Source: Myxococcota bacterium | GTDB lineage: Bacteria > Myxococcota_C > UBA6777 | Length of the DNA stretch: 47,724 bases | Assembly: GCA_023150835.1 (NCBI GenBank) | Contig: JAKLKB010000036.1 | Location: forward strand, 1 to 47,724 | Direction of reading: 5' to 3' | Shown here: positions 1-47,724 of the stretch, piece after piece | Layout of the letters: each line of letters opens with the position of its first letter | How positions within the stretch are numbered: the first letter of the stretch is position 1 | Made by a program: the position numbers and the translations under genes | The notes under the pieces: generated by a model | Seen by the model: only the letters and a program-made list of their open reading frames with translations | What the model was told of the DNA's origin: nothing | Database searches by the model: none

Positions 1-224
1 GGGGAAGTTGGAACGGGCAGCGTCTGCATTTGGTGCATACAGCGTGCGTCATGAAAAAACAAAATCCCCGAGGCTTCCGACTTTCGCTCCCTCCCCTGTT
101 CACGGGGGAGGGCGGGGTGGGGGGCTTTCCTCCGCTTAACAAGGCGCGTATGGGGCTTTGCCCCACAAACACAAACGAGCCGCGTAAATCGTGTTGGGGT
201 GAATCGTTGAAAAAGAAGCAAGCC
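1..224. other. Gene-free left edge with dispersed palindromes
   Basis: This is the sequence downstream of the minus-strand yyaL-like gene. I see no credible gene. It holds a GC-rich palindrome at about 89-112 (CCCTCCCC, a short loop, GGGGGAGGG) and a second short motif at 141-165. The second motif is the reverse complement, with a few changes, of a motif at 39507-39532 (TGGGGC-loop-GCCCCA followed by TACGCGCCTTG). Both look like members of short dispersed repeat families found between genes across the window. Either hairpin could also act in transcript ending for the gene at 225, but no clear U-tract follows. Confidence 0.5.
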
Positions 225-2300
225 CTAACGAGAGACAGGTTGGAGAGCAAGTTCGGAGACTTGGTGCGTGGGAGCGAAGCACTGGGCTGTATCGCAAAGA
301 TAGAACGTACACCGTCCATCGCGAGAGGGTCGGTCTTTCCAAAGATGCGCGGGGATCTCGGAAGGTGCTTGTCCATCGCGAAAAAGCAAACAAAGATCAC
401 TTGCGGTGAGAACCGATGCGAGCGTTGCCCGAACAGCGGCCATCTCCGCATCCGAAGAGGCAGCGGGGAACACAGCGACGACCATCCGAGGGCTTTGCAA
501 GCGATGGAGATGGACGCGCAGCAGCGAAGAAAAAGCCGAGGGTCCGCGCTGGATCGCCAATGCATGGGATCGCAAGATCGCATCAGCGACTTCCAGATCG
601 GCAGGCTCGCCTGTCCACAGCGCAGATCGCAAAAAAGCCAAAGCGGCTGCTCCAAGAGCCGATGGTACGGCTTCATCTAGCGCGCTTTGTGGCGAAACGA
701 TCAGGGCTTCTGCCGAAGTATCGTTGTACTGCAAAGCCCCGTCTTGGTTCAAAAACCGCCGTTTCATCGCCGCACAGAGATCCTTGGCTGCGGATATCCA
801 AAGGGCATCACCCGTTGCGGTGTAGAGATCCATCCAAGCAAGCGCCAAAAAGGCGTAATCATCGAGGAATCCCAAGGTCTTCCATTGGAGACCTTCGGGC
901 GCATCGTAGGCCAAACGGTGGAGATAGCCGTCTTTTTGGAAGGCTTCGAGATAGACCCGAGCAGCGCGCTCTGCTTGCGCACACCACGAAGCTTGTTGCA
1001 ACACGAAGCCTGATCGAGCAAGTCCTTGGATCGCCAAGGCATTCCAAGCTGTAATCCGCTTTTCATCGCGCAACGGCTTGGGGCGTTGTTCACGCGCTTG
1101 CCACAACAAACGCCGTCCTCGCTCGATGCGTTCTTGCAATTCGTGAAGCTCGCCTCCCCACACCGCTTGCAGCGCTGCAAGATCTTTTCGGCACGACAAG
1201 ACGCTCCGTCCGCCTTCAAAGTTGCCCTCTTGCGAGACCCCGAAGGCATCGCACAAAAACGCGCTGTCTTCGCCCAAAACAGCCTCCACAGTCGTCGGCT
1301 CCCAGACAAAAAAGCGCCCTTCTTCTCCGTCAGAATCCGCATCTTGTGCGGCATAAAACAAGCCTTCTTCGCCCGTCATCTCACGTTGAAGATAAGAGGC
1401 CGTCGCCTCGATGATCCGATGATCCCGAACCGACGGTGCGATCCGTGTGATCTCTGCATACAGACGCAACAACAAGCCATTGTCGTACAACATCTTTTCA
1501 AAGTGCGGCACAGCCCACGCTTGATCGACGCTATAGCGATGAAAGCCCCCGCCAAGATGGTCAAACAATCCACCTTCCGCCATCGCGCTCAAAGCCTGTC
1601 GCACCCGCCTCAAAGCTTCGGCGTCTTCAAAAGCCACACCGCACCACAACATCGTCTCTAAGATCGGAACATTCGGGAACTTGGGTGCGCGCCCCAACCC
1701 GCCGTGTTCTTGATCGAAGCGGGGTCCAAGCACCTGTACAAAGCGCTTGAGAACTTCATCGCCCAACACGGCTTCGGCCCCAACCACCGCTGACTCACGA
1801 CGGAGCATCTCGGTCAATTGGGCGGCATCCGAGATCACTTCTTCGCGGTGTTCTTGGTACAGCGCGTGGATGCGTTTCAACAACTCCAACCACCCAAGAC
1901 GGCCATAACGCGCTTCTTTGGGAAAATACGTCCCAGCAAAAAAAGGCCGACCATCGGGCAGTAAAAACACATTGAGCGGCCATCCTCCGCTGCCCGTTAA
2001 GATCTGACAGGCTTCCATATACACCCGATCGACATCGGGGCGTTCTTCTCGATCCACCTTGATCGAGACAAATTGCGCATTCTGAAACGCCGCAACTCTC
2101 GCATCTTCAAAGCTCTCTGCTTCCATGACATGACACCAATGGCAAGCTGAATAACCCACCGAAACAAGGATCGGCTTGTCTTCGCTGCGCGCTCGATCAA
2201 AGGCTTCTTCTCCCCAAGGATACCAGTCGACGGGGTTTCTTGCATGTTGGCGTAGATACAAACTCTGCTCATGGATCAGACGGTTGACTCCTCCGTACAT
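225..2300 (-). CDS. yyaL: YyaL/SSP411-family thioredoxin-domain protein (DUF255)
   Basis: A 691-residue protein whose N-terminus [15 protein letters not shown] and following [13 protein letters not shown] are hallmarks of the YyaL / spermatogenesis-associated protein 20 family. Residues 1 to about 165 form the thioredoxin-like domain with a CHWC pair at C53/C56. The rest resembles the alpha/alpha-barrel (six-hairpin glycosidase-like) domain of the family. Length is normal. No signal peptide is seen, so it should be cytosolic. The family's biochemical role is not settled; a redox or sugar-epimerase-like function is only suggested by fold. The start at 2300 is chosen because family members begin just before the NRL motif. 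It stands upstream of nothing on its strand; the M2 peptidase gene ends 29 bp before it on the same strand, so they may be co-transcribed. Confidence 0.9.
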
Positions 2301-2329
2301 CCGACACTCCTTCTATCGTGCAGATTCGA

Positions 2330-4225
2330 TCACCAACCGCAGCTTCGGCCTTGGTTTTGCTGCTTGAGCCAACGCTGAAGTGGCGCAAAGTAGGCGAGGA
2401 TCGCCGAAGCATCCATCTCGCGTTTGCCGGTCAACAGCGCCAACGTCTCAGGCCACGGACGACTCGAACCCGCCTGCAACATCTGCCACAACTTTTGACC
2501 TGCGGCCTTGTTCCCATAATTCGAACAGGTGTGCAAAGACCCCTTGTGACCGGACTCTGCGCAAAGAGTGCGATGGAATTGAAATTGGAGGATCGCCGCC
2601 AAAAAATACCGCATATACGGGGTGTTTGCAGGGATATGATACTTTGCACCCGGGTCAAAGTCTCGCTCGCTTCGGGGCAATGGAGCTTGGATCCCTTGGT
2701 AGGCTTCGCGCAACTCCCACCAGCGCTTGTTGTATGCCGATGGCGGGACTTTTCCTGAAAACACCTCCCAACGCCACTTGTCGATCATCCGACCAAAGGG
2801 CAAAAAGGCCACTTTTTCCAACGCCATCTGCAACAAAAACGCGATGTCATCGGGCTTTTTGGCATCTGCTCCAGCTAGACCGATCTTTTGAAGATACGAA
2901 GGCGTCACCGACAAGGCCACCGCATCCCCGATCCCTTCGTGAAATCCGTCATGTGCGCCTTCTCGAAACAACACATCCTGTTTGTGGTAGGCGAGGTAGT
3001 AGTAGATGTGGCCGAGTTCGTGGTGAAGGGTTTGGAAGTCCTCTGCGGTCACTTCGATGCACTGGCTCAAACGCACATCTTGATCCAGATCGATGTGCCA
3101 CGCCGAAGCGTGGCAAACCACCGAGCGATCGCGTGGCTTTGCAAACAACGAACGCTCCCAAAAACTCTTGGGCAGCGCAGGCATCCCCAACGAACGGAAG
3201 AATTGCTCGGCGATCCGCACCATCCCTTTTGGATCGATCTGCTTCTTTTTTAATAACAAGCCGATGTCTTCGCCCTTTTCGCTGCTTTTTGGCGCAACCA
3301 ACGGAAACAGATGTTCCCAACTCTGCGCCCACATATTCCCCAAAAGATGCGCAGGGATCTTTCCTTTCGGCGCGACGCGCTGCCCCCCGTATTGCTCGGA
3401 AAGCTTCGCCCTCACATAACAATGCAGATCGTCGTACAACGGCTTGACTTGTTGCCACAGACGCTCCACTTCGCCCTCAAAAGCACCTGTCGGCATCTCA
3501 TACCGCCGACGCCAGATCTGCCCAAGATCCGCCGCCCCCAACTCCCGCGCTCCCGCATTCGCAAGCTCCACATAACGCGCATACTTCTCCCTCATCACGG
3601 GCGAGATCGTGCGCCAACATCGCCAAGCCTCCAACTGCTCGTCATAATCCCGACTCTTGGCCAAGATCGCAGAAAGCTCTTGCAGATCCAAATGCCGCTT
3701 CTTTGTGGCCATGTAGCACTTCCCTTTGCCGTAGATCGCCGTCAAATCCGAGGCGATCTGCGCCAACTCTAAACGCAAATGATCTTGGGATGGCGCTGGC
3801 AAAGACAGGTAATTGCGGAATATCCGAAACTTTCTCCGTTGCACATCGGACAGCTTTACGCCGTCGAACTGTTTCATCTCTTTGATCTTTCGGCTGACGA
3901 AAGCCATCATCCGCGCTTCGGCTTCCGCAGCAAGCATCTGCGTATCGTGCGTAATAAACGTATTTTGCAGCCAGCCCGTCCGATCGCGGTACGTCGAAAG
4001 CGCCAACATCTCGCGCTCCAGCCCACGCAAAAATGTATCGACCGCCAAAGCAGAAACCCTTGGCGGACTCGCAGGACGCGAAGACGCGAATGGACGCGGA
4101 GGATGCGCTTCGCTGTTCCATTGCCAGATCCCCCAACCGATCCCACACACCACACACCACAGGCTCCCCCACAACAAACGCCAACCTGTTGATACCACGA
4201 TCTGTTTTGACTTCTTTCGCTGCAT
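2330..4225 (-). CDS. Membrane-anchored M2 family zinc metallopeptidase (ACE-like)
   Basis: A 631-residue protein of peptidase family M2 (angiotensin-converting-enzyme type dipeptidyl carboxypeptidases). The zinc site HHELGHIYYYLAY has HEXXH at H402-H406, and the third-ligand motif HEGIGDAVALSV follows about 25 residues later, as in M2 enzymes. A single hydrophobic stretch at residues 13-32 after a basic N-terminus (MQRKKSK) suggests an uncleaved anchor or signal peptide, placing the catalytic domain in the periplasm. The frame stays open upstream to 4795, but the ATG at 4225 is preceded by GAGGAAAAGG at good spacing, and the longer version would run into the oppositely oriented HEAT gene. Family members trim C-terminal dipeptides from peptides; the natural substrate here is unknown. 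Confidence 0.9.
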   Translation of the reverse strand: MQRKKSKQIVVSTGWRLLWGSLWCVVCGIGWGIWQWNSEAHPPRPFASSRPASPPRVSALAVDTFLRGLEREMLALSTYRDRTGWLQNTFITHDTQMLAAEAEARMMAFVSRKIKEMKQFDGVKLSDVQRRKFRIFRNYLSLPAPSQDHLRLELAQIASDLTAIYGKGKCYMATKKRHLDLQELSAILAKSRDYDEQLEAWRCWRTISPVMREKYARYVELANAGARELGAADLGQIWRRRYEMPTGAFEGEVERLWQQVKPLYDDLHCYVRAKLSEQYGGQRVAPKGKIPAHLLGNMWAQSWEHLFPLVAPKSSEKGEDIGLLLKKKQIDPKGMVRIAEQFFRSLGMPALPKSFWERSLFAKPRDRSVVCHASAWHIDLDQDVRLSQCIEVTAEDFQTLHHELGHIYYYLAYHKQDVLFREGAHDGFHEGIGDAVALSVTPSYLQKIGLAGADAKKPDDIAFLLQMALEKVAFLPFGRMIDKWRWEVFSGKVPPSAYNKRWWELREAYQGIQAPLPRSERDFDPGAKYHIPANTPYMRYFLAAILQFQFHRTLCAESGHKGSLHTCSNYGNKAAGQKLWQMLQAGSSRPWPETLALLTGKREMDASAILAYFAPLQRWLKQQNQGRSCGW

Positions 4226-4417
4226 GCGCCCTTTTCCTCTCCGATGTTCTTGGTGTACAGAATTGCGGGCAAGACAACAGCCCGCGAGGTTCCCTTGCGA
4301 CGGCAGGAAACACAAGCGCAAAACTTTACCATCGCCCCATCTTTCTGTAAAAGGGATCCACAAGCCGTCCCGCCAACCCAAACGACGGTTTCTCGGCACA
4401 CAAAGCAAGGAAGCTCC

Positions 4418-5281
4418 ATGACATCCCGTAGAGTCGAACGCGCCAAAAGTGATGCGCGTCCAAGCGCCAAACTTGTACAAGCCGCCCTCAAAAACAAAGA
4501 CGACGAAGCGTATGGGGATATCGTCGCGATCCTCCATGCACGCGGCGGAGACACCGAATTTCGGCTGGCAAAAGATCTTTGTGCAGGACTCGATACACCC
4601 AAAAGGCTTCTTGGTATCGAGATATTGGGCCAATTGGGTTGGTCTGATCGCACATTTCTCGAAGAATCGGTTGCTCTGTTGGTCGATATGCTCCAAACAG
4701 AAGACGAACCCGCCCTTTTGCGCTGCATCGCGATCGCTCTTGGACATCGCAGCCACCCCAACGCCATCCCTGCGTTGCTCAAGCACAAAGCACACCCTGA
4801 CGCAAGCGTCCGCTACGGCGTGGTCTTTGGCTTGCTGGGTTTAGAATCTCCCCAAGCCATCGACACATTGGTCGAACTGTCGGACGATCCCGATCAAGAA
4901 GTCCGAAACTGGGCGACCTTTGGACTCGGCTCCCAAGTAGACACCGATACACCCGCCCTGCAAAAAGCTCTGCTCGCCCGCACCCAAGACAAACACCAAG
5001 AAACACGCGGCGAAGCCATGATCGGCCTCGCACGGCGCAAACACAACCAAGCCCGCACCCTGATCCGAAAAGAACTCAGCCGACGCGACCTCAGCCCCCT
5101 CACTCTCGAAGCCGCAGCAGAACTCGCTGACACCGCCCTTTACGCTGACCTGTTAAAACTCAAACAGTCTCTCCAACGCCACAAAGACTCCTATCTGTTG
5201 GAACGCCTTGAAGCCGCCATCCAAGCCTGCCAACCTCCCCCCCCTGAATCTGCTCCAGAACTGAGGTCGTCGGACGAATGA
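4418..5281 (+). CDS. HEAT-repeat protein
   Basis: A 287-residue soluble protein made of helical HEAT / PBS-lyase-like repeats: repeated patterns such as LRCIAIALGHRSHPNAIPAL, VRYGVVFGLLGL and VRNWATFGLGSQ, with A/P-L and D-V-R-x-x-A signatures about 30 residues apart through residues 90-240. HEAT repeats are protein-binding scaffolds; no catalytic motif is visible. The start at 4418 has AAGGAAGC just upstream; the open frame begins at 4244 but that part is basic and Ser/Arg-rich and overlaps the opposite-strand peptidase start. The last codons overlap the TetR gene by 4 bp (ATGA), so the two are likely translated together. Cargo or partner is unknown. Confidence 0.85.
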   Translation: MTSRRVERAKSDARPSAKLVQAALKNKDDEAYGDIVAILHARGGDTEFRLAKDLCAGLDTPKRLLGIEILGQLGWSDRTFLEESVALLVDMLQTEDEPALLRCIAIALGHRSHPNAIPALLKHKAHPDASVRYGVVFGLLGLESPQAIDTLVELSDDPDQEVRNWATFGLGSQVDTDTPALQKALLARTQDKHQETRGEAMIGLARRKHNQARTLIRKELSRRDLSPLTLEAAAELADTALYADLLKLKQSLQRHKDSYLLERLEAAIQACQPPPPESAPELRSSDE

Positions 5282-5931
5282 ACGAGATCAAAAAGCCGGA
5301 CAGAAGAACGATCCGCTCACGCAGCCGCTTGCAAGAAGCCTTGTTGGTGTTGCTTGACGAAAAAGAATACGATCAGATATCTGTTGCGGACGTCGCGGAT
5401 CGCGCAAACGTCTCCCGCCCAACCTTTTATGCGCACTACAAAACAAAAGACGATCTCTTGCTCAGCTACTTCGATCGCATCTTCGCATCCAACGCCAAAG
5501 ATCTCGAAGACGCCATCACAAACGCCGAACAGATCGAACAGATCGACATAACAGCACTCGGCCACCTGATGACCAACGTCTTTGCCCAATGGCAAAAACA
5601 CCGTGCGCTGATCCAGACCCTTTTGCGCTCACGCGGCGAAGGCTTGATCCTACAGCGCTTTCAAGAAAACACCCTTCGGACCTTTGCTTGGATCTTTGAA
5701 CAAACTCACCTACCACCGCGAGATCCGCATATCTTGCGCCTACTCGCAGATTATTTCTCAGGTGTGGCCTTGTCTTTGGTCAAGCATTGGTCCGAAGGGG
5801 GATTTGTTTATTCGGCGGAAAGTATGGGGAGGATCTATAGTCTTCTTGTTCGGCCCGCCATCGAACAACTGCTTGGCCAAGGCGATCTTGACAAGCTGTT
5901 GTTTGGCTCCCTGCAAACTTCTGTCGACTAG
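5278..5931 (+). CDS. TetR/AcrR-family transcriptional regulator
   Basis: A 217-residue regulator. Residues about 10-60 form the TetR DNA-binding domain: RSRSRLQEALLVLL, then ISVADVADRANVSRPTFYAH, then YKTKDDLL, which is the classic helix-turn-helix and following helix. The C-terminal two thirds is all helical, resembles the TetR ligand/dimer domain of the AcrR group (it contains FRS-like AWIFEQTHLPP and PAIEQLLG), and has no recognisable ligand motif. It overlaps the HEAT-repeat gene by 4 bp and ends only 4 bp from the convergent HNH gene. No obvious efflux pump or enzyme target is next to it, so its regulon is not predictable here; autoregulation of the HEAT-TetR pair is a reasonable guess. 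Confidence 0.9.
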   Translation: MNEIKKPDRRTIRSRSRLQEALLVLLDEKEYDQISVADVADRANVSRPTFYAHYKTKDDLLLSYFDRIFASNAKDLEDAITNAEQIEQIDITALGHLMTNVFAQWQKHRALIQTLLRSRGEGLILQRFQENTLRTFAWIFEQTHLPPRDPHILRLLADYFSGVALSLVKHWSEGGFVYSAESMGRIYSLLVRPAIEQLLGQGDLDKLLFGSLQTSVD

Positions 5932-5935
5932 GGTC

Positions 5936-6442
5936 TTAGTGCAAATAGCTCAGCCAGTTGGGGGGAGGTTGAGAGCGTTGAAGCTGGGCGGAGACTTGGG
6001 CATGTGCAGCAGGTTTGTTTGGACGTGCCAACAGCCGCATCCCTGCTTCTTCGGGCGTGCGGTTTCCTTTGCGACGATTACAAGAAACACAACAAGAAAC
6101 GATATTTTCCCAACACGTTTTGCCACCGCGAGAGCGCGGGATCACATGGTCAAAGCTGAGTTCGTCTTCGCTGAAATAATCTGTGCAGTATTGGCACTGA
6201 TACCCGTCACGTGCGTAGATATTTTGCCGAGAGAACCGCAAGCCAAAGTAGCGGCGTTTCACATACTTTAGCAAGCGTACCACCGACGGCATACTCATCG
6301 TCAAAGAGATCGAACGCACAGGATGATCGTACTCTTCAACGACTTCTACTTTCCCCATAAAGAACAACGCCAAGGCGCGCTGCCACGGGATCACGCTCAA
6401 AGGTTCGAAGGAAGCGTTCAACAAAAGAGTTCGGTTATGCAT
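5936..6442 (-). CDS. HNH endonuclease family protein
   Basis: A 168-residue protein with the common bacterial layout MHNRTLLLNASFEPLSVI followed by a C-terminal HNH nuclease domain. Zinc-binding CxxC pairs are visible in YQCQYC and CCVSCNRRKG, and the catalytic beta-beta-alpha metal site in LSFDHVIPRSRGG with N after ENIVSCC. This family is widespread, normally single copy and not tied to mobile elements; its role is uncertain (DNA repair or restriction-like activity has been suggested). The start at 6442 was preferred over the longer frame to 6484 because family members begin MxNxTLLLNASFEPL and an AAGGGAAAAAG stretch lies upstream. It converges on the TetR gene with a 4-bp gap and no visible terminator. 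Confidence 0.9.
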   Translation of the reverse strand: MHNRTLLLNASFEPLSVIPWQRALALFFMGKVEVVEEYDHPVRSISLTMSMPSVVRLLKYVKRRYFGLRFSRQNIYARDGYQCQYCTDYFSEDELSFDHVIPRSRGGKTCWENIVSCCVSCNRRKGNRTPEEAGMRLLARPNKPAAHAQVSAQLQRSQPPPNWLSYLH

Positions 6443-6923
6443 GGTCTTTTTCCCTTTGCTTCGTATGGTGCAACGCCGAAACATCCGGCGTCAGGACCCG
6501 AAGCGCGGTGCGATTTCCCTGCCCCGACAGAGAGAACAACACACACGCCATGGCGCGAGTTTGAACGGCTTGGTACGGAGGCCCACGACCAACAATCCAA
6601 GCAAGCCCACGACGCTCGCTTTGTGCGGTTTGTTGGACTCCTCTCTTCCACAAAGACAGCCATGCAGGATTTTCGTGAAAGATCGGAGCGTCGTTTTCTT
6701 TGGCGACGCCGCAAGGCTCCGAACAAAAAACATTCGGTACCGGCAAGAATGGAGCGAGAATGGCTGGAAAAGGATGGAATCGTTTGAACGCATCTCTCCT
6801 TCAAAGACATCCGCGATGCCCCAAGCTCAGACCCGAGGCTTCGGCTTTAACGACACACTTTCAAAAAAGTTCAAAAGCAACCACCTCATCGCCCAAGGGT
6901 TTTCAGCACACGAGCTCGACCGC
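6443..6923. other. 481-bp gap without a convincing gene
   Basis: Between the HNH start and the 3' end of the PEGA gene I find only short open frames on both strands with atypical composition (for example minus-strand frames rich in Cys, Arg and Ser). None has a good ribosome site, a domain or a plausible start. The promoter for the HNH gene should lie at the left end. A small imperfect hairpin (GGCGACGCCGCAAGG area, about 6700-6720) is present. No tRNA-like fold was recognised. Confidence 0.4.
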
Positions 6924-7838
6924 TCACTTTTTCCGACGTACACGCGGGATCAACAACACTTTGAGTCGTATCTCCTGCCCTTCAGAGATACGAATGCGCC
7001 GAGTATACGGGGAAAACCCTTCGGATTCTACACGCAACAGATAATTTCCCACAGCCAAACCGCCGCTGATCACGGGCGTTTGTCCCATATAGCGACCGTT
7101 GAGTGTCACCTTTGCCCCTGTCGGATTGGAAAGCACCACAAACTGCGTTTGGGAGCCTTGACCGTCTTGCTGAACCGCCCCATCCCCCGCGTCTTTGGTT
7201 TCACGCCCGCCTCCTTCAAATCGGATCGAAAGCCGAGAACTGATCGAGGGTTGGATGTTGATGGACTTTTCGATACTTTTGTGCCCGTCCAAAACAAACC
7301 GCAACACGTGCGTACCGATCGGCAAGCTCGCCAACAACGGAGTGCGTCCAAGCATACGCTCGCCTTGGAACACTTGGGCTCCAGAGGGCGTAGACTGCGC
7401 GATCAACAGACCGCTGCTTTCGGGCTTTGGGAAAGGTGAACCTTGACGCGGCAAAGGTTCCTCAAGGCGAGGTGAACCGTCTTCTTTTCCGTCCTCTTTT
7501 CCCTCTTCTTTTTGTCCGACCGCCCCATCGCCGCTGCGTTCTTCGAGTCGTACCCGCAAGGTCAACTCTGAGCGCGACGGAAGGATGACATGGCTGGTCC
7601 ACGTCAGTCGGTTCGGATGGCGAAGTTCGAGATGATGGCGCCCCACAGGTAGGCGCAGATCAAGGGGTGTCTTTCCCCTACGTTCACCGTTGACCCAGAC
7701 CGTCGCAGAAGGCGTTGAACGCAAGACAAGGCGCTCTGCATGGGCTTCTTGAACAAGTCCCGCCGACCACAACACGCTCCAAACGGCCACACCATGCAGC
7801 CAACGCGACCACCGACCACACAAACGATCCGTATTCAC
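6924..7838 (-). CDS. Exported protein with three PEGA domains
   Basis: A 304-residue protein with an N-terminal signal peptide (hydrophobic run LHGVAVWSVLWSAGL, likely cleavage after QEAHA). Three PEGA-type beta domains follow: one around residues 37-100 (TPSATVWVNGERRGKTPL), one at about 150-215 (STPSGAQVFQGERMLGRTPL) and one at about 235-300 (SNPTGAKVTLNGRYMGQTPV). A Lys/Glu/Asp-rich linker joins the first two. PEGA domains are found in surface or periplasmic proteins and are thought to mediate binding. The GTG start at 7838 was chosen over the ATG at 7892 because GGAGG lies 6 nt before it and the signal peptide then begins directly. Partner unknown. Confidence 0.85.
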   Translation of the reverse strand: MNTDRLCGRWSRWLHGVAVWSVLWSAGLVQEAHAERLVLRSTPSATVWVNGERRGKTPLDLRLPVGRHHLELRHPNRLTWTSHVILPSRSELTLRVRLEERSGDGAVGQKEEGKEDGKEDGSPRLEEPLPRQGSPFPKPESSGLLIAQSTPSGAQVFQGERMLGRTPLLASLPIGTHVLRFVLDGHKSIEKSINIQPSISSRLSIRFEGGGRETKDAGDGAVQQDGQGSQTQFVVLSNPTGAKVTLNGRYMGQTPVISGGLAVGNYLLRVESEGFSPYTRRIRISEGQEIRLKVLLIPRVRRKK

Positions 7839-8155
7839 ACGAAACCTCCGTTTCCAAGAGCGCCGCTCCTCTGTGCAACATCTCTGCAACATCTTCTTTC
7901 GCCCTCATTAAAGCCGATATCGCTTGCATTTGCGATGCTTTCGCAAAAGAGCGCTTCTTTGTAATAAGGCAACCCCAAAGACAATGCAAGATCTCCAACC
8001 CCCTAAAAACAAAAACCCACCCAACGATCACCAAACCACCCACGAGAAGATTTGACAGTCTGCCGAGAAAAGGGCATCTTGGTGGCCGATGACGTGGAGA
8101 TGGATCTTGCGTGTAAGACTTTTCAAAAGATTTCACGCGAAAAAGGAGGATGCGC
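7839..8155. other. Divergent intergenic region between PEGA gene and thiD
   Basis: This 317-bp region must hold promoters for both the PEGA gene (minus) and thiD (plus). I looked for a TPP riboswitch, as often found upstream of thiamine genes, and saw neither the CUGAGA nor the ACCUGAUC-type core. A weak promoter-like pair for thiD is listed separately. The minus-strand frame crossing this region is not supported as a gene. Confidence 0.5.
8052..8080 (+). promoter_or_regulatory. Possible sigma-70-type promoter for thiD
   Basis: A perfect TTGACA at 8052-8057 is followed after 17 bp by CATCTT at 8075-8080, which matches TATAAT at only three of six positions. It lies about 75 bp before the thiD start. 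The -35 match and spacing are good and the -10 is poor, so this is a tentative call. Confidence 0.3.
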
Positions 8156-8989
8156 ATGAAGCGCGTGTTGGTCATTGCGGGATCGGATTCAGGGGGCGGG
8201 GCAGGCATTCAAGCGGATATCAAAACCATCGCAGCACGCGGTGTGTATGGCATGACCGCCATCACGGCATTGACGGCACAAAATACGATGGGAGTAGAAG
8301 ATGTCTTTGAGATCCCGTTGGCTTTCGTGGGACGCCAGATCGACGTTGTGATGAAGGATATCGGTGCAAACGTCTGGAAGACAGGGATGCTCTCAAGCCG
8401 CGAGATCATCGGACTCGTAGCAGGAAGGGCGCGAGATTACCTTGTCGATCGGCTGATCGTGGACCCCGTGATGGTTGCCAAAGGCGGTAGCCTGTTGCTC
8501 AAAACAGACGCCAAAGACGCTTTGATCCGAGAACTCTTCCCTGTGGCATTTGCGATCACCCCCAACCATCACGAAGCCCAAGAGCTTACAGGTTTGGAGA
8601 TCAAAACCCCCCAAGATATGGAAGAAGCGGCGCGAAAGCTCCATCAGATGGGGCCTCGTTATGTGATCGTCAAAGGCGGCGATCTTCCCAAAGAACAAGA
8701 CGCCCTTGATATCCTCTACGATGGAGGGTCTTTTTTTACACTGCGCGCACGCCGCCGCCAAACCTACAACACTCATGGGACGGGATGCACCTTTGCCTCT
8801 GCTTTCGCAGCGGAGATCGCCCGAGGACAGCCCGTATTGGATGCGGCCCGCCTTGCCAAACGCTACGTCACCGCCGCCATCGACTATGCCGACGAGATGG
8901 ATATCGGCAACGGCAACGGCCCCCTCAATCACTTCTTTGGAAAAGTCACCCCACTCCCCGACGAATCTTCCCAAACCACAAAAAGCTGA
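8156..8989 (+). CDS. thiD: Hydroxymethylpyrimidine/phosphomethylpyrimidine kinase
   Basis: A 277-residue ribokinase-fold enzyme that phosphorylates HMP and HMP-P with ATP to give HMP-PP in thiamine synthesis. The N-terminal signature IAGSDSGGGAGIQADIKT, central TPNHHEAQELTG-like stretch and C-terminal NTHGTGCTFASAFAAEIARG (anion hole and catalytic Asp/Cys region) are typical of ThiD. The start at 8156 is chosen over the in-frame ATG 6 bp upstream because AGGAGG ends right before that upstream ATG, giving ideal spacing only for the second. No other thiamine gene is in the window, so it may serve salvage. Related pyridoxal kinases share the fold, but the motifs favour ThiD. The 3' end overlaps the convergent gene by 61 bp. 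Confidence 0.93.
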   Translation: MKRVLVIAGSDSGGGAGIQADIKTIAARGVYGMTAITALTAQNTMGVEDVFEIPLAFVGRQIDVVMKDIGANVWKTGMLSSREIIGLVAGRARDYLVDRLIVDPVMVAKGGSLLLKTDAKDALIRELFPVAFAITPNHHEAQELTGLEIKTPQDMEEAARKLHQMGPRYVIVKGGDLPKEQDALDILYDGGSFFTLRARRRQTYNTHGTGCTFASAFAAEIARGQPVLDAARLAKRYVTAAIDYADEMDIGNGNGPLNHFFGKVTPLPDESSQTTKS

Positions 8990-10932
8990 TCGCTTAATAA
9001 GCGCATTTGTGCATCTTTTGCATACCGCGATGTGGGATGCAGACGTAAGATATCTTGCAATAAAGCATACGCCTTTGCGCGCTGGCCTGCTTCACGCAGT
9101 TGATCTGCTTCTTCCAAGATCCCCTCGCAACGGCGTGCATCTTCCAACAAGATCCCACCCAAGATCGGCGGATGCTCGCGCAACCACGCATCGATCTCGG
9201 CTTCGACGCGCCGAATCGCGCTCGCCTCCGCAACACGCCGCGCATCGGTCGTTTGCGGATTCGGTTTGGTCGACACTTGCGAGATACCCTGCGCATCGGT
9301 CGTTTGCGGATTTGGTTTGGTCGACACTTGCGAAACACGCCGCGCATCGGTCGTTTGCGGATTCGGTTTGGTCGACACTTGCGAGACACGCCGCGCATCG
9401 GTCGTTTGCGGGTTTGTGCTGATCTGAGATTGCGATTTGCGCCGCGTATCGGTCGTTTGCGGGTTTGTGCTGATCTGAGATTGCGATTTGCGCCGCGTAT
9501 CGGTCGTTTGAGCCTCTGCCCTCGCTGATACTTGGGGGCCTATCGCCGTTGCCAAGCGATCGACTTGGGGTGTTTGGATGGTTTGGATCTGTTGGGAGGT
9601 GTTGCGCAGCGGTTCGGGGTTGGGGTGTGCGTGGAAAGAGTGAGAGAGTTTTTCTAGTTCATCTTCTGAAAAGATCGCCTCTTCAAGCAAAGGAAGATGG
9701 CGGGCAAGCTGTTCTTCTTCGATGTTATGGGGCGTTGGAGTCAAGATACCAAAGGACGGAACGGGTGGCGTGGGAGAGGCATCGCCTGTGGGAGCGATCA
9801 AGGCGGCATAGGCGACAGGAGCGACAGGGCGTTTGACCAACGTTTGGAGTGTGTAGTTATCGTCTTGATCGTGTTCAAAAGCCGAAGGGAGCGAAGACAA
9901 GGCGTCTTCGATGTCGTCGACGATTGTGGGATGGGCGACTTCTGCGAGATCATCTTCTGTACGGATCCCCGAGTCGCTGTCGTTGTGTGTTGTGTGCTCG
10001 AATGAAGCGGGATATTGGGGCAGTTGATCCGCAGAAGGTGATCGCAACATCTGATCGAGTTGTTCGGGCTTGAGCAGCGGAGATCGAGAAACAGAAGTGG
10101 ATTGTTGGAAGATATCTTGTTCTTGCGCAGAAGAGCGAGCAGCAGAGCGCGGTTTTGACCCCGCAGCCAAGGCCGAAGAGGACGGCAACGGAACACTTGG
10201 GGCGGGCGCATCCACAGGCAAAGCCGCCCCTTCGTGGCCAAACTCTAAGCGTGCAGCGAGTTCCAAAAGCGCCGCATCTTGGGCATAACGAGTCTGAGCG
10301 TAGCGTTGTTGAACTTCTGCAAAGACGCGATAGGCTTGGGGTTGACGGCCAAGATGCAACAGGATCTGCGCACGCGCCAACATCCACTCGGGAGCGCGCC
10401 CATCCCGCCCTTCTTGGCGTTCCAGTTCTTTGAGGGCTTTTTCGTAACTGGCGGGATCACGGGCAAAGATCAACGTTTCCAATAAGGCCCTTGCCCCCGG
10501 CTGGATCACATCCAATAAACCGATCGCGGGCGGTTTCGGCAAAGAAGCCAGATAAGCGATCGTCGGATCGACTTTTTCTTCTTCAAGGCCCAAGCGTTTT
10601 GTTCGGGCTTCACGGCTTTCTTTCTTGATGCCTTGTAAGGTCCGACGAATAAACCACACCAACCAACCGACACTCACCGCAACCAACAGCAAAAAAACCC
10701 ACCCGAGGATGTTGTTGATATTGCGCAGCATCAAGAAGGTCTGGGCAAAATGAAACACCACAGACCACACCAGCCACAAAGCCAGCACAAAAGCCAAGAC
10801 CACAAGGCCGATCTTGAGATAGGCAGCGTGATGTTGGAAGGCCCCTTGCGCATTACGCCAGATCGACCCCAACCCCGTCCATTGGGAGACCCCTCGTTGC
10901 AAAGACTGCCATTGTGAACGAAACCACTCCAT
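8929..10932 (-). CDS. Two-TM membrane protein with TPR-like regions and 17-residue tandem repeats
   Basis: A 667-residue protein not assigned to a named family. Two hydrophobic helices lie near the N-terminus (IGLVVLAFVLALWLVWSVVF and NILGWVFLLLVAVSVGWLVW, about residues 40-95), so the remaining ~570 residues should be in one compartment, probably the cytosol. Residues about 150-230 contain a TPR-like pattern (MLARAQILLHLGRQPQAYRV, then TRYAQDAALLELAARLEFG). The middle is Pro/Ser/Thr-rich. Before the C-terminus are about five copies of a 17-residue repeat (TTDARRVSQVSTKPNPQ type). The C-terminal 80 residues again look TPR-like (AYALLQDILRLHPTSRYAKD). ATG 10932 has GAGG 5 nt upstream. It lies 69 bp downstream of the dynamin-like gene on the same strand and may work with it. 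Confidence 0.75.
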   Translation of the reverse strand: MEWFRSQWQSLQRGVSQWTGLGSIWRNAQGAFQHHAAYLKIGLVVLAFVLALWLVWSVVFHFAQTFLMLRNINNILGWVFLLLVAVSVGWLVWFIRRTLQGIKKESREARTKRLGLEEEKVDPTIAYLASLPKPPAIGLLDVIQPGARALLETLIFARDPASYEKALKELERQEGRDGRAPEWMLARAQILLHLGRQPQAYRVFAEVQQRYAQTRYAQDAALLELAARLEFGHEGAALPVDAPAPSVPLPSSSALAAGSKPRSAARSSAQEQDIFQQSTSVSRSPLLKPEQLDQMLRSPSADQLPQYPASFEHTTHNDSDSGIRTEDDLAEVAHPTIVDDIEDALSSLPSAFEHDQDDNYTLQTLVKRPVAPVAYAALIAPTGDASPTPPVPSFGILTPTPHNIEEEQLARHLPLLEEAIFSEDELEKLSHSFHAHPNPEPLRNTSQQIQTIQTPQVDRLATAIGPQVSARAEAQTTDTRRKSQSQISTNPQTTDTRRKSQSQISTNPQTTDARRVSQVSTKPNPQTTDARRVSQVSTKPNPQTTDAQGISQVSTKPNPQTTDARRVAEASAIRRVEAEIDAWLREHPPILGGILLEDARRCEGILEEADQLREAGQRAKAYALLQDILRLHPTSRYAKDAQMRLLSDQLFVVWEDSSGSGVTFPKK
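9241..9510 (-). repeat. 51-bp in-frame minisatellite, about 5.3 copies
   Basis: Units begin at 9241, 9292, 9343, 9394, 9445 and 9496 (last one partial), exactly 51 bp apart. They encode 17-residue repeats of two subtypes: TTDARRVSQVSTKPNPQ-like (three copies) and TTDTRRKSQSQISTNPQ (two copies). The units keep the reading frame of the host gene and form a polar, probably disordered linker. Confidence 0.9.
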
Positions 10933-11001
10933 GCTCACCTCGCGGTCGTCGAGTGTACGCAGACAACGCCTAGATGCGAAAAAATCTTTGTGCTTCGGAC
11001 G

Positions 11002-12960
11002 TTACGGGCTTGAACGCACAGAAGCTCCTTGTACGGGGGCCACCGAAGAGGAAGGGCTTTGAAGCAAAGCGCGGATCTCTTGAAGACGAGCAAGAAAACG
11101 ATCTCGCAACAAGTCGAGCTCTTTTTGGCGAATTTCCAAGATGGCACGTTGTGATTCCAAATACCCCGCCTGTCCGAGTTGATCGCGATGCTCTTCCATC
11201 ATCCGCGTGATCCGACCGAACAAGCTATCAAAGTACTGACTCACCCATTGTTTGATGCCTTGCGACACCCGATCAAGGATCAAAGCCATCTTGTCTGGAA
11301 GCAGGCGGCGTCCTTCGTGTAGCTGTTTGATCTGCGACTCGATATGTTGCCGAAGCTGCCGCGCTTTCATATAGTTTCGCGCAAACAGTCCCACCATAAA
11401 ACCGCCGATCCCACCGACAGGAAAAGCCAACGGACCTAAGAAAGACAGCAACGCCATCCCCTGCCCCCCCGCTGCCATCGTCGCACTCACCGTTGTCAGA
11501 CCCAAGATCGCCTCGGCAGCGCCCAAACGATCCTCGTATCCATCAAAGATCCCAAGCAGCGCTTTTTGGTTGCGGCTCAAGGCAAAAGACGTGCTGCTGT
11601 GCTTGAGTTGCCCGGGATCGCTCATCGCCAGCAGATCATCCAATTGCCGATAAAGCCATCGATGCGCGGCTTGAAAGATCGCATCCACCCGCTCTGCGAT
11701 CACTTTTTCGATCTTCGACCCCTGCACCAAGTTCTTTTGGTACAGCGCCTCGATCGACTCCACCATCGTACCAAAGACCTGCATCGTTTGGATCTCTTCG
11801 AGAGCCTGCACCGTTCCGTCCAACAACGCCCCAACTTCCGGCTCGATCATCGCTTGCAGACCCTTGATCTCCCCATCGATCGCATCAAAAAGTTCGTACT
11901 TTTTGAGTTCGGCTTTTTCGTGCGACTTATGCAGCGCGTGGATCTTCTTCTCGACATCGGCGCGTTTGGTAAACAGCACCTCGCCGCGCAACGTCAAGAG
12001 CTTTTGCAACAGCGTCACCACTTCAAAGCTATTGCGGATCGAAGAGGCCAGCACCGCACGGCTCGCATCTTGGGCCAAGAATCGCTCCAGATCCGACTGA
12101 AACGCTGGAAAACCGCTCGCGACAAAAGCCGCTTCATCGCCTTGTGTGATCGCTTCCCACGCCATCCGTGCGTTGATCACATACGCCCGTATCCGATCAG
12201 GCCGCAGATCGGGGTGGGCGCTCAGATCAGGGTCACGCGAGATATTGTGGATCACGCGCTCGCGCAACCGCTCGCGTTGCGGCCAAAAATCGCCCGAAAG
12301 ATTGATCACCAAAAACACTTTGTCGCACTGGTGGGTTGCACGCTTGAGAAAGTCCATCTCCCCACGCGTAAAGGGCGGATAAATGGACGTGATAATCACC
12401 GCCCCCATCTCATCCAAAAATCGCGTAGAAAGCTCGGTATAACTTTGGATCACGTCGTTGAGTCCGGGCGTATCAAAGAAACGGATGCCGTTTTTTAGAT
12501 AGCCCAGAGGCAAGCAGACACGCACCTTTGCGACACCTTTTTGATTTTCGGGATTGTGCATCTGATCAGTAAAGTGTGGGAGTTCTGCCCACGAAGTCGG
12601 CGCAACGCGACCATCCAGATAATGCACCTCCAAACGCTCCGTCTCACCGTACTCAAACTCCATCAGCGAGCCTGTGTTGGAGACCACATCAGGGCGCGTC
12701 ACTTCGCGGCGCGAAAGGCAATTGATCGTGGTCGACTTTCCACTACAAGTCTCGCCAAAGATCCCGATGGTCAGGCGATCATCTTGAACCAACTGCAGCC
12801 GCTTTTGGATCCGATCCAGAACGGTTTGTGTCAGCGAATCTCCCCCATCTTGCGCCTGATCGCGCCGCAACATCTCTGCCATCATCTCCAAATCCGAAAG
12901 CAGTTCTTGGCGGATCTCTATGTAGCGAGAAAGGCTTCCTTGCGGGTGTCGAAGCGTCAC
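11002..12960 (-). CDS. Dynamin-like GTPase
   Basis: A 652-residue large GTPase. The P-loop GETCSGKST lies at residues 69-77 (K75), after a ~60-residue helical lead. Switch/G3 DTPGLNDV is near residue 155, and a degenerate G4 region LVINLSGDF follows. The G domain is followed by long helical segments typical of the dynamin stalk. A Gly/Ala-rich hydrophobic segment near residues 520-565 (LLSFLGPLAFPVGGIGGFMV) resembles the membrane-inserting paddle of bacterial dynamin-like proteins; a helical C-terminus follows. Such proteins bind and remodel membranes. GTG 12960 is chosen because AGGAG lies 7 nt upstream; the open frame to 13572 would overlap the divergent tamB-like gene. The following gene (two-TM protein) is 69 bp downstream, a likely partner. 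Confidence 0.85.
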   Translation of the reverse strand: MTLRHPQGSLSRYIEIRQELLSDLEMMAEMLRRDQAQDGGDSLTQTVLDRIQKRLQLVQDDRLTIGIFGETCSGKSTTINCLSRREVTRPDVVSNTGSLMEFEYGETERLEVHYLDGRVAPTSWAELPHFTDQMHNPENQKGVAKVRVCLPLGYLKNGIRFFDTPGLNDVIQSYTELSTRFLDEMGAVIITSIYPPFTRGEMDFLKRATHQCDKVFLVINLSGDFWPQRERLRERVIHNISRDPDLSAHPDLRPDRIRAYVINARMAWEAITQGDEAAFVASGFPAFQSDLERFLAQDASRAVLASSIRNSFEVVTLLQKLLTLRGEVLFTKRADVEKKIHALHKSHEKAELKKYELFDAIDGEIKGLQAMIEPEVGALLDGTVQALEEIQTMQVFGTMVESIEALYQKNLVQGSKIEKVIAERVDAIFQAAHRWLYRQLDDLLAMSDPGQLKHSSTSFALSRNQKALLGIFDGYEDRLGAAEAILGLTTVSATMAAGGQGMALLSFLGPLAFPVGGIGGFMVGLFARNYMKARQLRQHIESQIKQLHEGRRLLPDKMALILDRVSQGIKQWVSQYFDSLFGRITRMMEEHRDQLGQAGYLESQRAILEIRQKELDLLRDRFLARLQEIRALLQSPSSSVAPVQGASVRSSP

Positions 12961-13264
12961 GGTCACTCTCCTGCCTTGCGTGGCCCTACGGGGCCGATCT
13001 ATCCCTGTCCAATGCGCCCCAAAGATATACGCATGGCTGCACAAAAGCAAAGCCTCCGCCCTTCCTTCCTTGCCTACATACTGTATCTCCCGAAGGAAAT
13101 AGAGGTTCGAGGGGGTTGATCTTGCTCGGTCCTTGCAACATCCTGTTGTGTTGTGCGCGAGCAGAAAAATATCCTTGATGTTCTGTTTGCACCATCGTTC
13201 GGCACAAATCCACTTCGCGTTGTACGAACACACCTCCCAACCCCGAAGAAAGCAGGCAAGCCTC
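12961..13264. other. Divergent promoter region between dynamin-like GTPase and tamB-like gene
   Basis: About 304 bp without a gene that I can support. It should carry the promoters of both flanking genes, but no strong -35/-10 pair stood out. A perfect short palindrome GGCCCTACGGGGCC-type hairpin is present at about 12981-12995. Open frames across it on both strands are extensions of the flanking genes beyond their best starts. Confidence 0.4.
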
Positions 13265-16200
13265 ATGGCAACGCAAGAAGCCCAAACCCTTCCAGCCTCC
13301 CCACCTCCCAAAAAACGCCGATGGCTCAGGCGGATCTTGTGGTTGCTGGGTGGCCTCTTGATGCTTCCTGTGGTGATCTTGCTGCTGTTTCTAGTCTTTT
13401 GGCAGATCGGGCCAAGTCGCGCTTTGGTTCGGTCCGTCGGTCTGTCCGTTGCATCGGGATTTTTGCATGGAAAGATCGAGCTAGACTCTCTCGGTGGAAC
13501 TTTGCTGACTGGACTTGAAGTCAGCGGCGTCCGCTGGTACAGCCGACAAGGCAAGCTGATCGCTGGACTCAAACGGCTCGATGTCCGCTATGATCTGATG
13601 AAGTTTCTGACCCAAGGCGAACTCGTCGTCACTTCGCTGACGCTCGAAAAACCCGAAGGATACTTGTTTGTCCAAAAAGACGGCCAGATCAACTTGCTCG
13701 CCCATCTCAACCTCGGCCCACCAAGCCAAGCCCCTCCCCCCGAAGTCGACTTGTCCTGTACCCCCCAAACCTTCGGAAAATCCGCAGGCTTTCGGCTATC
13801 TGTGCAAAAGATCGCGATCCACGACGTGCGGTTTTCATGGGGAGAAGGCGAAAATGCCCTTCGTGTCGAAGGATTGAACCTTTCCACTGACTTCAAAATG
13901 ATCGGATCCACCCTGATGGCCCATCTCAGCGACCTCCATCTCGACCTGTTCAACCCCGACGTCAAAGTCCGCAAGATCAGCCTCCGCTTCAAGATGGAAA
14001 CCCTCTGCGATCCCCGCACCAAGAGACAGATCACACAACTCCACGCCAAACAACTCGATCTCGACTTTGGTCAGCGTTCGGCCCTCCATCTCGACGCCAC
14101 CATCAAAGACCTCTCGACCCTCGATCTGCAAGTCAAATCCCGCCGATTCTTCGTAGCGACCGACGATATCAAGCGCATCGTCCCCGTCTATCCCGTCAAA
14201 CCCGATGTCCAAGCCGATCTCTTTACCGCCAGCGGTCCCCTTTCCGATCTTAAAGCCGACCTCAAACTCCGCCTCGGTCAAACCTCTCTCAAACTCGATG
14301 CCCGCGCAGGCATCCTCAACCAAAGCTACGATGTCAAGCTCCAACTCTCCAAAGCTGATCTCGCCGAGATATTGGGCAACCCCGCCCTTCAAAGCCTGCT
14401 TTCTCTTGAATTAACCGCCAAAGGAAAAGGCTTTTCGGATAAAACCAAAGGAAAAGTTCACCTTAAAGTCCGGCCAAGTTCATTTCAGCAATTCAAGATC
14501 GAAGAAGTCTCCGTTCTCGTCGACGCCGCCGACGGAGCCTTTACCATCCCCGCCCTACGTGTGCGCACGCCCTACCTCAACATCCCCAAGGGGGAAGCCT
14601 ACGTCAAACTCGACGGCGGCATCGTACGCGCTGACATCGACGGACGCATCGCAAACCTTTCTCCCCTCGGGAAAGTCGTCAAGCAAAAGCTCGCAGGAAG
14701 CGTCTCCTTCAACCTCAAAGCCAACGGAAAAAAATTCCTCCCCCAAGCCAACCTCACACTCAGCGGTCGAAGCATCCGCCATCCCGCAGCAAGTGTCGAG
14801 ACGATCCGCCTTCGCGCCGCCTTGCTCGATCTTCAGCCCATCACCGCCGAGATCAAAGAACTCTCCGTTCAAGGCGTCCAAGCAGGCGGACAAACCGTCT
14901 ACCGCGCCGATATCGGACTCCAGTACAAGATGGGACAAGGCAAACAAGGCCCCGCTCATCTTGTTCGCTTAGACAAACTCCAATTCGATGTCGGAACGGG
15001 TCTCTTTCGATTGCAGCCCAAAAACAAAAAGACCCGCACGCAGATCTCCTTTCAAGACGATATCGCAACGATCAAAAACTTTCGCCTCCAAAACGACCGT
15101 AGCAGCGCACGACAACGCCTGCGCAGACAACTTGCGATCCTCCGACGCCACCTCTTGCGCGCCCCCAAAACATCCGTCACCACACGATCTTTTGCAACAT
15201 ACCAAAGCGAACTCCAGCGCCGCGCAGAACAAAGCGATCTCCCTCGCCTTTGTCGCACCCTTTACAAACAACGCTATCTCGCATCACGCGCAACCACCCA
15301 ACGCCCAAGCCGCTCAAAGCGCACCGTCACCCCCTCAAAACAACGCTCGATCCGATCAAAACAACGCTCGATCCGATCAAAACAACGCTCGGTCCGATCA
15401 AAGCAACGCTCGGCCCCATCAAGGCACACAGCCTCAAGATCAAAGCAACCCTCGACCAAAGCAGCGGCTGCTGCGCAGGTTTACACCATCGCAAGCTGCC
15501 ACAGTCTCCTCGAACGCGCAGAGCAACACTTCGAACACACGACCCAAGCATGCACCACCCAAAACCCCGAATCCATCGCCATCCAAGACGCTCGCTTTCA
15601 CATCAAAGGCGCGGGTCAAACCTTGGGTCTGGCGATCCGCGATCTCGCGGTGGGCTGCGTCACAGGCGTACTTGGGATCATGCCCGATACACCGTTGCGT
15701 GGGTATCTTGATGTCGCGTTGGATGTCGCTGGAGACTTTCGCAAACCCCGCCTCGAAAACCTCTCTATCCACCTGAAAGACGGTCAATTCGACAAGTTCC
15801 GCGATCTCACCCTCGCCCTCAACGCATCTTACAACCCCAAACGCTCTCCCAAAAACCTGCGGCTCCCGCGTGATGTCTTTCACCTCGATCTCAACGCTGG
15901 ATACAAAGAACTCAACTTGCTGCGCCGAACCGATGCAAACACCCCCCAAAAGGCCGAACGGAAGCTGATCGCGCTCAAAGCCCGTCTCCCCATCCGCGCC
16001 GCCATCCAAGGAATGCCGCGTCAGCCCATCCAGTTCGAACGAAAGCTCCGCGAACCCATCCTCTTCCTCTCGCTCCCCAAGATATCCCTTGGCTGGCTTG
16101 CCCGCGTCCTCAATCAAGGCGACCTCGCCCGAGGGCAACAGCCCGGGACGCTCCAACTTGGCGGCACCGTCGATGCCGAGATCAAGCTACTCGGGCCGCT

Positions 16201-19200
16201 GAGTGTCCCCACGCTCGATCTGCGCTTTGCCCTCGAAAAAGGCCGCTACGAGCAACTCAGCGATATCGACCTCAAACTCAACGTCCACTTCCATGACGGC
16301 GAACTCCGCCTCCCCAAAGAAGAGAATCGCCTCTACATCAACAAAAAGCCGATCTTTGCGCTCGGTGGGATGCTCCCCCTCCACCTTCGCCTTTCTCCTC
16401 CAACGCGCCCTCAAAAACGCAAAGCGGCCGCTGCTTCGCTTTATTGGTTGGATGATACACCGCTCGACTTTTTCTTTAAGATCTATGGTCAACAAGTTCA
16501 AACATGGCGAGACTTTTTACCTACCGATCTGCGCGATGCGATCGGTGGTCTTTTGCACGCAGATATCCTGCTTGCAGGCAAACCCAGCGCCCCCTCATTC
16601 CGCTTTGATATCCGGTTTGAAGAAGGCAGCTTCTGCCCACTTGTTTCTCAAAACGTCCGACTGTCCGCCAAGGAAAGACGAGCGCTGTTAAAGAAAGCCC
16701 AAGCAGACGAAAAAAAGCGCATCGCTGCGCTGCGTAAACAAGGCAAAAACGAAGCCCCCCAAACGATCACGCTCGACGATATGCCTTTGACTCGCTCTGT
16801 CAGTGCCTTCCGATGTAGCCAAAAAGTTCGCTCTCTTGTCAGCAAACAGCCCAAAGCCACTTCCTTGCGCGTGAAAGGCATCCATTACCACCTCGGTTTG
16901 CGCTATCTTCCCCCGGGACAAAGCCACGAGATCTCGCCGCTTTGCCCAAAAGAGTCGGGGTGCTTCTCGTTTTTCTCCAAGCTCCACCTTGCCCAACACA
17001 AGGCGGCCAAAGCCACGACCTACTTTGAACTTCCCGAAAAAACCAACTGGCTTGCGATGACCCTGCGCGTCGATCCCAAAACGCTCCAACCATCGGTTCG
17101 GATCTTCGATCACGTCAGCCTCGACCTCCAGATGCCCGGGCTTCCCTTGCGCGATCTCTACCGATTTGTCCGTATCCCCGCACTTTTACAACTCAAACCC
17201 GGAAGCCGCTTTGTCTTTTCTTTCCGCGAACAAGGCAAACTCTCGCAACCCCGCCTCGCCCTTTCCGCACGCCTCCAAGACGTCGGCTACGAGATGGGTC
17301 GCGACGTGGACGACAAGCCACTTTACCTCGATGGAGTACAGGCGATCGTCGATCTGTCCCTTCAGCCCGGCCAAACTAAAGCTCTGATTAAAACCCACGT
17401 GTTCAACAAGCCTCTGCTCACCAACACCACGCGCTATGATCTCGATGTCGCCGTCGATCTGGCTCAACTCAACCAGATGCTGCCCGGCAACCCCCGCCCC
17501 AAAACCCCCGCCAAACAAGGCATGGTGCGCGTCGAAGCGGGACGCTTCTTCTCCAATCGCTTGACCTTCCATAACTTCCGATTGGAAAACTTCGCACAAC
17601 TCGGCGGCATCTACACCAAACTCGCAGGGATGCTCACAGGCGCGGTACTGCTTGAGGGCGATCCTGCCTGCCCTGAATGGAAAACCATCGAACGGGCCCA
17701 AGGCAGCGCCCCCCCCAAAGAAAGCCACATCGAACTGCGCAACGGCATCCTTGGTGATCGCGGTAGCCCAAAAGCCCAAAGCAAAGAGTTTGTCGCAGCC
17801 CTCAAAGCACGCGAAGCCTTCGAAGCGATCGCACGACGTTGGCGAGTCGCCACCAACCAAGAAAACGAACTCAGCAACAAGATCGATCAGATCCAAAAAA
17901 AGCCAAACCTCGCTGACGAAGACAAAGCCAAACTTCGCTCGTTGCTTGCTCAACGCCAAGACTTTCGACGACGCACTTTTTACCCGATTACAGGACGCTA
18001 TAACCGCGCCCGCCAAGCGCTGCTCGCCTTCTCTCGCAGCAGCAAAAAAGCCCTACGCTTTAGCCATTTTTATATCGGCTTTTTTTCTACAACCAACGAT
18101 GAGCAAACGCAAAAAGACGGACGCACACGCATCCTGCTCAAGATGGTTCAAGACGGCTCATGGAAGATCGAAGGCAAAAAGCGGATCATGCGCGGCTTTG
18201 ATATCCTCGACGGAGAGATCCTTGCGGCCCTGCCTCTCGCGCTTGCGGCGATCTCAAACCCACAAGAGCGCCAACGGCGTTGTCCTGCCCTGAAACAGGG
18301 AAAGGCCGACGAACGCCTGTACGTCAAACTCGGCGTGATCGGTGAGCGCATGAAGCTCGATTTCATCGAAGCCTTTGCTCCCGGGATCGAGATCCAAGGT
18401 GAACCCAAACTGGTCGTCAACCTCTCTGGAACCCTCCAATCTCCCGAGATCAAAAGCGGTCAAGTCGGTGTCGAGATCAGCAAACTGACCTATCCCGCTT
18501 TTGGGGTAGAGATCGGCGAGCAAAAAAATCCGCAATATCGCTTCGCAAAGCCGATGCGTTCGCAGTTTGTGATCCAACTCAAACCCAAACAATATCAAGT
18601 CCTCTGCCGACTTTACGGAAAAACGGGAACCCCCTTCCAAATCGACGGGTGGATCGCTCACAAGAACTTTGTCCCCTCGGACATGAGCCTCAAGATCTTT
18701 TCCAAAGAATTCAAGCCGATGGACACCCTGCGCTACCGCGCAACGCTCCAAACCAACATCTCCATCCAAGAAGCCCTTGATGCCCCCAAGATACGCGGAT
18801 CGATCACCATCCCCGAATTTCTTTTCACTCTCCCAGAAAGCAGCCGCAGCCCACAAACCTACATCGAAGACGAAGATATCTATATCCTCGGTGAACCTCG
18901 CAAAAAACGACGTAGCCGCGACCCATTCGAGGAAAAGCCCCCTCCATCGGGCATCACACAAAAGATGCTGCTCGATCTACAGATCATCATCCCGCGCAAC
19001 TTCTTTGTACGCAACCGCGATCTCAGCATCGAAGCCAAAACCGAAGACTTCCGTCCACTCGGCGTCAACCTACAACGCGGACGCCTCCGCCTGACAGGTG
19101 GTTTGCAGATCCAACGCGGCGAGTTGGCCTTTTACGGGAAAAAATTTCTTGTCGAAAGCGGAAGCGCCGTCGCTTTTACAGGTCAATCCTTTGGCATGGA

Positions 19201-19882
19201 TGAACTCGGATACATCGACCCCAAACTCAATGTGATCGCGGTGTACATCGTCAAAGTCCAAAGCGGCACAAGCCTCGCAAAACAAGGCTACAAGCGTGTC
19301 AAAGTCTTGCTCAAAGCCCTTGGCTCGGCCCAAAACCCGATCATCGAGTTCGAAGTCATCGACGCCGACACCGAAACCAAGATCTCTATGGATCGCATCA
19401 ACGTGCTTTCCTTGATCCTCACAGGCACCACCACCGAAGATCTCAGCCGAGGCCAACAAGACAACATCACCAAACAAGCCGTCGGAATGGTCGGAAGTGC
19501 CGTCGCTTCCGAACTCAAAAACGCGCTCTCTGGCGTCGTTAAAATGGACGTCCTCAACATCGAAACAGGCGCAAACGTCAGTGATCTCAAAGTCGAAGCG
19601 GGTTGGTACTTGACGCCTGACCTCTACCTCGAAGTCGCCGTCAAGCCCGCCCCCCTCGAAGAAGAAAGCTACCTCGATATGCGCCTCGACTACGCCATCA
19701 ACCGCAATCTCTCCCTCGAACTGCGCTCCGGCCTCGTCAAGCGCAACGACGCGTTGTGGTTTCGTGGGTCGGGCCACTTTTTTGTCAAAGGAAAATTCTT
19801 GTGCCTTTGGCCGTTCTGTCCAGAAGACAGAAGGCTCCCCAAACCCCCACCGAAACGAAAAACTCCTCCACCAAAACGATAA
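13265..19882 (+). CDS. tamB: TamB-like translocation/assembly module protein (AsmA-like bridge)
   Basis: A 2205-residue protein, well above the usual 1200-1500 for TamB. A basic N-terminus (KKRRWLRR) precedes one TM helix at about residues 23-47. A very long beta-rich region follows, full of short repeats of the type LxLxGxxxxPxLxLxxxL seen in AsmA/TamB/YhdP bridge proteins. The C-terminal part (about residues 1850-2200) carries the DUF490 pattern: IPRNFFVRNRDLSIEA, RGRLRLTGGLQIQRGEL, GSAQNPIIEFEV, then a porin-like GWYLTPDLYLEVAVKP tail. TamB spans the periplasm from inner membrane to the Omp85 partner TamA and is implicated in phospholipid transport and outer-membrane protein assembly. An Arg/Ser/Lys-rich insert with 21-bp repeats near residues 600-740 interrupts the beta pattern. 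ATG 13265 directly precedes the TM; its ribosome site is weak. Confidence 0.85.
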   Translation: MATQEAQTLPASPPPKKRRWLRRILWLLGGLLMLPVVILLLFLVFWQIGPSRALVRSVGLSVASGFLHGKIELDSLGGTLLTGLEVSGVRWYSRQGKLIAGLKRLDVRYDLMKFLTQGELVVTSLTLEKPEGYLFVQKDGQINLLAHLNLGPPSQAPPPEVDLSCTPQTFGKSAGFRLSVQKIAIHDVRFSWGEGENALRVEGLNLSTDFKMIGSTLMAHLSDLHLDLFNPDVKVRKISLRFKMETLCDPRTKRQITQLHAKQLDLDFGQRSALHLDATIKDLSTLDLQVKSRRFFVATDDIKRIVPVYPVKPDVQADLFTASGPLSDLKADLKLRLGQTSLKLDARAGILNQSYDVKLQLSKADLAEILGNPALQSLLSLELTAKGKGFSDKTKGKVHLKVRPSSFQQFKIEEVSVLVDAADGAFTIPALRVRTPYLNIPKGEAYVKLDGGIVRADIDGRIANLSPLGKVVKQKLAGSVSFNLKANGKKFLPQANLTLSGRSIRHPAASVETIRLRAALLDLQPITAEIKELSVQGVQAGGQTVYRADIGLQYKMGQGKQGPAHLVRLDKLQFDVGTGLFRLQPKNKKTRTQISFQDDIATIKNFRLQNDRSSARQRLRRQLAILRRHLLRAPKTSVTTRSFATYQSELQRRAEQSDLPRLCRTLYKQRYLASRATTQRPSRSKRTVTPSKQRSIRSKQRSIRSKQRSVRSKQRSAPSRHTASRSKQPSTKAAAAAQVYTIASCHSLLERAEQHFEHTTQACTTQNPESIAIQDARFHIKGAGQTLGLAIRDLAVGCVTGVLGIMPDTPLRGYLDVALDVAGDFRKPRLENLSIHLKDGQFDKFRDLTLALNASYNPKRSPKNLRLPRDVFHLDLNAGYKELNLLRRTDANTPQKAERKLIALKARLPIRAAIQGMPRQPIQFERKLREPILFLSLPKISLGWLARVLNQGDLARGQQPGTLQLGGTVDAEIKLLGPLSVPTLDLRFALEKGRYEQLSDIDLKLNVHFHDGELRLPKEENRLYINKKPIFALGGMLPLHLRLSPPTRPQKRKAAAASLYWLDDTPLDFFFKIYGQQVQTWRDFLPTDLRDAIGGLLHADILLAGKPSAPSFRFDIRFEEGSFCPLVSQNVRLSAKERRALLKKAQADEKKRIAALRKQGKNEAPQTITLDDMPLTRSVSAFRCSQKVRSLVSKQPKATSLRVKGIHYHLGLRYLPPGQSHEISPLCPKESGCFSFFSKLHLAQHKAAKATTYFELPEKTNWLAMTLRVDPKTLQPSVRIFDHVSLDLQMPGLPLRDLYRFVRIPALLQLKPGSRFVFSFREQGKLSQPRLALSARLQDVGYEMGRDVDDKPLYLDGVQAIVDLSLQPGQTKALIKTHVFNKPLLTNTTRYDLDVAVDLAQLNQMLPGNPRPKTPAKQGMVRVEAGRFFSNRLTFHNFRLENFAQLGGIYTKLAGMLTGAVLLEGDPACPEWKTIERAQGSAPPKESHIELRNGILGDRGSPKAQSKEFVAALKAREAFEAIARRWRVATNQENELSNKIDQIQKKPNLADEDKAKLRSLLAQRQDFRRRTFYPITGRYNRARQALLAFSRSSKKALRFSHFYIGFFSTTNDEQTQKDGRTRILLKMVQDGSWKIEGKKRIMRGFDILDGEILAALPLALAAISNPQERQRRCPALKQGKADERLYVKLGVIGERMKLDFIEAFAPGIEIQGEPKLVVNLSGTLQSPEIKSGQVGVEISKLTYPAFGVEIGEQKNPQYRFAKPMRSQFVIQLKPKQYQVLCRLYGKTGTPFQIDGWIAHKNFVPSDMSLKIFSKEFKPMDTLRYRATLQTNISIQEALDAPKIRGSITIPEFLFTLPESSRSPQTYIEDEDIYILGEPRKKRRSRDPFEEKPPPSGITQKMLLDLQIIIPRNFFVRNRDLSIEAKTEDFRPLGVNLQRGRLRLTGGLQIQRGELAFYGKKFLVESGSAVAFTGQSFGMDELGYIDPKLNVIAVYIVKVQSGTSLAKQGYKRVKVLLKALGSAQNPIIEFEVIDADTETKISMDRINVLSLILTGTTTEDLSRGQQDNITKQAVGMVGSAVASELKNALSGVVKMDVLNIETGANVSDLKVEAGWYLTPDLYLEVAVKPAPLEEESYLDMRLDYAINRNLSLELRSGLVKRNDALWFRGSGHFFVKGKFLCLWPFCPEDRRLPKPPPKRKTPPPKR
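15335..15418 (+). repeat. 21-bp in-frame tandem repeat, 4 copies, in the tamB-like gene
   Basis: Units start at 15335, 15356, 15377 and 15398 and encode SKQRSIR, SKQRSIR, SKQRSVR, SKQRSAP. They sit within a strongly basic, low-complexity stretch (about 15085-15480) that also reads openly in the other two forward frames, where it encodes NNARSDQ-like repeats. The basic insert is unlike the beta repeats on either side. Confidence 0.85.
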
Positions 19883-20049
19883 AGCTGCTTTCACTTTTCA
19901 AAGCACCTTGCATAAAACAAACAAGGCTCTAAGATGGGGTCTGTTTCACCGAGCATTGCACGAAGCGCCCGTCTATACGGGATGCTCCCACTTCACCATG
20001 ACGCGCAACACAAACGCGCCTTCTTCTCGAACCCGCAAAGGAAACGCTG

Positions 20050-20988
20050 ATGTTTCAGACGATGTATGACATCTCCATGGGCGGACGCGCTGGCATCCTC
20101 AACCGCATCTTTACCGTTGCGATGTTGCTGGTCGTCGCCGTCCAACTTTGGCGCTTGCTCCACTTTCGTGTACGCCTCTCGCGCTGGCGCGATCGGCTTC
20201 GCCTTCTTGAACAAGAAGCCCGCGAAGAAGGCGTTGTCACCGCCACCGACGAAGACGTCCTCCCCCCCACCAACCCCTATGCCCGCTTTTGGGATATGGT
20301 CCCTTCGATGGCCATTATGTTCGGACTTCTCGGAACCTTCGTCGGCCTCACGCTCTCTTTGAGCGAACTCCCCGTCACAGGCGAAGTCGATCAAATCCAA
20401 AAAGGTCTGTCTCGATCGATCCCTTCGATGGGTACGGCCTTTTGGACCAGCCTTGCAGGTCTGATCGTTGCTCTGGCTGTTCGGATCTCGAACGCCTTTA
20501 TGGCTTCAAGCTTCCGCAAGCGCGTCATCCAAACCCTGATGCAAAGTGAACCCGCTGTGATCGAAGCCCTTGAAAGCAAAGCCTTCCAACTTGGCCGAGA
20601 TGGCGCGCTTTTGCGCACGCACAGCATCCGTGAGCTACTCTGGCACCAAAACCGACTGCTCAATCAAACCGTCGCCCGCGTCGCCCCCCAAGTCTCCGAA
20701 GGTATCGCACGCGGTCTCGGCCAGCTTAACGGGCAAACACCTACTCCCATCGCAACAAACACCAGCAGCCCTTCCCTTGACCGCCTTGTTCGACAGCTTG
20801 AGACCCAACAACAAGATCAACAACGCAGCCTCCAAGCCATGATCGAACAACAACAAGCCATCCTTCAACAACTCCAGCACCTGATCGCCCTCTGGAGCCA
20901 AGCCCCCACCGCCGACTCGACCGCTGATTATTCCCTCGAACGTACCAACGTCGGCACGCCCACACCTTTTCCCAACAAAGGCCGATAA
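20050..20988 (+). CDS. TolQ/ExbB/MotA-family ion-channel subunit
   Basis: A 312-residue inner-membrane protein with three TM helices: about residues 15-37, 83-104 (MAIMFGLLGTFVGLTLSLSE) and 125-150 (IPSMGTAFWTSLAGLIVAL). The last two carry the GLLGTVxG and GMGTAFxTSLxGL signatures of the MotA/TolQ/ExbB family, whose members surround a dimer of MotB/TolR/ExbD and use ion flow to do mechanical work. Three rather than four helices points to TolQ/ExbB. The C-terminal 140 residues form a cytosolic tail ending in a Gln-rich coiled coil (QLETQQQDQQRSLQAMIEQQ), longer than in TolQ. ATG 20050 has AAGGA 7 nt upstream. It begins a three-gene run with 56- and 59-bp gaps, 167 bp after the tamB-like gene. 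Confidence 0.88.
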   Translation: MFQTMYDISMGGRAGILNRIFTVAMLLVVAVQLWRLLHFRVRLSRWRDRLRLLEQEAREEGVVTATDEDVLPPTNPYARFWDMVPSMAIMFGLLGTFVGLTLSLSELPVTGEVDQIQKGLSRSIPSMGTAFWTSLAGLIVALAVRISNAFMASSFRKRVIQTLMQSEPAVIEALESKAFQLGRDGALLRTHSIRELLWHQNRLLNQTVARVAPQVSEGIARGLGQLNGQTPTPIATNTSSPSLDRLVRQLETQQQDQQRSLQAMIEQQQAILQQLQHLIALWSQAPTADSTADYSLERTNVGTPTPFPNKGR

Positions 20989-21044
20989 ACCTCGCGGATC
21001 AAGCCGATCCGCTCCACAACTCTTTGCAATCTGGAGGTGGTTTC

Positions 21045-22172
21045 GTGAACCCACAAAACGATTGGGATGAAGGCGGCGAAGAAGAACTCGATCCTTGGGC
21101 GAGCGTCGTGGATCTAATGAGCGCTTTTGCGCTCGTACTTTTTCTTGCTGTCACCTTCTTTGTCATCAACTACAACAGCGCAAGCACCAAACTCAAAGAG
21201 CGGCAGTCTCAACTTGTCGTCAAAGAAAAACTCCTGCAAAGCTCGATCTTGAGCTTGCGCCAACGCACCGAAAGCCTTGAAAAGTCCCGAGCATCCGAGG
21301 CCAGCTTGACCAAGAAAAACGATGAGATCCAACGTCAACTGATCCTGCTCGCCGAACAAGAGAAAAAGCTGCGCACCGAGCGCGAAAAACTACTTGGCGA
21401 TCGACAAGCCCTCCTTGCAGACAAGGAAAAGCTGATCGCCGATCAAGAAAAACTCAAAAAAGAAAAACAAGAACTCACCATGATGCTTGGGCGTCAAGAA
21501 GCCCTTGTCAGCGAGCAAAAACAACTTGCGGAGCGCCAGAAACAGGCCACCGAAGAACAAAAACAAGAAACACTTCGCCAACAAAACCTCGCATCACAGG
21601 CCCAAACCAGCCGTCAACGTTGCCAAGAACGCCTCGAAAGCTTGCTCAAACAGCGCCGCGAAGTCCTCAGCGCCGTCTACAAATCCTTTGTGATCGCCCA
21701 ACAAAACAACCAAACCCGCTCAGCCGTCGGATTTGACCCCAAAACAGGCCGATTCCGCCTTGGTGGCGAAGTGTTGTTTGCCGAAGGAAAAGATCAACTC
21801 ACTCCTGAAGGAAAGCGCCAATTGGACGTTGTCATGGAGGCTTTGCAAAAAGTCGTCAAACAAAAAGACGTCGTCGCCCTGCTTTCCGGCATTATGATCG
21901 AAGGACACACCAGCCAAACGGGCTCCGAAACCACCAACTGGGTTCTGTCCTCTCGGCGATCTCTTGCGGCGTTGCGCTACTTGTTGTCTCGCGCAGACGC
22001 ATCGCAACGCAGCACTTATGCCAAGCTGCTCTTTTCCGCTGCCTACGGCCCATTTCGACCTGTAAAAAGCGAAAAAGGCACCGTCGATAACCGGCGCAGC
22101 CGACGCATCGAGATCAAGATCGTCTTCAAAAGTCAAGACCAGCTCCAAGGCATCTTGCGCCAAATCAACTAA
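21045..22172 (+). CDS. MotB/OmpA-like stator protein with long coiled coil
   Basis: A 375-residue protein with MotB/ZorB-type order. A short acidic cytosolic start (NDWDEGGEEELDPW) is followed by one TM helix (VVDLMSAFALVLFLAVTFFV) with an Asp, D23, at its cytosolic end where the proton-carrying Asp of MotB/TolR/ExbD sits. Residues 45-215 are an uninterrupted Lys/Glu/Gln-rich coiled coil. The C-terminal OmpA-like peptidoglycan-binding domain (about 240-370) has IMIEGHTSQTGSE, LSSRRSLAALRYL and DNRRSRRIEIKI. GTG 21045 is used, with GGAGG 7 nt upstream. It should pair with the upstream channel subunit and anchor it to the cell wall. The ~170-residue coiled coil places the OmpA domain far from the membrane, longer than in flagellar MotB. 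Confidence 0.88.
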   Translation: MNPQNDWDEGGEEELDPWASVVDLMSAFALVLFLAVTFFVINYNSASTKLKERQSQLVVKEKLLQSSILSLRQRTESLEKSRASEASLTKKNDEIQRQLILLAEQEKKLRTEREKLLGDRQALLADKEKLIADQEKLKKEKQELTMMLGRQEALVSEQKQLAERQKQATEEQKQETLRQQNLASQAQTSRQRCQERLESLLKQRREVLSAVYKSFVIAQQNNQTRSAVGFDPKTGRFRLGGEVLFAEGKDQLTPEGKRQLDVVMEALQKVVKQKDVVALLSGIMIEGHTSQTGSETTNWVLSSRRSLAALRYLLSRADASQRSTYAKLLFSAAYGPFRPVKSEKGTVDNRRSRRIEIKIVFKSQDQLQGILRQIN

Positions 22173-22231
22173 GCACTTCGCCCTTCACGCAAGGGTTGAC
22201 GCGCCATATCCTGCGCGATCAAGGAGAGAGC

Positions 22232-23422
22232 ATGCCCATCCACATCTCCGAAAAGGAACGCCGCCTCCCTTTCGATACCTATTATGTCGAAGGCACCGAG
22301 TCCGGCTTGACCGATGATCTCAAGTTCCGACCCAACAAATACTTCCATCCCATCGACTCGATCGACGCCAACGATCGAGAGTGCATTTTTCGCTACCAGC
22401 GCTCCCTTGCGCCCGTCGAAGGCGAACTCACGCTCGAACAAGTCCGCCAGATCTTGCTCGGCGTTCTTGATGCCCAACAGCGCGTCGCGCATGACCAAAC
22501 CTTTTACCTCTTTCCCGGGGTCGAAGCCTTTGGCCTTGACCGCCGACACAACCTACGCATCGCCCTGATCAACGCACGACCGATCCGCGACCGCGAGTGT
22601 GATCCCCAAGAAATGAATGTGGACGCCTTCATCCGCCTGCTCGCCGCTCACTGCCCCGAAGCACACAAACGCATCGTGGCCTACAACAAGCCGATCCTCA
22701 CCCTGCGCCATCTCCAACAGATCCTCGAATACAAAGGCGCTCCCATCCTCACCACCGCCTTCGCAACGCTCGCTGTCGTCGGCCTGATCGTCTTTGGACT
22801 GCTCCACCAATACGGCCCCCCCCGCATCCGTCAACCCCTCCAACAATGGACCGCTGGCGTCCTCCAAAGCGGAAAGCGCTTTACCCGCTCAGGCACAGAC
22901 GAATGGTACGTCCAGATCGGCGAAGAACGCCGCAAGCGCGAATACACTCACCCTCCGCTCTCCTTGACCCTCGTCCTTCAACCCCAAGTCAACACCGACG
23001 AAGAACGCCAAACCCTCTTCCAATTCCTCAATCGCTTGCTTGCCACAGAATTCCCCAACACACGATACCAACTCCTGCTCCCTTCGCCCGATCTGTCCTC
23101 CAAAGCCTATATGCGCTGGAAAGCTGCCTGCGAGTACGGCTTCCAAAAACAAAAGTGCCTGCCCAAAAGCTGGCTGCTGCAAATCGAGGAATACAAAGGC
23201 GCGATCCGCCCCCTCCTTGGAGCCCTCCGCGAAGCCATGCACCAAGAACGCGCCAACAAACCACTCGTCGAACTCCGTTACGTCGAACTGATCGGCATGG
23301 CGGACTTGACCCTCAAACAAAACACTCCTCCCACCACCCCCCAAACAACGCCGCACTCACCCGCACCCACCAAAACCCCCGCTCCCGCTACTCCAAACAG
23401 AACCGCCCCTCCCACACGCTAA
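22232..23422 (+). CDS. Unrecognised single-TM protein, third gene of the ion-channel operon
   Basis: A 396-residue protein I do not recognise. Residues 1-168 are polar and presumably cytosolic; a TM helix spans about 171-191 (ILTTAFATLAVVGLIVFGLL); residues 200-375 would be periplasmic, and the tail is a Pro/Thr-rich linker that ends the protein. The segment LTLEQVRQILLGVLDAQQRV followed by FYLFPGVEAFGLDRRHNLRI is faintly like the catalytic-loop region of degenerate kinases that precede a TM helix (EssB/YukC-like), but no catalytic residues are seen and I do not claim it. The periplasmic part contains two Cys (CEYGFQKQKC). ATG 22232 has AAGGAG 5 nt upstream. Its place 59 bp after the MotB-like gene suggests a dedicated partner of the motor. 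Confidence 0.75.
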   Translation: MPIHISEKERRLPFDTYYVEGTESGLTDDLKFRPNKYFHPIDSIDANDRECIFRYQRSLAPVEGELTLEQVRQILLGVLDAQQRVAHDQTFYLFPGVEAFGLDRRHNLRIALINARPIRDRECDPQEMNVDAFIRLLAAHCPEAHKRIVAYNKPILTLRHLQQILEYKGAPILTTAFATLAVVGLIVFGLLHQYGPPRIRQPLQQWTAGVLQSGKRFTRSGTDEWYVQIGEERRKREYTHPPLSLTLVLQPQVNTDEERQTLFQFLNRLLATEFPNTRYQLLLPSPDLSSKAYMRWKAACEYGFQKQKCLPKSWLLQIEEYKGAIRPLLGALREAMHQERANKPLVELRYVELIGMADLTLKQNTPPTTPQTTPHSPAPTKTPAPATPNRTAPPTR

Positions 23423-23662
23423 AACGAACACAACGCCCCACCCCTACGGGATTTCCGCAATTGTATTTTCGCCCTATCCCTACGGGATTTCCGCGATGGT
23501 GTTTCGTGGGGTTCCACCCCACGCCCCGCAAGGGAGCACGGCCCCCTTGACCCCGTATTGGCCAAAAGATCGCTGCTTTTCAAACAAACGACTCTGTCGC
23601 CTCAAGCGGCACGAACACGGGGAGTTTGCGTCAACAACGCCACTCCTATCCACAATTCGCTC
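23423..23662. other. Convergent intergenic region filled by dispersed repeat copy A1
   Basis: After the third motor gene come two direct repeats of CCCTACGGGATTTCCGC (near 23450 and 23479), then the first copy of the ~140-bp hairpin repeat described separately. No gene is seen. The repeat sits between two converging genes and may supply transcript-ending hairpins for both. Confidence 0.55.
23515..23650 (+). repeat. Dispersed ~140-bp hairpin repeat, copy A1
   Basis: Order of conserved blocks: hairpin TGGGG-loop-CCCCA, hairpin AAGGG(AGC)..CCCTT, GACCCCGTATTGG, TTTCAAAC, GCGAACGCGG-like and GTCAACnnCnnCACTCC. Two more copies with the same block order lie at 33556-33700 and 38017-38158. All three are between genes. 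Confidence 0.8.
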
Positions 23663-24523
23663 CTATTCCAAATAAACGCGAACCCCTTGCAACGAGTAGA
23701 TCGGCACAAAGGGAAACAACACAGGTGTTGTGCGGATATACGCCTGATACGCAGGATCCTCGCCATAACGCTCTCCCTGCGAATGCTCTAGGCGTTTCGT
23801 CGATCCCATCATAATCAACACGATGCAGACATACCCCACGATGCACAAAAACCACCGCAGCGCCGATGTGTAAAACGGGATCGCCAGCACAAAACTCCCT
23901 GTCCAAAACAATATCTCCCCGAGATAGTTGGGGCATCGCACAAGACGATACAAGCCCGTGTCGCAAAAGCGCTTGGGATGGGACTTTTTGAAGTCAGACT
24001 TTTGCTTATCTGCCAGCGATTCCATCACCAAACCACCCGTCGCCACAAGCACCCCCACCACTCGCACAAAAAGCGTCGTTCCTGCCCCAAACATCGGTGG
24101 TGTCAAAAGATGCAGCAGCCCGGGCAAAAACATCAGCACATACAACAACGACACCGCCAGCCAGATCAATACATCGAGCCAGCGCTGCCCTTGGCGTTTT
24201 TGTTGGTAGTGTACCTCACGATCTTGTGCATACGAAGTCGCCCGCTCACGGTGCAATAGATAACTCCCCAAACGCACCCCATACAGGCCCAACAGCGCAA
24301 GATGAACCCATGCCCACAAGGTAGCGTGCGCACCACACCCGATCGCGCACCAGACGGCCATTCCCGCGATCGAAAACGCATATCCGAGGCTCACAAAGTA
24401 CACGCGCCGATAAAACCCCGCCGAAGACACCAACAACGCCAAACCAAACAACCACACCGACACACTCGGGATCGACGCTCCTTGCGCACGAAACCAATCC
24501 ACCACGCTCGCTACCAACCACAT
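23663..24523 (-). CDS. DUF1295 / isoprenylcysteine-methyltransferase-like membrane enzyme
   Basis: A 286-residue polytopic membrane protein with six to seven predicted helices and the DUF1295 (steroid 5-alpha-reductase C-terminal-like) signature near the C-terminus: DFKKSHPKRFCDTGLYRLVR then CPNYLGEILFWTG and GERYGEDPAYQAYIRTTP. That CPNYLGE / EERxLxxxFGxxYxxY pattern binds the cofactor in the 5-alpha reductase and isoprenylcysteine methyltransferase superfamily, so a lipid or sterol reductase/methyltransferase role is likely; the substrate is unknown. ATG 24523 is chosen because TAGGAG lies upstream and the first TM then starts directly; a GTG at 24574 is possible. It is the last gene of a five-gene minus-strand run, 107 bp after the FG-GAP lipoprotein. 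Confidence 0.82.
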   Translation of the reverse strand: MWLVASVVDWFRAQGASIPSVSVWLFGLALLVSSAGFYRRVYFVSLGYAFSIAGMAVWCAIGCGAHATLWAWVHLALLGLYGVRLGSYLLHRERATSYAQDREVHYQQKRQGQRWLDVLIWLAVSLLYVLMFLPGLLHLLTPPMFGAGTTLFVRVVGVLVATGGLVMESLADKQKSDFKKSHPKRFCDTGLYRLVRCPNYLGEILFWTGSFVLAIPFYTSALRWFLCIVGYVCIVLIMMGSTKRLEHSQGERYGEDPAYQAYIRTTPVLFPFVPIYSLQGVRVYLE

Positions 24524-24630
24524 CGCTTGTTCTGCTCCTACACAAAGAGGCTCACAAACCGCCCAAACCACCACACGTTATTTACGCAACAGCACACTCA
24601 CACGCTCTTGCTCACACAAACCCACACCGC

Positions 24631-26613
24631 TCAAGGAGTCCGTTGGTAGGCGGGGCCTTGGGCATTGCGAAGATAATTGGCGCGGGCTGTCGGCCACAAC
24701 AAACACTTTGTTCCTGAATTCGGTACACGGTAGATGTGGAATCCGACGCCAAAGCTTTGGAGCAAGATCTCGATATCCCCGTTGCCATCGATATCTGCGA
24801 GCGTGGGGGCGGCTGGATACCCCGCACCGTTTCCGTTGGTTCCAACAGGCAACTTGACATCGTGCAACAACTTTCCTTGCGCATCCAAGATCACCAGCCA
24901 TCCCGCGTCGGGATCTTTGGGGGCGCCCCATGTGGAGAAGATCAGCTCAGGACGGCCATCTTTGTTGAGATCCGCCACCACCACTTCGCTTGCATACAAC
25001 AAGGGCCGACCATGCCGATAATCAAAGCGCCACAGCGGCTGGCCCGTCGATGACAGCACATGAATAAATCCATCGTTCAACGGCGCGATCACTTCGGGCT
25101 TTCCGTCTCCGTCCAAGTCCACCACCGTAGGCGAAGGGATCCCATCCGGCGGATAATAGCCCGCAGGTCGCGTCTGTGGCTTTCCGCCACGTGGCGGATC
25201 TTCCCATCCAGCGAGGCGCATCGCGCTTCGTTGTGGATCAAAGGCTCCTTCGAGAACAAAAAAGGCGTAGAACTGGGTCTCGTAAGGCTCGTTTTTCTCA
25301 GCATTGGGGACGCCGATCACTTCGTTCTTTCCGTCCCGATTGAGATCCGCCACCACAGGCGGCGAAGCCGTCCATTGCAACCAGATCTGCGTCTTCGGAT
25401 GCGGCCATTCGCCTGTTTGCTTGTTGTAATGGTTCTCTTCGACGCTCGGTTCAAGCCAACGAATAAATTGTCCCCAACTCATCCGACTTCCCGAACACTT
25501 AGAAGATCGATTCTTGAAATAGGGCGACGCCAAGATCGCCTTCCCATCGTGCTTAAAGGCTTGGATGTGGTGGTTGTCGTAAGTCACCAAGATCTCTTGA
25601 TCGGGTTCGTTGTCGATGTTGCCGATGGCGACGTTCAATCCGTAAGCCCCGTACCCTTGGTGTCCACAAGTGTTCGCGTCAGCATCGTTGCCTTCGCCCG
25701 TCAACTTGTTGTAGCGGGGCCACGCTTGCCACTTGGTCAACCCTTTGGGCTGGTAGAGCTTGCCGTCAGCTTGATACACCCACACTTGCGCATCTTCGCC
25801 ATTTTGTGTGGTCGTGACCACCACTTCGAGCTTTCCGTCACCATCGAGATCCGCTGCGGCCATACCGCGCACCTCAACGGAGCTTTCACGCACCGCGCAG
25901 GCTTTTACAGGCCATCCTGCCTTGATCTGTAGCTTGCCGCCTTTGTATTCGTACGCAGCTACCGAACAACGCGATCCACCTACCACCACCTCAAAGACGC
26001 CATCTCCATCCAGATCCGCGACCACACCGGGCGCATAAACACGCCCTTGGTGATGTTCGCCTGACTTGGCCCGCGCCAACTCTTTGCCTTGTGCATCCCA
26101 CACAAACACATCATAAAACGTCCCCACGATCTCCTTTTTGCCGTCGCCGTCGAGATCCACCACCGCAGGCGAGCCATACCAAGAGGTCCCCGTGTACTGG
26201 ATCTGCTTGACAAAAACAGGCTTGGCAACGGCTCCAACGCCTCCCTCCGCAGCACAAGCCGTCGGAGGAGGCGTTGTTTCGGTCCCTTGCTCGGGAGGCG
26301 AAGCAGGCTCTGTCGATATCTCTTCCGAAGAAACAGGCGTTTCTGGCTGCTCCGCTTCTTTGGTAGGTTCGGCGTCAGATAGACGCTCGTCAGGAGGCGA
26401 GGTCGGCTCGTTGGTAGTCTCGATCACTTGGGCTTTTTCCGAAGCATCCGAAACAACAGTCTCTGTGGGATCTTTGGGAGCACATCGCCCCTGCGAGCAG
26501 ATCCAACCGCCCGAACAGTCGGCGTCTTGCTTGCAGACACCTTCGCAAGCCAACGCCCACCCACACCCAACCGCCAAGATCAACAAGGCTTTCGCCCAAC
26601 GCATCTTCGCCAT
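24631..26613 (-). CDS. FG-GAP/VCBS-repeat lipoprotein
   Basis: A 660-residue secreted lipoprotein. The signal peptide KALLILAVGCGWALAC ends in a lipobox (LAC, then E). A Cys-rich mini-motif follows directly (C-x3-C-x5-C-x5-C-x4-C: CEGVCKQDADCSGGWICSQG), then a ~90-residue Pro/Thr/Glu spacer. Residues about 130-650 hold at least seven FG-GAP/VCBS repeats with calcium-loop cores such as VVDLDGDGKKEIVG, VADLDGDGVFEVVVG, VADLNRDGKNEVIG and LADIDGNGDIEILL, predicting a beta-propeller on the cell surface or in the periplasm. ATG 26613 has GGGAGG 8 nt upstream; the frame is open to 26646 without a better site. The parvulin gene lies 48 bp upstream and could help fold it. Confidence 0.9.
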   Translation of the reverse strand: MAKMRWAKALLILAVGCGWALACEGVCKQDADCSGGWICSQGRCAPKDPTETVVSDASEKAQVIETTNEPTSPPDERLSDAEPTKEAEQPETPVSSEEISTEPASPPEQGTETTPPPTACAAEGGVGAVAKPVFVKQIQYTGTSWYGSPAVVDLDGDGKKEIVGTFYDVFVWDAQGKELARAKSGEHHQGRVYAPGVVADLDGDGVFEVVVGGSRCSVAAYEYKGGKLQIKAGWPVKACAVRESSVEVRGMAAADLDGDGKLEVVVTTTQNGEDAQVWVYQADGKLYQPKGLTKWQAWPRYNKLTGEGNDADANTCGHQGYGAYGLNVAIGNIDNEPDQEILVTYDNHHIQAFKHDGKAILASPYFKNRSSKCSGSRMSWGQFIRWLEPSVEENHYNKQTGEWPHPKTQIWLQWTASPPVVADLNRDGKNEVIGVPNAEKNEPYETQFYAFFVLEGAFDPQRSAMRLAGWEDPPRGGKPQTRPAGYYPPDGIPSPTVVDLDGDGKPEVIAPLNDGFIHVLSSTGQPLWRFDYRHGRPLLYASEVVVADLNKDGRPELIFSTWGAPKDPDAGWLVILDAQGKLLHDVKLPVGTNGNGAGYPAAPTLADIDGNGDIEILLQSFGVGFHIYRVPNSGTKCLLWPTARANYLRNAQGPAYQRTP

Positions 26614-26661
26614 CGCCAAACCCTCCCGCAGCAACGTGCGAAACACAGCCTATCTTTCGGG

Positions 26662-28461
26662 TCAGTCCAGTCCGAGTTGAAGCATCACGGGTTTGTTGTA
26701 GCGCAGTGGACTCTTTTCACGCAAGGTCTTTTCCATCCCCTCCAGCGCCTTTTGCTGTGCGCCGCGCTTCATTTTGTTGAGTATCTCTTTGGCTTCGCGA
26801 GCAAATTCTTCTTTGTTCGGGCCGATCCGACGAACGAGGCGCACCAGATAATACTGGTTGCCCACCAGATAAGGTTTCGAGACCCAAGGTTTTTTCTCGT
26901 TGAGCGCCAAAACTTCACTGCGCAGCGCATCGTTGGACTGGAGCAACGGATGGCGAGGCATGGTCGAGATCACGACAGTCGCCTCGGGGGTTTTGAGATC
27001 CCCAAGCGTACTCAAAACCAGATCTCGAACAAGCTGCGCGGGCTGAGCTGCCGTCGGCGGGGCCGCAGGATTTGGTGCAACAGAGCGCAGCACAGGCAAC
27101 GGATCGCGGCCCAGACTTTTCCACACACCAAGAACCCACGGAAGACCTTGTAGCTCCAACAATTGTTGGAGATAGGCGCGAGAAAGTTTATCAAAATACA
27201 GCTTGCCCAGTTCGAGGCGTGCGTCTTCAAAACTTCCCGACGGACCGCCCTTTTGGCCGATCAGTTTGATGATATGCAGGCCAAACTGTGTGCGTACGAT
27301 CGAGCTAATCGCGCCGATCTTTTGCAACGCAAAGGCCGCCTGATCAAAGGACGGAACCATCGCGCCGCGTGGGAAAAACCCAAGATCGCCACCTTGCGCA
27401 CGCGAAGGGCAAGTCGAATGTTGGCGCGCAAGATCCGAAAAGCGCTTGGGAGAAGCGAGGGCTTCTTGGCGGATCTTTTCCATTTTTTGATAGACTTCTG
27501 CGGTGCTTTGCTTGTCTGCGTTGGGGTCCAAACGCAGCAAGATGTGGCGAGCGCGGATCTGTTTCCCTTCGGCGCGTTGGGTGATCTCTTGATACATCTC
27601 ACGCAACGCAGCGTCATGCTCCGCAAGAAAACGCTTGAGATCGTCCCCTTCGGGTTTGGCGATCTGCGGCAGACGCTGTAGATCAAAGCGAAGCATCTCC
27701 AACTCAAGCTTGAACCAGTCGCGTTGAAATGCTTTCCAAGCCTCTTCCTTTGAGGGGTTCGCGGCTTCCGCCACTTTTTTCATCATGTGGCTCGAAAGGA
27801 TCATCGCTCCCAACCATACGCGCAGATCGCTGTCTTGGATCTTCCAGTCTTTTAACGTATCATCATACTTTTTCTTAGAAAACACCGCGCCGTCATAAAA
27901 GAGCTTGGTTTTTTCGATTAATTCTTGAACTTCGTTGGGCTTCAACTGAATGCCTTGGCGCGAAGCTTCAAGGGCAAACAATTGTTGACGGATCAAAAAG
28001 CCCAAAAAATTCTTTTTAATTTGTTTTTGATACTGTGGTGGAAAACGAGACAAGCGCACCCGCGCAAAGTTCCATTCGAGAAACTTGGTCTCCAACAAAC
28101 AAACCTTGCCGCTGTAGATCGCACACGCCGAAGACATCTTGGTTTGTTCAAGGATATCCTGAATTACTCCGTCGATCTTTTTTGACGTGTCCTCTTTCGC
28201 ATCACCCGCTAACTTGGGCTTTTGCGCTGTATCTCCCTTTGAATCACCCGCTAACTTGGGCTTTTGCGCTGTATCACCCCTTGCATCACCCGATAACTTG
28301 GGCTTTTGCGCTGTATCGCCCTTGGTATCTTCCACCGTGTTGGGCGGTAGATCCGCAGGTTGTGAAGCTGCGACAGGCTGTGAGACAGGGCGCGAAGTAG
28401 GCTCCGCATGGGCAGACAAGGCCATCCCACCGAAGCAAAGAACCAAGAGAAGCAAACGCAT
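26662..28461 (-). CDS. Periplasmic parvulin-type peptidyl-prolyl isomerase (SurA/PpiD-like)
   Basis: A 599-residue protein with a signal peptide (MRLLLLVLCFGGMALSAHA), a low-complexity linker with three 14-residue repeats, a SurA-like N-terminal helical chaperone region (about 110-260) and a rotamase domain at about residues 310-420: IRARHILLRLDPNADK, FSDLARQHSTCPSRAQGGDL, GFFPRGAMVPSFDQAAF, FGLHIIKLIGQ. This is the canonical parvulin PpiC pattern. The C-terminal ~180 residues are a further helical region. Such proteins speed proline isomerisation and act as chaperones for exported and outer-membrane proteins. ATG 28461, with AAGGAAAT upstream, is chosen over GTG 28479. It sits between the GT-C/NHL fusion gene and the FG-GAP lipoprotein. 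Confidence 0.9.
   Translation of the reverse strand: MRLLLLVLCFGGMALSAHAEPTSRPVSQPVAASQPADLPPNTVEDTKGDTAQKPKLSGDARGDTAQKPKLAGDSKGDTAQKPKLAGDAKEDTSKKIDGVIQDILEQTKMSSACAIYSGKVCLLETKFLEWNFARVRLSRFPPQYQKQIKKNFLGFLIRQQLFALEASRQGIQLKPNEVQELIEKTKLFYDGAVFSKKKYDDTLKDWKIQDSDLRVWLGAMILSSHMMKKVAEAANPSKEEAWKAFQRDWFKLELEMLRFDLQRLPQIAKPEGDDLKRFLAEHDAALREMYQEITQRAEGKQIRARHILLRLDPNADKQSTAEVYQKMEKIRQEALASPKRFSDLARQHSTCPSRAQGGDLGFFPRGAMVPSFDQAAFALQKIGAISSIVRTQFGLHIIKLIGQKGGPSGSFEDARLELGKLYFDKLSRAYLQQLLELQGLPWVLGVWKSLGRDPLPVLRSVAPNPAAPPTAAQPAQLVRDLVLSTLGDLKTPEATVVISTMPRHPLLQSNDALRSEVLALNEKKPWVSKPYLVGNQYYLVRLVRRIGPNKEEFAREAKEILNKMKRGAQQKALEGMEKTLREKSPLRYNKPVMLQLGLD
28201..28326 (-). repeat. 42-bp in-frame minisatellite, 3 copies, in the parvulin gene
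   Basis: Units start at 28201, 28243 and 28285 and encode GDTAQKPKLAGDAK-like 14-residue blocks in the linker after the signal peptide; a degenerate fourth block (KEDTSKK) follows. Reading frame is kept. Confidence 0.9.
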
Positions 28462-28570
28462 CAACGATTTCCTTTCCACTCGAATGTGTCAACAAGAAGC
28501 ACGACCACACCGCGCCGAAACTCCCAGCCAACAAGCTCCTTGGCGCCCCCTCTGAGAAGCGCACCTTCTC

Positions 28571-31402
28571 TCAAGGCACACCAAGCACACGCACACAATG
28601 ATTTTCCGCCTCAACCGTCAAGAGCCGCCGCGTCGATGCCTGCCACAACAAGCCCGCAGGATGCGCAAACATTGCCTGATGCAATGGCCCATCCAAAAAG
28701 CTACGCCCCCAACGCGCAGAACCTGCAACGATCTCCGCTTGCTTCTTACCGACACGCCAACGCACGATCTGATGGCTCCCAAATAACGAGATGTACAACC
28801 ACCCCTCCCCCCACACCAAACCAAAAGGCCGACTCCCCGAAGCAAAGCGCAACACAGTCTGAACGCGCCCCGCTGGATCGATCTGTCGCAGCGCATCACC
28901 CAGCATATCCGTCACAAAAAGACCCCCCGCCTGATCTCCAACGATCCGAACAGGACCGAAAAACCCGGCCTCCATCCGATCTCCATCTTCCACCACAGCC
29001 CGCCCCGATCCCGCCCATGTCTCCACTCGACCATCCGTCCGTAATCTTCGGATACGATGCGCCCCTGCATCCGCGATATACACCCTCCCATCCGCAGAAC
29101 GCCACAAGCCTTGTGGTTGCACAAACCTCGCCTCCTCCGCCGCTACATCCGTAGCTTCGCGCTTTCCGCCTCTATCCGTAGCCCCGCGCTTTCCGCCTCT
29201 ATCCGTAGCCCCGCGCTTTCCGCCTCTATCCGTAGCTTCGCGCTTTCCGCCTCTATCCGTAGCCCCGCGCTGCCCCCCTCCATCCGTAGCCCCGTGCTTT
29301 CCGCCTCTATCCGTAGCCCCGCGCTTTCCGCCTCTATCCGTAGCCCCGCGCTGCCCCCCTCCATCCGTAGCCCCGTGCTTTCCGCCTCCTGCCACCGTCG
29401 TCACGCGCCCAAGCGCAGACACCCGTCGGATCCGCTTGTTTCCTGTATCAGAGACATACACTCCACCCGCTCCATCCGAGACCAGAGCGGTCGGTCCATC
29501 AAAACGCGCCCGCTCTCCCACACCATCGAGAAAGCCACGCTCCCCTCCCACCCAACGGCTCACCCCACCCTCTCGATCAATCCGACGGATACGATGTCCT
29601 TCCATCTCCAACACAAGAACGCTTCCATCCGCTTGCTGCAAAAGATCCATCGGCATCGCAATCCGAGCCCGCCAGCGCCGACCGTCTCGCTCTCCCGCCA
29701 ACGTCGGCATCCCCGCCAACGTCCACACACAACCGCGATCTCCGCCCACCCGAGGGATCGCAGACCATGCCCCCCGATATGCCGAACAATCGGGCTTTTT
29801 CAACAAGACCGACGTGTCACTTGGCGCAGAAGAGATCCTCGGTGCGCTCGGTCGCGTTGACGTTCGACCCGAAGATGCAGGGCGTGTACTTGATTCAGAA
29901 AAGTTCTGCGCAAGATCGGAGCGCGGATGCCTGCCAAGCCGAGGGGGCGTGTTTCGCTCGGAAAAGGTCTCAGCCCGCTGTGTGTTGTAGAGGTATGCCG
30001 TAAAATCATTGCGCCGAAACACCTCTTGCGCAAAAAGACCACGCCCCAGCTTTTTAAGATACAGGCGATCGATCACCGCCCATTGATACGGATTTTTGGG
30101 CTGATTCATTTTTTCTCGCGTGATCAGCCCCCCCCAATCGTGCATCGGCTGATCGCTATAAAAAGCCAGCGTACCGACTTCGACACTTGCGATCCGATCC
30201 GTTTTCTTCCCAACTTCCCGAAGATACGACACGATATCGCGATACACTTCTTGCCGCGCCCCCAACCAATAATGCGTTGGATACGCTTGTATCGACGATA
30301 TCGTCTGCGTCCCGTACCATGCTCCCCCCACAACAAACACGCCCACCAAGCCCCAACGCAACCAAACCACACGAACAACCGCCTCCCACAGCGCAAAGCC
30401 ACCACACCAAACGCACAACACAAACACCACCACCGCAGGGTAAAGGTGCCACGCATGGCTTGTAAACGGTCGCAAGTATAGATACGCGAGCAGATGCAGC
30501 CCCCCATACAAGGGCAAGATCCACAACGAACGCGACCGACGCCCCATCCACACGATCCCCCACATACACACACCCCACACCACCACGATCACCTCACACG
30601 AAACCGCCACTCCCCCCACAGACCACGACGCCAGATGACGCAACTCATGGAAAAGATAACCCCACACACCCACCCGCTGAAACTTCGCCGCTGCGGATTG
30701 CGGCAACGGCGAACCAAAATACCACCACGCAAACCCCAGCCAAGGCCCCCAGATCGCTGCGTATACCACAGCGCTCGCCATCAGTCGCTGCGGCGCTCTC
30801 CACAAACACCATCCCCCCAACAATGCCCCCCACAAGGCCGCATCGGGCCGAAGCAAAGCCGCTACCGACGCCCAGATCGCCGCCATCACCCACCGCTGCT
30901 CCACCGCCATCACCGCCGCCCAAAGCCCCGCAGCCATCACAAGATGCGTCTCCATCGCCACCCAAGCCGACGAACCCGCACCACCCACCGCCAAGATCAT
31001 CGCTAACACCACTGCATACCCTTCGCCCACGATCCGAAACAGCCGATACACCGCAACAGACTGCAAGCACCATCCCAAACACCCCAGCAACGACATCACC
31101 GACGGCATCCACGCTTTCCCCACCCAAGCATACACCCACGCCGACAACAGCAGATGCCCCGGAGCCGTCGAACCCATCAGCCGTTCGCCCGGATTGAAAA
31201 CCACCCCTCGCCCCAACGCCAAATTCTCCCCATAGCGGTAAGTGATAAACGCATCATCAAACCGATAACCATGCAGTCCCCACGCCATCCCCAACCACCA
31301 GATCACCCCCAACACCCCCAACACCCCCCAACCGCGCCGTGTGAGACCCCCCTCCCAAACCAACCCACCAACGCCCAACGCTCCAACCCACAACACGATC
31401 AA
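28571..31402 (-). CDS. Fusion of GT-C-type membrane glycosyltransferase and NHL-repeat beta-propeller
   Basis: A 943-residue protein. The first ~430 residues hold about ten TM helices and the GT-C/ArnT-like first-loop motif GYRFDDAFITYRYGENLALG (Asp-rich FDDAF), then GERLMGSTAPGHLL, typical of bacterial lipid-linked mannosyl/arabinosyl transferases. A Ser/Pro/Arg-rich linker (about 480-560) leads to an NHL-repeat propeller (about 580-940): MPMDLLQQADGSVLVLEMEG, GGVYVSDTGNKRIRRV, GRVYIADAGAHRIRRL, GGLFVTDMLGDALRQI. Nine 27-bp repeats encode a Gly/Arg-rich loop inside the propeller. The start codon is TTG at 31402, overlapping the SPFH stop as TTGA; GTG 31396 is an alternative. Coupled translation with the SPFH gene is likely. 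The propeller should face the periplasm; the sugar and acceptor are unknown. Confidence 0.82.
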   Translation of the reverse strand: MIVLWVGALGVGGLVWEGGLTRRGWGVLGVLGVIWWLGMAWGLHGYRFDDAFITYRYGENLALGRGVVFNPGERLMGSTAPGHLLLSAWVYAWVGKAWMPSVMSLLGCLGWCLQSVAVYRLFRIVGEGYAVVLAMILAVGGAGSSAWVAMETHLVMAAGLWAAVMAVEQRWVMAAIWASVAALLRPDAALWGALLGGWCLWRAPQRLMASAVVYAAIWGPWLGFAWWYFGSPLPQSAAAKFQRVGVWGYLFHELRHLASWSVGGVAVSCEVIVVVWGVCMWGIVWMGRRSRSLWILPLYGGLHLLAYLYLRPFTSHAWHLYPAVVVFVLCVWCGGFALWEAVVRVVWLRWGLVGVFVVGGAWYGTQTISSIQAYPTHYWLGARQEVYRDIVSYLREVGKKTDRIASVEVGTLAFYSDQPMHDWGGLITREKMNQPKNPYQWAVIDRLYLKKLGRGLFAQEVFRRNDFTAYLYNTQRAETFSERNTPPRLGRHPRSDLAQNFSESSTRPASSGRTSTRPSAPRISSAPSDTSVLLKKPDCSAYRGAWSAIPRVGGDRGCVWTLAGMPTLAGERDGRRWRARIAMPMDLLQQADGSVLVLEMEGHRIRRIDREGGVSRWVGGERGFLDGVGERARFDGPTALVSDGAGGVYVSDTGNKRIRRVSALGRVTTVAGGGKHGATDGGGQRGATDRGGKRGATDRGGKHGATDGGGQRGATDRGGKREATDRGGKRGATDRGGKRGATDRGGKREATDVAAEEARFVQPQGLWRSADGRVYIADAGAHRIRRLRTDGRVETWAGSGRAVVEDGDRMEAGFFGPVRIVGDQAGGLFVTDMLGDALRQIDPAGRVQTVLRFASGSRPFGLVWGEGWLYISLFGSHQIVRWRVGKKQAEIVAGSARWGRSFLDGPLHQAMFAHPAGLLWQASTRRLLTVEAENHCVRVLGVP
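29148..29391 (-). repeat. 27-bp in-frame minisatellite, 9 copies, in the NHL propeller
   Basis: Nine units of 27 bp encode 9-residue blocks of the type KRGATDRGG, with variants KHGATDGGG, QRGATDRGG and KREATDRGG. The variants recur in the same order (KHG, QRG, KR-), which suggests that blocks of several units were duplicated together. The array lies in a loop of the NHL propeller and keeps the frame. Confidence 0.92.
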
Positions 31403-32730
31403 GGCCCGTCATCCTCCATCAATCCAAAACCGCCCGATGATTCGGAGGCTTGCGCTTCCTCTCCCGTCCGCACAAGCGTTGCTTCTTTTGACGTAGTTTG
31501 CGCTTCGACCAAACGCTGCAAACTTTCGATCAAGCCTCCCAACAGGCCCGTAGGACCGCCTTGTGCATCCGAAGAGTACCAACGGATATCACGCAACGGC
31601 AACTGACGCAAGGCTTGCGAGGCTTCTTGCACGATCCACCGCGTAATCTCGGCTTGGCGCACTTCGGGCAACTTCTGTTCTTCGAGCGCGTTGCGTTGTG
31701 CAAGGTTCTCCAACAAGGCCGACTCCAGCGCTTTTTCCCGCGAGACTCGTGCTTCCACTTCTTGAAACGCACGTTGCTGTTCCTCTTGCTGTAGTACCAT
31801 CCGCAGGCGCTCGTCCTCCAACCGCCGCGCATAATCAAAGGCCAACCGCTTCATCGACAACGTGTGTTGGGCCTCCAGTTGCAGCGCGTCGAGCGCCGAT
31901 TGTTGGGCCAGTTGGCGTTGGCGACTGACTAACTCTTGCTCAAACAATCGCGCCTTTTCTTCTTCTTTCTCTAGCGCGATCTGGGCGATCTGAACTTCTT
32001 GTTCGCGCTGCGTTTGCGCCCGCTTTAGCGCGATATCTCGCTCTTGTTCCAGCTCCATCTCGCTGCGTTTTTGCTGCGCCTCCAACCGAATCCGCAACGC
32101 ATCCCGCTTGCTCCCTTCGACATACGCCGCCTGTAGATCCGCAAACAACGCGCCTTCCACCACATCAGTCCCCGTCACCTCCAAACTTTCCAACGCCACC
32201 CCCCAACCTTTCACCGCCACCTTGAGCTCGCCCTCGATCAACCCCCCAAGTTCTTTTGGATCCGCCAACAGCGCAGGCAAAGACAACCGCACCACGCTCT
32301 TGCGCAACGCAGCCTCCAACATCCGTCGAAACGCTTGATACTGCGCCCGATTCAACGCATGGTGAAACGTCAGATCGCGTGTGCGTTGGCCCCATTTGTT
32401 CTCAATCCCCAACTTGGAAAAAGCCAAAAAAGGATCGTTTCCCTCTGGATTGACCGACCACAACACAAATCCACGCACCACCACAGGCTGGTTTTCTTTC
32501 GTATACACCTGCGTTTCAAACGTCACCCGCTGCATCGTACTCGTAAAAGAAACCACCATATCCCCCCACCCTCGCCACAAACGAATCCCCACACCCGCTT
32601 TGACGAGCTTTCCATTCCGCACCAACAACAACCACTGGTTCGGTTCTGCCACCTCATAACGCGACCATACCCACCACAACAGCGCGATCCCCCCCACGCT
32701 TAGCCACAACGTCGAATACTCCCAAAACAT
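31399..32730 (-). CDS. SPFH/Band 7 (flotillin-like) membrane protein
   Basis: A 443-residue protein with an N-terminal hydrophobic anchor (LWLSVGGIALLWWVW), the SPFH domain at about residues 25-190 (PNQWLLLVRNGKLVKAGVGI, QRVTFETQVYTKENQPV, then VALESLEVTGTDV), and a long Glu/Gln/Arg-rich coiled coil at about 200-370, the flotillin/prohibitin layout. Such proteins form oligomeric membrane microdomain cages. The C-terminus is a short Gly/Glu-rich tail. ATG 32730 has GGGAGG 7 nt upstream. Its stop overlaps the TTG start of the glycosyltransferase-NHL fusion by 4 bp, so the two products are made together and may act on the same membrane patch. Confidence 0.88.
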   Translation of the reverse strand: MFWEYSTLWLSVGGIALLWWVWSRYEVAEPNQWLLLVRNGKLVKAGVGIRLWRGWGDMVVSFTSTMQRVTFETQVYTKENQPVVVRGFVLWSVNPEGNDPFLAFSKLGIENKWGQRTRDLTFHHALNRAQYQAFRRMLEAALRKSVVRLSLPALLADPKELGGLIEGELKVAVKGWGVALESLEVTGTDVVEGALFADLQAAYVEGSKRDALRIRLEAQQKRSEMELEQERDIALKRAQTQREQEVQIAQIALEKEEEKARLFEQELVSRQRQLAQQSALDALQLEAQHTLSMKRLAFDYARRLEDERLRMVLQQEEQQRAFQEVEARVSREKALESALLENLAQRNALEEQKLPEVRQAEITRWIVQEASQALRQLPLRDIRWYSSDAQGGPTGLLGGLIESLQRLVEAQTTSKEATLVRTGEEAQASESSGGFGLMEDDGP

Positions 32731-32874
32731 CGATCACCTCCCATTTGATACAGGCTCCTTTGCACCATAACCCAAGTTCACCCCACAACCCAAGACGCTG
32801 CCGCCCCTTCACAATCTCCCCCCTCTATGCTACACCACCTCTCCGCTTCCACGCCATTAAGGAGCAAGATCCGT

Positions 32875-33510
32875 ATGTTTCGCCCATATTCTCCTCTGTT
32901 GTTTCTTCTCTTTGGCCTCGCCGCCGTTTTGTTGACTCAATGCCAAACCCCCGTCAACTACCCTCCCCTCGCTTGTAAACAAGACGACGATTGCGGAGCC
33001 TTCCGCCGCTGTGTTTCAGGTGTATGCAGCTTTTCTCAGATCGAAGCCGTCAACCCCTACGAACCCCCCTTCCAACTCGAACCCTTCACTCCCGAAGAAG
33101 GCTCCACAGAACCCCTCCCCGACGAATCCATCCTCCCCGAAGAATTCACCGCTCCTGACGAGACCGCAAATCCCGACGAGACCGCAAATCCCGACGAGAC
33201 CGCAAATCCCGACGAGACCACAAATCCCGATGAGGCCACAAATCCCGATGAGGCCGCAAATCCCGACGAGGCCGCAAATCCCGACGAGACCTCAAACCCT
33301 GACGAGGCTGTCCTTCCCGATGAGCTCACCTCCCCCGATGAGGCCGCAAACCCCGATGAGGCCACAAACCCCGATGAGGCCACAAACCCCGATGAGGCCA
33401 CAAACCCCGACGAGTCTGTTCTTCCCGACGAACCCACTCCCCCCAGCGAACCCACCCCCGAATCCGAAATGTCTCCCGAAGAGCTCTCCCTCCCAGACGC
33501 CGGCCCCTAA
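32875..33510 (+). CDS. Small repeat-rich lipoprotein
   Basis: A 211-residue lipoprotein. The signal peptide PLLFLLFGLAAVLLTQC ends in a lipobox (LTQC). A Cys-rich mini-motif (ACKQDDDCGAFRRCVSGVCS) follows, very like that of the FG-GAP lipoprotein at 24631-26613. The rest, about residues 75-200, is an acidic Pro/Asp/Glu/Asn repeat of the six-residue type NPDEAA / NPDETA encoded by an 18-bp minisatellite. No enzymatic domain is seen; an extended surface or periplasmic stalk is the simplest reading. ATG 32875 has AAGGAG upstream at a longish 10-nt spacing; the open frame begins earlier but without a signal peptide. It diverges from the SPFH gene across a 144-bp region. Confidence 0.85.
   Translation: MFRPYSPLLFLLFGLAAVLLTQCQTPVNYPPLACKQDDDCGAFRRCVSGVCSFSQIEAVNPYEPPFQLEPFTPEEGSTEPLPDESILPEEFTAPDETANPDETANPDETANPDETTNPDEATNPDEAANPDEAANPDETSNPDEAVLPDELTSPDEAANPDEATNPDEATNPDEATNPDESVLPDEPTPPSEPTPESEMSPEELSLPDAGP
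33160..33425 (+). repeat. 18-bp in-frame minisatellite in the small lipoprotein gene
   Basis: About fifteen 18-bp units encode PDE-containing six-residue blocks (NPDETA, NPDEAT, NPDEAA, with VLPDEx and TSPDEA variants). Because 18 bp is a multiple of three, the opposite strand also reads open (SSGFVA-like repeats), which is a shadow and not a gene. Confidence 0.92.
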
Positions 33511-33555
33511 GGACTCTTTGCTCGCTGGATCAGAGCCAACTGCGGGATCATTTTT

Positions 33556-33700
33556 TATGGGGCGTTGCCCCATACCCCACAAGGGAACTCCGTCCCCTTG
33601 ACCCCACGTTGGCGGAACAAACATACGTTTTTCAAACCAGCGTCTGCACCGTTTGAGACGCCGCGAACGCGGGGTCTTTGTCAACCGCATCACTCCTATC
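33556..33700 (+). repeat. Dispersed ~140-bp hairpin repeat, copy A2
   Basis: It has the same block order as copy A1: TGGGGC-GTT-GCCCCA hairpin, AAGGG..CCCTT hairpin, GACCCCACGTTGG, TTTCAAACCAGCG, GCGAACGCGG, and GTCAACCGCATCACTCC. It stands alone between the lipoprotein stop and the 42-bp array. Confidence 0.85.
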
Positions 33701-33710
33701 TGGCCGAGAG

Positions 33711-34014
33711 AGGCACCCCAGAGGTACCTTGCTCGCGAAATCTGAGCGTTCGAGCCACCTCAGAGGTACCCTGCTCGTAGAATCTGAGCGTTCGAGCCAC
33801 CTCAGAGGTACCTTGCTCGCGAAATCTGAGCGTTCGAGCCGCCTCGAAGGTACTTTGCGCGTAGAATCTGAGCGTTCGAGCCACCTCGAAGGTACCTTGC
33901 TCGCAAAATCTGAGCGTTCGAGCCACCTCGAAGGTACCTTGCTCGCAAAATCTGAGCGTTCGAGCCACCTCGAAGGTACCCTGCGCGTAGAATCTGAGCG
34001 AGAAAGGTACCTAA
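33711..34014. repeat. 42-bp tandem array, 7 copies, intergenic
   Basis: Units begin at 33721, 33763, 33805, 33847, 33889, 33931 and 33973. The core is GAGGTACCTTGCTCGC followed by AAATCTGAGCGTTCGAGCC, with point variation between units (for example CGCGAAAT, CGTAGAAT and CGCAAAAT). Units are contiguous with no spacers, so this is a minisatellite and not a CRISPR array. The whole unit is conserved rather than only short blocks within it. Confidence 0.92.
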
Positions 34015-34035
34015 ATATAGAACTTTTTTTCAGTA

Positions 34036-34126
34036 TAGGACTTATACGATATCCAAATGATGTGTGATCGTAGGAGAGTGCGTAGAGGCCCGACCATTGG
34101 GCAGCCACAGGGGGCTGCCCCTACGT
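34036..34126 (+). repeat. 91-bp direct repeat, copy B1
   Basis: Begins TAGGACTTATACGATATCC and ends with the hairpin GGGCAGCC-ACAG-GGGGCTGCCC and CTACGT. It is identical to copy B2 at 34278-34368 apart from about two bases near 34093-34095. Confidence 0.9.
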
Positions 34127-34277
34127 GTTGGAAATCACACGGTGTTTTGTAGGGGCAGGCCCCCGTGCCTGCCCTCGCTCATATCATCTGTTGCGTCGCT
34201 GACCTCTTCATCGCTATCTGTTTTGAATGAACCCGTTCTTCGGGCGCGAAAGTTGAAGAAACTTAGTGATACTTACT

Positions 34278-34509
34278 TAGGACTTATACGATATCCAAAT
34301 GATGTGTGATCGTAGGAGAGTGCGTAGAGGCCCGATTATTGGGCAGCCACAGGGGGCTGCCCCTACGTCTTTACGATAACGCAACGGGCGGATTTCGTAT
34401 CACGCAGTTGAAAAGGGAAATCCTGAGATATCAGAATGTTGTAGGGGCGGTTCGCGAACCGCCCACGCCCGAACATGGGCCTTTTTCGTATCCAACTGCG
34501 TAAGTCCTA
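34278..34509. mobile_element. MITE-like element with TAGGACTTA terminal inverted repeats
   Basis: The left end reads TAGGACTTATACGATATCC and the right end, on the other strand, TAGGACTTACGCAGTTGGAT. The element is 232 bp, non-coding, and holds internal palindromes including a perfect 20-bp one (GGGCGGTTCGCGAACCGCCC at 34445-34464). If the outer TA is a target duplication, the inverted repeat is GGACTTA and the element would be of the IS630/Tc1 type. Copy B1 at 34036 shares only its left 91 bp, and 39679-39730 shares an internal segment. Confidence 0.6.
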
Positions 34510-34531
34510 TCAGTAATCATAAAAGAAAGGC

Positions 34532-37500
34532 TCAAGGTCCGAAGGGGTCATCCTGCTTGGGACGAGGGCGAGGGCGGGTATTTCGGGAGGGTGCGCGAGA
34601 CTTATTGAGTTCGAGGAGGTGGAGCATACGCAAGCGACGCTGTTGGATGGTGTAGCGCCGATATTTTTGTTTGATTCGGGAAGGCAAGCGGATGTAGATC
34701 CGATCCAGCCGCACCCACAGAGACATCAGATCCATGCGGCGTTGGTGGTGGGGTTTGGCCATGTATTCGGCGCGGATGATGGGAGGCATACCGTTGACAA
34801 AATCATCGAAGAAAGGCGTACCTGTGGGAGTTCCAGCACCGAAACTCAAAGGAGAAACAGGCGGAATATAGGGGCGAGGAACATAAGGGCGAGGAACATA
34901 GGGGTTGATTCTCGGGCGGTAGGTTCCGAGACCACCATAAGGGTTGCTTGTGTCGTAACGGTTGTAGGTGCTGGAGTTGTAGCGTGGGATGCCATAGACG
35001 CCAAACTGTCTTTGCAATACCAGAGAGAAGCGTTGGAAGGCGCTTTGGGCGATCTGCCTGTAAACGTCGACGGGATCGTGGGTTTGACCGCCGAGTCGGA
35101 TGCTTGCGGCAGCGTCGGAAGCGAAGGTAAATTGTTCGGAAGGCTGACCTGCGAGTTGAATCTCCATCCCCCAATCGATCTCGACGCCAAAGAGCGTACG
35201 GACGGGCGTTTTTGTGGTGCGTCCGTATTTCGCAGCGCTACCGTAGCCGTAGCTTCGGGTTTGGGTTTGGGTGTAGATCACAGGCACTTTTTGAAGGTTC
35301 GGATCGTTGAGGGCATCTCGGAGAGCCATCGCGAGAGGCGAGCGGCTGTAGCGAAGAGATTGATGGAGTGCGGCCAGCCGCTCGCGGCTCGTGTACTTTT
35401 GTCGGATGTCGTACTTGATGCTTAGGACAACACGGGCATTGGGTGGGGCTTGTTCCACGCGAGCAAAGTCCATGATGCCTTGTGGGATGATGGCGCGAAA
35501 GGCTTGTTCGAGTTGTTGAACGATGTATTGTTCGCGGGAGAAGTTTTCTTCAGGGCGGAACGCGGGCTTGATCGGTGCGGGAACATACGTTCCAAGGTTT
35601 TGCAAAGTGGCGGCGTCTTGGGGGGGGACGTTGATCTTTAACGCATGTTCGAGCGCTTTTTGGGAGATGGCATCTTTGTTGTCTTCGAGCAAAAGACGGG
35701 GAGAGAAGCGAACAAACACGGTGTAGGTATCGTGTTTTTTGAGGTCTTGGAGGATCTTGAGCATCAGTCCTGTGGAGCGGTTGGGCGTGCCGATCTGCTT
35801 TTGGTAGCTGCTCAACGCTTTTTCGTAGAGATCTTGGAGCATCTCGCGGGCAGCTTTGGCGTTGTTGCCTTGGGGGAATTCGTTGAGGTATTTGCGAAAA
35901 GCCACGGCAGTATAGGATTTTCGGGCCTCTTCAAAGACGACGTTGTCGATGGCAAGCCGTGCATCATTGGCATAACGCCCGTAGGGATGGAGGCGGAGGT
36001 AAAATTCAAAGCTGCTGCGGCGGGCAGAAGAGACCGCGTAATCCCAATCTTTTTCTTCGAGGAAATAAGCGTTAACAGGCGAACCGACCGCGATCGTGAG
36101 AAGGGTGATGCCCACCCAGATCGCAGGTCGAAACCACCAACGCTTGGCAGGGGCGGAATCGACGGGGCCTTGGGTGTGCATCAAGTCGGCCCCTTGGGCG
36201 CGTTTGAAATCGCTTTCTGCAAGATCCGCAAACGTATCGGCGCGTTGTTGAAAGACCTGTCCGAGAAAGTCCTCCGCAAGGTGCATATCATGAAAAGTGA
36301 TGGCGACGTTGCCGTATCCAAGGAAATGAAGTTGCAGATCGCTATAGCTGTAGTTTCCATCGGTGGTGTGGTGCGTTAAGCTGCAAGCATCGGGATAAAG
36401 GAAGACATAGGGCCATGCTTCGACGCGGTCAAAATCGGTGCGGATCAAATAAAAGCTGTGGGGGAAGAAAAAAGAACCGATGCGCGAACGCAAGAGTCCC
36501 CATAAACGAGCGGCTCCCCAGACAAGGCACATCGCCCCAAAAAAGGCGAATAGACTGGTCATGATCGCAAAATTGTTGCGGAACTCGCCTTCGCTCATCA
36601 AAAAGAACCAAAAAGCAAAGATCCCCAGTCCCGAAAGCAAGCCGCAACTCGCAAGAAACCAACCCGCACCCTTGGCGACCTTCATCCGATCTTTGTTTTT
36701 GCGAAGTTGGACGAGTTCAGTTTGGGCTTTGGAAGACAGATTCGTCAGGTGGGTGTAGATGCTTTTGTTGGGTCCAAGTTTGACGCCGAGATTTTTGAGG
36801 ACTTCATCCAGATCCAGCGAGGGTTTGTTGTCGGGTTGCTCGTCTTCGTTTTGATCGTCGTCACGGCGACGGCGACGGCGGCGGCGAGTCGGTTCGCGAT
36901 CTTCTTCTTCATCGCGTGCCGATGAAGCCGATGAAGCCGATGAAGCCGATGAAGCCGATGAAGCCGGCTCTTGTGGAGGAGCAAAGGCTTCGTCATCGGG
37001 ATGGATGCCGAAGTCCGAGAGTTTGCGGGGGCCATCGATGGCGGCGCTGGTCTTTTCGTCGGTGATATCGAGGTTAAAGAAAAGGCGAACAGAGCGTTGT
37101 TGTGCGTCTCGTGCGTCGACGATCTCGATGAAGTGTTGGGGATCAGGGTGGCGTTGTTCGCTGATGAACTGGTAGCCTTGGGAGTCCAAGAAGGCCCATT
37201 TTTCGGAAGAATCGATCAAGACATAGGCCGTTGCCGCAGAGAGTCCGTCGCCCGATGCTTTGATGGAATCAAGAAGAGCGTTGGCGAAGTTGTAGTGGGA
37301 CCAAGCGCGATCGTGTTGTTCGAGTTGTTCGTAAGCTGTTTTGGCCCACAGATGGGCTTTGATATCGAGTTCGTTTTTTTCGATGCGCTGTTGGCAGGTT
37401 TGAAGGACGAGCGGCCAGTCTTGTTGTGCGATGGCATCGTTAAGTTGCAGATCAAGGGCATCATTGCGGGAGTGTGGGCTGTAAGCAGGGGTTTCGGTGT

Positions 37501-37582
37501 AGGCCATGCGCAGATCAGAAAAATCAACAGAGGCTGGATCGTGTTTGGCTTGTTCCAGCAACTGTTCAAAAGAAGGGTGCAT
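34532..37582 (-). CDS. Large DUF4919-like N-terminal, multi-TM membrane protein
   Basis: A 1016-residue protein. The N-terminal 170 residues match the DUF4919 pattern: VDFSDLRMAYTETPAYSPHS, LVLQTCQQRI, IKAHLWAKTAYEQLEQ, SIKASGDGLSAATAYVLI. A Ser-Ala repeat and poly-Arg stretch follow (about 215-245), then two TM helices (about 305-365) and a third (about 500-520). The region between them could be a folded cytosolic part with a YLYPDACSLTHHTTDGNYSY-like segment. The C-terminal half has no recognised domain and ends in Tyr/Pro-rich (RPYVPRPYIPP) and basic stretches. ATG 37582 has AGGAG 7 nt upstream and lies 30 bp after the STAS gene, so it is likely the output or effector of that regulatory pair. 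Catalytic motifs are not visible. Confidence 0.75.
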   Translation of the reverse strand: MHPSFEQLLEQAKHDPASVDFSDLRMAYTETPAYSPHSRNDALDLQLNDAIAQQDWPLVLQTCQQRIEKNELDIKAHLWAKTAYEQLEQHDRAWSHYNFANALLDSIKASGDGLSAATAYVLIDSSEKWAFLDSQGYQFISEQRHPDPQHFIEIVDARDAQQRSVRLFFNLDITDEKTSAAIDGPRKLSDFGIHPDDEAFAPPQEPASSASSASSASSASSARDEEEDREPTRRRRRRRRDDDQNEDEQPDNKPSLDLDEVLKNLGVKLGPNKSIYTHLTNLSSKAQTELVQLRKNKDRMKVAKGAGWFLASCGLLSGLGIFAFWFFLMSEGEFRNNFAIMTSLFAFFGAMCLVWGAARLWGLLRSRIGSFFFPHSFYLIRTDFDRVEAWPYVFLYPDACSLTHHTTDGNYSYSDLQLHFLGYGNVAITFHDMHLAEDFLGQVFQQRADTFADLAESDFKRAQGADLMHTQGPVDSAPAKRWWFRPAIWVGITLLTIAVGSPVNAYFLEEKDWDYAVSSARRSSFEFYLRLHPYGRYANDARLAIDNVVFEEARKSYTAVAFRKYLNEFPQGNNAKAAREMLQDLYEKALSSYQKQIGTPNRSTGLMLKILQDLKKHDTYTVFVRFSPRLLLEDNKDAISQKALEHALKINVPPQDAATLQNLGTYVPAPIKPAFRPEENFSREQYIVQQLEQAFRAIIPQGIMDFARVEQAPPNARVVLSIKYDIRQKYTSRERLAALHQSLRYSRSPLAMALRDALNDPNLQKVPVIYTQTQTRSYGYGSAAKYGRTTKTPVRTLFGVEIDWGMEIQLAGQPSEQFTFASDAAASIRLGGQTHDPVDVYRQIAQSAFQRFSLVLQRQFGVYGIPRYNSSTYNRYDTSNPYGGLGTYRPRINPYVPRPYVPRPYIPPVSPLSFGAGTPTGTPFFDDFVNGMPPIIRAEYMAKPHHQRRMDLMSLWVRLDRIYIRLPSRIKQKYRRYTIQQRRLRMLHLLELNKSRAPSRNTRPRPRPKQDDPFGP
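36910..36962 (-). repeat. 9-bp in-frame tandem repeat (Ser-Ser-Ala) in the DUF4919-like gene
   Basis: About five copies of a 9-bp unit (plus-strand GATGAAGCC) encode SSA blocks just before a run of Glu/Asp and then an eight-residue Arg run. The array is nearly uniform, which suggests recent slippage. Confidence 0.85.
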
Positions 37583-37612
37583 GATCGGGCTCCTGTGGAC
37601 GGGGTGGGAAGA

Positions 37613-37954
37613 CTAGAAGGTGGTGAGCGCGTCAGGGATCGCGTCGAAGACTTCAAAGAGATCGAGCAGCGATAACATCGAAAGCGCACGCGCAACACGC
37701 GGTTGAACGTGCGCAAGTTTGAGTTGTCCGCCTTGATCTTGGATCTGATTGAGGCAACCGACGAGTACGCCGATGCCTGCGCTGCTGATGTAATCGACCC
37801 CCTGAAGATCGATCAAAAAGGCTTGTTTTCCTTGTTGGATCAAGGAGCTGAGGGCTTGATCAAAGGAGTCAGCCGTTTCCGTGTCCAGCGCGCCGTGCAA
37901 ACGTACGAGCATCACTTGATTTTGTTCTTGGATATCGATCTGTAGCTTTTGCAT
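37613..37954 (-). CDS. STAS-domain anti-sigma factor antagonist (SpoIIAA/RsbV-like)
   Basis: A 113-residue single STAS domain. The pattern MLVRLHGALDTETADSF, FLIDLQGVDYISSAGIGVLV and a final LDLFEVFD is typical; the Ser in the YISSAGI motif is the site phosphorylated by the partner kinase in SpoIIAA/RsbV proteins. In partner switching the unphosphorylated form binds and sequesters an RsbW-type kinase, freeing a sigma factor or other client. ATG 37954 has AAGGA 7 nt upstream. It lies 30 bp upstream of the DUF4919-like gene, and an RsbW-like ATPase gene lies 281 bp upstream on the same strand, which is its likely kinase partner. No sigma factor gene is in the window. Confidence 0.92.
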   Translation of the reverse strand: MQKLQIDIQEQNQVMLVRLHGALDTETADSFDQALSSLIQQGKQAFLIDLQGVDYISSAGIGVLVGCLNQIQDQGGQLKLAHVQPRVARALSMLSLLDLFEVFDAIPDALTTF

Positions 37955-38235
37955 CGGGAAATCCTTGTCGGTGGATCAAAGTCCTGTGTGATGGAAGTGA
38001 CGCAGTTGGATGGTTTTCGTGGGGTTTTACCCCACACCCCACAAGGGAGCGCGGCTCCCTTGACCCCGTATCGACGGGGAGATCATTGCATTTCAAACCA
38101 ACAGCCCTACCGCTTGGCATGGCGCGAACGCGGCTTTTTTTGTCAACGGCATCACTCCAAGACGAAGCGGGATGGCTCTTGTAGCGTTGGTGTGTGACAG
38201 GCTACGTCACAAGCAAGAGGGCGAAAACCAAGAGA
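37955..38235. other. 281-bp gap holding dispersed repeat copy A3
   Basis: No gene is seen between the RsbW-like ATPase stop and the STAS start. Copy A3 of the hairpin repeat fills 38017-38158. Its hairpins could uncouple expression of the STAS/DUF4919 pair from the upstream FxsA/ATPase pair. Confidence 0.5.
38017..38158 (+). repeat. Dispersed ~140-bp hairpin repeat, copy A3
   Basis: Block order as in A1 and A2: TGGGG-TTTTA-CCCCA hairpin, AAGGGAGC-GCG-GCTCCCTT hairpin, GACCCCGTAT, TTTCAAACCAACAG, GCGAACGCGG and GTCAACGGCATCACTCC. The second hairpin is perfect in this copy. Confidence 0.85.
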
Positions 38236-38814
38236 TCAGGATCGGGCTTCTGAAAGCGCGTTGTATTCGAGATCTTTTTGCATCACCAAGGTATTTTCTC
38301 CGCCTTGTGTGGTGTAGTGGATCTGATCCATTAAGCGGCGGATCAAGTACAAGCCCAAGCCACCGCGATGACGGAGCGGGGGTCGCCCTTCTTTGGTGAT
38401 CGCCGCGATGCGTTCGGCCAATTGGGGGTCGCATCCAGCAGGCCCACGATCGTGGAGAGAGATCGTCAATCGCTGTTGTGTGAGTATGATGGAAGTGGCG
38501 CACCATCCGCGATCTTGGCCTGCGTAAGCGTGCCGCGAGATATTGGCGAGAGCCTCTTCGTAGGCAAGGATCAGATCACTTGCGAGATCTTCGTGCAAGC
38601 CCAACCGCCGAAAGATCCAAAAGGCCAAGGATCGCATCAAAGGGATCTCCGACAGAGATATCTCTGCCTGTAAGGTCGCGTGGTTGTCGGAGATGGCGTA
38701 GCGAAGGGAGAGATGAAAAGGTTCAGAAGGCTTGCAGCGATCGAGTTGTTCGTGCAGGTGTTCTTCGAAGTCTTTGGGGGAGAGTGCCGTGATGGAGATG
38801 CGTTCTTCGGACAC
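38236..38814 (-). CDS. RsbW/SpoIIAB-like serine kinase (HATPase_c_2 domain)
   Basis: A 192-residue protein. A ~60-residue N-terminal part (about 1-60) precedes a GHKL ATPase domain with the N box YEEALANISRHAY, G1 box HDRGPAG and G2 box HRGGLGLYLIRRLMD. This is the RsbW/SpoIIAB anti-sigma kinase type, which binds a sigma factor or phosphorylates its STAS antagonist. GTG 38814 is preferred to the frame start at 38862 because GGGAG lies 7 nt upstream and the longer version is Cys-rich and lies in the FxsA overlap. It is 44 bp after fxsA and shares a strand with the STAS gene downstream, its likely partner. Client not identified. Confidence 0.9.
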   Translation of the reverse strand: MSEERISITALSPKDFEEHLHEQLDRCKPSEPFHLSLRYAISDNHATLQAEISLSEIPLMRSLAFWIFRRLGLHEDLASDLILAYEEALANISRHAYAGQDRGWCATSIILTQQRLTISLHDRGPAGCDPQLAERIAAITKEGRPPLRHRGGLGLYLIRRLMDQIHYTTQGGENTLVMQKDLEYNALSEARS

Positions 38815-38858
38815 GATAGGACTCCCAAAGCATCCTAGGCACGCGCAACAAGCAAAGC

Positions 38859-39335
38859 TCACACTTCAAAGGGGGGATTGCCGCGCGCGTCTAGTGGTGG
38901 ACGATTCGGTCTCGGAGCATGAGCGCCCTCCATATAAACAAGATCAGGACGCGCCGTAAAGATGACAGCTTGTTGTTGGACCCAAACTTCGATGCGGTGC
39001 TGTAAAGAACGCAAGAGAAAAGTCCGAAACGACGGGATTAACAGCGCAAAGCCCGTCATATCGGTCAACAGGCCGGGCGTAATCAACAGCGCCCCCGCGA
39101 TCAAGATGCAGACGCCATCGAGAAGCTCGCGGGTGGGGACTTCGCCGCGTTGAAGGCTTTCTTGGATGGCGCGCAAGACCGCAAAGCCTTGATGACGGGC
39201 CAAGGCCGCCCCCAGAAATCCTGTCAACAGGATCAAGCCGATGGTCACGCCGATGTGAAAGTGTATCGTGATCTGAACGAAGATATACAACTCAAGCGCC
39301 GTCACGGTGATAAAAAGCAAAGAAAGACGAAACAT
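38859..39335 (-). CDS. fxsA: FxsA-family membrane protein
   Basis: A 158-residue membrane protein of the FxsA (UPF0716) family. Family features are the N-terminal helices LFITVTALELYIFVQI and HIGVTIGLILLTGFLGAALA, the conserved ARHQGFAVL stretch and a third helix LIAGALLITPGLLTDMTGFA, followed by a polar C-terminal tail. In E. coli FxsA eases exclusion of phage T7 in F-plasmid cells; its normal role is unclear. ATG 39335 follows GAAGGAGGGGG at ideal spacing; the frame is open a further 22 codons upstream without a good site. It begins the FxsA/RsbW/STAS/DUF4919 run on the minus strand, although the first step in that run is the only tight spacing (44 bp). Confidence 0.9.
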   Translation of the reverse strand: MFRLSLLFITVTALELYIFVQITIHFHIGVTIGLILLTGFLGAALARHQGFAVLRAIQESLQRGEVPTRELLDGVCILIAGALLITPGLLTDMTGFALLIPSFRTFLLRSLQHRIEVWVQQQAVIFTARPDLVYMEGAHAPRPNRPPLDARGNPPFEV

Positions 39336-39726
39336 CGCCCCCTCCTTCTTTTCAGGTGGAAAGATGCGGTGGATACGCTCACCCAAGCCTATCCCACACA
39401 AAAGCAGCGCCCATCATGGTGACGCCCGTCAGGGAAAAAAAGCCCCGTCCAAGAAACGCCCCCTCGCGCAACTGCTCTGTTCACCGGATTGAGCGGTTTG
39501 TTGGATGGGGCGTTGCCCCATACGCGCCTTGTCGTACTTACCGTACTTACCGTGCTTTCCGTGCTTTGCGAAGCGCGCAACTCCCGTTGGTCGTTGTCCG
39601 TGGACTCTTCTTTTCGATATCCTCTGCGTGATGCCCGCGTTTTGCACCAAGCCAGATGTGGCTTCACCTAACGCCGATGGGGGCTGCCCCTGCATCCTTA
39701 CGATCACACAACGGGCGGATTTCGTA
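39336..39726. other. 391-bp gap with fragments of dispersed repeats
   Basis: No supported gene. It holds a 9-bp tandem microsatellite (CGTACTTAC type, four units near 39534-39570), a TGGGGC-loop-GCCCCATACGCGCCTTG motif at 39507-39532 (an inverted relative of 141-165), and a fragment of the MITE-like family that runs into the TldD-like gene's stop codon. The fxsA promoter should lie at its left end. Confidence 0.5.
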
Positions 39727-39730
39727 TCAC
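39679..39730 (+). repeat. Fragment of MITE-like repeat supplying a stop codon
   Basis: Matches 34352-34403 over about 52 bp with roughly six differences (GGGGGCTGCCCCT at one end, CGGGCGGATTTCGTATCAC at the other). Its last bases include the TGA stop of the minus-strand TldD-like gene (39727-39729). Confidence 0.75.
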
Positions 39731-41517
39731 TTCGAAGCGAAGGGGCTTGGGAGCATTCGAGGCTTTTTCTGATCGATCTTGACGCGCTGAAACTCGACGG
39801 TTTTCAACAAGAGGCTGGGTGCGATCGCCGAGACAGGGACATAACCCGATTCGGCTCCGCAAAAGCCGTTGAATACGCCATAATCGTCGCCTGTTGCGAT
39901 GATGTTGTTCACGACCGTTAGGGGAGTGCCGATCATCTCAAGCCCTTTGACAAGGGTTTGCTCGCCCGTTTTGGCGTCGATACGCAGAACAAGGTTGGGT
40001 CGGTTTTTGAAGGACTGGATATCGTAGGTGCTGGTGTGGGTGTAGCCCCCCGAAGATTTGCCGATGATAAAGGCGTAAGGTTTGCCCTGTTTACGGGCTT
40101 CTTCGATCAACATCGTGCGGAGTTGTTGGATGGGATGGGCGCGATGGCTGCGCACCAACAGGTTTCCTTGGCGACTGACAGGATTTGCACCAAAGACGCC
40201 GCGTCCGTGGCCGTTGGAGCGCTTGAATTGATCGATGGGTTTGCGCGAAAGCAAGAAATTTTGCAGGACGCCTTCTTTGATCAAGGGGACAGGTTGGGAA
40301 CGCACGCCCTGCTCATCGACGAGATAGTGACCGTTGAGCGGGGTGTCTTGCCAACGGCGAAGGGTGGGATCATCCAGAACGGAAAGGAAAGAGGGGATAA
40401 TTTTTTTGCCGATCTTGGAGCGAAAGGTGCGTCCGTCCGACTCGCTCAACATCCGCTGCGCTTCGAGACGATGCCCAAGAGCCTCGTGAAACAACACACC
40501 GGCCACATCGTTGAGTAAGATCGCGGGTGCTTCGATGGGTTCGGCTTCGGGTGCTTTGCTGAGATCGACGATCTCTTGGAGTGCGCTTTTTGTGATGGAG
40601 GTGAGCTGCTTTTCGTCGGGGAGGCCGGCCTCGGTGTCGAAATAAGCCAGCCGCGTGTTGGAGAGGTATTCTTTTTTTGCCGAGAGATAGGACACTTGAA
40701 CGACATACATATAAAGCGTTTTGTGTTGAATGATCGCGCTTCCGTCGCTATCGACCATCACCACAGCGCCTTGTTGGCCGCCCAAAGAGATCGTCGCTTT
40801 GACGATGCGGGGATCTTTGAGCGAAAACAGCGAGACCTTTTTGGCGATCTGGTTCCATTTTTTCATATCGAAGCGAAGAAGTGGCGGAGCATCGGTGAGG
40901 AGGACGCGCTGTTCTTTAGAGAAGTCGCCGCTTTTGTCCTTGATCTCGACTTTGAGGCTTTGGACGTAGCGTTTGCGATGGTACTGCGCAAGGCTCTCTT
41001 TGTATTCGCGATCAGCAAGCTGCCAGAGTCGTTTGCGCAAGGTGGGTTCATCGAGTTCTTTGGAAAAGCTGGAGGGGAATTGGAGAAGGTGTCGGTAGAT
41101 CTGCCAGTCGCGACCGTCGGGTCCGGTGTTATCGCGCTGGTGGTCGCCGATGCGGATAGATACTTGGAGTTGGTGTTTTGGGGATTTTCGGTTGTCTTCT
41201 TGTTTGAGGATCACCCCATCGCTGGCTTGAAGAGAAACCGATTGGCTGCGGAGCAAGCGAAAGCTCGCATAATAGGCCCGAGGCAGCTTTTGGGCGCGGA
41301 AAAAGCTCATGTATCGCTGGAGTTCATCACGCAAGATCGACTGGTAGCGTTGGAGAGATTCGAGCGAACGGGCCAGTTTTTGAGCGTCGGTCTGTTTGGG
41401 CAAAACGGACGTTGAGACCACAGGAGGCTGTGCAAAGGCCGAAGAGGTGAAGGCAAACAATCCAAGAGCGAGCAGAGAACAGCGCAAGAAGGCGGAGGAT
41501 CGGGTGGTTTGGGTCAT
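39727..41517 (-). CDS. Exported TldD/PmbA-family metalloprotease-like protein
   Basis: A 596-residue protein with a clear signal peptide (SLLALGLFAFTSSAFA, likely cleavage after AFA), then a helical region and a TldD/PmbA domain. The zinc motif HEALGH with following HRLE (H344, E345, H349; HExxxH type) and the C-terminal stretches NPVSRQGNLLV, FIIGKSSGGYTHTSTYDIQ and LEMIGTPLTVVNNI are family hallmarks. TldD with TldE forms a cytosolic protease for peptides such as microcin B17 precursors; an exported single-subunit version is a departure from that. ATG 41517 has AAGGAG 5 nt upstream; the frame is open to 41631 but lacks a signal peptide there. It lies 32 bp downstream of the Omp85 gene, so an envelope role is likely. 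No TldE partner is in the window. Confidence 0.85.
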   Translation of the reverse strand: MTQTTRSSAFLRCSLLALGLFAFTSSAFAQPPVVSTSVLPKQTDAQKLARSLESLQRYQSILRDELQRYMSFFRAQKLPRAYYASFRLLRSQSVSLQASDGVILKQEDNRKSPKHQLQVSIRIGDHQRDNTGPDGRDWQIYRHLLQFPSSFSKELDEPTLRKRLWQLADREYKESLAQYHRKRYVQSLKVEIKDKSGDFSKEQRVLLTDAPPLLRFDMKKWNQIAKKVSLFSLKDPRIVKATISLGGQQGAVVMVDSDGSAIIQHKTLYMYVVQVSYLSAKKEYLSNTRLAYFDTEAGLPDEKQLTSITKSALQEIVDLSKAPEAEPIEAPAILLNDVAGVLFHEALGHRLEAQRMLSESDGRTFRSKIGKKIIPSFLSVLDDPTLRRWQDTPLNGHYLVDEQGVRSQPVPLIKEGVLQNFLLSRKPIDQFKRSNGHGRGVFGANPVSRQGNLLVRSHRAHPIQQLRTMLIEEARKQGKPYAFIIGKSSGGYTHTSTYDIQSFKNRPNLVLRIDAKTGEQTLVKGLEMIGTPLTVVNNIIATGDDYGVFNGFCGAESGYVPVSAIAPSLLLKTVEFQRVKIDQKKPRMLPSPFASK

Positions 41518-41549
41518 GAAAACTCCTTTTTGTGGAGGGCAGAAAAAGC

Positions 41550-44500
41550 TTAAAAAGCTTCTCCGATAGAAAAGTGGAATTGCCAGTCGCGTTGGAGAGG
41601 ATAACGATCGGCGTCTGGGAAAAGACGCCAAGCGATATCCAGTCGGATGGCCCCGATCACGGTGTGATAACGGATGCCAAAGCCAAGGCTCCAGCTTGGG
41701 CTAAGATCCGAGGGAGGGGCATTCTTGGCATCGTCCCAAAAACGACGTTCCAATTGAACCACCCCGACATCGGCAAACAAGACGATCCCAAGCGAACTCA
41801 CAAGAAAAGAAAGTGGGATGCGAAGCTCCAACGATCCGTAGATCTCTTGTTCACCACCCATCGGGATCACTTGGACGATGGTATCGGACACAGGGCCATA
41901 TTCACCGCGTCGGCCATCTTGGGAAAGCGAATCGTTGTAGCGCGCCATATCACGAAAACGATCGAGCGCGTTGCGCCCCGTCTGTTCGCGACAACGGACG
42001 CCACCAGTAGCGCTCCCAGCCCCTGAAAGCGTGACCGCATCGCCTGTTCGGATGCGAAAGTCGGTAATGCCGCTTTCTCCGCTGGAGGTGTTGGTTTCGA
42101 CGTAGTTGGGATTCGCGCTTTGAAAGCTTCGTTGGCACGCCAAAGGCCCAAGATACCGGGCTGTCCAGCCCCGCACACTGTTTGCGCCCCCGAGATAAAA
42201 ACGCTGCGTCAAGGGGCTTCGGTACACAACGCTTGAGGTGCGTTTGTCTTCGTCGGTGATACCGAAGTTCGGGGGCGAATCGCCGATCAGACGTGTCGAA
42301 AACAGCACACCATACTGAAAGCGCCCTGCGAGGATGACCTTGTCAGGGCCGAGGGTGGCGAGAGGGATGTAGAAACTGAGTTCGGGTGCAGCTTTGAAAT
42401 AAGCGTAGGAGCCAAGGGCTTGTTGGAGTGTGATCTTGAATTCAAACCCGCTGATGCGGCGGATCGGATCGTTGAGCCAACTCCAGATCAGTTGTTGCTC
42501 AAGGTACGCAAAGGCATAGGTTTCGCGCTCTCTTGGGAGCAAGACATTTTGCACGTTTGCAAGCTCCCCGTTGAGGCTGATGGTGCCTTGGATCGTACCG
42601 AATGTCGGACTCACAAGCAGCGGATAAGAGACGCTCGCCGAAGGAACCAGCCGCCAAAAGTCGGCATCACCGATCTGTTGGGTGTAGCTCCCAAGCAAAC
42701 GCAAACGAAAGTCACCTTGACGCTCGTTGACAAAAAAAGGCTGCACAAACGAGGCAGAGCCCGTGACATCGGGTCCCGAGTCGATCCGTCGAAGTACATC
42801 GGGAAGAAACGACCAACCGGGCCGAAGTTGAAGTTCCAACCGCCCCAACTCACCGATGTTATGGATCGTGATGCTGCCGCTGACTTCGATCTGGTTGCGT
42901 TGTCCGTCGATCACAAGACCGCCCCCAAACTTGCCAAGTCCGGGTCGATCTTCGCGAAGTTCGAGGGTGATGGGGATGCTGACCTGTTCGTTGAGCGCTC
43001 GGAAAGCCCGTTCTTCGAGGACAGCGGAGGCTTGGAACTCTTTATCGAGCAAGGCGGTTTCTTTTTGAAGGGCTTGTTCTTGGAGCAAGAGCGGATCGAG
43101 TTGTTTTTGTGTGAGTTGGATCGCGTTGATATCGTTAAATAGCTCGATCATCTCGTCTTGAAGGGGTGTAATCGCGGTGCGCGACTTGTTCTTTTCGCGA
43201 TAGGCTTTGCGAAAAGCGCGAAGCTCTTTTGTTGCTTCGTCGATCAGACGGGCGACATCTTGTTTTTGGATCTCGATCTCGCCCGATCTTGGGACAAAAA
43301 GCGGCGGAGGCTGTTGTTGTTCGCGTTTGGCGCGTGCGATCTGAAAAGCGCGGTAGCTGGTTTCGAGTCGGGCTTTTTGCTCGTAGTAGCGCTCGATCCA
43401 TGATTGTTTTTGAGCCGCCAGCTTTTCAAGGCGAGCTTTGTTTTGGTTTTGCTTTTCTGTTTTTTGGAGGCGGATATCACGGGCTTGTCGGATCTGATTG
43501 CGCAAGAAGGTTTGTCGAGCGCGAACGCCCGTGATATCGGGCTTAAAGTCGACCGCGCTAAACAGTCCAAGTCCTGAAAGGGTGCGTTGGGTTTGGATCA
43601 GCGTCTGGATCTTGTAGATCTCGCCTTTTTTGAACTTGATGTAGTTGCGCAAGGCTTTGTAGTTGACACGCGGAGGATACGAGCGCCCCTCGATCACCAG
43701 AGGCAAAGGCTTGAGAGCGATCTCTCCAAAGCGGCAAGAAGGCCCGCTGTTGATGATCAAACGCATCTTGACCGCTGTTGCCGAACGCATCGGCGGCGTG
43801 GGAGCAACAGCATCGGGACTTGTTGCGGCAGGCGGACGCTGCGAGGATGGATTCGGTTTTTGGGGACTGGCCTTGATCTCCAAAGCGACATCTTTCTCGA
43901 TGATGACTTCACCCGTAAACTCTGCGAGGGCGAAACTCGCGTCTTGAAGACGCTGGATCACGGCGGCCTTGGTATTTTGGTAATCTGGCGTCGAAAAGCT
44001 CTCGCCCTTCTTGATCTTTAATCCCTGCAAGATCTCCGCTTTGAAGGCTTCTTCGATCTTGCGACGCCAAGCGATTTTTGCGCGCAAGGAGGGGACCTTG
44101 CCTTTGCCGTCCCACAGTTTGAGCTGGATCAGTTTTTTTCCGATGTACTCATCAGGCAGGCGCCCCAACTGCCAAATGATCTCCGCATCGGTCAAAAGCT
44201 CGGCCTGTGGGCCTTCTTGGATCTGAAAGATCACACGAACCCGTTGATAGGGACGATACGTGTTCTTTTGCGTCAGGATGATCGGAGAATGGGGGGCTTC
44301 TTCGACTTTTGCGCGATAAAACCCGTGATAGCGATAAGCATTTTGCAAGCGTTGAAGATCAGCCCGAACGATGGCCTTGTTGTAGACAGTGTATTGGCCC
44401 GAAGCCCGAAGCCTTGTGGTGCGCGCAAAAAACGCCGTAGGAGCGGTCTCGATGGCTTTTTGAAGCGTTGAATCGGAGAGTTTTTTGTTGCCTTGAAACT

Positions 44501-44627
44501 CAATGCCCCAGATCACTTGGGGGATGGCTCCGGGTCGTGTGGGCTTGGGTAAACTCATACACCCGCTCAGAAACACAGAACAGACCACCAACCATCGAGC
44601 GAACACTGCGGCAGGATCAGGCTTCAT
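41550..44627 (-). CDS. Lipidated Omp85/BamA-TamA-like protein with coiled-coil insert
   Basis: A 1025-residue Omp85 protein. A signal peptide with lipobox (FLSGC) suggests an N-terminal lipoprotein Cys. POTRA-like repeats follow: IPQVIWGIEFQGNKKLSDST, YQRVRVIFQIQEGPQAEL, then GEIALKPLPLVIEG and TLSGLGLFSAVDF. The last POTRA is interrupted by a ~180-residue Lys/Glu/Gln-rich coiled coil (about 42990-43535) before VSIPITLELREDRPG resumes the domain. A C-terminal beta-barrel follows (FLPDVLRRIDSGPDVTGSAS, FYLGGANSVRGWTARYLGP, ending FHFSIGEAF with a C-terminal Phe), as in BamA/TamA. The VRGW motif is the Omp85 loop-6 signature. ATG 44627 is chosen; no strong ribosome site is seen. It is followed by the TldD-like gene. 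Confidence 0.88.
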   Translation of the reverse strand: MKPDPAAVFARWLVVCSVFLSGCMSLPKPTRPGAIPQVIWGIEFQGNKKLSDSTLQKAIETAPTAFFARTTRLRASGQYTVYNKAIVRADLQRLQNAYRYHGFYRAKVEEAPHSPIILTQKNTYRPYQRVRVIFQIQEGPQAELLTDAEIIWQLGRLPDEYIGKKLIQLKLWDGKGKVPSLRAKIAWRRKIEEAFKAEILQGLKIKKGESFSTPDYQNTKAAVIQRLQDASFALAEFTGEVIIEKDVALEIKASPQKPNPSSQRPPAATSPDAVAPTPPMRSATAVKMRLIINSGPSCRFGEIALKPLPLVIEGRSYPPRVNYKALRNYIKFKKGEIYKIQTLIQTQRTLSGLGLFSAVDFKPDITGVRARQTFLRNQIRQARDIRLQKTEKQNQNKARLEKLAAQKQSWIERYYEQKARLETSYRAFQIARAKREQQQPPPLFVPRSGEIEIQKQDVARLIDEATKELRAFRKAYREKNKSRTAITPLQDEMIELFNDINAIQLTQKQLDPLLLQEQALQKETALLDKEFQASAVLEERAFRALNEQVSIPITLELREDRPGLGKFGGGLVIDGQRNQIEVSGSITIHNIGELGRLELQLRPGWSFLPDVLRRIDSGPDVTGSASFVQPFFVNERQGDFRLRLLGSYTQQIGDADFWRLVPSASVSYPLLVSPTFGTIQGTISLNGELANVQNVLLPRERETYAFAYLEQQLIWSWLNDPIRRISGFEFKITLQQALGSYAYFKAAPELSFYIPLATLGPDKVILAGRFQYGVLFSTRLIGDSPPNFGITDEDKRTSSVVYRSPLTQRFYLGGANSVRGWTARYLGPLACQRSFQSANPNYVETNTSSGESGITDFRIRTGDAVTLSGAGSATGGVRCREQTGRNALDRFRDMARYNDSLSQDGRRGEYGPVSDTIVQVIPMGGEQEIYGSLELRIPLSFLVSSLGIVLFADVGVVQLERRFWDDAKNAPPSDLSPSWSLGFGIRYHTVIGAIRLDIAWRLFPDADRYPLQRDWQFHFSIGEAF

Positions 44628-45288
44628 CGTCGTTTTTCTACCCACAACATGAGATCAAGAGAAACATCGGGGACGCTCTATTTTGTCTTGGTTCCGAGAG
44701 ATTCGGGAAAAAAGATGCCCAAGGAAGCAGGATCGTGCGCTTAGGTTCGTGGATCCTACCCGTTGCGTCAAGGAGCGGCCAAAAGAATCTGCCACCAAGC
44801 GCATCGGACCGACACCGTAAGATGGTTTTGTGAAGAAGACGTTTTTCACACAAACGCCTCTACCGATTGGAATGTCCGCCCTCTGCGCGAAGGAGCGATA
44901 CTTGGGCAGAGATTGGAGCAGGGATGCTCCACGGATCGATGTTCCAGCCAAAGAGTCCTCCGCGAAAAGGCAGACGGACAGATCCTCGACAGAGATGGCA
45001 CAATTTATGATGAGGGCGCATCCACACAAACAGAACGCTGTCACCCCAAGGCAGATCGCTCAAACAAACAGAGAACAAAGCGGAGGGGTATCTCAAAAAG
45101 CACTCAGCTTTCTAATGCGAAAAGCGCCAAGCAGCGGTCGGTTTGGAAAAAGAAGAGACAAAAAACAAGCAAGATCGTTGAAAAGAGGCTCGCGGTTGGG
45201 CTATACAAGACGGCCTGTGCGAGATCAGCAAAGAAAACGAACCAAGGTTCGCGAAAAACACCGCGACCACGTCGAGGAGTGATAGACC
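44628..45288. other. 661-bp divergent region without a supported gene
   Basis: Lies between the Omp85 gene (minus) and the barrel gene (plus). A 150-codon frame at 44830-45282 starts with GTG and is very Lys/Arg/Gln-rich; I reject it because its minus-strand counterparts are equally open, it has no domain and its composition is odd, though it is the best candidate if a gene exists. A short hairpin (GTGAAG...CTTTTTCAC type, 44830-44852) is present. No tRNA or ncRNA fold was recognised. A promoter-like pair for the barrel gene is listed separately. Confidence 0.45.
45178..45207 (+). promoter_or_regulatory. Possible promoter for the outer-membrane barrel gene
   Basis: TTGAAA at 45178-45183 (five of six to TTGACA) and TATACA at 45202-45207 (four of six to TATAAT) are 18 bp apart, about 80 bp before the ATG at 45289. 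Tentative. Confidence 0.4.
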
Positions 45289-45888
45289 ATGAAAAAGTTG
45301 CTGTTTTGGATCCCGTTGGCTTGCCTGTTTTGGGTTTCGTTGCCCGCTCAAGAAGCCGAGGCTTATTGGGGCTATCGCAACTATACCGTAGAACGCCAAA
45401 CCTTTCGTCCACGTTTTTCTGTGACGCTTGCGGGCGGTCTGCACTTTGTGGACTTTTTTGACAACGGATCGTACGGATTCACCTACGGCTTGATCGAAGC
45501 GGGTGGTCACTTGTGGGTTCATCCCAATATCTCGATCGACTTGAACGTCGGGGGACACCTGACAGCAAACAACTGGAGCGGGCAAGGATGGGGCTATTTG
45601 AGCATCAAACCGGGTGCGCGCTTCCGTTTTGGCATCTTTTACTTGCGGGCAGCCGTGGATCTTGGGTTTGGTTCCCCCCAAGTCTCGCCAACAACAGCCA
45701 CCGATATGCGTTCGCGCAGCAAAGAAAGTTCGCTGTTTTTGTTTGGCATCCTGATGGGTGCAGGGTTGCGCATCCCTGTGAGCCGCCATGTTCGGGTGTT
45801 TGGAGAGTTGACCTACCAGTTCAACTTCTCTCCTGATCCGCTGTATATGCCGTTCTACGGCCAAGTCGGTGTCGAAGTCGTCTTCTAA
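45289..45888 (+). CDS. Small outer-membrane beta-barrel protein
   Basis: A 199-residue protein. A signal peptide (MKKLLFWIPLACLFWVSLPA, cleavage near EAEA) is followed by short alternating hydrophobic/polar strands rich in Gly, Tyr, Phe and Trp (FSVTLAGGLHFVDFF, YGFTYGLIEAGGHLWV, ISIDLNVGGHLTANN, LRAAVDLGFGSPQV) and the protein ends ...VGVEVVF with a terminal Phe. This is the pattern of small 8-10 strand OmpA/OmpW/OmpX-like barrels. ATG 45289 has GAGGAG about 12 nt upstream. It sits alone on this strand between two divergent or distant genes, with a possible promoter at 45178-45207. Function is not predictable beyond outer-membrane location. Confidence 0.85.
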   Translation: MKKLLFWIPLACLFWVSLPAQEAEAYWGYRNYTVERQTFRPRFSVTLAGGLHFVDFFDNGSYGFTYGLIEAGGHLWVHPNISIDLNVGGHLTANNWSGQGWGYLSIKPGARFRFGIFYLRAAVDLGFGSPQVSPTTATDMRSRSKESSLFLFGILMGAGLRIPVSRHVRVFGELTYQFNFSPDPLYMPFYGQVGVEVVF

Positions 45889-45993
45889 AAAGGTTTGCGA
45901 GTGGACAACAGGGGGAGGGTTCAGGGGAATTCAGGGGAACGGAGCAATCTTCATCCTTGCGGAGGGCGTTTCATCCGTAGGAGGTGGTCACAA

Positions 45994-47724
45994 GTGGAGC
46001 AAACACACCTTGAAGAAAACATCGATATCTCGGAGGGCGGTTTTCCGGGTGGGTGGGGGGCGGATTCGCCCTATCGCAAGTGGCCGCAGCCTGTGGGTTC
46101 GGCGATCATCGATATGCTACAAGAACCCCCGATCAACAGCGCAGACGAGTTGGTGCATCTGCTCGAAGTGTGGTTGCGCCATATCGGTCTATTGTGGATG
46201 GCCTCGTATCTGCGGGGAAGATGGCACGATTCACGTCTTGATCGCCTGTTGTTTTCGATGCTATTGGATGGAGAGCGGGATCTTTCGGTAGGTGCGTGGG
46301 CTTATCTAGGCTCGCAGATCTTCCACACCTATCGGCGTCATGGGTGGGATGCGGATTGGCCGCGTCTGTCTTCGTTTGATTATGGCGATCCACGCGATGA
46401 AGAGTCGCGGCTGTCTCGGCTACTGCGCTATCGCAACAGTTTTGCGCATGGCAGTTTTCAGGCAGCCCTACAGGATATCTTGGAACATCGGCGTTGTTTG
46501 TGGGAGATGATCGCCGCATTTGATGCGCTGCGCGAAGCCCCGATCTTGTTTTGGGAAAGCGGGCAACAACGCTGGTGTTGTATGGATCTCGACGCAACGC
46601 TGTGGGAAGGCGAAGTCCCCAACGAGGTGCAACAAGACACGCTCTATTGGCGCGTGGAAAGGGGGCGATGGTTCACGCTTTCGCCTTTTTGGTCGGTTCA
46701 ACCAAAAACGACGCCCGCGTTGTATGCGAGCCATCCGTTTCATCTTGTACCTTTTTCGTTGTCCGAGATCACGCTGGCAGAACGCGAAGCAGCGTTGTCT
46801 GCTCACCCGCAGATCGCGGCGCATCTTCAACGATACCAGTCGATACGGATGGGGGATCTAGACAGCCATCAGACATGGGATGGGGAGACCTTGGAAGCAC
46901 TCCATCCCGATACGCGAGAGAGGATCCTTGAACGCCTGCGGGGTGCGCTCTCCAAAAAACAGCCCGACAAACCCAACTTCGTTTTGGTGTCTGCTTACCC
47001 GGGCAGCGGGAAAAGCGCCTTGGTCGGCCAAGCCGATACGTTGTTTTCGGGCTTTGATCAAGTGCTGCGTTATCGGGTGGATCGGCACACGCCGTCGCTT
47101 TCGGGCAGAACCTTCGCACGTTACCTGCTGCGGAAGTTGGAGCCGTATCGCGCAAAAGACGATGGCAGCGAAGAGATCACATCTTCTCCTGAAGAAGCTT
47201 TGCATCGGGCATTTGCAGCGTTTGCACGCCACAACAAACGTCTGTTGGTGTGCATCGATCGTTTTCATCTGGCGTATGAATCGTTTCAAAAAGATCCATC
47301 GATCTATGAGATATTGTCGAATATTCGGGGAGAATGGGCTTCAAGCCTGTGCTTCTTGTTGGCAGCCCGAACAGGATACCGCGATCATCTGATGTACGAC
47401 ACGGTGATCGAATTGCCTCCCGTCGAGTTCGACAAGACGGCTGCTTATCCCCGTCTATTGGGGGAGTTGGGATTGTTGCTGGATGATCCAGATACCCCTT
47501 ACCCGCCTGACGAGGTCAGACTACGAAGACACCTGTTGCGGATCATGGCGGCAAAGTCCGAAGCCGTATCGGTGTTTTCGTTGTGTGATCGGCTGCACGA
47601 CGAAGCAGATCGCGGTGTCCTCGATTGGACGGAAGCCCAACGCTTTTCGCCGCACATCGAGCGGATCATTTGGGAGCTACGCCCGATCCTTCGGTGTGAA
47701 ACACGCCAAGAGGCGGACGGTTTT
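45994..47724 (+). CDS. HEPN-like / P-loop ATPase fusion (3' end cut by window edge)
   Basis: At least 577 residues, open to the last base and so partial. GTG 45994 has GGAGG 9 nt upstream. Residues about 35-170 are helical and end in LLRYRNSFAHGSF, an R-x4-H arrangement (RNSFAH) as in HEPN domains, which are RNases in many toxin and abortive-infection proteins. A mixed region follows. Residues about 330-480 carry a P-loop ATPase: Walker A YPGSGKSALV (K340), Walker B LLVCIDRFH (D422), and a sensor-like FLLAARTGYRD, like STAND/AAA-type NTPases. That order (effector, NTPase, sensor at the C-terminus) is common in STAND defence proteins, so a defence or signalling role is inferred. The missing C-terminus prevents family assignment. 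Confidence 0.7.
   Translation, partial: MEQTHLEENIDISEGGFPGGWGADSPYRKWPQPVGSAIIDMLQEPPINSADELVHLLEVWLRHIGLLWMASYLRGRWHDSRLDRLLFSMLLDGERDLSVGAWAYLGSQIFHTYRRHGWDADWPRLSSFDYGDPRDEESRLSRLLRYRNSFAHGSFQAALQDILEHRRCLWEMIAAFDALREAPILFWESGQQRWCCMDLDATLWEGEVPNEVQQDTLYWRVERGRWFTLSPFWSVQPKTTPALYASHPFHLVPFSLSEITLAEREAALSAHPQIAAHLQRYQSIRMGDLDSHQTWDGETLEALHPDTRERILERLRGALSKKQPDKPNFVLVSAYPGSGKSALVGQADTLFSGFDQVLRYRVDRHTPSLSGRTFARYLLRKLEPYRAKDDGSEEITSSPEEALHRAFAAFARHNKRLLVCIDRFHLAYESFQKDPSIYEILSNIRGEWASSLCFLLAARTGYRDHLMYDTVIELPPVEFDKTAAYPRLLGELGLLLDDPDTPYPPDEVRLRRHLLRIMAAKSEAVSVFSLCDRLHDEADRGVLDWTEAQRFSPHIERIIWELRPILRCETRQEADGF

Follow-up and report, generated by a model that had tools for sequence, protein, structure and literature searches.

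A ZorAB-like motor gene pair with a lineage-specific membrane third gene adjoining tamB in a small clade of Myxococcota

Do three genes located downstream of tamB encode an ion-driven envelope motor with a third subunit of its own, and is this motor related to TamB? The question is raised by the window, the whole stretch of 47,724 nucleotides of a Myxococcota genome that was analysed, in which four genes are arranged on the plus strand in the order tamB, A, B and C. The tamB homologue (13265..19882, plus strand; 2205 aa) starts with the ATG at 13265, the longest open reading frame beginning with TTG at 13133. It matches PF04357 with 141 bits (cut-off 22.4, 8.2e-41) over residues 1831-2199 of the long reading frame, and is the sole TamB match in the window's genome. 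Gene A (20050..20988, plus strand; 312 aa), predicted to encode a channel subunit of the TolQ/ExbB/MotA/ZorA type, starts 167 bp after the tamB stop. Gene B (21045..22172, plus strand; 375 aa), for a stator-type subunit, starts with GTG at 21045 and has a good ribosome-binding site, as read in the sequence. Gene C (22232..23422, plus strand; 396 aa), for a lineage-specific protein with a single transmembrane (TM) segment, starts with ATG at 22232, preceded by GGAGAG. With these starts, the gaps of 56 bp (A-B) and 59 bp (B-C) reported in a preliminary description of this DNA are confirmed, as is the position of the trio downstream of a 2205-residue TamB. No terminator-like sites were seen on the plus strand in the three gaps between the four genes.

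Protein A possesses three hydrophobic TM segments (residues 15-33, 86-104 and 134-152) and matches Pfam MotA_ExbB (PF01618; 36.4 bits, cut-off 22.9, 4.9e-9), in agreement with its earlier designation as a TolQ/ExbB-like channel protein. The extended coiled-coil tail also ascribed to it was not found; the tail is a modest, poorly conserved Gln-rich helical stretch of ~45-60 residues (about 235-290), and is not of ZorA length. The TM motifs GTFxGLT and GTAFWTS are invariant across five A orthologues. Protein B consists of a short N-terminal tail, a TM helix with Asp23, a heptad coiled coil of ~170 residues and an OmpA-like peptidoglycan-binding domain (OmpA, 49.9 bits, cut-off 27.2, 4.4e-13). 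Asp23 lies within the motif W-x4-D-L-M and is invariant, together with the flanking TM residues, in three full orthologues. The heptad period of the coil is visible as an autocorrelation peak at lag 7 and in the Fourier power at 3.5, which was matched by 0.1% of shuffles. The OmpA match and these statistics bear out the MotB-type architecture proposed for B, with its TM Asp, long coil and OmpA domain. At 0.15 nm per residue, the coil would measure about 25 nm and could reach the peptidoglycan across a wide periplasm.

The best PADLOC matches of the two proteins are ZorA for A (1.9e-12) and ZorB for B (3.2e-33). In the search of PDB sequences, B matched solved MotB- and ZorB-type chains, and A gave weak matches to ZorA-type chains. 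The entries 8vvi and 8vvn are, by their names, presumably the ZorAB structures of PMC11890865. Because of the ZorA and ZorB best matches, the PDB chains and the invariant TM motifs, the A-B pair is best classified, at the level of sequence, as a 5:2 motor pair of the ZorAB-like or generic kind described in PMC11890865 and PMC12505986, and not as a new channel class. That A and B form an ion-driven motor is considered very likely.

Protein C contains one TM segment (~172-193) with two invariant cysteines on each side, an N-terminal domain (1-~170), a C-terminal domain (~240-362) and a Pro/Thr-rich tail. An invariant juxtamembrane stretch, Q-[YFW]-G-P-P-R, is located after the TM segment, and the orthologues are 41-54% identical. 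No sequence relatives of C were detected in Pfam, NCBIfam, PADLOC or PDB sequences, profile search included, and no Pfam match was obtained at E<=10, so that the preliminary statement that C belongs to no recognised family still holds. No signal peptide was seen by eye, and the charges flanking the TM segment fit no single orientation under the positive-inside rule. A topology with the N-terminus inside and the C-terminus outside is assumed here by analogy with EssB, TolA and TonB.

The arrangement was compared in all five genomes that make up the phylum (G000-G004), representing three genera. tamB is directly followed by B, or by A and then B, as TamB-A-B-C in G000 and G004, TamB-A-B in G001, where the contig ends inside B, and TamB-B-C in G002; in G003, TamB and the start of B are on one contig, and the end of B and C on another. 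Counted in this way, tamB and B are neighbours in five of five genomes, and C follows B in four of the four whose contig continues. G001 was rejected as a genome lacking C, given that its contig stops inside B; a weak C match there corresponds to sequence without a recognisable C gene. Genus g2 (G002 and G003) harbours A unlinked from tamB, on G002:C35 (L029:5128-10365) and G003:C375 (L030). In both genomes it is preceded by two genes that encode large exported proteins, in an identical order. The proposed three-gene unit is consequently found in G000 and G004, and is broken up in genus g2. TamB of G000 shares 38% identity with that of G004 and 32% with that of G002, and the G002 locus of 18-21 kb matches the window genes only at TamB, B and C. 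Because no other window gene matches this locus and TamB is only 32% identical, tamB-B-C has been kept as a unit through rearrangement, within a single small clade. The link of the motor genes to tamB noted before is in this respect upheld. In one small clade, such a linkage could be historical in origin.

Other genes are also found around these loci. In the window, a gene for a dynamin-family GTPase (11002-13572, minus strand; Pfam 9.8e-13, PADLOC LeoBC 1.4e-13) is divergent from tamB, an arrangement common to G001 and G004 and not to G002. A membrane-remodelling GTPase of this family adjoining tamB may merit attention. An exported PEGA-domain protein with three repeats is encoded by the gene after C in G004, G002 and G003 (L009:2882-3784, L010:439-1452 and L011:1707-2597). 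The window lacks such a gene after C but has a PEGA gene at 6924-7892 (minus strand).

Scanned by an alignment-based method, 84,980 prokaryote species yielded C only in G002, G003 and G004. C was not found in 285 genomes of other phyla, nor in phages and plasmids. A search for A orthologues at E<=1e-12 covered 195 genomes of the G032 phylum, and one at E<=1e-10 covered 285 other genomes. Neither gave a match, which is weak evidence of absence because the searches had no positive control. ZorAB-like pairs that lack both C and TamB were seen on G004:C174 and G003:C354, in genomes that do carry C, and also on G190:C1 of an unrelated genome. C was found only in this phylum, where the same genomes also contain ZorAB-like pairs without it. 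It is therefore an addition made to one pair in this lineage and not a general motor part. The preliminary description had proposed a new member of the motor class with a dedicated third subunit. A motor pair with a C that stays with B is indeed encoded here, the class itself being a known one (ZorAB-like) and C being clade-specific. It had also made C depend on accompanying the pair in other genomes; ZorAB-like pairs without C exist, and the orthologous pair keeps C. We regard it as likely that C is part of the A-B motor.

The second, paralogous ZorAB-like pair of these genomes lacks a third gene, its A protein is longer (~490-510 aa), and it was located on G004:C174 (L076:4615-7121), G003:C354 (L077:7870-10506) and G003:C146 (L078). 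In G004 and on G003:C146, the paralogous A gene is divergent from a threonine synthase-like gene.

The N-terminal domain of C was further compared with known folds. An AF2 model of C from four orthologues reached pLDDT 53 and pTM 0.32, and a model of the N-terminal domain alone did not raise the confidence (pLDDT 46). The first ~170 residues of the former model, low in confidence (pLDDT 53), retrieved mostly kinases (Z 6.3-7.5), with matches to EssB 4ano (Z 6.9, rmsd 3.4 over 140 residues), YukC 6z0f (Z 6.5, rmsd 3.7 over 140) and TraF 8cba (Z 7.2, rmsd 4.4 over 147). Nearly all matches of the domain-alone model (pLDDT 46) were likewise kinases, with Z up to 4.1, and YukC and EssB were among them (6z0f, Z 3.6, rmsd 5.2 over 138). 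The enrichment of kinases is weak evidence, because they are very common in the PDB; EssB and TraF chains are few there, yet share the layout of C. At the level of sequence, no support for a kinase or EssB origin was obtained: hhalign of C against nine Ser/Thr kinase (STK) sequences of these genomes gave nothing (prob 0.1), C matched neither the Pfam kinase nor the YukC family (PF10140), the search at E<=10 and the PDB profile search were empty, and the YukC profile had no match in 290 genomes, including any genome of the phylum. On the models, the chances that the N-terminal domain has a kinase-like fold appear evenly balanced. C may derive from a protein kinase that decayed and took on the function of a connector. 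If so, its catalytic motifs would be lost, the stretch expected to carry HRDxxxxN and DFG reading FYLFPGVEAF ... LINAR. EssB lacks both motifs as well, with Ytfvlapd and TRG in their place (PMC12599244). At least ~140 Ser/Thr protein kinase matches are present in each of G000-G004; because these genomes are very rich in such kinases, a source for a kinase-like domain would be at hand.

Taken together, we propose an ion-driven A5:B2 motor of the ZorAB or generic type with C as connector and an envelope process, probably involving TamB, as client, a scheme to which we give an even chance. A and B would assemble as A5:B2 in the inner membrane, and ions, either protons or sodium, would cross at Asp23 of B inside the A pentamer, turning A around the B dimer. 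The coiled coil, up to ~25 nm long, would end in the OmpA domain that fixes B to the peptidoglycan. C, bitopic and specific to this motor, would have been added as a third subunit in this phylum, with a probably cytoplasmic N-terminal domain that may serve as a degenerate, non-catalytic kinase-like hub similar to EssB/YukC and TraF, and with a periplasmic part made of a small alpha/beta domain and the Pro-rich tail. In this position, C could link the motor to its client. An envelope process with TamB appears the most likely client, because the tamB-B-C linkage has been kept through rearrangement.

Alternatively, the ZorAB-like pair and its accessory subunit may do work in the envelope that is unrelated to TamB, tamB being only inherited operon context with shared transcription or growth-coupled expression; to this explanation we give somewhat less than an even chance. 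The stand-alone ZorAB-like pairs without TamB, the position of A outside the tamB operon in genus g2, a second tamB of G002 on G002:C19 (L117:6120-12044) with no motor gene alongside, and the description of TamB-class transport in E. coli as diffusive (PMC11226057) are in agreement with it. However, tamB-B-C persists in three genera despite the divergence of TamB (32-38% identical) and otherwise different flanks in genus g2. A functional tie of the motor to TamB is possible, but we hold it to be rather doubtful. That the motor powers TamB, as previously suggested, is speculation; the suggestion did not gain ground beyond proximity. Anterograde phospholipid flow in E. coli, a TamB-class transport, is described as diffusive and not energy dependent (PMC11226057), and no paper linking TamB to a TolQ-type motor was found in the literature. 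The most far-reaching version, a pmf-powered AsmA-like transport in which a dedicated motor acts on a TamB-type lipid or protein bridge through a membrane pseudokinase subunit of a 5:2 motor, is unlikely.

Two known systems were also considered. TolQRA has a similar gene order and a bitopic third subunit. A, B and C acting as TolQ, TolR and TolA of this lineage is nevertheless very unlikely, and the Tol system was discarded in view of the OmpA domain of B in place of a TolR domain, the ~170-residue N-terminal domain of C, which matches no TolA or TonB family model in Pfam or NCBIfam, and the MotA_ExbB genes elsewhere in the genome. Because there are ten of these besides A, several scoring as canonical TolQ/ExbB (e.g. 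one of 252 aa in G001), A, B and C need not be the Tol or Ton motor of the genome. Anti-phage defence of the Zorya type, with C as an unrecognised effector, would agree with the ZorA and ZorB library matches and with the LeoBC defence match of the divergent dynamin gene upstream of tamB. However, the NCBIfam scores are far under their cut-offs (ZorA, 36.5 against 100; ZorB2, 40.5 against 400; ZorB1, 32.7 against 400), and no ZorC/D, ZorE or ZorF/G effector or nuclease was recognised in C or nine flanking proteins. C is moreover a membrane protein, the genes occur throughout the clade, and searches of plasmids and phages did not find C. Zorya was ruled out by the low family scores and the missing effectors, and this explanation is most improbable.

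Similar to ZorA and ZorB, a 5:2 motor (PMC11890865), A is a MotA/TolQ/ExbB-type channel protein with a helical C-terminal tail, and B possesses a TM Asp and an OmpA-type peptidoglycan-binding domain. In contrast to ZorAB, the tail of A is much shorter and the coiled coil of B much longer, and the locus differs from Zorya in lacking ZorC/D/E effectors, in its membrane third protein and in the tamB linkage throughout a small clade. The generic ion transporters (GIT; Puente-Lelievre et al. 2025, PMC12505986) are also non-flagellar homologues of MotAB, TolQR and ExbBD with variable appendages and usually adjacent A and B genes. According to that study, no OmpA-type domain is present in GIT B subunits, whereas the B described here carries a clear one. 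The pseudokinases EssB/YukC (T7SSb) and TraF (pIP501 T4SS), whose catalytic motifs are lost (PMC12599244, PMC13037476), resemble C in an apparent N-terminal domain of ~170-210 aa, one TM segment, an extracytoplasmic C-terminal domain and the low-confidence fold match. They belong to another phylum, C has no detectable sequence similarity to them, and no T7SS or T4SS genes were recognised in the neighbourhood of C. EssB/YukC acts as an assembly hub, and TraF is postulated to do so (PMC13037476, PMC12599244); if the N-terminal domain of C is a pseudokinase, this would be a new job for the fold outside secretion systems. The conserved neighbourhood of tamB raises the testable question whether TamB-type inter-membrane transport is ion-powered in some lineages. 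TolQ-TolR-TolA and ExbB-ExbD-TonB combine, like A-B-C, an ion-channel pair with a third, bitopic protein through which force might cross the periplasm, but C has a ~170-residue N-terminal domain and a compact C-terminal domain, and B an OmpA domain and not a TolR/ExbD domain. A ZorAB-like pair with a conserved membrane third subunit would add a motor variant, such third subunits being familiar chiefly from TolA and TonB.
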